DNA of 57,468 bases, from assembly GCA_902533585.1 (NCBI GenBank), contig CACAMG010000003.1, positions 1 through 57,468 of the forward strand, read 5' to 3'. Below, piece by piece: positions 1 through 57,468 of this stretch; the stretch's first letter is position 1, and each line of letters begins with the position of its first letter. Source of the DNA: an uncultured Pelagibacteraceae bacterium. GTDB taxonomy: Bacteria; Pseudomonadota; Alphaproteobacteria; Pelagibacterales; Pelagibacteraceae. The notes under the pieces are model-generated. The model made no database searches and was not told where the DNA came from. It saw only the letters and a program-made list of their open reading frames with translations. Both the position numbers and the translations under genes were made by a program.

Positions 1-1144
1 TCAAGATATTCTAAAAAGGCTCCACCAGCGGTTGAAACAAATGTAAAAGAATCTATTTTTTCAAATTTATTTATTGCGGCAACAGTTTCTCCTCCACCAG
101 CCACAGAAAAAATTTTATCCTTTATTGTTTTTTCTGAAATTATTTTTACTATTTGTTTTGTTCCATTTTGAAAATTAGAGTTTTCAAAATATCCAGCTGG
201 ACCATTCCACAAAACTGTATTTGAATCATTAATAATTTTTTTATATGCGAGATTGTTTTTATTCCAATATCAAGTATCATTTCATTTTCATTTATTTCTT
301 TTATATCCTTATTTACCCCAATATCTTCAGGACTTTTTGAAACCACAACATCCATTGGACATATAATTTTACAATTATATTTGCGAGAATTATTTAATAT
401 TTCTTCTATTAAAGAGCTGCAATCATCTTCACATATCGATTTTCCTATATTTGACCCAGTATGTTTTAACATTGTGTTAGCCATCCCACCAACAATGATT
501 ATGTTGTTAAATTTTTTTATTAAATTATTAATAATTTTAATTTTTGTTGAAATCTTTGAGCCTCCAATAATCAAAGTAATTGGTTTTTTTATTTCGGAAG
601 TTATTTTTTTTAAAGCATTAATTTCCTCAATAATTTGTAAACCAAAATATGAAGGAATATATTTTGCAATACCTTCAATGGAGGCATGAGACCTATGAGA
701 GCAAGAAAAAGCGTCATTTATGTATATATCCCCAAAACTTGAAAGTTTTTTTGAAAATTCTTTATTATTTAGCTCCTCTCCTTCATAAAAACGAATATTT
801 TCCAACATCATTATAGAGCCATCTGAAATTTTATTTAATTCAGAAATAGAAATTTTATCTATTTTATTTTTGTTAAAAATAATTTGTTTATTTAATAAAG
901 AAGCTAGTTTTTCTGCAATCGGTTCCAAAGTCATTGTTTCAACAACTTTCCCTTTTGGTCTTCCTATGTGAGATAAAATTATGATTTTTGCCTGTTTTTC
1001 TATCAATAGTTTTATTGTTGGTATAATTTTTTTTATTCTTGAGGTTTCGGTTATTGTTTTATTGCTAATTGGAACATTCAAGTCAACTCTTAACAATACT
1101 TTTTTACCCTTAAGCAATAAATTTTGATTCAAAAGATTATTCAT
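1..1144 (-). CDS. pgk: Phosphoglycerate kinase, frameshifted and truncated by the window edge
   Basis: ORF 149..1144 starts MNNLLNQNLLLKGKKVLLRVDLNVPIS and has the SHIGRPKG motif. After DIGIKTI the PGK sequence continues in another frame (AYKKIINDSNTVLWNGPAGYFENSNFQNGTKQ...VAGGGETVAAINKF...STAGGAFLEYL) down to base 1. Confidence 0.93.
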
Positions 1145-1150
1145 TAAAAA

Positions 1151-2155
1151 TTAATTTTTATGAATATATTCAGCTAGATCGCACATTCTTGAAGCAAATC
1201 CCCATTCATTATCATACCAGGCTGAAACTTTGCCCATGTTATCTCCAATAACACTTGTTAAAGATAAATCTACTATTGCAGAATTAGGATTGTGGTTAAA
1301 ATCAATTGAAACAAGCTTTTCTTCTGTTGTTTCAAGCACATTTTTTAATTCTTTTTTTGAAGCTTTTTTAAAAGACTCGTTAATTTTTTTTACTGATAGT
1401 TTTCTTTTTGAATTAAAAACTAAATCTACCAATGAAACATTCGGAGTTGGTACTCTTATTGCCGAACCTTCAATCTTTCCTTTTAATTCAGGTATAATTT
1501 CACCAAGAGATTTTGAAGCACCTGTTGAAGTAGGTACCATTGATTGTCCAGCAGATCTTGCTCTTCTTAAATCTTTATGTGAATTATCTAACAATCTTTG
1601 ATCAGAGGTATATGAGTGAATTGTTGTCATAAAACCTTTTTCTATTTTAAATTCCTTATTTAATACATAGGCCACAGGTCCAAGACAATTTGTAGTACAA
1701 GAGGCTGCTGAAACAATTAAATCATTTTTGTTAATAGATTTATGATTTACTCCATAAACAATAGTTTTATCTGCGTTTTTACACGGCGCGGAAACAATAA
1801 CTTTTTTTGCTCCATTTTTTATATGAGCAATTAGCTTATCTTTTGAATTAAATTTTCCAGTACATTCTAAAACATAATCTACCCCAAAATTTTTCCATTC
1901 TATTTCATTCAAATTTGAATATTGTGAAAATGTAATTTTTTTACCATTTATATTTAAATAGTTTTTTCCGTGTTTGATTTCAGAATTAATTTTTCCATGA
2001 ATAGAGTCGTACTTTAATAATGAAGACATGACTTCCGAATTTGATCGACTATTAATATGTTTTATTTCTATTTTTTTATTATTATTTTCGATTAAGGATC
2101 TAATAACCATTCTTCCTATTCTTCCTAAACCATTAATTCCAATTTTTATTGTCAT
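1151..2155 (-). CDS. gap: Glyceraldehyde-3-phosphate dehydrogenase, type I
   Basis: INGLGRIGR N-terminus, SAASCTTNCLGP active site, WYDNEWGFASRM C-terminus. Confidence 0.97.
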   Translation of the reverse strand: MTIKIGINGLGRIGRMVIRSLIENNNKKIEIKHINSRSNSEVMSSLLKYDSIHGKINSEIKHGKNYLNINGKKITFSQYSNLNEIEWKNFGVDYVLECTGKFNSKDKLIAHIKNGAKKVIVSAPCKNADKTIVYGVNHKSINKNDLIVSAASCTTNCLGPVAYVLNKEFKIEKGFMTTIHSYTSDQRLLDNSHKDLRRARSAGQSMVPTSTGASKSLGEIIPELKGKIEGSAIRVPTPNVSLVDLVFNSKRKLSVKKINESFKKASKKELKNVLETTEEKLVSIDFNHNPNSAIVDLSLTSVIGDNMGKVSAWYDNEWGFASRMCDLAEYIHKN

Positions 2156-2156
2156 A

Positions 2157-4088
2157 TTATTTATCTAACATTGCTTTTATTTGTTTAACTATATAATCAC
2201 TGTATAGGTAAAAATATTCATAAATATCTTTTCCAGGTGCGCTTTTACCAAAATCATTAACTCCAAAGCTAATCCCATTTTCTCCTACATATTTTTTCCA
2301 TGGTTCTGTTAAGCCTGCTTCTATGGAAATTTTATCTTTAGTTTCATTCATTATTTCTTTTTTATATTCTTTTGATTGAATATTAAATATTTCTAATGAA
2401 GGCACTGATATAACTTTTGAGTAAATGTTTTGTGTGGCCAATTTATGACTAACTTCAATAGCTAAATTAACTTCCGATCCTGTTGCAAGAATGGTTAGTT
2501 CTATTTTTTTATTAGTTCTTAAAATTTCATATGCACCTAATGCACATTTATTTTCAGATTCATATTTTTTTCTTACTGGATTAATTTTTTGTCTAGATAG
2601 CGCAATAATGCTTGGTGAAGTAGAGCTTACTAAAGCAAGTTCCCAGCATTCAAAAGTTTCTATTGTATCTGCTGGTCTAAATACATTTAAATTTGGCACT
2701 GATCTTAAATTTGAAAGTTGTTCTATCGGTTGATGAGTTGGCCCATCTTCACCTAGTCCAATCGAGTCATGCGTCATAACATAAATTACCCTTTGATTCA
2801 TTAGAGCAGATAATCTTATAGACGGTTTACAATAATCACTAAAAATAAGAAAAGTTCCACCGTATGGAATTAAGTTGCTGTGCAATGCAATTCCATTCAT
2901 AATTCCACTCATCGCATGTTCTCTAACACCATAGTGAATATAATTACCTTCAAAATTTCCAGGTTTAATTATTTTATGACTATCAGTTTTTGTATTATTT
3001 GATCCAGCAAGGTCTGCAGATCCTCCAATAAGCTCAGGTATTTTTTTTGTCAATGAGTTTAATATTTTATGCGAAGACTTTCTTGTTGCCATCGCTTCCA
3101 TTGATTTTAGGTAAATATGTTTTTCTTGTTTAATGATTTTAGAAACTACCTTTGAAACATTTTTTTTAATTTTCTTATTTTCTGATTTTTGTGATGCTTT
3201 TTTCCCAATTTTTTTCCATTCGTCCATTATCTTTTTTGGGATTTCAAAAGGTTTATAGTTCCATTTTAGTTTTTTTCTTACCAAAGAAACTTCGTCTTTT
3301 CCTAACGGGCTTCCGTGGACAGAAGCTTTTCCTGATTTATTTGGAGATCCATAACCAATAGTTGTTTTGCAAGAAATTGCCGAAGGAATTTTTGATTTTT
3401 GTGCTTTTTTTAAAGCATTATAAATTTGTTTTTCATTATGACCATCTATTTCAATATAATTCCATCCATAACTATTAAATCTTTTTTTAAAATTGTCAGA
3501 CACAGCAAGACTAGTTGGTCCGTCAATTGAAATTGAGTTGTTATCAAATAATAAAATTAAGTTTTTTAATTTTAAGTGGCCTGCCAAACTTAAAGATTCG
3601 TGACTTATTCCTTCCATTAAGCATCCATCACCAGCCAAAACATATGTTTTGTGATTTATAATTTTTTTACCTAATTTTTTTTTTAAAATCTCTTCTGCAA
3701 TAGCAAAACCAACTGCATTTGATATACCTTGACCAAGGGGGCCGGTAGTTGTTTCTATTCCAGAATTAGGATGATATTCTGGATGGCCAGCACATATAGA
3801 GTTTAATTGTCTAAAATTTTTAATATCTTTTAAAGAAATACTTTTATAGCCAGTTAAATATAGCAAAGAATATAAAAGCATAGATCCATGACCTGCAGAT
3901 AAAACGAATCTATCTCTATTAATCCAACCAGGATTTTTAGGATTAAACTTAAGGTAGTATTTATAGAGTATCGTAGCTACATCTGCCATTCCCATAGGCA
4001 TTCCAGGATGTCCAGAGTTGGCTTTTTCAACTGCATCAATTGATAAAAATCGAATTGCGTTTGCAAGATCTCTATTTTGTTTATTCAA
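2157..4088 (-). CDS. tkt: Transketolase
   Basis: 643 aa; SGHPGMPMG, GDGCLMEGISHE (TPP motif), HDSIGLGEDGPTHQPIE. Confidence 0.97.
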   Translation of the reverse strand: MNKQNRDLANAIRFLSIDAVEKANSGHPGMPMGMADVATILYKYYLKFNPKNPGWINRDRFVLSAGHGSMLLYSLLYLTGYKSISLKDIKNFRQLNSICAGHPEYHPNSGIETTTGPLGQGISNAVGFAIAEEILKKKLGKKIINHKTYVLAGDGCLMEGISHESLSLAGHLKLKNLILLFDNNSISIDGPTSLAVSDNFKKRFNSYGWNYIEIDGHNEKQIYNALKKAQKSKIPSAISCKTTIGYGSPNKSGKASVHGSPLGKDEVSLVRKKLKWNYKPFEIPKKIMDEWKKIGKKASQKSENKKIKKNVSKVVSKIIKQEKHIYLKSMEAMATRKSSHKILNSLTKKIPELIGGSADLAGSNNTKTDSHKIIKPGNFEGNYIHYGVREHAMSGIMNGIALHSNLIPYGGTFLIFSDYCKPSIRLSALMNQRVIYVMTHDSIGLGEDGPTHQPIEQLSNLRSVPNLNVFRPADTIETFECWELALVSSTSPSIIALSRQKINPVRKKYESENKCALGAYEILRTNKKIELTILATGSEVNLAIEVSHKLATQNIYSKVISVPSLEIFNIQSKEYKKEIMNETKDKISIEAGLTEPWKKYVGENGISFGVNDFGKSAPGKDIYEYFYLYSDYIVKQIKAMLDK

Positions 4089-4142
4089 ATGTTATCCTAT
4101 CTAGACTAAGAAGACTCAATTTAATAATATATTTATATATAT

Positions 4143-4466
4143 ATGAATTCAATTTTTGAAAAAGAAAAAAAACTTAATGAAGCAATAAATAAACTCAATA
4201 GTTTAGATTTTAATAACCCCATTATGTCAGAAAAAATTGATAATTTGAAAGAACAAAAAAATCAATTAGAAATTGAAAAAAAAGATTTAGAAGACAAGTA
4301 TTTTATTTTAAAGGATGAATATGAGAAGCTTAAAATAAAGATTTCAGTTTTAAACGATAAAAAAACCAATGAACAAAAGAAAGAAATGGAATTTTCAGAA
4401 AAAATAGATGAATTAAATCAAGAAACTGATTCACTCCTGGAAGAAATTGATAAATGGCAAATGTAA
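4143..4466 (+). CDS. Small coiled-coil protein of unknown function upstream of zapA
   Basis: 107 aa Lys/Glu-rich heptad-like sequence; overlaps the zapA start; divergent from tkt. Confidence 0.7.
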   Translation: MNSIFEKEKKLNEAINKLNSLDFNNPIMSEKIDNLKEQKNQLEIEKKDLEDKYFILKDEYEKLKIKISVLNDKKTNEQKKEMEFSEKIDELNQETDSLLEEIDKWQM

Positions 4467-4900
4467 ATATAAAATTTAATGGTAAAGAGTTCCTTCTTTC
4501 TTGCGAAAATGGCCAAGAGGAACATTTAAAAGAACTTTCAATTTATTTAAATGAAAAATTTAATAATTTGAAATCATCATTAGGTAATATAGGCGAAAAT
4601 AAACTTTTACTTATAACCTCAATTACAATTATGGATGAGTATTTTGAAACTAAAAAAAAAATTGATCAAAAAAAGGAAGAATTAACAAAATTAACAGAAA
4701 AATTTAAAGAACTTAAATCTTTAGTCTATGAATATAAAGATAATAAAGAGTCAGAGATCAATATGTTAAATGAACAACAAAATCATTTAAAAAATGAGAT
4801 AGACCAAAACAGAGAAGATTATGAAAAAATTATTGATAATGTCACTGATAAAATTGAGAATTTTGTTAAAGAAGCAAGCTCTAATAATCCTATCCAGTAA
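4454..4900 (+). CDS. zapA: Cell division protein ZapA
   Basis: N-terminal ANVNIKFNGKEFLLSCENGQEEHLKELS and coiled-coil C-terminus; directly upstream of 5-formyl-THF cyclo-ligase. Confidence 0.8.
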   Translation: MANVNIKFNGKEFLLSCENGQEEHLKELSIYLNEKFNNLKSSLGNIGENKLLLITSITIMDEYFETKKKIDQKKEELTKLTEKFKELKSLVYEYKDNKESEINMLNEQQNHLKNEIDQNREDYEKIIDNVTDKIENFVKEASSNNPIQ

Positions 4901-4905
4901 AACTT

Positions 4906-5451
4906 GTGAATAAATTCAAGATAAGAAGAAAAATTCTTAATTTAAGAAAGCATAAATTAAATAAAAATACGAGAATTAATATTTATAAATTTTTCAATTT
5001 TCTTAAAAAAAAAAAATTAACCGGTATATCTGTAGGAGGATATTATCCTGTAAATTACGAGATAGATGATTTAGAAATTTTAAAAAAATTTGAGGAAAAA
5101 AATTATAAAATTTCTCTGCCAGTCATTAAGAATAATAATGAAATGGACTTTTATGCTTGGTCTTCTAACAATATATTAAAAATCAATAAATATGGAATTC
5201 CAGAACCTGAAGAAAATAAAATTATTTATCCTGATATTTTATTGGTACCAATAGTTGCATTTGATAACAATCTTTACAGAATTGGTTATGGAGGAGGATA
5301 TTATGACAGATATATTCAAAAATTAATAAAAAAAAAGAAATTTTTGTCAATTGGATTGGCCGCATCGTTTCAAAAAATTAAAAAGATTCCACATAACAAA
5401 TATGATAAGAGATTAGATGTAATTTTTACTGAAAAGCATATTTTAATATGA
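4906..5451 (+). CDS. 5-formyltetrahydrofolate cyclo-ligase
   Basis: RIGYGGGYYDRYI motif and ILLVPIVAFD; YgfA/FthC family. Confidence 0.9.
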   Translation: MNKFKIRRKILNLRKHKLNKNTRINIYKFFNFLKKKKLTGISVGGYYPVNYEIDDLEILKKFEEKNYKISLPVIKNNNEMDFYAWSSNNILKINKYGIPEPEENKIIYPDILLVPIVAFDNNLYRIGYGGGYYDRYIQKLIKKKKFLSIGLAASFQKIKKIPHNKYDKRLDVIFTEKHILI

Positions 5452-6254
5452 ATCTTTTTTTTTTAGGAGATGTGGTTGGTAAATCTGGATGTGATGCCAT
5501 TAAAAAAAATTTATCAAATATAATATCTGATAATGGAATAGATTTTGTAATTGTTAATGGTGAGAATGCAGCAGATCAAGGCGTTGGAATTACTGAAAAA
5601 ATTGCAAATGAATTATTTGAGTCCGGAGTAAATGTTATTACTACAGGAAATCATGTTTGGGATCAAAAAGAAACACTAGATCATATAGAAAAAGAAAAAA
5701 GACTTTTGAGACCAAATAATCTTATAGTTGGTTCCCCGGGAAAAGGTTTTGAAATATATGACACAAAAATGGGATTAAAAATTGGAGTATTAAACCTAAT
5801 GGGGAACATTTTTATGAAAAAATGTGATGATGTTTTTGAATCTTCTTCCAACTTTTTAAAAAAAAATAAATTAGGAAAAGATTATGATTTTTTAATTGTT
5901 GATTTTCATGGAGAAATAACTAGCGAAAAAATGGCAATTGGACATTATTTCGATGGTAAAGCGACTCTTGTAGTTGGAACACATACCCATGTCCCAACTA
6001 ATGATGGTAGAATTTTAGAAATGGGAACCGCTTACCAAACGGATGCTGGAATGTGTGGAGATTATAATTCAGTCATAGGAATGAACAAAGAAAACTCTAT
6101 AAACAGATTTACAAAAAAAAATTCGGTTAAGCATTTCCCTGCAGTGGGCGAAGCAAGCTTGTGTGGAGTTATAGTTGAAGCAAACAATAAAACTGGTTTA
6201 GCAGAAAATATTCAACACTTTATTCACGGTGGAAAATTACAAAACACTCATTAG
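5448..6254 (+). CDS. YmdB-family metallophosphoesterase (TIGR00282-like)
   Basis: NLFFLGDVVGKSG, VNGENAADQGVGI, TTGNHVWDQKE, VVGTHTHVPTNDGRIL, TDAGMCGDYNSVIGM. Confidence 0.93.
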   Translation: MNLFFLGDVVGKSGCDAIKKNLSNIISDNGIDFVIVNGENAADQGVGITEKIANELFESGVNVITTGNHVWDQKETLDHIEKEKRLLRPNNLIVGSPGKGFEIYDTKMGLKIGVLNLMGNIFMKKCDDVFESSSNFLKKNKLGKDYDFLIVDFHGEITSEKMAIGHYFDGKATLVVGTHTHVPTNDGRILEMGTAYQTDAGMCGDYNSVIGMNKENSINRFTKKNSVKHFPAVGEASLCGVIVEANNKTGLAENIQHFIHGGKLQNTH

Positions 6255-6264
6255 AATATAAAAT

Positions 6265-6987
6265 ATGGCAGGTCACTCTCATTGGGCAGGTATAAAACAC
6301 AAAAAAGGTAAAGCAGATAAACAAAAATCTAAAATATTTTCCAAGCTATCCAGAGAAATTACTGTTGCTGCAAAATTAGGAGATAAAAGTCCAGACATGA
6401 ATGCAAGATTAAGGTCAGCTATTCAGTCAGCCAGGTCTGCAAATATGCCAAAAGAAAATATAAAAAGAGCTATAGAAAAATCTCAGATTAATGCAGATTC
6501 CAATTTTGAGAGCATGAGGTATGAAGGATTTGGACCAAATAAAATAGCAGTTATAGTAGAAACTTTAACTGATAATAAAAATAGAACAGCTTCTAGCATT
6601 AGAACAATATTTCAAAAATGTGGTGGAAGTCTTGGAACACTTGGTTCTGCAGCACACAATTTTCAACAAGTAGGAGTTATTAAAATTGATAAATCAGAAA
6701 TTGATTATGAAAAGGTATTTGAACTTGCAATAGAATCAGGTGCAAACGAATGTTTATCAAATATTGATTATCACGAGATTCACTGCGATAAAGGTGAAAT
6801 ATACAATGTAAAAAAAAATCTTGAAAAAAAAATTAACAACTTTATTTCAACCGAAATTGAATGGATGTCAATTAATAATGTAGAAATTGCAAAAGATCAG
6901 AAAGAAAACATTGTAGATTTTTTAGAAATCCTAGAGGATAATGAGGATGTTCAAAGTATTTATACAAATTTTAAATTTAATGAATAA
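6265..6987 (+). CDS. YebC/PmpR-family protein
   Basis: MAGHSHWAGIKHKKGKADKQKSKIFSKLSREITVAAK is the YebC signature. Confidence 0.96.
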   Translation: MAGHSHWAGIKHKKGKADKQKSKIFSKLSREITVAAKLGDKSPDMNARLRSAIQSARSANMPKENIKRAIEKSQINADSNFESMRYEGFGPNKIAVIVETLTDNKNRTASSIRTIFQKCGGSLGTLGSAAHNFQQVGVIKIDKSEIDYEKVFELAIESGANECLSNIDYHEIHCDKGEIYNVKKNLEKKINNFISTEIEWMSINNVEIAKDQKENIVDFLEILEDNEDVQSIYTNFKFNE

Positions 6988-6990
6988 AAT

Positions 6991-7485
6991 ATGTTGATTA
7001 TAGGTATAGATCCTGGAATTTCAGGCGCTATTTGTTTCTTTGAAAATGGAGAAGTCAAAGATGTTATTGAAATGCCCAGTATGGCAGATGGTAAAAAAAA
7101 TAAAAGACAAGTCAACGGATCTCAAATTTACAATGAAATATTTCTAAGAATTAAAGATCTTCCAAAAAAGAACATATTTGTTGTTGTAGAACAAGTATCT
7201 GCAATGCCTGGACAAGGAGTAACTAGCATGTTTAATTTTGGGCAATCTTTTGGCATCATAAAAGGAGTGTGTTCAGCCATGCAACTATCAATGTATTTTG
7301 TTAGACCAGCAAAATGGAAAAAATATTTTAATTTAATTAAAACAGAAAAAGATGCTAGCCGAACCAAAGCTATTGAAATTTTTCCCTATATTTCTCAAAA
7401 ATTATCAAGAAAAAAAGATTCAAATAAAGCTGACGCTATATTAATCGCTAGTTTTTTTAATAATACATATAAATTAGAAGAATAA
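6991..7485 (+). CDS. RuvC-like Holliday junction endonuclease (RNase H fold)
   Basis: IIGIDPGISGAI, VVVEQVSAMPGQGVTSMFNFGQSFGIIKG, KADAILIASF fit RuvC-type catalytic acids; sits at the usual ruvC position after yebC. Confidence 0.8.
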   Translation: MLIIGIDPGISGAICFFENGEVKDVIEMPSMADGKKNKRQVNGSQIYNEIFLRIKDLPKKNIFVVVEQVSAMPGQGVTSMFNFGQSFGIIKGVCSAMQLSMYFVRPAKWKKYFNLIKTEKDASRTKAIEIFPYISQKLSRKKDSNKADAILIASFFNNTYKLEE

Positions 7486-7536
7486 TCTTATTCATTAAGA
7501 CAAATTGATGACACATTTTAGTGTGAAATCATACAA

Positions 7537-8211
7537 ATGGACGCTGAAATCACAACTCAAGCCGTAGGGATGGCAAGCAATACTGATTTTTCAATTATAC
7601 AATTGTTTTTAAGAGCCGACATAATAGTCAAATCAGTAATAATAATTTTAATTGTGAGCTCAATTTATTCATGGGCAATTATCTATGATAAATATAAATT
7701 ATTTAAAAAAATAAATAAAAGTTCTGAAGAATTTGAGGAAAAGTTTTGGAAATCAAAATCTGCGGAGTCATTTTATAATAATTTACCCGCAAATTTAGAT
7801 GACCCCATGGCCAAAGTATTTAAAGGATCGATGCAAACAGTTATGAAATCACGTTCAAAATCTAATTTACAGGAAAGACTAACAAGTATTTTAGAAGTTC
7901 AAATTGAACAACAAATAAATAATATAGAAAAAAATTATACTTTCCTAGCAACTGTTGGATCTACAGCTCCTTTTATTGGATTGTTTGGCACTGTATGGGG
8001 AATAATGAATTCTTTCCAATCTATTGCAATATCTAGAAACACAAGTTTAGCAATTGTTGCACCAGGAATTGCCGAAGCTCTTTTTGCTACTGCTCTCGGT
8101 TTGTTGGCTGCAATACCTGCGGTAGTTGCATATAATAAGTTTAGCAGTGACTCAAAAAAATATTTACAAAGATTAGAAAACTTTTCTAAAAGATTTATAT
8201 CAATAATTTAA
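7537..8211 (+). CDS. tolQ: Tol-Pal system proton channel subunit TolQ
   Basis: TVGSTAPFIGLFGTVWGIMNSF, APGIAEALFATALGLLAAIPAVVAYN. Confidence 0.96.
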   Translation: MDAEITTQAVGMASNTDFSIIQLFLRADIIVKSVIIILIVSSIYSWAIIYDKYKLFKKINKSSEEFEEKFWKSKSAESFYNNLPANLDDPMAKVFKGSMQTVMKSRSKSNLQERLTSILEVQIEQQINNIEKNYTFLATVGSTAPFIGLFGTVWGIMNSFQSIAISRNTSLAIVAPGIAEALFATALGLLAAIPAVVAYNKFSSDSKKYLQRLENFSKRFISII

Positions 8212-8212
8212 A

Positions 8213-8629
8213 ATGGCATTTAAATTAAAACGTTCATCCAGAGAGCCAATGAGCGAAATAAATGTTACTCCATTTGTAGATGTAATGTTGGTTTTATTAA
8301 TAATATTTATGGTTACGGCTCCATTATTAACTGTTGGAGTTCAGGTAGATTTACCCCAAAGTTCTGCAGATTCACTTCCAGAAGAACAAGAACCTCTTAC
8401 ATTAACTATAAATGCAAAAGGCGAAGTCTTTGTTCAAGAGTCCAAAGTGGAATATGAAAAAATAACTGCTAAAATTTTAGCTGTAACTAAAAACAGAACT
8501 GATACTAGAATTTATGTAAGAGGAGATAAAGCTATAAATTATGGCAGAGTTCTTGAAATAATGGGTATGTTATCAGGATCAGGATTTACAAAGGTAGCAT
8601 TAATTTCAGAGCCATATAAAGAAAGATAG
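8213..8629 (+). CDS. tolR: Tol-Pal system protein TolR (ExbD family)
   Basis: MSEINVTPFVDVMLVLLIIFMVTAPLL. Confidence 0.96.
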   Translation: MAFKLKRSSREPMSEINVTPFVDVMLVLLIIFMVTAPLLTVGVQVDLPQSSADSLPEEQEPLTLTINAKGEVFVQESKVEYEKITAKILAVTKNRTDTRIYVRGDKAINYGRVLEIMGMLSGSGFTKVALISEPYKER

Positions 8630-8632
8630 TTA

Positions 8633-9442
8633 ATGTATAAAAGCGTTATAATCTCTTCAGGATTTCATATTGCGATTATTTTTTTGGCTGCACTAAGTCT
8701 TCCATTTATTTCAAAAAAACCTATAGAACTTCCTCCATTAATATCTATTGAGTTAATACAAATTACTGATGAAACAAATATTCCTTATGCCCCAAAAGCA
8801 AAAAAAATAATAGAAAAAGTTAAGAAAGAAAAAGAAAAACTGTTATCTGAACAAGCCCCACCAAAGAAAATTAAAAAAGTGAAGCCAGACGCAATACCAT
8901 TGCCAGATAAAAAAGTTGAAAAAATAAAAAAAATCAAAGAAAAAAAACAAAATCCAGAGAAAATAGATAGTGAAGTAAAACAAGTTTCAGAGTTTGAGAA
9001 AAAAGAAATGTTTGATACCAACGCTATTGCTGCACTTATTGACAAATCAAAGGAAACAATGGCTGAAACAACAAAAAAAACTAATAAAATTTCACAATCC
9101 GAAGATAAAACAATGAATTTTTCTAGTTTAACATTATCAGAAGAAGATGCGCTTAAAGCTCAAATATTTGGTTGCTGGAGCATCCCATTGGGTTTACCCT
9201 ATAATGAAAATTTATTAGTTAGAATTAAATTGAAATTAAAACCAGATGGCACTGTTGTGAAATCAGAAATACTGGATCACGCAAGAATGAACAAACCCGG
9301 TCAAGGATTTTATAAAGTTTTAGCGGAAAGCGCTCTAAGAGCAATCAAATTATGTCAGCCTTTAAGAGTTCCAACCACTGGCTATGAAAGATGGAAAGAT
9401 TTACAATTAAATTTTGATGCAAGAGAGATGTTAGAAGGATGA
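8633..9442 (+). CDS. tolA: TolA-like energy transducer
   Basis: Single N-terminal TM, Lys/Pro/Glu-rich linker, C-terminal TonB/TolA-like domain; between tolR and tolB. Confidence 0.9.
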
Positions 9443-10788
9443 TGAGAAATACTAAGATTATTATATTTTTGTTTTTATTGTTTTATCCATTTAAATCATT
9501 TTCATTAGTCGAAGTTGATATTACAAGAGGAAATTTAAATCCACTGCCTATTGCGGTCTCTCCACTTTTTTCGAACCCAGAATCAGAATCTCAATTAGAA
9601 AATATTTTAAAAATAAAAAATTTAGGTCAAGAAATTTCAGTTGTTGTTGAAAATAATTTAAAAAAAACTGGTTTATTCAATCCTTTAAGTAAAGATGCTT
9701 TTTTGCAAAAACCTGATGTAGCGCACTTCAAGCCAAGATTTGAAGACTGGGCGCTAATAAAATCACAAGCATTAATTACAGGAAAAGTTTCATTAATTGA
9801 TGAAAAATTAAGAGTTGAATTTAGATTATGGGACGTGCTTGCCGGTAGAGAAATGCTAGCACTTGCTTTTACTACAGTTCCAAAGAATTGGAGGAGAGTA
9901 GGGCATATTATAACTGACAAAGTATATGAAAGACTCACAGGAGAAAAAGGTTATTTTGATACAAGAATAATTTATGTTTCAGAAGAAGGACCTAAAACAA
10001 AAAGAATTAAAAAATTGGCAATTATGGATCAAGATGGTTTTAATACTAAATATCTAACTTTAGGAAATGAATTAGTTCTTACGCCTAGATTTAATCCAAC
10101 AAATCAAATGGTAACCTATTTATCTTATTTTAAAAATTTGCCCAGAGTTTATCTTTTAGATATAGAGACTGGAATTCAAGAAGTTGTTGGTGATTTTCCA
10201 GGCATGACATTTGCACCAAGATTTTCGCCAAATGGAAAAAAAATTATAATGAGTTTTGCAAAAGACGGAAACTCTGACATTTATACAATGGATCTTGAAA
10301 ATAGAATAGTTGAACGAATAACCAACCATCCTTCAATAGACACATCACCATCTTATTCACCTGACGGACAATATATAACTTTTAATTCAGATAGAAGTGG
10401 ATACCAACAAATATATATTATGAAAAACGATGGAACTAAAGTTAAAAGAATTTCTTTTGGCAATGGTTTATATGGAACGCCAGTATGGTCTCCAAGAGGT
10501 GATTTGATCGCATTTACAAAATTACATAAAGGAAAGTTTTATATTGGAGTTATGAGAACTGATGGAAAAGGAGAAAGATTGTTAACTGAAAATTATTATC
10601 AAGAAGCACCATCCTGGTCACCCAATGGAAGAGTTTTAGTTTTTTATAGAGAAACCAAGAGCAATGACAAAGGAGAAGGTTTTTCAGCAAAGCTTTGGTC
10701 AATCGATTTAACAGGATACAACGAAAGGCTTGTAGAGACAGAAACTGATGGATCCGACCCATCTTGGTCCTCTTTATTGAGCAATTAA
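9439..10788 (+). CDS. tolB: Tol-Pal system beta-propeller protein TolB
   Basis: Signal peptide and repeated WD40-like motifs ([45 protein letters not shown]). Confidence 0.96.
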
Positions 10789-10889
10789 CCTACAAATTAA
10801 CAAAATTTTTTTAAATAATGTTGATTTTTTGACTTGAAAGATTTATCTAGTTGTGAAAAAGTTCAATAAAAAGATTTTAAGGAGCGGCA

Positions 10890-11375
10890 ATGAATTTAAG
10901 CAGAATTTACAGAAACGCAATATTAGTATTGTTAATGAGTTTAGTATTAACAGCATGCGCAACCAAGAAGACAACAACTACTGGAGCGCAAATGCAAGGG
11001 GATGTGTACACCGGCACAGACACAGTTAAATATTTAGCTGATGGGGTTCCGGACAGAGTTTTCTTTGCGACAAATGAATCAGTTTTAACAACACGTTCAA
11101 GAGAAACTTTAAGAAAACAAGCTGGATGGTTAAGACAGAATCCAAGCATTAACATAGTTGTTGAAGGTCATGCAGATGAAAGAGGTACAAGAGAATATAA
11201 CTTAGCTCTAGGAGAAAGAAGAGCGAATGCTGCCAAAGATTATCTAATGACTTATGGAGTTTCTTCGGATAGAATTTCAGTGATTAGCTATGGAAAAGAA
11301 AGACCTGTCGACTCAGGATCAAATCCACTATCTTGGTCTAAGAATAGAAGATCAGTTACTGTTAAAGCAAATTAA
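10890..11375 (+). CDS. pal: Peptidoglycan-associated lipoprotein Pal
   Basis: Lipobox LTACATK; OmpA-like VEGHADERGTREYNLALGERRANAAKDYL. Confidence 0.97.
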   Translation: MNLSRIYRNAILVLLMSLVLTACATKKTTTTGAQMQGDVYTGTDTVKYLADGVPDRVFFATNESVLTTRSRETLRKQAGWLRQNPSINIVVEGHADERGTREYNLALGERRANAAKDYLMTYGVSSDRISVISYGKERPVDSGSNPLSWSKNRRSVTVKAN

Positions 11376-11398
11376 GAAATTAATTTAATTACATTATT

Positions 11399-11439
11399 AA
11401 GACCCCGGTTACCTAAAAAGTACCTGGGGTCTTTTTTTT
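11399..11439 (+). terminator. Rho-independent terminator after pal
   Basis: AAGACCCC...GGGGTCTT stem followed by a T tract, 23 nt after the pal stop. Confidence 0.85.
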
Positions 11440-11466
11440 GCCATTATTATAAATACAAATGCATTT

Positions 11467-12450
11467 ATGGTAAGATCAAAAATTAAATATTTTTTTGCAA
11501 TTATTTTTCTATTTTTTTCAATTAATAATTTAAAAGCAGAAAATCATAATATAGATGAAATATTAAAAATAATTCAAAAAGATCTTAAAACATTAGAAAG
11601 GGCAGTATATTCAGACTCATTTAATGCTGAGGGCCAATCAAGCGATTCGACGAATACTCTTGATCAAAATTCTGAAGAAGTTTTAACAAGACATCTATTA
11701 AAGCTTTCTGAAATAGAACAACAATTTCAAGATCTTACAAATAGATTTGAAGAAATAAATTTTAAGATTGATAAATTATCTAATAGAATTTCAAAGACAC
11801 AAGCAGACAATCAGTTTAGGTTGCAACAACTTGAAGAGAAAGCTAATTTTCTTAATAATGATACAAACCTAACAGTTTCTTCAAATATTGAAGAAAAAGA
11901 AAAAATTTTACCTGGAACATCTCAACCACAAGACCTAGGAGCAATTTCTTATAAAGATACTGAAACCAACTTACAAACCCAGCAAACACAATCAATTGAA
12001 TCCACATCAACTGTAGTTACAGAAGTTTTTGAAAAAGAAGAAAGACTGCTTCCCGAAGAAAGTCCTGAAAAACAATATGAATTTGCAACAAGTTTTTTAA
12101 AAGTTGGAGACTATAATACTGCGGAAAGAGCATTTAGAGAATTTGTTATTACAAATCCTGAACATTCTCTAGCAGGAAATGCTCAATATTGGTACGCAGA
12201 AACTTTTAGAATTAGACAATTGTATACTGATGCAGCAGAAGCATATTTAGAAGGATATCAAAAATATCCTAAAAGTGAAAAAGCTCCTATAAATTTACTA
12301 AAACTTGGAGTATCATTAGTTCAGATCGGAGAAAAAGATCAAGGTTGCTTAATGATTTCTGGAGTGGCAGAAAAATACCCTGAAGCAAATCAATCTGTTC
12401 TTCAAAAAGCTAAATATGAAGAAAAAAAGTTTGAATGTAAAAAAACATAG
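11467..12450 (+). CDS. cpoB: Tol-Pal cell division coordinator CpoB/YbgF
   Basis: Signal peptide, N-terminal coiled coil, C-terminal TPR (QYEFATSFLKVGDYNTAERAFREFVITNPEHSLAGNAQYWYAE). Confidence 0.92.
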   Translation: MVRSKIKYFFAIIFLFFSINNLKAENHNIDEILKIIQKDLKTLERAVYSDSFNAEGQSSDSTNTLDQNSEEVLTRHLLKLSEIEQQFQDLTNRFEEINFKIDKLSNRISKTQADNQFRLQQLEEKANFLNNDTNLTVSSNIEEKEKILPGTSQPQDLGAISYKDTETNLQTQQTQSIESTSTVVTEVFEKEERLLPEESPEKQYEFATSFLKVGDYNTAERAFREFVITNPEHSLAGNAQYWYAETFRIRQLYTDAAEAYLEGYQKYPKSEKAPINLLKLGVSLVQIGEKDQGCLMISGVAEKYPEANQSVLQKAKYEEKKFECKKT

Positions 12451-13471
12451 TCATAAAAAATTATTTAGAAATTTAAAAAATCTTAAAATTAAAAGAATTT
12501 ATAATATCTTTAAAAACTCTTTAAAAAACAATGACGATTCCCAAAATCTTGCTGTAGCTCTTTCTGGAGGGCCCGATAGTCTGGCATTATGTTATTTTGC
12601 AAAATGTTATGGAATTGAGAAAGATATCAATATTTTTTATTACATTGTTGATCATAAATTAAGAACAAATTCTTCAAAAGAAACAAACCAAATTGTAGTT
12701 TTTTTAAAAAAATTTAACATAAAATGTAAGGTTTTAACTTGGAGAGGAAAAAAGCCAACTTCAAATATTCAATCAACAGCCAGAGAGTCTAGATATACAT
12801 TATTATTTAATCAGTGCTTGAATGATAAAGTGCAAAATATTTTATTTGGGCATCATATAGACGATCTGTATGAAAATTTTTTTATAAGGTTATTAAGGGG
12901 TTCCGGGTTAAAAGGTCTGGCATCTTTTAATGAAACAAAAACAGAAAGAGGAAATAAAATTAATATTTTAAGGCCGTTTATTAATGTGGATAAAAAGTCT
13001 CTAACTTATGTGGCAAAATATATTTTTAATTTTTATATTAAAGATCCTTCAAACAGTAATAATATTTTTACAAGAGTTAGAATCAGAAAAATGATTAATA
13101 ATTTAAAGAAAGAAGGACTTGATAACAAAAAACTAATATTAACACTTAATAATTTGCAGGATTCAAATAAAACAATTAACCATTATGTAGATCAAAATAT
13201 TTTGTTAAATTCAAATTTTTCAAAAGACAAACCAAAAGTGATTTTAAATAGTCGTTTTTTCCAAGAACCAAATGAAATAGTTTTTAGATCAATTTCTAAA
13301 ATTTTAAAAAAAATCGGAAAAAAATACTATTATCCAAGAGGAAAAAGTGTCGCGTTTGTATTAAAAAAAATTAACTCAAAAAACTTTAAAAAAATTTCAC
13401 TAGCCAACTGTATTATTGAAAAATTAAACAATTCTTACATTATTTATAAAGAAATGAGTAAAATAAGTTAA
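12416..13471 (+). CDS. tilS: tRNA(Ile)-lysidine synthase
   Basis: AVALSGGPDSLALCYF PP-loop, GHHIDDLYENFFIRLLRGSGLKGL. Overlaps the cpoB end; the true start may be internal or non-ATG. Confidence 0.92.
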   Translation: MKKKSLNVKKHSHKKLFRNLKNLKIKRIYNIFKNSLKNNDDSQNLAVALSGGPDSLALCYFAKCYGIEKDINIFYYIVDHKLRTNSSKETNQIVVFLKKFNIKCKVLTWRGKKPTSNIQSTARESRYTLLFNQCLNDKVQNILFGHHIDDLYENFFIRLLRGSGLKGLASFNETKTERGNKINILRPFINVDKKSLTYVAKYIFNFYIKDPSNSNNIFTRVRIRKMINNLKKEGLDNKKLILTLNNLQDSNKTINHYVDQNILLNSNFSKDKPKVILNSRFFQEPNEIVFRSISKILKKIGKKYYYPRGKSVAFVLKKINSKNFKKISLANCIIEKLNNSYIIYKEMSKIS

Positions 13472-13525
13472 TTTTTAGTCAAATTGACACTTGTTTAATT
13501 TATAATAATTCTTACTTTATATGTT

Positions 13526-15418
13526 ATGAATTTTAAAAATTTAGCTATGTGGGCAGTCATAGTGTTGTTGACTGTTGGTCTGTACAACATGTTTAAAAAT
13601 CCACAGGGATCAAATTACCAAAAAAATAATATAATTTTTTCAGAATTTTTATCTGAAGTTGAAAATGGTAGAGTTGTTCAAGTAGAAATACAAGGTAACA
13701 ATATTAAAGGGATAATGTCTAATGGTGATAAGTTTGTAACTTATTCTCCAAACGATCCAAATTTAATTGAAAAATTATCTGAAAAAGGTGTAAGCATTTC
13801 TGCTGCTCCTTTAGAAGAAAAAATGCCTTCGCTTTTTGGAGTTCTTTTATCTTGGTTTCCTATGCTTTTATTAATTGCAGTTTGGATTTTTTTTATGAGA
13901 CAAATGCAAGGAGGAAAAGGTGGAGCAATGGGTTTTGGAAAATCAAAAGCAAAAATGATGAATGAATTAAAAGGAAAAGTTACCTTTAAAGATGTTGCTG
14001 GTATAGAGGAAGCTAAAGAAGAAGTTGAAGAAGTAGTAGAATTTTTAAAAGATCCAAAAAAATTTAGTAGACTTGGAGGAAAAATTCCAAGAGGATGTCT
14101 TTTGGTTGGACCTCCAGGTACCGGCAAAACTTTACTCGCGCGAGCAATTGCAGGTGAAGCAGCTGTACCATTTTTTACTATATCTGGTTCTGACTTTGTC
14201 GAAATGTTTGTTGGTGTTGGCGCATCAAGAGTAAGAGATATGTTTGAGCAGGGTAAAAAACATGCACCGTGCATAATTTTTATAGATGAAATAGATGCTG
14301 TTGGAAGAAGCAGAGGAGCTGGGTTAGGTGGGGGAAATGATGAAAGAGAACAAACATTAAACCAGCTATTAGTTGAGATGGATGGATTTGATACTAATGA
14401 AGGAGTTATTATTATTGCAGCAACAAACAGACCAGATGTTTTAGACCCAGCTTTACTAAGACCCGGTAGATTTGATAGACAAGTGGTTGTATCTTTACCT
14501 GATATAATTGGTAGAGAGAAAATTCTAAAAGTTCACGCAAAAAAAATATCGATGACACCTGATATTAACTTAAGAACAGTGGCGAGAGGTACTCCTGGAT
14601 TTTCAGGAGCGGATTTGGCCAACTTAGTCAATGAAGCAGCTTTATTGGCCGCAAGAAAAAACAAGAGGATTGTTACTAACCAAGAGTTCGAGGAAGCAAA
14701 AGATAAGGTTATGATGGGCGCTGAAAGAAGGTCTATGGTTATGACTGAAGATGAAAAAAAATTAACAGCATATCATGAAGCTGGACATGCAATAGTAACT
14801 ATAAATGAAAAAGCAGCTTATCCAATTCATAAAGCAACAATAATACCTAGAGGTAGAGCTTTAGGGATGGTAATGCAATTACCAGAAAGAGACGAACTTT
14901 CTCAGACAAGAGAACAATTACATGCCCAAATGGCAATTGCAATGGGAGGAAGAGTTGCTGAAGAAATTATATTTGGAGAAGAAAAGGTAACTACCGGAGC
15001 AGCCAGCGATATTGAACAAGCTACAAAAAGAGCAAGAGCAATGGTTATGAGAGCTGGTTTAAGTAAAGAATTAGGACCAGTTGCTTATGGCGAAAATGAA
15101 GAAGAAGTTTTTCTTGGCAGATCTGTTGCAAGGCAGCAAAATATGTCTGAAGAAACTGCTAGAAAAGTAGATAGCGAAATAAGAAAAATTGTTGATAAAG
15201 GATATGAAAGAGCAAAAAAAGTATTAACTGAAAAAATAGATGATTTACATAAATTAGCTAAGGCTCTCCTTACTTATGAGACATTATCAGGAAGTGAAAT
15301 AGAGGATTTAATAAATAAAAATATATATCCTGCTAACAAAGACGATCTAAAGATTGAAGACCAGGAACAAGGATCAGCTCTGGGATCAATTGGATTAAAA
15401 CCAAAAATTGTACATTAA
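13526..15418 (+). CDS. ftsH: ATP-dependent zinc metalloprotease FtsH
   Basis: [18 protein letters not shown] Walker A, HEAGH zinc motif, two N-terminal TMs. Confidence 0.98.
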
Positions 15419-15424
15419 TCCATA

Positions 15425-16477
15425 ATGCAAAAATATTACACAAAAGTGTGTAATTTTTATTATGGCTCAGATTCTAGAATAAAAGTTAAAAAAAAACTTT
15501 CTTTGCCTTTAAACGGTAATAATTTTATATCTTTTGATTCTTTAGAAATATTATCTAGAAATAGTAGAAAAAGAATTCATATTAAAGATATAAAAAAACA
15601 GTCAAAAAAATTAAGAAAAAAAATATATTTTGATTTAAAAAAAATAACAAAAAAAAAAAAATTTAAAAAATTACATTTATCATCTTTTCCAATTTTAATG
15701 GGTATTTTAAATCTGACGCCTGATAGCTTTTCAGATGGAGGATTATATAATAATAAAAAATTATCTTATAAGTATGCAAAGAACTTGGTAAAAGCAGGAT
15801 GTAAAATTTTAGATATTGGAGGTGAATCAACAAGACCAGGAGCCAAAGATATTTCTAAAAATATAGAATGGAAAAGAATTAAATCAGTAATAAATAAACT
15901 AAAAAAAATAAATAACTTTATTTCATTAGATACAAGGAAAAGTTGGATAATGGAACAAGGTATTAAAAATAATATAAATTTAATTAATGATGTGTCTGGA
16001 TTTACTTATGATGAAAACACATTAAATATTTTAAAAAAATTTAAAACACCTTTTATAATTCATCATATGAAAGGGACACCTCAAACAATGCAAAAAGATC
16101 CAAAATACAAAAATGTATTATTAGATATATATGATTACTTTGAAAGAAAAATCAATCAAATAAGAAAAATTGGAATTAAACATAATAATATAATATTAGA
16201 TCCTGGGATTGGCTTTGGAAAAAATTTGAAACATAATATTACTTTAATTTCAAATATTTCTATTTTCCACTCGCTAGGTTTTCCTATAATGTTAGGTATT
16301 TCAAGAAAAAAATTTATTAAAGATTTGTCAGGAAAAAATGATAGCAAAAAAAGAATTGGCGGAACTATTTCATCGACACTGTATTCAATGACACAAGGTG
16401 TACAAATTTTGAGAATACACGATATTAATGAAGTAAACCAAAGTATTAAGGTATTTAAGTCTATAAAATTTAATTAA
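15425..16477 (+). CDS. folP: Dihydropteroate synthase
   Basis: MGILNLTPDSFSDGG, LDIGGESTRPGA, LDPGIGFGKN. Confidence 0.95.
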   Translation: MQKYYTKVCNFYYGSDSRIKVKKKLSLPLNGNNFISFDSLEILSRNSRKRIHIKDIKKQSKKLRKKIYFDLKKITKKKKFKKLHLSSFPILMGILNLTPDSFSDGGLYNNKKLSYKYAKNLVKAGCKILDIGGESTRPGAKDISKNIEWKRIKSVINKLKKINNFISLDTRKSWIMEQGIKNNINLINDVSGFTYDENTLNILKKFKTPFIIHHMKGTPQTMQKDPKYKNVLLDIYDYFERKINQIRKIGIKHNNIILDPGIGFGKNLKHNITLISNISIFHSLGFPIMLGISRKKFIKDLSGKNDSKKRIGGTISSTLYSMTQGVQILRIHDINEVNQSIKVFKSIKFN

Positions 16478-17808
16478 TGTCAAAAAAATATTTTGGAACA
16501 GATGGTATAAGAGGAACAGTAAATAAAGGAAATATAAATGGTGAAATGTTTTTTAGGTTTGGTTTATCTGCTGGAACATATTTTAGAAATTTAAAAAAAA
16601 CAAAACAAATTGCAATAATTGCTAAAGATACTAGATTGTCAGGTTATACACTAGAACCTGCGTTAGTTTCAGGACTAACATCAGCAGGAATGCATGTCTA
16701 TACACTTGGTCCACTACCCACAAATGGCCTTGCTATGTTAACAAGAAAAATGAAAGCAAATATGGGTATAATGATTACTGCATCACATAATCCGTATTAT
16801 GACAATGGGTTAAAACTTTTTGGACCCGACGGTTTAAAACTTTCAGATAAAATTGAAAAAAAAATTGAAAGATTAATTGATTCAAAAATAATAAAAAATC
16901 TTTCAAGAGCTGAAATTCTTGGCAGAGTAAAGAGGTTAGAGGATGGAAACGATAGATATGTAAGTATTTTAAAAAGCAACTTTCCAAAAAATTTCAATTT
17001 AAAAGGTTTAAAAATCGCAATAGATTGTGCTAACGGAGCAGGATACAAATCTGGGCCAACACTATTAAAATCTTTAGGTGCAAAAGTTTTTAGCACAGGC
17101 GTTTCGCCTAATGGTCTAAATATAAATGATAAAAGTGGATCTACCTTTCCATCAAAAATAAGATCGTTAACAAAAAAACATAAAAGTCATCTTGGTATAT
17201 CCTTAGATGGAGATGCTGATAGAGTAATATTGTGTGATGAAAAAGGAAAAATTATAGATGGAGATCAGATAATAGCTATGTTAGCAACCAGATGGAAAAG
17301 AAAAAAAATTCTTAAAGGCGGAGTTATCGGGACAACAATGTCAAATTATGGATTACAGAACTATTTTAAAAAGCAAAAAATAAAATTCTATAGAGCCAAT
17401 GTGGGAGACAGATATGTTAAAGAAAAAATGCAAAAATACAAATTTAATTTAGGTGGAGAACAATCAGGACATATTATTTTAGGAAAATTTGCTACTACTG
17501 GAGATGGCTTGTTGGTTGCGCTTGAGGTTTTATTTTCAATGAGAAAAGGAAATAAAGCTAGCAACTTATTTAATGTTTTTAAACCAACACCTCAAATATT
17601 AGAAAATATAACTGTTAAAAATAAATTAGTAATTAATTCCAGAAAATGCAAGATAGCGATAAAAAAGGCAAAAAAACTTATTAAAAACCAGGGCAGAATG
17701 TTAGTTAGAAAATCTGGTACAGAACCAAAAATTAGAATTATGGGAGAGTCCGAAAATAAAAAATTACTTTTAAAATGTATTCAAATAGTTAAAAGATCAA
17801 TTAGATAA
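16477..17808 (+). CDS. glmM: Phosphoglucosamine mutase
   Basis: KYFGTDGIRGTVN, MITASHNPYYDNGLK, SLDGDADRV, VRKSGTEPKIRIM. Confidence 0.97.
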   Translation: MSKKYFGTDGIRGTVNKGNINGEMFFRFGLSAGTYFRNLKKTKQIAIIAKDTRLSGYTLEPALVSGLTSAGMHVYTLGPLPTNGLAMLTRKMKANMGIMITASHNPYYDNGLKLFGPDGLKLSDKIEKKIERLIDSKIIKNLSRAEILGRVKRLEDGNDRYVSILKSNFPKNFNLKGLKIAIDCANGAGYKSGPTLLKSLGAKVFSTGVSPNGLNINDKSGSTFPSKIRSLTKKHKSHLGISLDGDADRVILCDEKGKIIDGDQIIAMLATRWKRKKILKGGVIGTTMSNYGLQNYFKKQKIKFYRANVGDRYVKEKMQKYKFNLGGEQSGHIILGKFATTGDGLLVALEVLFSMRKGNKASNLFNVFKPTPQILENITVKNKLVINSRKCKIAIKKAKKLIKNQGRMLVRKSGTEPKIRIMGESENKKLLLKCIQIVKRSIR

Positions 17809-17809
17809 A

Positions 17810-18622
17810 TTGAAACCTAAATCAAAAATACTCATAGTTGCTGGATCAGACTCTTCTGGTGGAGCTGGAATTCAAGCTGATATAAAAACAATAACTTCTC
17901 TTGGAGGATATGCCATGACAGCAATAACCGCTATTACTTCACAAAATTCAACTGGAGTTAAATCTATTGTGCCTATTTCACCAAAAGAAATATCAAAACA
18001 AATTGAATTTACATCACAAGATATAAAACCTAATACAATAAAAATTGGAATGCTTGGTTCAGCCAAAGTAATTGAGGCAGTTCTAAAATCACTAAAAAAA
18101 ATAAAGATAAAAAAAATTATTTTAGATCCTGTAATGGTAGCTAAAGATGGAACAAAATTGATTAATCATAAAGCAATTGAAATTTTAAAAAAAAAATTAA
18201 TAAAAAAAGCAACTTTAATTACACCTAATATTCCTGAAGCAGAAATTTTAACAAATATAAAAATTAAAAAACACAAAGATATGATTTATGCAGCAAACAT
18301 TCTTTTAAAATTAGGAGCAAAAAATGTTCTAATTAAAGGAGGTCATCTACCATATAAAATTATGAAAGATGTTTTTGTTAATAAAAAAGAAATAGCAATT
18401 TTTAAAAATAATAAAATTCTCACAAGACATACTCATGGTACAGGCTGTACTTTATCTAGCGCTATCGCCACCTATTATTCGTGTGGAAAAACATTAAAGA
18501 AATCTTGTGATATGGCAATTAAGTATGTTAACCATGCAATTGTAACTAGACCCAAATATGGAAAAGGTTATGGACCAATTAATCACTTGAATACAATTAT
18601 AGTAAGTAAAAAATTTAGATGA
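17810..18622 (+). CDS. thiD: Hydroxymethylpyrimidine/phosphomethylpyrimidine kinase
   Basis: [57 protein letters not shown]. Confidence 0.95.
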
Positions 18623-19911
18623 AAAACGTTGTAGTAGTAGGCACTCAATGGGGAGACGAAGGCAAAGGAAAAATTGTAGACTGGCTCTCGGATCAAGCTG
18701 ACGTAATTGTAAGATTCCAAGGAGGTCACAATGCCGGCCATACATTGGTTATAGACGGGACAGTCTATAAATTAAGATTATTGCCTTCTGGAATTGTAAG
18801 AAAAAATAAAATTTCAATTATTGGAAATGGCGTTGTTATTGATCCCTGGGCGTTATTAGATGAGATTGAAGAAATAAAGTCAAAAGGTGTAGATGTATCT
18901 GAAAAAAATTTAATTATATCAGAATCATCAAACTTAATTTTGCCCTTTCATAAAGAACTAGACGAATTCAGAGAAGATGATGCCGGCAAATCAAAAATAG
19001 GAACCACAAGGAGAGGGATTGGCCCAGCTTATGAGGATAAAGTAGGAAGAAGATCTATAAGAGTTTTGGACTTAATCTCAGAAGAATATATAGACAAAAG
19101 ATTAGAAACTTCATTATTACATCATAATGTTATTAGAAAGGGAATGGGTAAAAATACTTATGACAAAAATGAAATTAAAAGAGAACTAATAAAAATAGCA
19201 CCCAAAATATTAAAATATTCTAAGCCAGTATGGAAAAAAATTGATGAGTTTAAATCTAAAGGTAAAAAAATATTGTTTGAAGGGGCTCAAGGGATTTTAT
19301 TAGACGTGGATCATGGAACTTATCCTTTTGTTACTTCATCAAACACAGTTCCAGCATCTGCTGCAATTGGAACAGGATGTGGTCTTGATACTATAAACTA
19401 CGTTTTAGGAATTACCAAAGCTTACACCACAAGGGTTGGAGAAGGTCCTTTCCCAACAGAATTAAATAACAAAATTGGTGAGCATCTTGCTAATGTAGGT
19501 AAAGAATTTGGCACCGTTACAAGCCGAAAAAGAAGATGTGGGTGGTTTGATGCAGTATTAGTTAGACAAACAATAAAAATTTCAGGAATACATACAATTG
19601 CTTTAACAAAACTTGATGTGTTAGACGATTTAGAAGAAATTAAAGTATGTGTAGCTTATGAACTTGATGGAAAAAAGATAGACTATTTATCTGCTTCAAC
19701 AGAAAATCAGTTAAGAATAAAACCTGTTTATAAATCTTTTAAAGGATGGAAGTCATCAACAAAAGGAATAAAAAAATTTGATGATCTGCCGGAAAGTGCA
19801 AAAATATATATAAGGGATTTAGAAAAAATATTAGAAACTAAAATTTCAAGCATATCTACAAGTCCAGAGAGAAATGATACTATATTATTGGAAGATCCTT
19901 TTAATATTTAA
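18619..19911 (+). CDS. purA: Adenylosuccinate synthase
   Basis: [41 protein letters not shown]. Confidence 0.98.
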
Positions 19912-20798
19912 TTTGCAGGCAAAAGGTTTTTTGATTTAGCTGAATTTAACATGTGTTTTTGAAGTTTTTCAAAAGCTTTATTTTCTATTTGTCGTATTCT
20001 TTCTCTGCTTATTTTAAATTTTTTACTTAGATCTTCAAGAGTTATCGGTTTATCAGTTAATCTTCTAGCATAAAGAATTTTTTTCTCTCTTTCGTTTAAT
20101 ATTTTTACTGATTCTTGAAGTAAATCTTTTCTTTGTTCCATTTCTTCTTTTTGGGCAATTTTTAACTCTTGGTCCATATCTTTATCTACGATCCAATCTT
20201 GCCATTGATCTCCATCTTCGCCAATAGGCGCATTTAAAGAATATTCTTTTCCCGAAAGTCTTCTATTCATTGAAACAACTTCTTCCTCACTAACATTAAG
20301 CTTTGATGCAATATTTTTAACATGTTCTTCTCTTAGATCGCCCTCGCTTCTTGGAGCAATTTGGTTTTTTAATTTTTTAAGATTAAAAAATAGTTTTTTT
20401 TGAGCAGTTGTAGTTCCAATTTTTACTAAACTCCATGATCTTAGAATATATTCTTGAATTGATGCTTTTATCCACCACATAGCATATGTTGCAAGTCTAA
20501 ATCCTTTTTCTGGTTCAAATTTTTTAACAGCTTGCATTAATCCTACATTACCTTCTGATATCATTTCATTTAACGGAAGTCCGTATCCTTTATAACCCAT
20601 AGCAATTTTTGCAACCAATCTCAGATGGCTTGTTACTAGTTTTTCTGCAGATTTAACATTTCCTGTTGTTTTCCAGTTTTTTGCAAGCATATATTCTTCC
20701 TCAGCATCAAGCATTGGAAATTTTTTAATTTGAGAAAGATATAAGGAAAGACCTCCTTCGCTTGAGAGTACCGGTAAATTATAAGTTGTATCTGCCAT
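19908..20798 (-). CDS. rpoH: Heat-shock sigma factor RpoH (sigma-32)
   Basis: [115 protein letters not shown]. Confidence 0.95.
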
Positions 20799-20841
20799 AG
20801 TAGCTGTTTATTTAATAAAGATTTAAAATAATACAATAACT

Positions 20842-21822
20842 TTATTTGTTAGTATTTCTTAGCATTTTTAAAACTTTATCTAAATCATATGGCAATTTTG
20901 AGGAAAACTCTAAAGTTTCACCAGTTTTTGGGTGAATAAACCCAAGAGTTTTGGCATGCAAAAAGTGCCTGTTTAAATTTAATATAACTTTTTTAAGCTC
21001 TTCATCAATTTTTTTTAATTTTTTAAATTTTTTTTTATATTTTTTATCTCCTAAAATATTATTTCCTTTATAACTCATATGTACTCTTATTTGATGGGTT
21101 CTCCCAGTTTCTAGAATACACTCTACAAAACTAAATGTAGGGGTTTTGTTATTTTCAAAAATCTCTAATGTATTATAATTGGTAATTGCTTTTTTTCCTT
21201 TTAAAACTCCAACTTCCATGAGTTGTCTATTTTTTGAGCTTCTTTTTATTAAGGTTTGTATCTTTCCGTTTTGAGGTCTTAATTTTCCCCATATTAAAGT
21301 TTGATAGACTCTTTTAATAGTATGTTTTTTAAATTGAGAAGACAAATGTTCGTGAGTGAAGTTATTTTTTGCTACTACAATTAAACCTGATGTATCTTTA
21401 TCAATTCGATGAACTATACCTGGCCTTAGTTCATCGCCAATTGTTGATAGATTATTTTTACAATAATCTATCAGTGCATTTACAATAGTTTTATCATAAT
21501 TTCCTGCCCCAGGATGTATAGAAATTCCAGAAGATTTATTAATAACCAACAAGTCATCATCTTCATAAACTAAATCAAGTTTATATTTGTAGGGTTTTAG
21601 TGAAGCTTTTTTAGGTTCAGGAATATTTAAAACAATTTCATCTCCTGAAAATATCTTTTTTGAAGGGTTTTCGAGAATTGAATTATTTAGTTTTACGCTT
21701 TTTTTTAAAATTAAATTTTTAACTCTAGTTCTACTTAATTCATTATCATTATAAGCAATGTAAGAATCAATTCTTTGTCCATTTCCACTATCATCTACAA
21801 TTAATTTAATGATATTTTTCAT
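20842..21822 (-). CDS. rluD: RluD-family 23S rRNA pseudouridine synthase
   Basis: S4-like N-terminus, PGIVHRIDKDTSGLIVVAKN, GRTHQIRVHMSYKGNNILGDKKY. Confidence 0.92.
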   Translation of the reverse strand: MKNIIKLIVDDSGNGQRIDSYIAYNDNELSRTRVKNLILKKSVKLNNSILENPSKKIFSGDEIVLNIPEPKKASLKPYKYKLDLVYEDDDLLVINKSSGISIHPGAGNYDKTIVNALIDYCKNNLSTIGDELRPGIVHRIDKDTSGLIVVAKNNFTHEHLSSQFKKHTIKRVYQTLIWGKLRPQNGKIQTLIKRSSKNRQLMEVGVLKGKKAITNYNTLEIFENNKTPTFSFVECILETGRTHQIRVHMSYKGNNILGDKKYKKKFKKLKKIDEELKKVILNLNRHFLHAKTLGFIHPKTGETLEFSSKLPYDLDKVLKMLRNTNK

Positions 21823-21845
21823 AAATTATAATAATAATACTATAT

Positions 21846-21922
21846 GCGCTCGTAGCTCAACTGGATAGAGCGCCAGATTTCGGCTCTGGAGGTTCAGGGT
21901 TCGACTCCTTGCGGGCGCACCA
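21846..21922 (+). tRNA. tRNA-Arg, anticodon TCG
   Basis: 77 nt cloverleaf: acceptor GCGCTCG/CGGGCGC, D-stem GCTC/GAGC, anticodon stem CCAGA/TCTGG with loop TTTCGGC, T-loop TTCGACT, encoded CCA. Confidence 0.97.
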
Positions 21923-21924
21923 AA

Positions 21925-22716
21925 TTATTCTCCCATATTTACTAAAGTACCTTTTTTCCGAGCTCCATAAAAAGCTAAATAAAAAACAATAATAGCACCT
22001 AAGAAATAAAATAAATTTAATGTAAGTGCAGTTATAACATTTTTGTAATTAACTATATTATTTACCAAAATAGATCTAGCTTCTTCAAATAAATAAACCA
22101 GAGGTAAGCTTTTAGCAAATATTTGTAACCATTCTGGTAGAATTGATAGAGGATAATAAACACAACCTAATGGAGCTAATATAAAAAGAGATGACCAAGC
22201 TACATTTTCAAATGCTGGACCAAATCTTAAAAGTCCCGATGTTACAAGCAAACCCAGTGTTGTTCCAAAAAGATATAAACTTAGAAAAAGTAAAAAAAGT
22301 GGAGGCCCCATTTTTAATAAAGACACACCAAATAACGGATTCATAAGTATTATTGCTGGAACGATTCCAATTAACGTTCTTAATAAAGCAGTAGAAGTTA
22401 GAGCTGTTATTATTTCACTTAATTTTAAAGGAGAAACAAATAGATTGGTAAAATTTCTACTCCAAATTTCTTCTAAAAATAACATATTAAAACTTATGCT
22501 CGAACGGAATAAAAAATCATAAAGAATTGCGCAACTTAATATTACACCAACAGTATTATTGTAATAATCGCTATGCATAGTAAAAAATTGTGAAATAAAT
22601 CCCCATAAAATTATTTGAATAGTTGGCCAATAGATCAAATCTAAGATTCTTGGAAAGGATCCTTTAATCAAATAAAGATGGCGAATAGACAATCCATAAA
22701 TTCTATAAAATTTCAT
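21925..22716 (-). CDS. ABC-2 type transporter permease
   Basis: Six-TM-like hydrophobic protein; directly downstream of the ABC ATPase domain. Confidence 0.85.
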   Translation of the reverse strand: MKFYRIYGLSIRHLYLIKGSFPRILDLIYWPTIQIILWGFISQFFTMHSDYYNNTVGVILSCAILYDFLFRSSISFNMLFLEEIWSRNFTNLFVSPLKLSEIITALTSTALLRTLIGIVPAIILMNPLFGVSLLKMGPPLFLLFLSLYLFGTTLGLLVTSGLLRFGPAFENVAWSSLFILAPLGCVYYPLSILPEWLQIFAKSLPLVYLFEEARSILVNNIVNYKNVITALTLNLFYFLGAIIVFYLAFYGARKKGTLVNMGE

Positions 22717-22717
22717 A

Positions 22718-23440
22718 TTATTCTCTAACTATTTTTAAAAAAGTTTCTTCTAAATTTTTTCTTCCATGTTTACTAATTAAAGCATTACATGTTCCTTTAT
22801 CTATAATTTTTCCATTTTTCATCATCATTACTTCACTGCAAAGTCTTTCAACTTCATTCATATTATGGGATGCCAATAAAATAGTTGTACCTTTTTTTGA
22901 AGCAAAGTTTTCAATATAAGTTCTAATATAATCACCCACATCTGGATCAAGACTTGCTGTTGGTTCATCTAAAAGAAGTATTTCTGGTTCATTAATTAAT
23001 GCCTTGGCAAGAGAAACTCTATTTTTTTGTCCAGAAGAGAGTTCGCCAGTTTTTCTTTTTCTAAAATCAGTTAAATCTAAATCTTCCATCAAATTCAAAA
23101 TTTTATTTTGTAGATTATTTACTCCATATAATCTTCCATAAACTTCAAGATTTTCTTCTACTGTGAGTTTTTTGGGTAGTTCAACATATGGTGATATAAA
23201 ATTTACTTTTTCTAAAATTTTGGTTCTATTTTTTTCACTTTCAATATCTTTACCATTAATAGATATATTTCCGGAACTGGGTTTTATTAATCCCAACATC
23301 ATTCCTATCGTAGTTGTTTTTCCACAACCGTTTGGTCCTAAAAGTCCAACAACTGAACCTTTATCAATTTTAAAGTTTATGTTTTTAACAGCTAAGACTT
23401 TATTATATTTTTTGCTTAAGTCTTTTATTTCTATTGTCAT
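22718..23440 (-). CDS. ABC-2 exporter ATP-binding protein (in frame with upstream TsaC in this sequence)
   Basis: MTIEIKDLSKKYNKVLAVKNINFKI, GPNGCGKTT Walker A, LSSGQKNRVSLAKAL signature, ILLLDEPTASLDP. Internal ATG at the A8 tract of ORF 22718..24367. Confidence 0.85.
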   Translation of the reverse strand: MTIEIKDLSKKYNKVLAVKNINFKIDKGSVVGLLGPNGCGKTTTIGMMLGLIKPSSGNISINGKDIESEKNRTKILEKVNFISPYVELPKKLTVEENLEVYGRLYGVNNLQNKILNLMEDLDLTDFRKRKTGELSSGQKNRVSLAKALINEPEILLLDEPTASLDPDVGDYIRTYIENFASKKGTTILLASHNMNEVERLCSEVMMMKNGKIIDKGTCNALISKHGRKNLEETFLKIVRE

Positions 23441-24367
23441 TTTTTTTGATGCTCGCTTTAATCTATCATTTATTGTAAGTCCCAAACCTATATTAGGAAT
23501 TTTTTCAACAGCAATACACTTATATTTTTTTTTTTTTATCAATCTTAATGTTTTATACAAATTTTTTGCCGCTTCTTTAAGATTTTTATTTTTACTTAAA
23601 TAATAAAAATTTTTATATGAAAATTTTCTTTTTTTAATTAGTATAAATGCCTCGTTAGATTTAAATTTTTTAGCGTTTAATCTAACTGGAATTCCGGGCG
23701 AATAATGAACTTTATCTAAGCCAGGAACTATTATTTTTTTTTTATTTTTAAAGCTAAGATCAGTTTTAATAACTTTGTTTATTCTACTTACTTCTATTCC
23801 TCCCAATCTAAGGATTTCAGGTTTATTTGTTAAATTAACTATAGTAGATTCCAAACCAACTTCTGAAACTCCTCCATCGAGCACAAATTTAATTTTTTTT
23901 CCAAACTCTTCTTTTACATCTTTTTTTGATACCGGACTAATTTTAGTTGATATATTAGCACTAGGGGCTGCAAGAGGATATTTTAAAACTTTAAGTAGTG
24001 TTCTAGCTAAATAATGTTTTGGAAATCTTACAGCTAGAGTATTTTTTTTATTAGTAACATTTTTAGAAATTTTACTATCTTTTTTTAACTTTAAAATAAA
24101 AGTTATAGGACCAGGACAAAACTTATTGAACAACCTAATAAAATTACTATTTATATGGCAGTCTTTTTTCATCATTTCTAAACTGTGATAATGGACTATT
24201 AATGGATTTTTTTTTGATCTTTTTTTCAATTTAAATATTTTAGATGTTGCGGTATCAGAATATGCGTTTCCTGCTAGCCCATATACGGTTTCAGTGGGAA
24301 TGCCTATACATTCATTTTTATCTAAATAGTATTTGGATTTTTTAATATTTGAAAGATTGGTTTTCAT
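23441..24367 (-). CDS. tsaC: L-threonylcarbamoyladenylate synthase (TsaC/Sua5), reads through into the ABC ATPase
   Basis: GIPTETVYGLAGNA, KRSKKNPLIVH, APSANISTKISPV, GLGLTINDRLKRASKK gives a complete Sua5-type protein before the ABC domain. Confidence 0.88.
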
Positions 24368-24387
24368 GTAATATTACCAACTATTAT

Positions 24388-24630
24388 ATGAAAGATAAAA
24401 ATTTGCCAAATGATATTAAAAGCAAATCTTTAAGCGATCTTACAAAATTAGCAGATAATATTATTAAAAAACTTGAAAGCGAGAAGGATTTAGAAAATTC
24501 AATAAACGAGTATCAAAAACTAATAAGTTTAAATAATTTAATTGAAAAAAAATTCCAACACAATTCAAGAAAAATATCTCAGGGCACAAAAGAAAAAATA
24601 AATGAGATTTTAAAAAAAAATGAAAAATAA
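24388..24630 (+). CDS. xseB: Exodeoxyribonuclease VII small subunit
   Basis: Short helical protein (DLTKLADNIIKKLESEKDLENSINEYQKLISL) upstream of a polyprenyl synthase and dxs, the classic xseB-ispA-dxs order. Start set at MKDKNLP. Confidence 0.85.
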   Translation: MKDKNLPNDIKSKSLSDLTKLADNIIKKLESEKDLENSINEYQKLISLNNLIEKKFQHNSRKISQGTKEKINEILKKNEK

Positions 24631-25489
24631 ATTAAATAAAATTGCTAGAGATACCAATTTATTTTTAATAAGGTTTTTAACAAAACAAAAAAAAACAGAT
24701 TTAATAAAACCTATGAAGTATGGCCTACTTCCTGGTGGAAAAAAAATTAGATCAAAATTAATTGTCGATATAGGAAAAATTTTTAAAATAAAATACCAAA
24801 TTCTTATTCAAATAGGTGCTGCCGTTGAATGTATTCATGCATACTCATTAATTCATGACGATCTTCCATGTATGGATAATGATTCTCTGAGAAGAGGCAA
24901 ACTATCTACTCATAAAAAATTTGGAGAATCAACTGCAATCCTGGCTGGCAATTCGTTGCTTACTATAGCATTTGAAATTTTAAGCCATAAAAATTTTAAG
25001 ATAGATAGCAAAACAAAAACGAAGTTAGTAAATTTAATATCAAAATGTTCTGGACATTCTGGTATTGCAGGTGGACAATATTCTGATTTAAATTTTGAAC
25101 GTAAAAAAATACCTTTAAAAAAAATTATTGAAATGCAGATTAAAAAAACTGGAAAACTTTTTAGCTTTTGTTGTATGGCACCAGTATTAGTAAGTAAAAA
25201 ATATAATTACCTTAAAAAATTTGATAAAATTGGCTCAGATATTGGTTTATTATTTCAAATAGCAGATGATTTGATAGATTATAGTGGCAGCACAAAAAAA
25301 GCAGGTAAAAAAACAAGAAAAGATTTAAAAAAAGGTAAAGCAACTTTAATAGGTTTACTAGGCAAAAAAAATACTATTAAATATGTAAATAAATTAAAAT
25401 TAACTGTCTTCAAAAAACTTAATATATTTGGAAACAAATCTGAAGATTTAAGAAATACAGTTAATTATATTTTAGAGAGAAGCAAGTGA
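24620..25489 (+). CDS. ispA: Farnesyl diphosphate synthase (polyprenyl synthetase family)
   Basis: [37 protein letters not shown]. Confidence 0.92.
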
Positions 25490-27399
25490 ACAAAAAATAT
25501 AAATACTTAGACAAAATTAATTTTCCATCTGACATAAAAAAACTTTCGCAATCAGATTTAAAAAGTTTAGCTGATGAAGTTAGAGAAGAAATGATAGATG
25601 CAGTTTCCGAGACCGGAGGACATTTAGGTGCTGGTTTAGGAGTAGTAGAATTGACCGTAGCTTTACATTACATATTTAATACTCCCAATGATAAATTAAT
25701 TTGGGATGTAGGACACCAAACATATCCTCATAAAATATTAACTGGAAGAAAGGATAAAATTAGAACTTTGAGAAAAGGAGGAGGTTTATCGGGTTTTACA
25801 AAAAGATCAGAGAGCGAATATGATCCTTTTGGTGCCGCTCATAGCTCAACTTCAATATCATCAGCATTGGGGATTGCCGTTGCTAATAAACTTTCTAATA
25901 AATCCGATAATGTTATTGCAGTAATTGGAGACGGCGCAATGAGTGCAGGGATGGCTTATGAAGCAATGAATAACGCTGGAACTAGTAAGACAAAAATGAT
26001 TGTTATTTTAAATGACAACGATATGTCAATTGCAAAACCAGTCGGTGCAATGAGATCTTATCTTGCAAAAATTTTATCAGGAAAAATATATTTTAGTTTT
26101 AGAGAGACAATAAAATTAATAATATCAGCGTTTTCAAAAAGATTTAGCAAGAAAGCAGGAAAAGCAGAGGATTTTTTAAGATCTGCTGTTACAGGAGGCA
26201 CTTTATTTAATTCTATGGGTTTTTATTATATTGGTCCGATTGATGGACATGACATAGATGGTTTAATTTCAGTATTAAATAATGCAAAAGAAATTGATTA
26301 TGATGGTCCAATCATGATTCATATAAAAACAGAAAAAGGTAAAGGGTATAAATTTGCTGAAAAATCAGCTGACAAATATCATGGTGTAACAAAATTCAAT
26401 ATAAATACTGGAGTTCAAGAAAAATCAAAATCAAACATTCCCTCTTACACTAAAATTTTTGCAAACACTCTTGTAAAACATGCTGAGAAAGATAGCAAAA
26501 TTGTTGGAATTACCGCAGCTATGCCATCAGGTACAGGCATGGATATTTTTGGAGAAAAATTTCCATTAAGAATGTTTGATGTGGGTATAGCAGAACAACA
26601 TGCGGTCACATTTGCAGCAGGTTTAGCTACAGAAGGTTATAAGCCATTTGCAGCAATTTATTCAACTTTTTTACAAAGAGCATATGATCAAGTTGTTCAC
26701 GATGTAGCAATTCAAAGTTTGCCAGTTCGATTTGCAATAGATAGAGCGGGTTTAGTGGGTGCCGATGGACCTACTCACGCTGGCTCTTTTGATATAACTT
26801 ATTTGGCAACTTTGCCTAATTTTGTAGTGATGGCTGCAAGCGATGAATCAGAATTAGTCAAAATGATTAACACTTCAGTTGATATTAATGATAAACCTTC
26901 AGCATTTAGATATCCAAGGGGTAATGGAATTGGTATTAGCTTACCAAATATTAATGAAAAGTTACAAATAGGAAAAGGAAGAGTAGTCAAAGAGGGAAAA
27001 AAGATTGCTTTAATAAATTTTGGAGCAAGACTTAGCGAGTGTTTAATAGCCTATGAGAATTTAAGAAAAAAAGGAATTAACATCACACTTGCAGACGCTA
27101 GGTTTGCAAAACCTCTTGATGAAAATCTTATTTGGCAATTAGCTAGAGACCATGAAGCTATAATAACTATAGAAGAAGGTTCAATAGGGGGTTTTGGTTC
27201 TCATGTAGGTCAGTTTTTATCTGACAAAAACTTATCAGACAATAATTTAAAATACAAATCAATGATTTTGCCTGATAGATTTATTGATCATGATAAACCT
27301 GATTTAATGTATAAATATGCTGGTTTAGACTCAAATAGCATTGAAAATAAAGTTGTGGATATTTTAAATTCAAAAATAGTTATTAAAAAAACTAATTAA
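25486..27399 (+). CDS. dxs: 1-deoxy-D-xylulose-5-phosphate synthase
   Basis: [68 protein letters not shown]. Confidence 0.98.
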
Positions 27400-28481
27400 C
27401 TTTTGCACTGAGCTGCATGCATCAAATAATGATCTAACAAAACACAATGCATCATTGCTTCACCAATTGGTACAGCTCTTATACCCACACAAGGGTCGTG
27501 CCTGCCTTTAACTGATATTGATGTATTTTTTCCAAATTTATCAATAGTCTTTCTGCTTAAAAGAATTGATGAAGTTGGTTTAACTGCAAAAGATATAATT
27601 ATTTCTTGACCTGACGATATTCCCCCAAGGATTCCGCCAGCGTTATTTGATTTAAATTTTGTATTTTTACCACTTTGAGAAATTTCATCTGAATTTTGCT
27701 CGCCAGTTAATTGAGCAGAGCTCATTCCTGACCCTATATTAACTCCTTTCACAGCGTTTATACTCATCATTGCAGCTGCTAAGTCCATATCTAGTTTTGA
27801 GTATATTGGAGCACCTAAACCAACAGGAATTCCTTTGGCTCTTATTTCAATTATTGCACCACATGATGAGCCAGCCTTTCTAATGCTTAGTAAATATTTT
27901 TCCCAAAGTTTTACTATCGATTTATCGGGGCTAAAAAAAGGATTTTTTGAGATATATTTATCATCCCATTTTTTTACATCGCATCCTAAAATTCCTAATT
28001 GAGTTACTGCGCCTTTAACTTGATATTTTTTTCCTATTTTATTTTCTAAAACTTTTTTTGCTATTGCACCTGCCGCAACTCTTGAAGCAGTTTCCCTAGC
28101 AGATTGTCTGCCGCCACCTTTATAATCTCTAATTCCATATTTCTTGTAATATGTGAAATCTGCATGACCTGGACGAAACTTATTTTTTATAGTTTCATAG
28201 TCTCTTGATCTCATATCTTTATTGTAGATTATCATTGATATAGGTGTCCCAGTTGATTTACCATCAAACACCCCTGATAATATTTCAACTTTATCATCTT
28301 CTTTTCTTTGAGTTGTAAATTTAGACTGGCCAGGTTTTCTTTTATTTAATTCTAATTGTATGTCATTTTCCTTAATTTTTATATTAGGAGGACAACCGTC
28401 CACAACACAACCTATTGCAGGACCGTGCGACTCTCCCCATGTAGTGAATCGAAATAGCTTTCCAAATGTATTAAATGACAT
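27396..28481 (-). CDS. aroC: Chorismate synthase
   Basis: [60 protein letters not shown]. Confidence 0.98.
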
Positions 28482-28515
28482 TAACTTATATTATATAAAT
28501 TATTTTGTTAAAATT

Positions 28516-29139
28516 ATGAATCAAAAAAATTCTTTAGGACTAGATATTTGCTTTAAAGATTTAGACAATCCTATAGATTTGTTTACAGAATGGTTCGAAA
28601 AGGCAAAAAAAACCGAAATTAATGATCCAAATGCTCTTTCATTAGCCACATCAGACAATAAAGGAGTTCCATCAGCAAGAATGGTTTTGTTAAAAAATTT
28701 TAACGAACAAGAATTTACATTTTATACGAATCTTAATAGTAAGAAAAGTGAAGACTTAAAACAAAATCCCAATGCGTCAATGTGTTTTTATTGGAAGAGT
28801 CTTAAGAGACAAATAAGAATATCAGGTACTGTTACGAAAATTTCAGATGAAATTGCAGATGAATATTATTCGTCAAGATCTTACGGAAGTAAAATTGGCG
28901 CCTGGGCATCAAACCAAAGTGCGGTTTTAAATAACAGGAAAGAATTGTTTAAATCTATAGAAAAATTTAAGAAAAAATTTTCAGATAAAAATAATATTAC
29001 ACGACCAAATTATTGGTCTGGCTGGAGTTTAAAGCCATTAGAAATTGAATTTTGGTTACAAGTTGATGACAGATTGCACGAAAGACTTAAATATAAAAAA
29101 AAAAATGAAATTTGGAATAAATTTTTACTAAATCCTTAA
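28516..29139 (+). CDS. pdxH: Pyridoxamine 5'-phosphate oxidase
   Basis: NALSLATSDNKGVPSARMVLLKNF, YTNLNSKKSEDLKQNP, WSGWSLKPLEIEFW. Start set at MNQKNS. Confidence 0.95.
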   Translation: MNQKNSLGLDICFKDLDNPIDLFTEWFEKAKKTEINDPNALSLATSDNKGVPSARMVLLKNFNEQEFTFYTNLNSKKSEDLKQNPNASMCFYWKSLKRQIRISGTVTKISDEIADEYYSSRSYGSKIGAWASNQSAVLNNRKELFKSIEKFKKKFSDKNNITRPNYWSGWSLKPLEIEFWLQVDDRLHERLKYKKKNEIWNKFLLNP

Positions 29140-30149
29140 AAAGTTCTTTCTAGGCTAAATGAAGTTAGATTTTGGAAGATATTCTTTTCCTTAGAGTCAT
29201 TAAAAATACTAAGAGAGCTTGAAGCAAGATTTATAAAATATTCTGCTTTCTTATGACAGTCAGGAATAATATTGTACTTTTTTATTAATTCTAAAACAAT
29301 TTTTAATTGATTTTCTGTTCTAAAACTTCGGTTAAAAAATTTTTTAACTTCATTTTTTTCTTTATCTGAAACTTTTTGATAAAGCAAAATAATAGGCAAA
29401 GTGATTTTACCTTCATAAAAATCATTACCAATTTTTTTTCCAAAAATTTTTAAATCAGAATTGTAATCTAATGCGTCGTCAGCTATTTGAAAAGTTAAAC
29501 CAAGATTTTTTCCATAAAATTCTAAAGCATCTTTTATTTTATTTTCCTTTTCAGACAATATAGCCCCGACTCTTGTTGCAGCTGAAAATAATGATGCAGT
29601 TTTTGCTGAAATGATTTTAAGATAAGTTTCCTCCAACATGTCAATTTCACTTTTGTGCTGGAGTTGTAAAATTTCTCCTTGAGCTATTTCAGAAGAAGTA
29701 GAAGAAAGAAGTTTTAAAACTTCTAAATTTCCATCTTCAACTATCATCTCAAAGCACCTGCTTAAAAGGTAGTCTCCAACTAATATAGAAGATTGGTTTC
29801 CCCAAATTGAATTTAAAGTTTTTTCTCCTCTTCTAATTTCTGCATTATCAATTACATCATCATGCATTAAGGTGGCTGCATGAATTAATTCCACACAAGC
29901 AGCTAAATTTATATCTCTGCTTCCTTTGGAGTATCCACACAGTTTGGCTGAGCCAAGAGTTAATAGGCCCCTGAACCTTTTGCCTCCAGTATTTAAATGG
30001 TATTTTGACATTTCTTGAACCAAATTAACTTTACTTGATAGTTTTGCTTTAATTCTCTCTTCAACTAAAACTAGTTTGTCATCTACTGAGTTTTTAAGTT
30101 CAGAATAAGAGTTGTTTATTAGTTTTTTTAATTGAACGACTGTTCCCAT
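29136..30149 (-). CDS. ispB: Long-chain polyprenyl diphosphate synthase (IspB-like)
   Basis: GGKRFRGLLTLGSAKLCGY, AATLMHDDVID, LTFQIADDALDY. Confidence 0.92.
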   Translation of the reverse strand: MGTVVQLKKLINNSYSELKNSVDDKLVLVEERIKAKLSSKVNLVQEMSKYHLNTGGKRFRGLLTLGSAKLCGYSKGSRDINLAACVELIHAATLMHDDVIDNAEIRRGEKTLNSIWGNQSSILVGDYLLSRCFEMIVEDGNLEVLKLLSSTSSEIAQGEILQLQHKSEIDMLEETYLKIISAKTASLFSAATRVGAILSEKENKIKDALEFYGKNLGLTFQIADDALDYNSDLKIFGKKIGNDFYEGKITLPIILLYQKVSDKEKNEVKKFFNRSFRTENQLKIVLELIKKYNIIPDCHKKAEYFINLASSSLSIFNDSKEKNIFQNLTSFSLERTF

Positions 30150-30259
30150 AATTTTAAATTAGTATAATAAACTTATTATTGTACTTATCAATTGACGCAC
30201 CCTATTGTTCAACTATAAGTAGACTTTAATATTAAATAAAAAATTTTATAAGCATTATA

Positions 30260-31069
30260 ATGTTCTCTTTTTTCAAAAAAAAAAAAATAATTCCTCATAT
30301 TAAATTAAACGGAGTTATTGGAAATGTGGGAAAATTTCGACAAGGTATAGATTTTTCTGGACAGGAACCAATTATTAAAAAAGCTTTTTCAATAAAAAAA
30401 GCTCCGGCAGTGGCTGTTACAATTAACTCTCCAGGGGGCTCTCCGGTTCAATCGCATTTGATTTATAAATTTATAAGAGAACAGGCAAAAAAAAATAAAA
30501 AGAAGGTGATAGTTTTTGCAGAAGATGTGGCTGCATCAGGAGGATATCTGATAGCTTGTTCAGGAGATGAAATTTATGCAAACTCTAGCTCAATAATTGG
30601 ATCAATAGGAGTAATTTATTCTTCTTTTGGATTTAAAGATTTAATCCAAAAAATAGGAGTTCAAAGAAGAGTTTATACTGCTGGTAAAAATAAAAGTACA
30701 TTAGATCCTTTTTTGGAAGAAAAAAAAGAAGATATAGATAGGCTAAAAAATATTCAGTTAGAACTTCACCAAGATTTTATAGAAGTTGTAGAACAAAGCA
30801 GGTCAACAAAATTAAAAAAAGATAAAGGTGTTGAGATGTTTTCTGGAGAATTTTGGTCAGGAAGGAAAGCAAAAGAGTTAGGATTAATTGATGGAATTGG
30901 AAACGCAGACCAAATATTGAGACAAAAATATGGAGAAGATGTAATTATAAAAAAATTCGAAAAAAGCAAAGGTTGGTTGGCTAAAAAGCTATCTTCTTCA
31001 GAGGACCAAGCTGATAAATTAATTAGCATTATTGAAGAAAGATCAATTTGGCAGAGGTATGGCTTCTAA
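30260..31069 (+). CDS. S49-family serine peptidase (SohB/SppA-like)
   Basis: [42 protein letters not shown]. Confidence 0.93.
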
Positions 31070-31943
31070 AAAAAAAAAAATTAAAAAAAATAAATTTCAA
31101 ACTTTTCAAGACACAATATTAAATTTACAAAGATATTGGAGTAAACATGGGTGTATAATTTTACAACCTTATGATATGGAAGTGGGTGCCGGCACCTTTC
31201 ATCCTGCTACAACACTTAGGTCTTTAGGCGCTAAACCATGGAAAGCTGCTTATGTTCAACCATCAAGAAGACCAACGGATGGTAGATATGGAGAAAACCC
31301 TAATAGACTTCAACATTACTATCAATTTCAAGTTATAATAAAACCATCGCCAAAAAATATTAAAAAACTTTATTTGAATAGCTTATCAACTATAGGAATC
31401 AAGCATAACGATCATGATATAAGATTTGTCGAGGACGACTGGGAAAGCCCAACTTTAGGAGCGGCAGGACTAGGGTGGGAAGTTTGGTGCGATGGAATGG
31501 AAATTACGCAATTTACTTATTTTCAACAAATGGCTGGAATTGAATGTAAACCCATATCCGTAGAACTTACGTATGGACTAGAAAGAATATGCATGTTCAC
31601 TCAAGGAGTAAAAAATGTTTTCGATTTAGTTTGGAATAATGAAGGAGTAAAATACAAGGAAGTATTTTATCAAGCAGAAAAGGAGTTTTCATCTTACAAT
31701 TTTGATTATGCAAACACTGATAATTTATTTAAAATTTTTAATATGTTAGAAGATGAAACAAACTCATTAATTGAAAAAAAACTTTCTTTACCAGCATATG
31801 ATCAATGTTTAAAAGCAAGCCATATATTTAATATTCTTGATGCGAGAGGAGTAATAAGTGTAGCACAAAGAGCGGAATTTATTGCAAGAATAAGAAACTT
31901 AACCAAAGGTGTTGGACAGATCTGGCTTGAAAGCCAAAGTTAA
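31059..31943 (+). CDS. glyQ: Glycyl-tRNA synthetase alpha subunit
   Basis: [32 protein letters not shown]; start set at MASKKKK. Confidence 0.97.
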
Positions 31944-31944
31944 A

Positions 31945-34017
31945 ATGTCTGAATTTTTTCTAGAATTATTTAGTGAAGAATTACCCGCGGCCTTGCAGTC
32001 TCAAGCAAGGGAAAATATTTTAACTAATTTCAAAATTTTTTTTGAGAAAGAAAATATAGATTTTAAAGGAATTTCTGCCAGTTATTCGACGCCAAATAGA
32101 TTAGTTGTTTATTTTCAGAATTTAAACCTCGAAATATTAAAAAAATCTGAGGAAATCAGAGGTCCAAGTGTGACTGCACCAGAAAAGGCTTTAGAGGGAT
32201 TTATAAAATCAAACGAAGTTGACAAAAAAAATCTTTACAAAAAACAGACCGACAAAGGAGAATTTTATTTTTATAATAAAAAATCTAAAAAAGTAAAAAC
32301 TAAAGATTTATTAAATAAAAATATTCCATTTATTTTAGATAAAATTTCTTGGAAAAAATCAATGAAATGGGGAGAATTTGACCTACATTGGGGAAGACCT
32401 CTCAAATCAATTTTGGCAATTTTTAATGGTGAAAATCTCAATTTTAAATATCATCATTTAAAGAGTTCAAATATTACATATTTAGATAAAGAATTTGAAG
32501 AAAAGACAAAAAGTTTTAATAATTTTAAATCATACAATTCTTATTTTAAAGCAAAAGGAATTATAATTGAAAATGTTTTGAGAAAAAATTTTATTGAAAA
32601 AGAATTAAATAAAATATCAAAAAAAAAATCTGTAGAAATTAAAATTAATTATAAATTATTGTCAGAAGTTTCTGATATAGTAGAAAAACCAACTATAATT
32701 GCATGCACTTTTGATAAAAAATTTTTAGATATACCAAAAGAAATTTTAATTATTACAATGCAACAACATCAAAAGTATTTCCCAACATTTGATAAAAAAG
32801 AAAATTTAACAAACAATTTTTTTATTGTTTCAGATATAAAAGATACTAAAGGACTGGTCAAAATAGGAAATGAGAGAGTTGTAGAAGCAAGACTAAGTGA
32901 TGCAAACTTCTTTTGGAAACGAAATAAATCACAAAGTCTAGTTAAACAAGTCTCAAAACTAAAAAATATTAACTATTTTAAAAATCTTGGAAGTTATTTT
33001 GACAAAGTTCAAAGGATTAGAAAGCTAAGTGGAATTATTTCCGATGAACTTTTGATTAGTAAAGAGAAAATAGAAATTGCTTCTTCAATATGCAAAGTTG
33101 ATTTATTATCAGATTTAGTTGGTGAGTTTCCGGAATTACAAGGTGTAATGGGAAGTTATTTTGCTGCAGCTCAAGGATTCGATAAGGAAATTTGTTTAGC
33201 TGTTAAAGAACATTATTTGCCTACTGGATTAGAAAGTAAAGTTCCAAAGAAACCTTATAGTTTTGCTTTGTCATTAAGTGATAAAATAGATTCTTTAGTT
33301 GGATTTTTTGGATTAAATCTAAAACCTACAAGTTCTAAAGATCCTTATGCATTGAGAAGATCGGCAATCGGTTTAATAAGAATGATTTTAGAAAATAATA
33401 AAGAACTAAGAATTAAAGATCTAATAAACTATTCTTGTTTACTTTATAATGATCAAAATTTAAAATTTGATGCAAAAAAAATTCAGAAAGAATTAATAGA
33501 ATTTTTAAATGATAGATTAAAAAACTTTATGAAAGAAAAAAAAATTAGAATGGACATAATAGATAGCGCAACATCTTCTAATAACATAGACAATATTATA
33601 AAGATTTATAGAAAATCTTTAGTTTTTAATAATTTGATTTCCAAAGAAATAGGTAGCGATGTAATTTATATTTATAAGAGAGCTTCCAGCATCATAGTTA
33701 ATGAATTAAAAAATAAAGAATTAGAAATATCCGGATCAACCGATCCAGCACTATTTAAAAATGATTTTGAAAAAAATTTATACAAAAAAATTAATGAAAT
33801 AAGAAAATATTTTACAGTTATTCACGAACAAGAAGATTGCGAGAATTCATTTGAAACTTTGGCTTCAGTAAAAAAAGAAGTCACAGAATTTTTTGATAAT
33901 GTAATTGTTAATGATGAAGATCAATCTATAAAAAAAAATAGACTAGAACTTTTACAAATGTTATGTAAAACTTTTGACAGTTATTTTAATTTTTCATCAA
34001 TAGAGAGCGCAACGTGA
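31945..34017 (+). CDS. glyS: Glycyl-tRNA synthetase beta subunit
   Basis: MSEFFLELFSEELPAALQ; MKWGEFDLHWGRPL; SLSDKIDSLVGFF; follows glyQ. Confidence 0.96.
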   Translation: MSEFFLELFSEELPAALQSQARENILTNFKIFFEKENIDFKGISASYSTPNRLVVYFQNLNLEILKKSEEIRGPSVTAPEKALEGFIKSNEVDKKNLYKKQTDKGEFYFYNKKSKKVKTKDLLNKNIPFILDKISWKKSMKWGEFDLHWGRPLKSILAIFNGENLNFKYHHLKSSNITYLDKEFEEKTKSFNNFKSYNSYFKAKGIIIENVLRKNFIEKELNKISKKKSVEIKINYKLLSEVSDIVEKPTIIACTFDKKFLDIPKEILIITMQQHQKYFPTFDKKENLTNNFFIVSDIKDTKGLVKIGNERVVEARLSDANFFWKRNKSQSLVKQVSKLKNINYFKNLGSYFDKVQRIRKLSGIISDELLISKEKIEIASSICKVDLLSDLVGEFPELQGVMGSYFAAAQGFDKEICLAVKEHYLPTGLESKVPKKPYSFALSLSDKIDSLVGFFGLNLKPTSSKDPYALRRSAIGLIRMILENNKELRIKDLINYSCLLYNDQNLKFDAKKIQKELIEFLNDRLKNFMKEKKIRMDIIDSATSSNNIDNIIKIYRKSLVFNNLISKEIGSDVIYIYKRASSIIVNELKNKELEISGSTDPALFKNDFEKNLYKKINEIRKYFTVIHEQEDCENSFETLASVKKEVTEFFDNVIVNDEDQSIKKNRLELLQMLCKTFDSYFNFSSIESAT

Positions 34018-36677
34018 AAAAATTTGTATTTAATTTTAGTTCAAAAGACACAAAAAAATTTAAAAATCCAAAAAATATATTGGGTGGAAAAGGTACAAAT
34101 CTAGCTGAAATGAAAAATCAGGGTTTACCAGTACCTCCAGGATTTACAATTTCCACTGAAGCATGTGATTTGTTTTATAAAAATAAAAAAAAATTAAATT
34201 CAAATATTTTAAAAGAAATAAAAAAAGAAATTAAACATATCGAAAAAGCCACTGGAAAAATATTTGGAGATTTGAAGAACCCTCTTCTTATTTCTGTTAG
34301 ATCAGGAGCTAGAATTTCAATGCCTGGAATGATGGATACAATTTTGAATTTGGGTCTTAATGATAAAACAGTTGTATCTTTGGAAAAAAAAACAGCAAAT
34401 CCTAGATTTGCTAAAGATAGCTACAGAAGATTTATACAAATGTATTCAAATGTAGTCTTAAAAATTGATAATTATTTTTTTGAAGATTTGATTGAGAATT
34501 ACAAATTAACAAAAGGTGTCCTTTTAGATACGGAGCTAGATGAAAATGATTGGGATGGTTTAATAAAAGATTTTAAAAAAATTGTAGAAGAAAAAACCAA
34601 AAAAAAGTTTCCTCAAGATGTAAACGAACAATTGATAGGGTCAATTAGTGCAGTATTTTTATCTTGGGAAAGTGAGAGAGCAAAGGTTTATAGAAAAATT
34701 AATCAAATACCTTCAAGCTGGGGAACAGCAGTAAATATTCAAGCTATGGTTTTTGGGAATATGGGAAATGACTGCGCAACTGGAGTTGTATTTACAAGAA
34801 ATCCATCTAATGGAAAAAAAGAAATCTATGGTGAATATTTAATCAATGCACAAGGAGAAGATGTTGTTGCCGGAACTAGAACACCACAATACATAACAAA
34901 ATCTCAAGGCAAACAGTCTGATTTAAAAGAAAAATCAATGGAAGAAACTATGCCAAAAATATTTAACGAGTTAAAAAAAATTTTAGATATTTTAGAAAAG
35001 CACTACAAAGACATGCAGGATGTTGAATTCACAGTTGAAAATAAAAAACTTTGGATGTTGCAAACTAGATCTGGAAAAAGAACAGCAAAATCTGCAGTAA
35101 AAATTGCTGTAGATATGGAAAAAGAAAAAAAAATTTCAAAAAAACAAGCAATTTTAATGGTAGATCCAGATTCTTTAGATTCTCTCTTGCATCCAACTTT
35201 AGATGAAAATAGTAAAATTGAAGTAATAGGAAAAGGATTACCGGCATCTCCAGGAGCTACAAGCGGCAAAGTGGTTTTCACATCCGATGAAGCCGAAAGA
35301 TTAAATGCAATGATGCAAGATACTATTTTGGTTAGAGTTGAGACATCTCCTGAAGATATACATGGTATGCATGCGGCGAAAGGAATTCTTACTGCTAGAG
35401 GAGGAATGACAAGTCATGCAGCAGTCGTTGCCAGAGGAATGGGAAGGCCCTGCGTTTCCGGATCAAGCGAAATTGACATAGATTATGAAAAAAAATTATT
35501 TAAAACTAAAAATCATGAAATTAAAGAGGGAGAGATTATTACTATAGATGGATCTACTGGAAGAATAATTTTAGGAAAAGTAAAAACAGTTGAACCAGAA
35601 ATTTCTGGAGATTTTTCAAAATTAATGAGCTGGTCTGACAAGTTTAGAAAATTAAAAATAAGAACAAATTCTGAAACTCCTTTAGACACAAAACTAGCAA
35701 GAGATTTTGGCGCTGAAGGAATTGGATTATGTAGAACCGAACATATGTTTTTTGACGAAGAGAGAATTTTGTCAGTTAGGGAAATGATTCTGTCAAAAAC
35801 AAAAGAAGATAGAGATAAAGCGTTAATCAAACTGCTACCTCATCAAAAAAATGATTTTATAGAAATATTCAAAATAATGTCTGGCTTTCCAGTAACAGTG
35901 AGATTATTAGACCCTCCATTACATGAATTTTTACCAAAAAATAAAAATGAAATAAATGAAGTTGCTAAATTGTTAGGCTTACAATTTACAGATATAGAAA
36001 GCAGAATAACAGAATTACACGAACACAACCCTATGCTTGGACACAGAGGTTGCAGACTAGGAATATCTTTTCCAGAAATTTATGAGATGCAGTGTAGAGC
36101 AATTTTTGAAGCACTGGTTGAGTGTAAAAAACAAAAGTTAAAATCTATTGTACCTGAGATTATGATACCTCTTGTTTCAACTGAAGCAGAAATAAAAATC
36201 ATGAAACATTTAGTTGATAGAATTGCAACAAAAGTTCAGGAAGAAAATAATTTTAAAATTGATTATCTTGTAGGAACCATGATTGAACTCCCAAGAGCGG
36301 CTTTAAAAGCAAAAGATATTGCTAAACATGCTGATTTTTTCAGTTTTGGAACAAACGATCTAACCCAGACGACTTTTGGAATTAGTAGAGATGATAGTGG
36401 AAAGTTTTTAAATGACTATATTGAAAATAAAATCTTTGAGGTGGATCCTTTTATATCCATAGACGAAGGTGTTGGTGATTTAATTGAAATAGCTACCAAG
36501 AGAGGGAGAAAACAAAATAATAGACTTAAACTAGGTATTTGTGGAGAACATGGTGGTGATCCAAAAAGTATTCATTTTTGTTCAAAAACAGGTTTAAACT
36601 ATGTTTCTTGCTCACCTTATAGAGTACCAGTTGCTCGACTAGCTGCAGCTCAAGCGGATTTATTAAAAAAAAATTAA
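34014..36677 (+). CDS. ppdK: Pyruvate, phosphate dikinase
   Basis: GGKGTNLAEMKNQGLPVPPGFTI, LTARGGMTSHAAVVARGMGRPCVSG, GICGEHGGDP. Confidence 0.97.
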   Translation: MKKFVFNFSSKDTKKFKNPKNILGGKGTNLAEMKNQGLPVPPGFTISTEACDLFYKNKKKLNSNILKEIKKEIKHIEKATGKIFGDLKNPLLISVRSGARISMPGMMDTILNLGLNDKTVVSLEKKTANPRFAKDSYRRFIQMYSNVVLKIDNYFFEDLIENYKLTKGVLLDTELDENDWDGLIKDFKKIVEEKTKKKFPQDVNEQLIGSISAVFLSWESERAKVYRKINQIPSSWGTAVNIQAMVFGNMGNDCATGVVFTRNPSNGKKEIYGEYLINAQGEDVVAGTRTPQYITKSQGKQSDLKEKSMEETMPKIFNELKKILDILEKHYKDMQDVEFTVENKKLWMLQTRSGKRTAKSAVKIAVDMEKEKKISKKQAILMVDPDSLDSLLHPTLDENSKIEVIGKGLPASPGATSGKVVFTSDEAERLNAMMQDTILVRVETSPEDIHGMHAAKGILTARGGMTSHAAVVARGMGRPCVSGSSEIDIDYEKKLFKTKNHEIKEGEIITIDGSTGRIILGKVKTVEPEISGDFSKLMSWSDKFRKLKIRTNSETPLDTKLARDFGAEGIGLCRTEHMFFDEERILSVREMILSKTKEDRDKALIKLLPHQKNDFIEIFKIMSGFPVTVRLLDPPLHEFLPKNKNEINEVAKLLGLQFTDIESRITELHEHNPMLGHRGCRLGISFPEIYEMQCRAIFEALVECKKQKLKSIVPEIMIPLVSTEAEIKIMKHLVDRIATKVQEENNFKIDYLVGTMIELPRAALKAKDIAKHADFFSFGTNDLTQTTFGISRDDSGKFLNDYIENKIFEVDPFISIDEGVGDLIEIATKRGRKQNNRLKLGICGEHGGDPKSIHFCSKTGLNYVSCSPYRVPVARLAAAQADLLKKN

Positions 36678-37495
36678 ATCTCTATTTTCAAATCCAAAGC
36701 TTTGAGACTATGAGTAAGATCTCCAATTGATATCCTATCTACTCCGCTTAAAGATATTTTTCTAATGTTTTTAATATTTATATTTCCTGAGGCTTCAGTT
36801 TCATAAAGCTTTTTGGCAATTTTAACTCCTTTTTTTAAATTTTTTAAACTCATGTTGTCAAATAGTACGCAATGAAAGTTCATACCCAATATTTCTTTTA
36901 ATTGTTTTAAATTTTCTACTTCAACAGTAATTTTTTTTTTATATTTAGATTTTGTGGCTTTTCTTACTAGGTTTTTTATTTTTGATACTGCTATATGATT
37001 ATCTTTTATTAAATATTCATCACTTAAATTAAATCGATGATTTAAACCTCCTCCAAGTTTAACAGCATATTTTTGTATTGATCTTAAATTAGGTATTGTT
37101 TTTCTGGTACAGCAAATTTTACATTTTTTTTTTACTTTTTTTACATACTGGTTTGTTTTAGTAGCAATTCCCGAAATATGAGTTAAAAAATTTAAAGCAA
37201 CTCTTTCACCTTTGATTATATTTTTTATATTTCCTTCAATAATTGCTATTACCTCTCCCTTTTTTATATAAGAACCTTCCCTTTTTTTTTCTTTAAATTT
37301 TATTTTTTTGTCTATTAATTTAAATGTTTGATTTGCAAATTTTAAACCTCCAATTATTCCATTTTGTGCAGAAATTAATTTAGCTTTTTTTTTAATATTA
37401 TTTTGTAACAAATTTGATGTTATATCTCCCAAAGGATTAAAATCTTCCCTTAGCGCTGACTTACAAGATTTAATTATAAATTTTTTAGTTATCAC
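36674..37495 (-). CDS. nadC: Nicotinate-nucleotide pyrophosphorylase (carboxylating)
   Basis: EDFNPLGDITSNLL, RVALNFLTHISGIATKTNQYV, CCTRKTIPNLRSIQKYAVKLGGGLNHRFNLSDEYLIKDNH. Confidence 0.95.
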   Translation of the reverse strand: MITKKFIIKSCKSALREDFNPLGDITSNLLQNNIKKKAKLISAQNGIIGGLKFANQTFKLIDKKIKFKEKKREGSYIKKGEVIAIIEGNIKNIIKGERVALNFLTHISGIATKTNQYVKKVKKKCKICCTRKTIPNLRSIQKYAVKLGGGLNHRFNLSDEYLIKDNHIAVSKIKNLVRKATKSKYKKKITVEVENLKQLKEILGMNFHCVLFDNMSLKNLKKGVKIAKKLYETEASGNINIKNIRKISLSGVDRISIGDLTHSLKALDLKIEI

Positions 37496-37513
37496 TATTG
37501 TGGATATAACAGA

Positions 37514-38503
37514 TTATCTGCCAATCTCAGCCATACGTTGCACCGATTTTCTTGCCATTGTTGCAATATTGTGACTGATCTTTATTTCGTTGCTTTCATT
37601 TTTTAAGCAGTCATAAATTTTATTCAACGTAATCTTTTTCATATAAGGGCATAGATTACATGGTCTAATAAATTGTACATTTGGATTTTCTACTTGTACA
37701 TTATCGCTCATTGTACATTCAGTTACTAATAATACTTTTTTTGGTTGTTTTTCTTTGACATATTTTGCCATACCAGATGTTGATCCTGCAAAATCAGAAG
37801 CACTTATAACATCCGGAGGACACTCTGGGTGAGCAATAATTTTAATTTCTGGATTTTCTTTTCTAATATCCTCAACTTCTTTTGCTGAAAATTTTTCGTG
37901 AACAATACATGTGCCTTGCCAAGAAATAATTTTAACTTTTGTGTTTTTTTGAACATAATTAGCTAAATAATGGTCGGGAAGAAATATTACTTTATCAACG
38001 CCAAGAGATTCAACTACTTTTACAGCATTTGCAGATGTGCAACATACATCGGTTTCTGCTTTGACCTCTGCTGAAGTATTTACATAAGACACAACTGGTA
38101 CGCCAGGATATTTTTCTTTTAACATTCTAACATCATCTCCAGTTATAGATGAGGCCAAAGAACAACCTGCTGTCATATCCGGTATTAAAACTTTTTTTTC
38201 TGGGTTCATTAATTTTGCAGTTTCAGCCATAAAATGAACTCCACAAAGAACAATTATATCTGCATTTGTTTTTGCCGCCTCTATAGCTAAAGCCAGTGAA
38301 TCCGCGGATATGTCAGCAACACCATGATAAATTTCTGGGGTTTGATAATTGTGTGCAAGAATAACTGCATTTTTATCTTTTTTTAATTTATTAATTTTTT
38401 TAATTAATGGAGCGTGAACTTTCCATTCAATTTCAGGAACTACAGAGGAAATTTTTTTATAAATTTCACTTAGCGATTCATCTGTAAAATATTCTGAGCT
38501 CAT
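37514..38503 (-). CDS. nadA: Quinolinate synthase
   Basis: ILAHNYQTPEIYHGVADISADSLALA, FMAETAKLMNPEKKVLIPD, CNLCPYMKKITL. Confidence 0.97.
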   Translation of the reverse strand: MSSEYFTDESLSEIYKKISSVVPEIEWKVHAPLIKKINKLKKDKNAVILAHNYQTPEIYHGVADISADSLALAIEAAKTNADIIVLCGVHFMAETAKLMNPEKKVLIPDMTAGCSLASSITGDDVRMLKEKYPGVPVVSYVNTSAEVKAETDVCCTSANAVKVVESLGVDKVIFLPDHYLANYVQKNTKVKIISWQGTCIVHEKFSAKEVEDIRKENPEIKIIAHPECPPDVISASDFAGSTSGMAKYVKEKQPKKVLLVTECTMSDNVQVENPNVQFIRPCNLCPYMKKITLNKIYDCLKNESNEIKISHNIATMARKSVQRMAEIGR

Positions 38504-38520
38504 AAAAATAATCTATCAAC

Positions 38521-38549
38521 TTGAAAGATAAATGTCATTAATTTAATCT
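38521..38549 (+). promoter_or_regulatory. Putative sigma-70 promoter for tRNA-Leu
   Basis: TTGAAA, 17 nt spacer, TAATCT, 10 nt upstream of the tRNA 5' end. Confidence 0.45.
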
Positions 38550-38559
38550 GTCACATGTA

Positions 38560-38645
38560 GCGGCTATGCTGAAACTGGTAGACAGGCTTGGTTGAGGACC
38601 AAGTGGGAATCTCCCATGAGAGTTCGAGTCTCTCTGGCCGCACCA
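38560..38645 (+). tRNA. tRNA-Leu, anticodon GAG
   Basis: Acceptor GCGGCTA/TGGCCGC, anticodon stem CTTGG/CCAAG with loop TTGAGGA, long variable arm, T-loop TTCGAGT, encoded CCA. Confidence 0.97.
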
Positions 38646-38656
38646 AGAATTGAAAT

Positions 38657-39544
38657 TTATTTTAACCACTCCGGTCTTAAAATTTTTATTGAAGCAGATC
38701 CACAATTCAATTTTTTATTAAATTCAAAATTTTCATCTTTAAACTTAATTAACGCAAATGGGTATTTTTCACTAATTAAAATTTTACCTAGTTTTGTTTC
38801 ATTAACAGATATTTCATCATCAACTTTTATTGAGCCTTCTAAGATCTCTATAGGAAGTAATTTTTTTGAAATTTTATCCTTTAGTTTAATTCTTGCCGTA
38901 TTTTCCTGACCAACATAGCAACCTTTTTTAAAATCTAATCCATTTAATTCTTCAAAATTACACTCAATACCAAATATTTTATTTTTAAGCTGGTCAGTAT
39001 TTTTTTGAGCAATCCCAATTTCGTGACTAAATTTATAATATTCGTCAACGTTTGAACTACTTAAATCTAATTTTTTTAACGATAAATATAGTTTTTCCAA
39101 ATTAATAATTATTCTTGCGCCTAGTTCTTTTTTCCTTGGATCTAAAAAAATAGGGTCTTCTCTATATTTAATTGTACATCCTGGCAGATCTTTACTAGTC
39201 TCAAATTCTAAAAATTTTTCATGGCTTAATGCAGCTACTACAAACTCATTGCTTAGATTTAGTATTTCTATTTTAGACCTAAGTTTATATAGATTTAATT
39301 GATTATAAAGATTTTCGGTTTGTTTTTTTTCACAATCAATAAAATATCCATTTTTATGTTTAATGATCAAAAAATCAAAAAGATACTTACCTTGAGGAGT
39401 TAAAAGCGATGCGAAACAACTATTAGTTTCATTAACTTTGTTTATGTCATTTGTGATAATATTTTGTAAAAATTCTTTTGCATCCTGACCTTGTACAAAT
39501 AAAATTCCACGGTCTTCTAATATATATATTTTTTTTTTATTCAT
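38657..39544 (-). CDS. YgfZ/GcvT-domain folate-binding protein
   Basis: GLDFKKGCYVGQENTARIKLKDKISKKLLPIEI (KGCYVGQE is the YgfZ signature). Confidence 0.9.
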   Translation of the reverse strand: MNKKKIYILEDRGILFVQGQDAKEFLQNIITNDINKVNETNSCFASLLTPQGKYLFDFLIIKHKNGYFIDCEKKQTENLYNQLNLYKLRSKIEILNLSNEFVVAALSHEKFLEFETSKDLPGCTIKYREDPIFLDPRKKELGARIIINLEKLYLSLKKLDLSSSNVDEYYKFSHEIGIAQKNTDQLKNKIFGIECNFEELNGLDFKKGCYVGQENTARIKLKDKISKKLLPIEILEGSIKVDDEISVNETKLGKILISEKYPFALIKFKDENFEFNKKLNCGSASIKILRPEWLK

Positions 39545-39587
39545 AATTGAAAGATGCTCATTTATAATATAGTTACTTTTCTACTAA

Positions 39588-40895
39588 ATGTTAGATCTAA
39601 TAATAAAAAATGGACAATGTTACATCGATAATAAGCTAGTAAATATTGACCTGGGTATAAAAGAGGGGAAAATTGTAGAGATTGAAAATATTAACCAACA
39701 GTCAAAAGAAAAATTTGATGCTTCAAACCTGATAGTTTTACCTGGTTGTATAGATACACAGGTTCATTTCAGAGAACCAGGTTCTACAGATACAGAAGAT
39801 TTAAATAGCGGAAGTAAAGCTGCAGTAATAGGAGGAATAACAGGTGTATTTGAAATGCCAAATACTAATCCTCCAACTGCAAATAAAGAGGAATTTCAAA
39901 AAAAATTAGATTTAGCAAAGGATAGAATGTTTTGTAATTATGCTTTCTATTTTGGCGCAACCCCTTCTAATCAGTCAGAGTTATCAAAACTTAAAAATTT
40001 AGAGGGATGTTGTGGAGTAAAATTATTTGCAGGATCATCAACTGGTAATTTACTTGTTCATAAAGAAGAAGATATAGAAAAAGTTTTTGAACATACTTCT
40101 AAAGTAGTTTCAGTACATTCTGAGGATGAGGATATTCTTAATCAGAGAAAAAAATTAAGAGAAAATGGAAATGTTCTCACCCATCAAGTTTGGAGAAATG
40201 AAGAATCTGCAATATCTTCAACAAGAAGAATAGTTAAAATTGCAAAACGTCTAAATAAAAAAGCACATATACTTCATGTGACGACCAAAGAAGAAGTAGA
40301 TTTTTTATCCCAGCATAAAGGAAATATTACTTTTGAAATTACTCCTCAACATTTAACTTTGTATTCGCCAGATTGTTATCAAAGGCTAGGTACTTATGCA
40401 CAAATGAATCCACCAATAAGAGACAAATCTCATTATGATCGATTATGGTATGCTGTACGAAATAATTACAATGATACTATCGGATCAGATCATGCTCCAC
40501 ACTTGAAAGTAAATAAAGATAAAGAATATCCAAACTCTCCCTCTGGAATGCCGGGTGTTCAAACTATACTTCCAGTTATGTTAAATCATGTAAATGAAGG
40601 AAGATTAAAATTAGAACAACTAGTAAAATTACTTTGTGAAAACCCTACAAATATTTTTGGAATTCAGAATAAAGGATTTATTAAAAAAGATTTTGATGCA
40701 GATTTTACAATTATAGATTTAAAAAAAGTTATAGAAATTAAAAACGAAAATATAGAAAGTAAATGTGGATGGTCTCCTTTTAATGGAGAAAAATTTAAAG
40801 GAACACCTGTAGCGACCATTGTTAATGGAGAAATAAAAATGAAGAATGGAAAAATTCTTGGTGAACCTAGTGGAAAACCTATGGTATTTAAATAA
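39588..40895 (+). CDS. pyrC: Dihydroorotase (amidohydrolase)
   Basis: VLPGCIDTQVHFREPGSTDTEDL, FEMPNTNPPT, IGSDHAPH. Confidence 0.92.
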   Translation: MLDLIIKNGQCYIDNKLVNIDLGIKEGKIVEIENINQQSKEKFDASNLIVLPGCIDTQVHFREPGSTDTEDLNSGSKAAVIGGITGVFEMPNTNPPTANKEEFQKKLDLAKDRMFCNYAFYFGATPSNQSELSKLKNLEGCCGVKLFAGSSTGNLLVHKEEDIEKVFEHTSKVVSVHSEDEDILNQRKKLRENGNVLTHQVWRNEESAISSTRRIVKIAKRLNKKAHILHVTTKEEVDFLSQHKGNITFEITPQHLTLYSPDCYQRLGTYAQMNPPIRDKSHYDRLWYAVRNNYNDTIGSDHAPHLKVNKDKEYPNSPSGMPGVQTILPVMLNHVNEGRLKLEQLVKLLCENPTNIFGIQNKGFIKKDFDADFTIIDLKKVIEIKNENIESKCGWSPFNGEKFKGTPVATIVNGEIKMKNGKILGEPSGKPMVFK

Positions 40896-41220
40896 TTTTA
40901 GAAGAAAAAGTATTAACCAGTACCACACCAGCAACAATAAGAAATAACCCTAAAATGGCTTGCCAGCTTAGGCTTTGCTTAAAAAAAATATATCCAAGTA
41001 TTGCAATGGTAAAAACTCCTAATCCGCTCCAGGTTGCGTAAACTATAGCGATTGGCAATTTGTCTACTACAAATGTAAGTAAATAAAATGCTGATAAATA
41101 ACATATCGCCAGTATTGAAGTGGGCATTAATTTTGTAAAATTTTGAGTTACTGGGAGCAACATTGTTCCAGCTACCTCAAAAAAAATTGCACAAGTTAAG
41201 AAGAAATATGTTTTTATCAT
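40888..41220 (-). CDS. Small multidrug resistance (SMR/EmrE-like) transporter
   Basis: 110 aa, four TMs, FFEVAGTMLLP, AIVYATWSGLGVFTIAILGYIFFKQSLSWQAILGLFLIVAGVVLV. Confidence 0.93.
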   Translation of the reverse strand: MIKTYFFLTCAIFFEVAGTMLLPVTQNFTKLMPTSILAICYLSAFYLLTFVVDKLPIAIVYATWSGLGVFTIAILGYIFFKQSLSWQAILGLFLIVAGVVLVNTFSSKII

Positions 41221-43115
41221 TATTTTAAAATATTATTTTTTTTTAAATCTTCTTCTATTTCTTTTAAAATTGCTGGGTCGTCGATAGTTGCCGGCATCTT
41301 ATATTCTTCTTTGTCTGCAATTTTTCTTATAGTACCTCTTAATATTTTGCCTGATCTTGTTTTAGGTAGTCTTTTTATAACAATTACGACCTTAAAAGCA
41401 GCAACTGGACCAATTTTATCTCTTACCATTTGGATACATTCTTTGGAAATTGTTTCGTTTTCTTTTTTTACTCCAGCTTTTAGCACAACCAGCCCTATTG
41501 GTAATTGTCCTTTTAATTTATCTGCTATACCTAATACCGCACACTCAGCAACTGATTGATGTTCTGAAAGAACCTCTTCTATTGCTCCAGTTGATAATCT
41601 ATGACCAGCAACATTTATAATGTCGTCTGTTCTAGACATGATCCATATATATCCATCTTCATCAATGTGACCTGCATCATATGTTTGATAATAACCTTCG
41701 TAATTAGACATGTAAGTTTTTTTGTATCTTTCATCTGCATTCCACAAAGTTGGAAAAGTACCTGGCGGCAATGGAAGTTTTACAACTATGTCGCCCATTT
41801 CATTTGGTTTAGCAATAGATTTATCACTTTTTAAAACTTTAACATCATAACCTGGAACAGCTTTACAAGCTGATCCATATTTAGTTTTTTGCATGTCTAT
41901 TCCAGTACAATTTGAACTTATTGCCCAACTCGTTTCGGTTTGCCACCAATGATCTATCACTGGAACTTTTAATAAGTTTTCAGCCCATTTGATTGTATCT
42001 GGGTCAGCTCTTTCTCCGGCAAGAAAAAGAGACTTAAAAGAACTTAAGTTATATTTTGTAAAGAACTTACCATCAGGATCTTCTTTTTTTATAGCTCGGA
42101 ACGCAGTAGGAGCAGTAAATAATGATTTAACCTTATAGTCTGAAATTATTCTCCAAAAAACCCCAGCATCAGGAGTACCAACTGGCTTTCCTTCAAACAA
42201 TATAGTCGTACATCCTTTAAACAAAGGAGCATAGACAATATACGAATGTCCAACTATCCATCCTATATCACTTGCTGACCACCAGATATCATTGTCATCG
42301 ATATTATAAATATTTTTCATAGTCCATTTTAAAGCTACTATGTGGCCTCCAATATCTCTCACTATACCTTTTGGAACTCCTGTTGTTCCAGAGGTGTATA
42401 AAATGTATGAAAATTCATTAGCTTTCATTTCTACACAATCCATATTTTTTGAATTAGATAAAGCTTCGTCCCAACTTATTTCTATTGGAGAATTTAATTT
42501 TACTTCATGACCTTTTCTTTGATAAAAAATTACTTTTTCAATTTTATGCTTAGATAATTTTAAAGCTCCATCAACTAATGGTCTATACTCAACTGTTCTT
42601 CCAGGTTCAAACCCACAAGATGCAGTGATTAAAATTTTTGCTTTACTGTCATCAATACGACTTGCTAGTTCATTAGATGCAAACCCACCAAAAACAACTG
42701 AATGGATTGCTCCAATTCTTCCACATGAAAGCATTGCTACAACGGCTTCAGGGATCATGGGCATATAAATTATAACTCGATCTCCTTTTTTTACGCCCTG
42801 ATTGTCAAGCGCTCCTGCAAATTTTGAAACTTTTTCTTTTAATTCGTTATAACTAAACTTTGCTTTATTGTTAGTTATAGGGCTGTCATAAATTAATGCA
42901 GTTTTATCTCCTTTGCCATTTTCAATATGATAATCAAGCGCATTGTAACATGAATTTGTAACACCATCTTCAAACCATTTGTAAAAAGGTGGATTAGATT
43001 TATTTAAAATCTTTGTGGGTTTTTTATACCAAAAAATATCTTCCGATATTTCTTTCCAAAATTTTTCTGGATTTTTTATTGAAGCATCATAAATGTCTTG
43101 ATATCTTTTTTTCAT
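41220..43115 (-). CDS. prpE: Propionyl-CoA synthetase-like AMP-forming acyl-CoA synthetase
   Basis: YTSGTTGVPKGIVRD, WWSASDIGWIVGHSYIVYAPL, KTRSGKILRGTIRKI; N-terminus resembles PrpE. Confidence 0.88.
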   Translation of the reverse strand: MKKRYQDIYDASIKNPEKFWKEISEDIFWYKKPTKILNKSNPPFYKWFEDGVTNSCYNALDYHIENGKGDKTALIYDSPITNNKAKFSYNELKEKVSKFAGALDNQGVKKGDRVIIYMPMIPEAVVAMLSCGRIGAIHSVVFGGFASNELASRIDDSKAKILITASCGFEPGRTVEYRPLVDGALKLSKHKIEKVIFYQRKGHEVKLNSPIEISWDEALSNSKNMDCVEMKANEFSYILYTSGTTGVPKGIVRDIGGHIVALKWTMKNIYNIDDNDIWWSASDIGWIVGHSYIVYAPLFKGCTTILFEGKPVGTPDAGVFWRIISDYKVKSLFTAPTAFRAIKKEDPDGKFFTKYNLSSFKSLFLAGERADPDTIKWAENLLKVPVIDHWWQTETSWAISSNCTGIDMQKTKYGSACKAVPGYDVKVLKSDKSIAKPNEMGDIVVKLPLPPGTFPTLWNADERYKKTYMSNYEGYYQTYDAGHIDEDGYIWIMSRTDDIINVAGHRLSTGAIEEVLSEHQSVAECAVLGIADKLKGQLPIGLVVLKAGVKKENETISKECIQMVRDKIGPVAAFKVVIVIKRLPKTRSGKILRGTIRKIADKEEYKMPATIDDPAILKEIEEDLKKNNILK

Positions 43116-43332
43116 CTTGATTTGCTTTGATTTGTTTTTCTTCAGATTTTATGTTTAAAGTTGTATTTAATTTTAAAAAGTAAGCAAAATCAATACTTTT
43201 TAGACATAAAAAAGTCTTCAATTAAGTAATTTTCTTTGTTATTTAACCAATTAACTTTGGTCTTATACTGTGTGGGTCTAAGGCTGTGGTTTAAATTTAA
43301 ACTAAAAAAACTAACTAATGAGGGAGTTTTTT

Positions 43333-44097
43333 ATGAGAACATTAAAAACGTTAGCTTTAGCTTTACTTGCTCTTGCGGGAGTAACTACAGCGGCTAATGC
43401 AGCAACTACCTTTTTAGCTACAGATGATTTCGTAGGAATTTCATTTTGGCTAATTTCGATGGGTATGTTAGCAGCTACTGCGTTTTTCTTTATGGAGCAA
43501 GCAAATGTTGGCGTGCAGTGGAGAAAATCGGTTAATGTAGCTGGCTTGGTAACTGGTATAGCGTTTATTCACTATATGTATATGAGAGGAGTTTGGGTTG
43601 AGACTGGAGAAACTCCAACTGTTTATAGATATATAGATTGGTTAATTACTGTACCTTTACAGCTAATAGAATTTTATTTAATTCTAGCGGCAGTTAAAAA
43701 AGTACCAACAGGAATATTCTGGAGAATCTTAATTGGTTCAATAGTAATGCTAGTTGGTGGTTACATGGGAGAAGCTGGATTCATCAATCCTATGCTTGGT
43801 TTTATAATCGGTATAGCTGGATGGATTTATATTCTTTATGAAATCTTTTCAGGTGAAGCAGGAAAAGCTGTTTCTAAATCTGGAAATAAATCACTAGTTA
43901 CAGCATTTGGTGCTTTAAGAATGATAGTGACGATAGGTTGGGCAATTTACCCACTTGGTTATGTATTTGGTTACTTAACTGGTGGAATTGACGTTAATGC
44001 ACTTAATGTCATTTACAACTTAGCAGACTTTATTAATAAGATCGCATTTGGTGTTATTATATGGTCTTGTGCTGTTGCTAACTCTTCTAGAAGATAA
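43333..44097 (+). CDS. Proteorhodopsin (light-driven proton pump), Q105 type
   Basis: Signal peptide, seven TMs, RYIDWLITVPLQLIEFYLIL (Asp/Glu acceptor-donor spacing), ADFINKIAFGVIIW retinal lysine. RBS-like GAGGGAG upstream of ATG 43333. Confidence 0.97.
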   Translation: MRTLKTLALALLALAGVTTAANAATTFLATDDFVGISFWLISMGMLAATAFFFMEQANVGVQWRKSVNVAGLVTGIAFIHYMYMRGVWVETGETPTVYRYIDWLITVPLQLIEFYLILAAVKKVPTGIFWRILIGSIVMLVGGYMGEAGFINPMLGFIIGIAGWIYILYEIFSGEAGKAVSKSGNKSLVTAFGALRMIVTIGWAIYPLGYVFGYLTGGIDVNALNVIYNLADFINKIAFGVIIWSCAVANSSRR

Positions 44098-44119
44098 TAG
44101 AGAGCAATAATTAATTAAT

Positions 44120-44155
44120 AGGGCAGGTAGTTTACTACTTGCCCTATTTTTTTTT
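44120..44155 (+). terminator. Rho-independent terminator after proteorhodopsin
   Basis: GGGCAGGTAG-TTTA-CTACTTGCCC hairpin followed by a T-rich run. Confidence 0.9.
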
Positions 44156-44172
44156 GTACCCATATAAGATAA

Positions 44173-44493
44173 ATGCCAAAAATAAAATATATCGAGCATG
44201 ACGGCAAACAACATACAATAGAAGTTGCAAATGGGTTAAGTGTTATGGAAGGAGCCATTCAAAATAATGTTCCAGGTATTGATGCAGATTGTGGAGGTTC
44301 AATGGCTTGTGCAACTTGCCACGTTTATGTCAAAGAAGAATGGTTTAATAAATTGCCTTCAAAAATAGAAGGGGAAGATGATATGCTTGATATGGCATTT
44401 GAACCGAAAAAAAATAGTAGATTAAGTTGTCAAATAACTGTTTCAGATGATATGGACGGTTTAGAAGTTAATTTACCAAAAAAACAAGTTTAA
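44173..44493 (+). CDS. 2Fe-2S ferredoxin (adrenodoxin type)
   Basis: [37 protein letters not shown]. Confidence 0.95.
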
Positions 44494-45509
44494 TGATTAA
44501 TACAGATGTTGTCATAATAGGAGCGGGTCCAGTTGGTCTGTTTTGTGCTCATCAATTAGGTATAATTGGACTCAAATGTGAAATTATTGATAACTTAGAT
44601 AAAATTGGTGGACAATGCATTGAACTTTATCCTGATAAACCAATTTATGATATACCAGCTATTCCAGAATGCAGCGGAGAAGAATTAACTAATAATTTAA
44701 TTGAACAAATAAAACCATTTAATATTAAATTTCATTTAAATGAAAGAGTGGAAGAAATTAAAAACGAAAACAATAAATGGGTTTTAAAAACGAGCAAATC
44801 AAAAGAATTTAATGCACCAAATATTGTTATAGCTGGTGGAGTGGGGTCATTTGAGCCAAGAAAATTTGCAATTGAAGAATGTAAAAAATTTGAAGACAAA
44901 TCAATTTTTTATTCAGTAAAAGATAAAACTATATTTAAAGATAAGTCAGTTGCGATTTTTGGCGGAGGAGATAGCGCTTTAGATTGGGCTATCGAACTAT
45001 CTAAAAACTCAAAAGTAACTTTGGTTCACAGAAGAAATGAATTTAGAGGAAGTCAATCTAGCGTTGATACAGTTAAAAAACTTGAAAAAGATGGAAAATT
45101 AGAAATATTTACTGAATATCAATTATCCGCTGTTAAAGGAAACAGCTCAATTGAAAACATAGATATAAAGCATGATGATGGAAAAATAAAAACATTAAAA
45201 ACTGATTATATTTTAGGATTTTTTGGATTAATTATGCAACTCGGTCCAATATTAAATTGGGGATTAAATTTAGATAAAAAAACAATTCCGGTTAATACTG
45301 AAAACTTTGAAACAAATAAAAAAGGAATATTTGCAATAGGAGATATATGCACTTATCCGGGCAAACTTAAACTAATTTTATCAGGGTTTCATGAGGGAGC
45401 TTTGGCTGCAAGAGGATGTTTTAAATATGCTAGACCTGACGAAAAATATAGATTTGAATTTACAACATCTTCAAAAAAAGTAAAAGACAGGCTCGGCGTT
45501 AAAGAATGA
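44493..45509 (+). CDS. Ferredoxin--NADP+ reductase / thioredoxin reductase-like flavoprotein
   Basis: DVVIIGAGPVGLFCAHQLG, GGQCIELYPDKPIYDIPAIP, FGGGDSALDWAIEL, FAIGDICTYPGKLKLILSGFHEGALAA. Confidence 0.93.
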   Translation: MINTDVVIIGAGPVGLFCAHQLGIIGLKCEIIDNLDKIGGQCIELYPDKPIYDIPAIPECSGEELTNNLIEQIKPFNIKFHLNERVEEIKNENNKWVLKTSKSKEFNAPNIVIAGGVGSFEPRKFAIEECKKFEDKSIFYSVKDKTIFKDKSVAIFGGGDSALDWAIELSKNSKVTLVHRRNEFRGSQSSVDTVKKLEKDGKLEIFTEYQLSAVKGNSSIENIDIKHDDGKIKTLKTDYILGFFGLIMQLGPILNWGLNLDKKTIPVNTENFETNKKGIFAIGDICTYPGKLKLILSGFHEGALAARGCFKYARPDEKYRFEFTTSSKKVKDRLGVKE

Positions 45510-46135
45510 TTGAATTATTTTCGGCTGATACTCCAAATGGAAAAAAAATCAGTATTATGCTTGAAGAAATAGGTTATCAATATAAAGTTACCAAAGTAAA
45601 TCTTTTCAAAGACGAACAGTTTAAACCAGAGTTTAGAAAAATTAGTCCATTTAGTAAAATTCCAGTAATTATAGATCACGATAATAATAAAGAAACAGTA
45701 TTCGAATCTGGAGCAATACTTATGTATCTTGGAGAGAAAAGTAAAAAATTTTATAATCCAAAAGAAAGATTAAAGATTAATCAATGGCTTATGGGACAAA
45801 TGGCTTATGTGGGTCCTATGATTGGACAGCATCACCAGTTTCATCATTATAACCCTGGAAAGAGTAAATTTGGAGAAGAAAGATACTTTAAAATAACAAA
45901 AACCATTTATGGGGATTTAGATGAAAGATTAGGGCAATCTGAGTTTCTTGCAGGTGAAAATTATACGATAGCTGATATAGCTACATGGCCATGGATAGCT
46001 AGACATGAATGGCATGATGTAGGACTCAAAAATTTTAAAAATTTAACCAGGTGGTATTTAAAAATATCAAAGAGAGATGCAGTAATTAAAGGATTTGATT
46101 TTATGAATAGAGGAGAAATAATACCTAAACCTTAA
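45506..46135 (+). CDS. Glutathione S-transferase family protein
   Basis: IELFSADTPNGKKISIMLEEIGYQYKV, PVIIDHDNNKETVFESGAILMYLGEK. Confidence 0.92.
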   Translation: MIELFSADTPNGKKISIMLEEIGYQYKVTKVNLFKDEQFKPEFRKISPFSKIPVIIDHDNNKETVFESGAILMYLGEKSKKFYNPKERLKINQWLMGQMAYVGPMIGQHHQFHHYNPGKSKFGEERYFKITKTIYGDLDERLGQSEFLAGENYTIADIATWPWIARHEWHDVGLKNFKNLTRWYLKISKRDAVIKGFDFMNRGEIIPKP

Positions 46136-46554
46136 TCGTCAGCGTAAACTTTTTCGTCTTTTTCATGTCTTTCTTGTGCAGCTATACAAAGATTTGCGAC
46201 AGGTCTTGCAATTAACCTTTTTAAACCAATAGGCTCTCCTGTATCTTCACAATAGCCATAGGTCCCGTTTTGTATTTTTTTTAAAGCTGAATCAATTTTT
46301 GAAATTAATTTAATTTGTCTGTTAATTGCTCTCATCTCTACATTTTTTTCAGTATATGAGCTTGCTTGATCAACGATATCAGCAGATGAACTGTTGTCAT
46401 CCATAGAGTTGTTGTATAAAGCTTCATTATTAGTTTTAACCAGCTCTGTTTTCCAGTCAGTCAGTTTTTTTTTAAAAAATGCCAAATGTTTAGCACACAT
46501 ATATTTTTCTTTTTCCTTTGGAATATAGGTTTTAGAGATTTTAACCATAGTCAA
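46132..46554 (-). CDS. dksA: DksA/TraR-family regulator with degenerate zinc finger
   Basis: IQNGTYGYCEDTGEPIGLKRLIARPVANLCIAAQERHE. Confidence 0.9.
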   Translation of the reverse strand: MTMVKISKTYIPKEKEKYMCAKHLAFFKKKLTDWKTELVKTNNEALYNNSMDDNSSSADIVDQASSYTEKNVEMRAINRQIKLISKIDSALKKIQNGTYGYCEDTGEPIGLKRLIARPVANLCIAAQERHEKDEKVYADD

Positions 46555-46627
46555 ATTTTAAACGTGGGTGAATATATTCATCAATTAATGGGTGTCAAGA
46601 TAGCTTTAATTGTATAAATTAAGAAAA

Positions 46628-47929
46628 ATGGCCATAAATAAAAACAATATAGGAAATTTATTTTACATTTTTCTAACAATTCATCTGATTGTTTGGACAG
46701 CAATACCAACGTTTACGAATAATAATTTACCTCTAGATACGATTGAAGCTTTAGCTTGGGGAAGCAATTTGGATTGGGGATTTAATAAACATCCTCCAAT
46801 GAGTGCTTTTTTAGTTGAAATTTTTTATCAAATCTTCGGTCCACAAGATTGGGCTTATTATTTATTAAGTCAAATTTGTGTAATTGTTTCTTTTTTTGTT
46901 GTTTTTAAATTTGCAGAAGATTTTTTTGAAAACAAAATTTTTTGCCTATTATCAGTTTTATTACTTGAAGGGATTTATTTTCATAATTTCACCACTCCAG
47001 AATTTAATGTGAATGTTTGTTTGATGCCTTTCTGGTCACTAACAGTTCTATATTTATGGAAAGGCTTTAAAGACAATAAAATTATAGATTGGTTATTAGT
47101 TGGATTATTTGCAGGATTTGGATTTTTATCAAAATATTTATTTATCTATTTAGGTTTTGGAATTGATATTTTTTTAATTTATATGATTTATAAAAAGAAA
47201 ATTGATTTTAAATGTCTTGTCTCAATTATTCCATACTTAATAGTTCTATTTCCCCATATAATTTGGTTAACTGAAAATAATTATATAACGATAACTTATG
47301 GTTTTGATAGAACAGGAACTGGTAATCAAACTTTCTTAGATCACATAATTCATCCATTAATTTTTCTAGGAAAACAAATTGGAATATTAATACCTTTATT
47401 TTTGATGCTTTTATTTTTAAATAGTAAATTAAAAACTAAATTTAACTTTAAAGATAATAAATTATTATTTTTATTAGCAATAAATATTGTTCCAATAGCT
47501 TTTGTGCTTTTAACTTCTATGACTATGGGAGTTAAAATTAGAACAATGTGGATGTCACCTTTTTATTTATTCTTTGGGGTTTTAGTAATTTATGTTTCTC
47601 AATATAATATTAATTTAAATAAAATAAAAAAATTTAACATAGTATTTTTGACACTATTTTTTTTATTTCCATTTTCTTATGCATATATTTCAATTACAGA
47701 AATAAATAAAAGAACAGACTATCCTGGAAAAGAAGAAGCTAAAAAAGCTAGGATTTTTTATAGCAATCAAGCTCAGGTTGCTGGCGAAATAGCTTTTGTT
47801 AAAGGAAATGAATGGATTGCTGGAAACTTATCCTATCATTTAGACGAAAGACCAAAGTGGATTTATAATTCCAATAATGTTTACTTATGTAATAAGAATT
47901 TAGAATGTATGAAATACAAGACAAAATAA
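46628..47929 (+). CDS. GT39/ArnT-like membrane glycosyltransferase
   Basis: Multi-TM protein with ALAWGSNLDWGFNKHPPMSAFLVEIFYQIFG near the N-terminus (PMT-type D/HPP motif). Start at MAINKN (the ORF track gives 46610). Confidence 0.82.
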   Translation: MAINKNNIGNLFYIFLTIHLIVWTAIPTFTNNNLPLDTIEALAWGSNLDWGFNKHPPMSAFLVEIFYQIFGPQDWAYYLLSQICVIVSFFVVFKFAEDFFENKIFCLLSVLLLEGIYFHNFTTPEFNVNVCLMPFWSLTVLYLWKGFKDNKIIDWLLVGLFAGFGFLSKYLFIYLGFGIDIFLIYMIYKKKIDFKCLVSIIPYLIVLFPHIIWLTENNYITITYGFDRTGTGNQTFLDHIIHPLIFLGKQIGILIPLFLMLLFLNSKLKTKFNFKDNKLLFLLAINIVPIAFVLLTSMTMGVKIRTMWMSPFYLFFGVLVIYVSQYNINLNKIKKFNIVFLTLFFLFPFSYAYISITEINKRTDYPGKEEAKKARIFYSNQAQVAGEIAFVKGNEWIAGNLSYHLDERPKWIYNSNNVYLCNKNLECMKYKTK

Positions 47930-47943
47930 TATATAATAATTAA

Positions 47944-48069
47944 ATGAATAATTTTCTTAACAGCAAAACAAAAAAGATTATATTTTTTATTGTAATAATT
48001 GGCGCAATAGAGCTTTCAGGACATGGAATATTTGCTTCACTTTTTAGATTTTTAGGTTCTTTAAATTAA
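47944..48069 (+). CDS. Small 41-aa single-TM protein
   Basis: ATG 47944 to TAA 48069: MNNFLNSKTKKIIFFIVIIGAIELSGHGIFASLFRFLGSLN; lies between two glycosyltransferase genes. Confidence 0.45.
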   Translation: MNNFLNSKTKKIIFFIVIIGAIELSGHGIFASLFRFLGSLN

Positions 48070-48072
48070 AAA

Positions 48073-48969
48073 ATGAAAATAATAATACTGATACCTATTT
48101 ATAACGATTGGGAATCTTCAATTAAACTTCTAGAAAATATAAATTCAGAAGTTGCAAATTTGGGATACAGTTTCTCTGTAGTAATTGTTAATGACGCGTC
48201 TACAGAAAATAAGCCTGAATTTTCAAACAGTTTGGAGAATCTTCAGTTCATTAAAATCTTAAATATGAAAGAAAATAGAGGTCATGGAAGATGTATTGCC
48301 ACTGGTTTAAAATACATATTTGAAAAAGAAGAATTTGATTATGTTATACCAATGGATGGTGATGGAGAAGATAGACCTGAAGAAATAAAACAATTTGTTG
48401 ATAATTTAAATTATCATCCAGACAAACCAATAGTAGGAGAAAGAATAAAAAGATCGGAAGGGATGTTTTTTAAATTTTGTTATAGTATTCATAAACTCCT
48501 TACATTTAGCTTTACAGGGAAATCAATAAAATATGGAAATTATAGTTGTTTACCAAAATCAATTGTTGAAAAAATGATTAACGAAAAGGCTACTTGGAAT
48601 AGTTTTTCAGGTTCTCTAGCTAAAGTTACCAAATATAGAGCAAGCGTTCCTTCAATAAGAGGAAAAAGATATTTTGGTCCAACCAAGATGAATTTTGTAA
48701 ATCTTATTAAACATTCTTTTTCAATAATGGCTGTTTTTAAATTTAATGTTTTAATAAGATCTATTCTTTTTTTGATTATCTACATGTATTTAATTTTACA
48801 AAATATTTCTGTTATAACAATAATTCCATTTTTAATAGTTATTTTTATGACAATTTTTATTTTCTTAATATCCAGAAGAGAAAATATTGAGGAATTGAAA
48901 AATTCTTTGACTAATATTGCAGATATAAGCATATTTAAAGAAAATAAAAACAATCTTCCATCAATTTGA
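48073..48969 (+). CDS. GT2-family glycosyltransferase with C-terminal TMs
   Basis: IIILIPIYNDWESSIKLL, VVIVNDASTEN, VIPMDGDGEDRPEEI, two C-terminal hydrophobic segments. Confidence 0.88.
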   Translation: MKIIILIPIYNDWESSIKLLENINSEVANLGYSFSVVIVNDASTENKPEFSNSLENLQFIKILNMKENRGHGRCIATGLKYIFEKEEFDYVIPMDGDGEDRPEEIKQFVDNLNYHPDKPIVGERIKRSEGMFFKFCYSIHKLLTFSFTGKSIKYGNYSCLPKSIVEKMINEKATWNSFSGSLAKVTKYRASVPSIRGKRYFGPTKMNFVNLIKHSFSIMAVFKFNVLIRSILFLIIYMYLILQNISVITIIPFLIVIFMTIFIFLISRRENIEELKNSLTNIADISIFKENKNNLPSI

Positions 48970-48975
48970 TAAACT

Positions 48976-49827
48976 ATGAAATTTGTTTCATTTAAACTCA
49001 AAAGCAATCCAAGCTTTGGAATTTATAATGATAAAAATATTACTGATTTAACTGGTAAAATTCTTGGTTGTTCTTCATTAAAAGAGCTAATCTCAAAAAA
49101 TGGAATATCAAAAGCAAAAAAATATGCAAAAGAAAATCCTGGCAATATAAGTTTAGATGATATTGAATTTTTACCAGTAATACCGAATCCAGGCAAAATT
49201 GTCTGCGTAGGTTTAAACTATAGTGATCATGTTAAAGAAATAGGAATTGTACTTGAGGAAAATCCTGTAATATTTCTTCGTGTTCCCGAAAGTCAAACTG
49301 CACATCAGCAACCTATACTAAGGCCAAAAGTATCAACGCATCTAGATTACGAATGTGAAATGGCTGTAATAATGAGTGAAACGGGAAAACATATTAAACC
49401 TGAAGATGCTTTAAAAAATGTTGTTGGTTATTCTTGTTATAATGAAAGTACAATTCGTGATTGGCAACAACATACAACACAATTTACTATAGGTAAAAAT
49501 TTTGAAAAAACAGGAAGCTTTGGGCCTCACTTAGTTTTAGCCGAAGATATTCCTGACTATACGAAACTAACAATCCAAACACGCTTAAATGGTAAAGTAA
49601 TGCAAAAAGCAAAATTAAATCAACTTATATTTGATATTCCATTTTTAATATCTTATGTTTCAAAAGCTATACCTTGGAGAGCTGGAGACGTTCTAGTTAC
49701 AGGCACACCAGGAGGAGTTGGTTTTAAAAGAAAACCACCCATTTTTATGAAAGATGGAGATAAAGTAGAAGTGGAAATATCAGATATAGGTATTTTATCC
49801 AATATAATTAAGGACGAAATACTTTAA
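48976..49827 (+). CDS. Fumarylacetoacetate hydrolase family protein
   Basis: KIVCVGLNYSDHVKE, LDYECEMAVIM, DVLVTGTPGGVGFKRKPP. Confidence 0.93.
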   Translation: MKFVSFKLKSNPSFGIYNDKNITDLTGKILGCSSLKELISKNGISKAKKYAKENPGNISLDDIEFLPVIPNPGKIVCVGLNYSDHVKEIGIVLEENPVIFLRVPESQTAHQQPILRPKVSTHLDYECEMAVIMSETGKHIKPEDALKNVVGYSCYNESTIRDWQQHTTQFTIGKNFEKTGSFGPHLVLAEDIPDYTKLTIQTRLNGKVMQKAKLNQLIFDIPFLISYVSKAIPWRAGDVLVTGTPGGVGFKRKPPIFMKDGDKVEVEISDIGILSNIIKDEIL

Positions 49828-49892
49828 ACTCCAAGTTAGACTTTTAAGCTTGATTTTTATTAAATTAGTATAGAAAATAAGATAATAAAATT

Positions 49893-51254
49893 ATGTCTGA
49901 CAAAATCAAATTTTTTCTAGAAGAAAATAAAATGCCAAAAACTTGGTATAATATTGCGGCAGATCTTCCAAAACCTCTTTCTCCAGTACTTCATCCCGGA
50001 ACACTTAAACCGGTTGGACCAGATGATTTAGCCCCCTTGTTTCCAATGGCACTTATAGGACAAGAAGTTTCTCAAGAAAGAGAGATTGAAATTCCTGAAC
50101 CCGTTAGAGAAATATATAAACAATGGAGACCTTCTCCACTTTATAGAGCAAGAAAATTAGAAAAAGCATTAGATACTCCGGCTAAAATTTATTATAAATA
50201 TGAAGGTGTAAGTCCAACAGGTAGTCATAAACCAAATACAGCTGTAGCCCAAGCTTTCTACAATAAAGAAGAAGGAACGAAAAAAATTACAACCGAAACA
50301 GGTGCAGGGCAATGGGGAAGCTCACTTGCTTTTGCATGTTCAATTTTCAAAATCGAACTTGATGTATATATGGTTAAAGTTAGTTATGAACAAAAACCAT
50401 ATAGAAAAATGATTATGCAGACATTTGGTGCTAATTGCTATGCTAGTCCATCTAACCGAACTCCGACAGGTAAAGCAATTTTAGAAAAAGATCCAAATAA
50501 TTCAGGAAGTTTAGGTATAGCTATTTCTGAAGCAGTAGAAATGGCAGCACAAGATGAATCAACCAAATATTCTCTTGGTAGTGTTTTAAATCATGTATTA
50601 ATGCACCAAACCATAGTTGGAAATGAAGCAATAATGCAAATGGAAATGGCCGATGATTATCCAGATATATTAGTTGGATGCACAGGCGGTGGAAGTAATT
50701 TTTCTGGATTGGTATTTCCATTTCTTGGAAAAAAATTTAGAGAAAAAAAAGATGTTAAAGTAATTGCTTGTGAACCAAAATCTTGTCCTTCTTTAACAAA
50801 AGGTAAATTTGCATACGATTTTGGAGACACAGGAAATCGAACACCTTTAGTTAAAATGCATACTTTAGGTTCTTCTTTTATGCCACCATCAACTCATTCT
50901 GGCGGCTTAAGGTATCATGGTATGGCACCAATGGTGAGCCACCTTGTAGATATAGGAGTTATTGAAGCTAAAGCTTTTGGTCAAAAAGAATGCTTCGATG
51001 CGGGTGTAAAATTTGCAAATACCGAGGGAATTGTTCCGGCTCCTGAAGCTACTCATGCTGTAAAAGGAGCAATAGATGCAGCGCTCGAGTGTAAAAAAAA
51101 TGGAGAAAAGAAAACAATTCTTTTCAATTTGTGTGGTCACGGTCATTTTGATATGCAAGCTTACGGTGATTATTTTAATAACAAACTTTCCGATGATAAA
51201 TATAATGAGGCAGAAGTAAATTCAGCATTGGAAAAATTACCTAAAATTGCTTAA
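49893..51254 (+). CDS. Tryptophan synthase beta-like protein, TrpB2 type (PLP enzyme)
   Basis: RPSPLYRARKLEKALDTPAKIYYKYEGVSPTGSHKPNTAVAQAFYN (PLP Lys), TETGAGQWGSSLAFA, CTGGGSNFSG; N-terminal extension typical of TrpB2. Confidence 0.92.
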   Translation: MSDKIKFFLEENKMPKTWYNIAADLPKPLSPVLHPGTLKPVGPDDLAPLFPMALIGQEVSQEREIEIPEPVREIYKQWRPSPLYRARKLEKALDTPAKIYYKYEGVSPTGSHKPNTAVAQAFYNKEEGTKKITTETGAGQWGSSLAFACSIFKIELDVYMVKVSYEQKPYRKMIMQTFGANCYASPSNRTPTGKAILEKDPNNSGSLGIAISEAVEMAAQDESTKYSLGSVLNHVLMHQTIVGNEAIMQMEMADDYPDILVGCTGGGSNFSGLVFPFLGKKFREKKDVKVIACEPKSCPSLTKGKFAYDFGDTGNRTPLVKMHTLGSSFMPPSTHSGGLRYHGMAPMVSHLVDIGVIEAKAFGQKECFDAGVKFANTEGIVPAPEATHAVKGAIDAALECKKNGEKKTILFNLCGHGHFDMQAYGDYFNNKLSDDKYNEAEVNSALEKLPKIA

Positions 51255-51295
51255 TAAGGAATAAGTTAAATCTACAAGATTGAAGAGCACTCAAT

Positions 51296-52498
51296 ATGTA
51301 TTTTATAAATCCGTTTAAGGCTTTAAGACCTAAAAAAGAAAATGCTTCTTCAGTTACGATAGCAAGCACAGATCATTTATCTGAAGATATGCAAAAAAAT
51401 CATCTGAAGAAAAATCCGTGGAGCTATCTAAGTGTTTTTAATGCGGAAAATAAAAAAAAATCAAAAGAACAATTTGAATTAATGAAAGAAAAATCAATAA
51501 TAACAAAAGAAAAAAACTTTTCTTTTTATATTTATAGAATTTCTAAAGAAAACTTCAAACAAGTTGGAATAGTTGGAACTGCGAAATTATCTGCTTATGA
51601 TAATTTGCATATTCGAGGTCACGAAGAAATTTTTTTTGAAAGATCTCAAAAAAGAATGAAACAAATGGAAAATCTAAATGCACAAATAGGGCCTATATAT
51701 GCGGTTTATCCCGATAATAAAGAGCTTAATGATTTAATAGAAAATGAGTTACTTAGTTCCCCAATATATTCTTTTAAAGGCATGGATAGATGTAAGCATG
51801 AGATGTGGGTGATTGATGCAAAAAATAAAATTGAAAAAATTTCTGAATTATTTAATTCCATAAATAGAATTTATATTGCCGATGGTCATCACAGAATGGA
51901 AGCTTTGTTAAAACTTTCACAATTTAAACAACACCAAAACCCCAATCATACTGGCGAGGAAGCTTACAATTTTTTTATGATAGCAATTTTCCCCAAAAGT
52001 CAGGCAAGAATACTTGATTATAATAGACTTATAAAAGATTTATATGGTTATTCACCTAAAGATTTTATTAAAGAAATTAAAAAAAAATTTAAAGTGGAAA
52101 AACAAAGTTCTTCATTCAAACCAGAAAAATCACAAATATTTGGAATGTATTTAGAAAAACAATGGTATTCTTTAGAACTTAAAGAAAAACCTCATCAAAA
52201 TTTATTTCACATTATTAATTTAGATATAAATTTGTTACACTACTATTTGTTAGAACCTATTTTAGGAATCGGAGATCCAAGATATGACAATAGAATTGAT
52301 TTTATTGCAGGATTTCACGGTTTAGAAGGTATTGAAAAAAAAGTTAATTCTGGAGAAGCGAAAGTTGGTTTTGCATTATTTGCTACTCAGATGGAAGATA
52401 TAATAAATTTTGCAGATAAAAGGCTAACTATGCCACCAAAATCAACTTGGTTTGATCCAAAACCATTGGACGGTTTGGTCGCATATGAATTTGAATAA
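51296..52498 (+). CDS. DUF1015-family protein
   Basis: PFKALRPKKENASSVTIASTDHLSEDMQKNHLKKNPWSYLSV, YIADGHHRMEALLKL, KVGFALFATQMEDIINFADKRLTMPPKSTWFDPKPLDGLV. Confidence 0.9.
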   Translation: MYFINPFKALRPKKENASSVTIASTDHLSEDMQKNHLKKNPWSYLSVFNAENKKKSKEQFELMKEKSIITKEKNFSFYIYRISKENFKQVGIVGTAKLSAYDNLHIRGHEEIFFERSQKRMKQMENLNAQIGPIYAVYPDNKELNDLIENELLSSPIYSFKGMDRCKHEMWVIDAKNKIEKISELFNSINRIYIADGHHRMEALLKLSQFKQHQNPNHTGEEAYNFFMIAIFPKSQARILDYNRLIKDLYGYSPKDFIKEIKKKFKVEKQSSSFKPEKSQIFGMYLEKQWYSLELKEKPHQNLFHIINLDINLLHYYLLEPILGIGDPRYDNRIDFIAGFHGLEGIEKKVNSGEAKVGFALFATQMEDIINFADKRLTMPPKSTWFDPKPLDGLVAYEFE

Positions 52499-52557
52499 AA
52501 TAAAACTAAAGCTTTTAAAAATATTTTTTATCGTTATAGGTTAAAAAAATCGTTTTT

Positions 52558-53712
52558 ATGGAAAAACCAACACTCAAACCACAGAACAACAATTTTTCAA
52601 GTGGACCATGCGCGAAACGTCCAGGCTGGAATATTGATGCTTTGAAAGAATCGCCAGTTGGAAGGTCACATAGATCTAAAGAGTGCAAAGATAAACTGAA
52701 TGAGGCAATAGTAAAATCAAAACAATTGTTAAAATTGCCAGATGATTATCTTTTAGGAATTATGCCAGGATCAAATACTGGTTCTTTGGAAGCGGCACTT
52801 TGGTCTTTATTAGGATCGAAGGGAGTTGATATTTTAGCTTGGGAGAATTTTGGAAAAGACTGGGTAACAGACGTAATTGATCAATTAAAAATCAAAAACG
52901 TAAATAGTCATATAGCTGATTACGGAAAACTTCCTGATTTAAGCAAAGTAAATTTTGACAATGATGTAATTTTTACATGGAATGGTACAACATCAGGAGT
53001 TAGAGTTCCTAACGCTAATTGGATATCAGAAGACAGAAAAGGATTAACTATTTGTGATGCTACTTCGGGTATTTTTGCAATGGAAATGGACTATAAAAAA
53101 CTTGATGTGATTACTTGGTCATGGCAAAAAGTTTTAGGTGGTGAAGCCTCACATGGCATGTTAGCTTTATCACCTCGAGCGGTTGAAAGATTAGAAACTT
53201 ATGTACCTGTTTGGCCAATTCCAAAACTATTTAGAATAGCAAATAAAAAAAAATTAATTAAAGGAATTTTTGAAGGAAGCACTATCAACACCCCTTCTAT
53301 GATTTGTGTTGAGGATGTTTTGGATGCTTTAAAGTGGGTAGATTCCATAGGTGGTTCAAAAGAACTAATAAAAATTTCAAACACAAACCTTAAAATAGTA
53401 GAAGAATGGGTAAATAAAAGTGAATGGATAAAATTTATGTGTGAAGATAAAAATTCAAGATCTGCTACTAGCATTACTCTTTCAATTAAAGACGAATGGT
53501 TTAATAATTTTGATGAAGAAAAACAAAGAGAAACAGTTAAAAAAATTGTTTCAACGCTCAAAAAAGAAGGAGTTGCTAATGATATCAATGGTTATGCTAA
53601 AGCTCCTCCTAGTCTTAGGATATGGGGTGGTGCAACAGTACAGAATAATGATATGAAAGCATTGCTGCCTTGGGTAGATTGGGCATATCATTTGGTAAAA
53701 AATAATGCCTAA
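52558..53712 (+). CDS. serC: Phosphoserine aminotransferase
   Basis: FSSGPCAKRPGWNIDAL, GIMPGSNTGSLEAALWSLLG, WSWQKVLGGEASHGMLALSPRAVERLE. Confidence 0.95.
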   Translation: MEKPTLKPQNNNFSSGPCAKRPGWNIDALKESPVGRSHRSKECKDKLNEAIVKSKQLLKLPDDYLLGIMPGSNTGSLEAALWSLLGSKGVDILAWENFGKDWVTDVIDQLKIKNVNSHIADYGKLPDLSKVNFDNDVIFTWNGTTSGVRVPNANWISEDRKGLTICDATSGIFAMEMDYKKLDVITWSWQKVLGGEASHGMLALSPRAVERLETYVPVWPIPKLFRIANKKKLIKGIFEGSTINTPSMICVEDVLDALKWVDSIGGSKELIKISNTNLKIVEEWVNKSEWIKFMCEDKNSRSATSITLSIKDEWFNNFDEEKQRETVKKIVSTLKKEGVANDINGYAKAPPSLRIWGGATVQNNDMKALLPWVDWAYHLVKNNA

Positions 53713-54640
53713 AGTTTTAATTTCAGATTCAATGAGCAAAGTTGCTCAAAAAATTTTTGAAAAAAATAATATTACAGTAGATGTAAAAACAGGTTTATCA
53801 GAAGACGAAATTGTTAAAATTATTCCAGAATACGATGGAATGGTTGTTAGATCAGCCACAAAAGTTACTAAAAAAATTATCGAAGCTGCAAAAAATTTAA
53901 AAGTAATAGGCAGAGCCGGTGCTGGCGTAGATAATATAGATGTGACAATCGCTAAAGAAAAAAATATGATTGTTATGAATACTCCTGGTGGAAATGCTAA
54001 CGCAACAGCAGAACATGCATTTGCATTAATAATGTCGGTTCTAAGAAAAATTCCTTTTTCAAATGATACAACTCATAAAGGGCAATGGGAGAAAAAAAAT
54101 ATTAAAGGTGCCGAGCTTTCAAAAAAAACATTAGGCATAGTAGGTTTTGGAAATGTAGGAGTAAGACTGAGTAAGCTTGTTAAAGGTTTTGACATGAAAA
54201 TATTGGTTAATTCAAAATCTCTAGAATCCAGAAAGAAAGATTACCCACATGTAGAAAATACAAGCTTTGAAGAATTGATAAGCAAGAGTGATATTATCAG
54301 CTTTCACTGTAAAGCCCCCAAGGATGGAATGCCGCTAATCACTAAAGAACATTACAAGAAAATGAAATCGACAGCTTATATAATTAATGCTGCAAGAGGT
54401 AATATTGTTGATGAAAAAGATTTAAATGATGCACTAAATGAAAATCTTATTGCCGGTGCTGCAGTAGATGTTTTTTCAAAAGAACCAGCTAAAGAAAATA
54501 TTCTATTTAACAATCCAAAAGTAATTTTAACTCCACATATAGCAGCATCAACAACTGAAGCTTCAATAGTGGTAGCTGAAATGGTTGCAAATCAGATATC
54601 AGATTTTCTATTAAAAGGCGTTAAGATTAATACTGTATAA
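53705..54640 (+). CDS. serA: D-3-phosphoglycerate dehydrogenase, short form without ASB/ACT domains
   Basis: VIGRAGAGVDNIDVTIAKEKNMIVMNTPGGNANATAEHAFALIMS, GIVGFGNVG, INAARGNIVDE, TPHIAASTTEA; ends at 311 aa. Confidence 0.9.
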   Translation: MPKVLISDSMSKVAQKIFEKNNITVDVKTGLSEDEIVKIIPEYDGMVVRSATKVTKKIIEAAKNLKVIGRAGAGVDNIDVTIAKEKNMIVMNTPGGNANATAEHAFALIMSVLRKIPFSNDTTHKGQWEKKNIKGAELSKKTLGIVGFGNVGVRLSKLVKGFDMKILVNSKSLESRKKDYPHVENTSFEELISKSDIISFHCKAPKDGMPLITKEHYKKMKSTAYIINAARGNIVDEKDLNDALNENLIAGAAVDVFSKEPAKENILFNNPKVILTPHIAASTTEASIVVAEMVANQISDFLLKGVKINTV

Positions 54641-54645
54641 ATTAA

Positions 54646-55924
54646 CTAAGCTTTTATCGTTGGTAGATAATAAAAATCAGCAGTATCTATTTTTGAGTAA
54701 TGCTGTCTTTTTGAACTCCATCTTTTACTAACACCAGCACTTGCAAGACTTAAAGTTGATCTACCATATTTATAGTTTGTATTATCAATAGATTTCATTA
54801 AATTATTTATTTTTTCATCTTTATCGCAAGAAAATAAATTTTTTTTACTAGTGGATTCTGATAGATGAGACAAAACTACTCCTGCTTTTTGATAACGGTA
54901 TCCATTTTTGAAAATAGTTTCCAAAGCATTAAGAGCTGATTTAACTATTTCAATACTGTTATTAGTTGCTATTGGAAAATCAATTGTTTTTGAATTTGAA
55001 TAAAAACCATAAAGATTTTGAAAAGGACTTGTTCTAACAAAAACAGTTATTGATTTTGCAACCAAAGATTCAGATCTAATTTTTTCTGAAGCATTTAATG
55101 AATACCCTGATATTGCTTCTCTTAGTTCTTGAAATTTTTCTACTTTTTGTCCAAATGAACGAGAGACAACACAACTTTTTCTTTTGGAGCTGATTGTTTC
55201 TAAACCAATGCAAGAAACACCTCTAAGCTCCATTGCTGTTCTTGAACTTAAAACATTAGCACTTTTTTTAATCCATGTGTTAGATTTATTTTTTAATTGT
55301 TTCGCATTATAAATTCCATTTTGATGATAAAATTTTGTTAATTGTTTACCAACTCCCCACACATCATTGATTTCTACTTTTTCTAGTATTGGGTCAATAT
55401 TTTCAATTCCTATTAAGCTAACAACACCAGATTGTTTTTTTTTTAGCAATATGGTTTGCGACTTTGCTTAATGTTTTAGTTTTTGCGATTCCAATACTTG
55501 TTGGTATGCCAGTCCATTTTAAAACTATGCTTCTAATTTCATGTCCTACATTTTCAATTTCATTGTCAGAGAAATTTGATAGATCTAAAAATGCCTCGTC
55601 AATTGAGTAAATTTCTATATCTGAATTGAAGCGTTTAAGAGTCCTCATAACTCTTCTTGATATATCTCCATATAAAGAATAGTTAGAAGAAAAAACCTGA
55701 ACACCATTTTTAACAATTATATCTTTTTCTTTAAAGTAAGGTTCGCCCATTTTAATACCTAAAGTTTTTGCTTCATTAGATCTAGATATGATGCAACCAT
55801 CATTGTTAGACAGAACCACGACAGGTTTTTTTCTAATTTTAGGATTAAATAACCTTTCACAAGAAACGTAAAAAGAATTACAATCTATCAAAGCTATTTT
55901 TTTAGTATATTGAGTGGATGACAT
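54646..55924 (-). CDS. umuC: DNA polymerase V subunit UmuC, split by a frameshift in an A10 tract
   Basis: N-part MSSTQYTKKIALIDCNSFYVSCERLFNPKIRKKPVVVLSNNDGCIISRSNEAK...SIDEAFLDLS...HIAKKK. C-part resumes KKKQSGVVSLIGIENIDPILEKVEINDVWGVGKQL. Confidence 0.92.
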
Positions 55925-56297
55925 AGGTTACAACTCCCCAGATAAAAACATCTTCTTCTTTATTAATTAAAATTCGATCTTCAAAATTTTTAGAACCAGA
56001 CGTTAAAAATTTTTTATCTTTGTCCTGAACAAAGCTTTTAACAACTAATTCGTCATGTACATTTGCAATTACTGTTGAAAAATTTTTAGGATTTAAACTT
56101 TTATCGACAACTAATAGATCACCATCATTGATTCCAATTTCAGTCATTGATTTGCCTTGTACTCTGATGATGAAAGTTGCTGGAACATTTTTGATTAAAT
56201 GAACATTTAGATCGATATCTTCTTCGAGATAGTCAGTAGCAGGTGAAGGAAAACCTGCTCCAGCTTTATGCAAATAATATGGCACTGTTAATTTCAT
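55902..56297 (-). CDS. umuD: UmuD-like S24 self-processing peptidase
   Basis: KAGAGFPSPATDYLEEDIDL cleavage region, IRVQGKSMTEIGINDGDLLVVD (catalytic Ser). Start at MKLTVPYY. Confidence 0.92.
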   Translation of the reverse strand: MKLTVPYYLHKAGAGFPSPATDYLEEDIDLNVHLIKNVPATFIIRVQGKSMTEIGINDGDLLVVDKSLNPKNFSTVIANVHDELVVKSFVQDKDKKFLTSGSKNFEDRILINKEEDVFIWGVVTYVIHSIY

Positions 56298-56301
56298 AAA
56301 T

Positions 56302-56316
56302 GTTCTTCTTTTGTTC
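56302..56316 (-). promoter_or_regulatory. Putative LexA operator (GAAC-N7-GAAC on the umuD coding strand)
   Basis: Plus strand GTTCTTCTTTTGTTC = GTTC-N7-GTTC, 4 nt upstream of the umuD ATG and downstream of a TTGACA -35-like element. Confidence 0.7.
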
Positions 56317-56467
56317 TCATTAATATACAAGTTGTTCAATAGTGTCAACCAGGTTGTATTTTGAGTCTGGAAGTGAATCAAAAGTGAATCAAAAAGAGAA
56401 CATTAAAACTATATTTTGTACTATTGTGGATAACTTTAACCAAAGGTAGTCTAACTCCATACCAAAT

Positions 56468-56878
56468 ATGAAAGAACTATCTCTTAAAGCAAGCTGTCTC
56501 TGTGGGGGTATACAACTAAAGACCAATGGACTTCATAGAAACATTCAAAACTGCCATTGTATTCAATGCATGAAAACCCATGGTAATTATGCAGCGTATA
56601 CAAATGTTGAAGAACAGAATATTAAATTTATAAAAAGCACAACATTAAAATGGTTTAGATCTTCAAAAAAAGCAAAGAGAGGTTTTTGTAGAAGATGTGG
56701 TGCAAGCATATTTTTTAAAATAATAGGAGCAAAAAATATTTCAATTGCCGCTGGAATGTTTAGCAAAACTATTAAACTTAAAACAATAGCGAATATATTT
56801 GTAAAAGGGAGAATGGACTACTATAAACTTGATAATCGTATACCAAAATTTAAACGTAATTCTAAAGGAGTAAATTGA
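56468..56878 (+). CDS. GFA/CENP-V family zinc-binding protein (first copy)
   Basis: ASCLCGGIQLKTNG, NCHCIQCMKTHGNYAAYT, KRGFCRRCGASIFFK. Confidence 0.92.
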   Translation: MKELSLKASCLCGGIQLKTNGLHRNIQNCHCIQCMKTHGNYAAYTNVEEQNIKFIKSTTLKWFRSSKKAKRGFCRRCGASIFFKIIGAKNISIAAGMFSKTIKLKTIANIFVKGRMDYYKLDNRIPKFKRNSKGVN

Positions 56879-57243
56879 AAAAATTAACATGTCATTGTGG
56901 AGAAGTGGAAGCAGAAGTTAAAGTTCCAGAAAAATTTGAGAAAGTTATTAGATGCAACTGTTCAATTTGTAAAAGAAAGGGATTTGTTATGTCATTTGTT
57001 GGTCCAGAAGATTTGAAGATTATTAAAGGACAAGATCAATTAAAACTTTATCAATTTCATTCAAATACAGCAAAACATTTTTTTTGTTCAAAATGTGGAA
57101 TCCATACTCATGCAAATCCAAGAAGCAACCCAAAAATTTATATGATAAATATTTCTTGTGTGGAAGGCGTTGATCCTTTTGCATATGATAATATTCAGGT
57201 CAATGATGGCCAAAATCATCCTTTAGACCAAAAAAAACAATAA
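56875..57243 (+). CDS. GFA/CENP-V family zinc-binding protein (second copy)
   Basis: LTCHCGEVEAEVKV, IRCNCSICKRKGFVMSFV, KHFFCSKCGIHTHANPRSNP; TTG start overlaps the previous stop. Confidence 0.92.
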   Translation: MKKLTCHCGEVEAEVKVPEKFEKVIRCNCSICKRKGFVMSFVGPEDLKIIKGQDQLKLYQFHSNTAKHFFCSKCGIHTHANPRSNPKIYMINISCVEGVDPFAYDNIQVNDGQNHPLDQKKQ

Positions 57244-57247
57244 ATTA

Positions 57248-57468
57248 ATGCAATCTTTTTCTGATTGTTATAGCAAAATTAACAAAGATTGTTTTAAATT
57301 TATAAAATCGCAAGAAACTAAAAAAGATAAATTTAAAAACAAAAAAAAGATGATTAAATCTTTTCTAATTCCGGTTAGTTTTTGGATTAAATCAAAAGCA
57401 AAAAATAAAAAACCTTTTATAGTCGGAATTGGTGGAGGCCAGGGAACAGGCAAAACAACAATTACTTC
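57248..57468 (+). CDS. P-loop kinase, probably D-glycerate 3-kinase-like, N-terminal part cut by window end
   Basis: MQSFSDCYSKINKDCFKFI...SFLIPVSFWIKSKAKNKKPFIVGIGGGQGTGKTTIT. Confidence 0.6.
   Translation, partial: MQSFSDCYSKINKDCFKFIKSQETKKDKFKNKKKMIKSFLIPVSFWIKSKAKNKKPFIVGIGGGQGTGKTTIT

Follow-up and report, generated by a model that had tools for sequence, protein, structure and literature searches.

DUF1015, a distant relative of free serine kinases, as a candidate replacement for the phosphoserine phosphatase SerB

We propose that DUF1015 proteins replace SerB, converting O-phosphoserine to serine on a serine-kinase fold, and on balance we favour this role over that of a serine kinase. 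The proposal builds on the predicted fold, motif conservation, the operon, co-occurrence with serC and the absence of SerB.

A DUF1015 gene in a serine operon

The window, a 57,468-nucleotide stretch from a SAR11-like assembly (838 kb, 67% complete), encodes a DUF1015 protein in an intact 400-aa frame with an ATG start. The product matches PF06245 over residues 4–300 at 255.8 bits (E = 6.4e-76), above the family's gathering cut-off of 25.8, and its residues 191–207 read RIYIADGHHRMEALLKL. The gene lies in a same-strand run in which trpB2 is followed after a 41-base gap by DUF1015, after a further 59 bases by serC and, with an 8-base overlap, by serA. The window serC matches TIGR01365 at 583 bits. 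For the 311-aa SerA the best match, at 334 bits, is TIGR01327, a phosphoglycerate dehydrogenase model with a cut-off of 454 that the score does not reach. The features of the locus are as follows.

49893–51254, plus strand: TrpB2, a TrpB-like PLP enzyme (TIGR01415), upstream of DUF1015; profile match
51296–52498, plus strand: DUF1015 (PF06245) protein, 400 aa, predicted free-serine-kinase fold, proposed SerB replacement; Pfam, AlphaFold2 model and Foldseek
51620–51625, plus strand: H109-E110, invariant, proposed counterpart of SerK H29-E30; motif and order, without superposition
51881–51895, plus strand: D196-G-H-H-R200 loop, counterpart of SerK D69-G-H-H-R73; alignments and hhalign
52430–52453, plus strand: M379-P-P-K-S-T-W-F386 C-terminal block, counterpart of SerK SPKTT (219–223); alignments and hhalign
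52558–53712, plus strand: serC, phosphoserine transaminase (TIGR01365), directly downstream of DUF1015; profile match
53705–54640, plus strand: serA, short form of phosphoglycerate dehydrogenase; profile match

Promoter and terminator scans gave signals no better than shuffle level. Elsewhere in the window, a umuC-like gene is split between two overlapping minus-strand frames (55418–55924 and 54646–55449), reflecting a frameshift or an assembly error, and adjoins a umuD-like gene (55902–56381). A SAR11_0636 sRNA (RF01827, 101.5 bits; 56352–56441, plus strand) lies between the umuD-like gene and a gene at 56468, which corroborates a SAR11 source for the DNA.

Fold and conserved residues

An AlphaFold2 model of DUF1015 built from 62 sequences reached a mean pLDDT of 93.1 and a pTM of 0.89. 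When this model was compared with the PDB by Foldseek, exactly nine chains matched at E<0.001 (E 1.7e-7 to 5.9e-6, probability 1.00). Five are the ADP-dependent free serine kinase SerK (TK0378; 5x0k, 5x0b, 5x0e, 5x0g and 5x0j), one is its Pyrococcus orthologue PF0380 (1vk1) and three are SbnI (6nr6, 5uje and 5ujd); the tenth match has a probability of 0.09. TM-scores normalised to the target are 0.50–0.58 at 10–13% identity, and on this model the kinship to SerK and SbnI is a distant, remodelled one.

Profile comparison agrees with the structural matches. Aligning the DUF1015 profile by hhalign with the SerK sequence as in the deposited chains recovered two colinear blocks, a C-terminal PKST block (score 39.9, E = 6e-5) and a DGHHR block (24.8). 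Among the controls, the top score was 29.6 for 200 shuffles of SerK and 23.1 for 110 unrelated ORFs, so that the DGHHR block alone exceeds all of the latter. Other searches added little: phmmer with a single DUF1015 sequence returned nothing useful from the PDB, profile searches of the PDB yielded only a sub-threshold match to 1vk1 (E = 0.17) that was lost with a wider alignment, and a viral fold library gave no match at E<0.001. From the model and from these alignments, we favour a distant kinship of DUF1015 with SerK and SbnI, the free serine kinases. The original prediction of an IADGHHR-type frame upstream of serC–serA is borne out by the intact frame, the gene order and the invariance of the motif. 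Its assignment to the ParB/sulfiredoxin-type fold that includes SerK and SbnI likewise stands, as the only significant structural neighbours are these two proteins and the structure comparison it called for did not reveal an unrelated fold.

The residues D196, G197, H198, H199 and R200 do not vary among 25 Pseudomonadota sequences with identities down to 28%, nor in an alignment of 62 sequences from many phyla, indicating that the motif does not reflect chance. Two more blocks, I/K..HE (H109, E110) and MPPK(S/T)TWF.PK (379–389), vary little or not at all. Such conservation of the H-E, DGHHR and PPKST blocks is as expected for a catalytic site. The H109-E110 pair, which falls outside every hhalign block, precedes DGHHR in the same order as H29-E30 in SerK, where the mutant structures 5x0j and 5x0e have Q or A in place of E30; from motif and order, we propose that the two pairs correspond.

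SerK is the best fold match, covering most of the chain, and shares with DUF1015 the DGHHR loop, the C-terminal (S/P)PK(T/S)T block and an H-E pair ahead of the loop. The two differ in that identity over the structural alignment is about 12%, DUF1015 has 400 aa with an extra N-terminal region against 242 aa in SerK, and DUF1015, unlike SerK, occurs mainly in bacteria without SerB. SbnI, a staphylococcal O-phospho-L-serine synthase and regulator, has the same fold (Foldseek E about 1e-6) but belongs to a siderophore pathway, is about 10% identical and has no association with serA–serC. With ParB CTPases and sulfiredoxin, DUF1015 has in common a G-x-x-R loop followed by a helix, and weak Pfam matches link some members to ParBc_2 (6 of 62) and DndB (1 of 62). 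However, no ParB or Srx structure appears among the Foldseek matches at E<0.001, Pfam finds neither the HTH nor the C-terminal dimerisation domain that would mark DUF1015 as a ParB CTPase, and the catalytic cysteine of the sulfiredoxin GCHR loop is absent, the loop reading DGHHR in all DUF1015 members.

The literature searched mentions DUF1015 by name only in passing, never in a title or abstract; the portion of a 2025 ParB-fold survey available to us places it (printed DU1015) among ParB-fold fusions and assigns it no role there. We regard DUF1015 as a variant form of the free-serine-kinase fold whose role is probably new, rather than as a proven serine kinase. EC 2.7.1.80 denotes a pyrophosphate:serine phosphotransferase activity, and there may be studies of ParB/Srx-type serine kinases that depend on pyrophosphate; if a DUF1015 member has already been characterised there, the novelty of our proposal is lower.

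Co-occurrence with serine genes and complementarity to SerB

Among 101 Pelagibacterales genomes, serC (TIGR01365) was found in 39 and DUF1015 in 42, with both in 38. The one serC genome in which DUF1015 went uncounted (G074) has the 3′ end of the gene at a contig edge beside serC; including this partial gene, all 39 serC-positive Pelagibacterales carry DUF1015. The four DUF1015 genomes without a serC match are G086, whose contig ends inside DUF1015, and G024, G038 and G058. Wherever a Pelagibacterales locus that was read spans the two genes, DUF1015 lies directly 5′ of serC.

This linkage extends to many phyla, with SerA and/or SerC within 4 kb in 33 of 80 DUF1015 loci, among them loci of Bacillota, Bacteroidota, Elusimicrobiota, Gemmatimonadota, Acidobacteriota and Pseudomonadota. 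Three types of SerC stand beside DUF1015: TIGR01365 in SAR11, another class-V aminotransferase in Clostridium, and TIGR01364 in Gemmatimonadota, Acidobacteriota and Desulfitobacterium. Adjacency to serA/serC, when mapped on the DUF1015 tree, requires a minimum of 14 changes, indicating that the pairing has been made or broken repeatedly. Speaking against a SerB replacement, the linkage is partial (41%), and the Gammaproteobacteria examined are unlinked.

Independent horizontal gains of DUF1015 within SAR11 were considered and rejected, as a branch with 99% support separates the Pelagibacterales forms, together with one other alphaproteobacterial sequence, from the rest; one old acquisition followed by fast divergence would be the simpler account of these sequences. 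Separately, a complete 0.9-Mb alphaproteobacterial genome (G281; L034/L070) carries a DUF1015 gene that falls inside a Bacteroidota clade of the tree and adjoins a choloylglycine-hydrolase-like gene; it was probably acquired by transfer.

The distribution of SerB is largely complementary to that of DUF1015 in Pseudomonadota. Scoring SerB as TIGR00338 over its cut-off, a count confined to this one family of phosphoserine phosphatases, we found it in only 1 of the 101 Pelagibacterales (G063). There the SerB contig (C34; L069, L031) carries an additional SerA-like gene that is longer than the first, reflecting either a recent gain or a stray contig. Across 299 Pseudomonadota, SerB is present in 8 of 43 DUF1015-positive genomes versus 232 of 256 DUF1015-negative ones (Fisher p = 3e-22, a value inflated because the test ignores shared ancestry). 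In a set of 50 DUF1015 genomes, most from other phyla, SerB occurs in two, both Bacteroidales. Seven of the eight Pseudomonadota with both genes belong to one family (f34; L036–L042, L072), and this family and the two Bacteroidales count against a SerB replacement. In three f34 genomes (G109, G117 and G192), SerB and DUF1015 lie within about 0.3–0.8 kb of each other. The phylum of Clostridium magnum has DUF1015 in 100 of 199 sampled genomes and SerB over the cut-off in none; SerB is absent there with or without DUF1015, so this absence is unspecific and uninformative for the contrast.

Serine prototrophy without a recognised SerB has been described. Dehalobacter lacks SerB yet grows independently of serine (PMC4751268), and C. 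perfringens does so with only low-confidence SerB candidates, an unexplained case (PMC7311316). In the order that includes a Desulfosporosinus MAG, 44 of 55 genomes carry DUF1015, and NCBI taxonomy places Dehalobacter in the same family as this MAG, Desulfitobacteriaceae.

Direction of the reaction

The regulation of clostridial operons bears on the direction of the reaction. A T-box (97.6–137.1 bits) precedes the serC–serA–DUF1015 operon in Clostridium magnum, Clostridium sp. cel8 and Lutispora, and by alignment to the Rfam consensus its specifier is UCC, a serine codon, in all three; comparison with the known glyQS layout also placed the specifier there. T-boxes activate expression in response to uncharged cognate tRNA. 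The operon should therefore be induced by serine shortage, as would be expected of a step that makes serine but not of a kinase that consumes it. Downstream of the main T-box and ahead of the aminotransferase gene lies a further T-box-like antiterminator element (Clostridium magnum L104, 1567–1688; L103, about 1740–1800), which possibly reflects tandem regulation. A glycine riboswitch upstream of COG4198 has been suggested (PMC2211319); none was found directly upstream of DUF1015 in the loci scanned.

In the window operon, SerA and SerC convert 3-phosphoglycerate to O-phosphoserine, from which DUF1015 would most likely remove the phosphate to give serine in place of the missing HAD-type SerB. 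By analogy with SerK, we expect phosphate or a nucleotide to bind at the DGHHR loop and E110 to act as acid/base. The phosphate may pass to water, energetically the most favourable outcome, or be transferred to AMP, ADP, phosphate or a similar acceptor; hydrolysis of phosphoserine is easier than phosphate transfer onto AMP or Pi. DUF1015 would thus catalyse the same reaction at the same pathway position as SerB on an unrelated fold: it has no HAD or TIGR00338 match, and its Foldseek matches are SerK and SbnI only. We infer the in vivo direction, the catalytic residues and the fate of the phosphate. Gene order, co-occurrence and the lack of SerB lend strong support to the original prediction of a role in serine or phosphoserine metabolism. 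The predicted kinase direction and dependence on a nucleotide or pyrophosphate find no support as stated; the serine T-box and the complementarity to SerB point to phosphoserine-to-serine conversion in most lineages.

An unlikely but serious alternative is that DUF1015 is itself a kinase of free serine, with ADP, ATP or PPi as donor, making O-phosphoserine from serine. The product would feed TrpB2, which condenses indole and phosphoserine to tryptophan, or would be taken to 3-phosphoglycerate through reversed SerC and SerA, as proposed for archaeal SerK. The fold matches serine kinases only, and every characterised matching member of the fold group is one, which also counts against a SerB replacement. 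SerK genes adjoin serA and an aminotransferase in Desulfurococcales (PMC5120207). In the window, TrpB2 lies directly upstream, and TrpB2 enzymes are reported to depend on O-phosphoserine (Busch 2014, as cited in PMC11917138). Three genomes of the Pelagibacter genus (G024, G038 and G058; L065, L067 and L066) have TrpB2–DUF1015 but lack serC and serA beside it, and serC is unmatched genome-wide, so that their phosphoserine would have to be made from serine. Their DUF1015 is shorter (364–367 aa) and divergent, lies directly behind trpB2 and keeps the motifs (ICDGHHR). Within the genus, all seven TrpB2-positive genomes have DUF1015, and 53 of the other 54 have neither. These loci may reveal use in the kinase direction and, with a phosphoserine-using TrpB2, keep a kinase under consideration. 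However, the clostridial T-box would turn a serine-consuming enzyme on during serine starvation, f2-type DUF1015–serC operons have no adjacent TrpB2, and a kinase leaves both the complementarity to SerB and SerB-free serine prototrophy unexplained.

A reversible enzyme would reconcile the T-box and TrpB2 evidence. DUF1015 might be an energy-conserving phosphotransferase that passes the phosphate of O-phosphoserine to AMP, ADP or Pi, a possibility we regard as doubtful. A SerK-fold enzyme run backwards would then complete serine synthesis in SAR11-like oceanic bacteria, Clostridia and other groups, and in the TrpB2–DUF1015 genomes without serC or serA the forward direction would supply phosphoserine.

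Two further roles can be weighed against the same data. That DUF1015 is a non-enzymatic regulator sensing serine or phosphoserine, with a separate unrecognised phosphatase replacing SerB, seems improbable: SbnI is titled a bifunctional transcriptional regulator/O-phospho-L-serine synthase in the PDB and some proteobacterial DUF1015 genes stand beside response regulator–Hpt genes, but a Pfam search found no DNA-binding domain and the H-E, DGHHR and PPKST blocks are conserved as for a catalytic site. In three such proteobacterial loci (L074, L075 and L083), DUF1015 directly follows the response regulator–Hpt gene, which takes the place of the serine genes. A substrate other than serine or phosphoserine, such as another amino acid or small phosphorylated molecule close to serine metabolism, with an indirect serC/serA link, would suit the many gammaproteobacterial loci with no serA/serC neighbour but is likewise improbable given the strict serC co-occurrence in Pelagibacterales, the convergent linkage in many phyla and the SerK/SbnI fold.

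Automated pathway tools flag the last step of serine synthesis as missing in organisms with no recognisable SerB. If DUF1015 does replace SerB, a widespread DUF family would gain a function, predicted serine auxotrophies would be corrected in abundant marine and anaerobic bacteria, and a serine-kinase fold would be seen to serve the opposite half-reaction.
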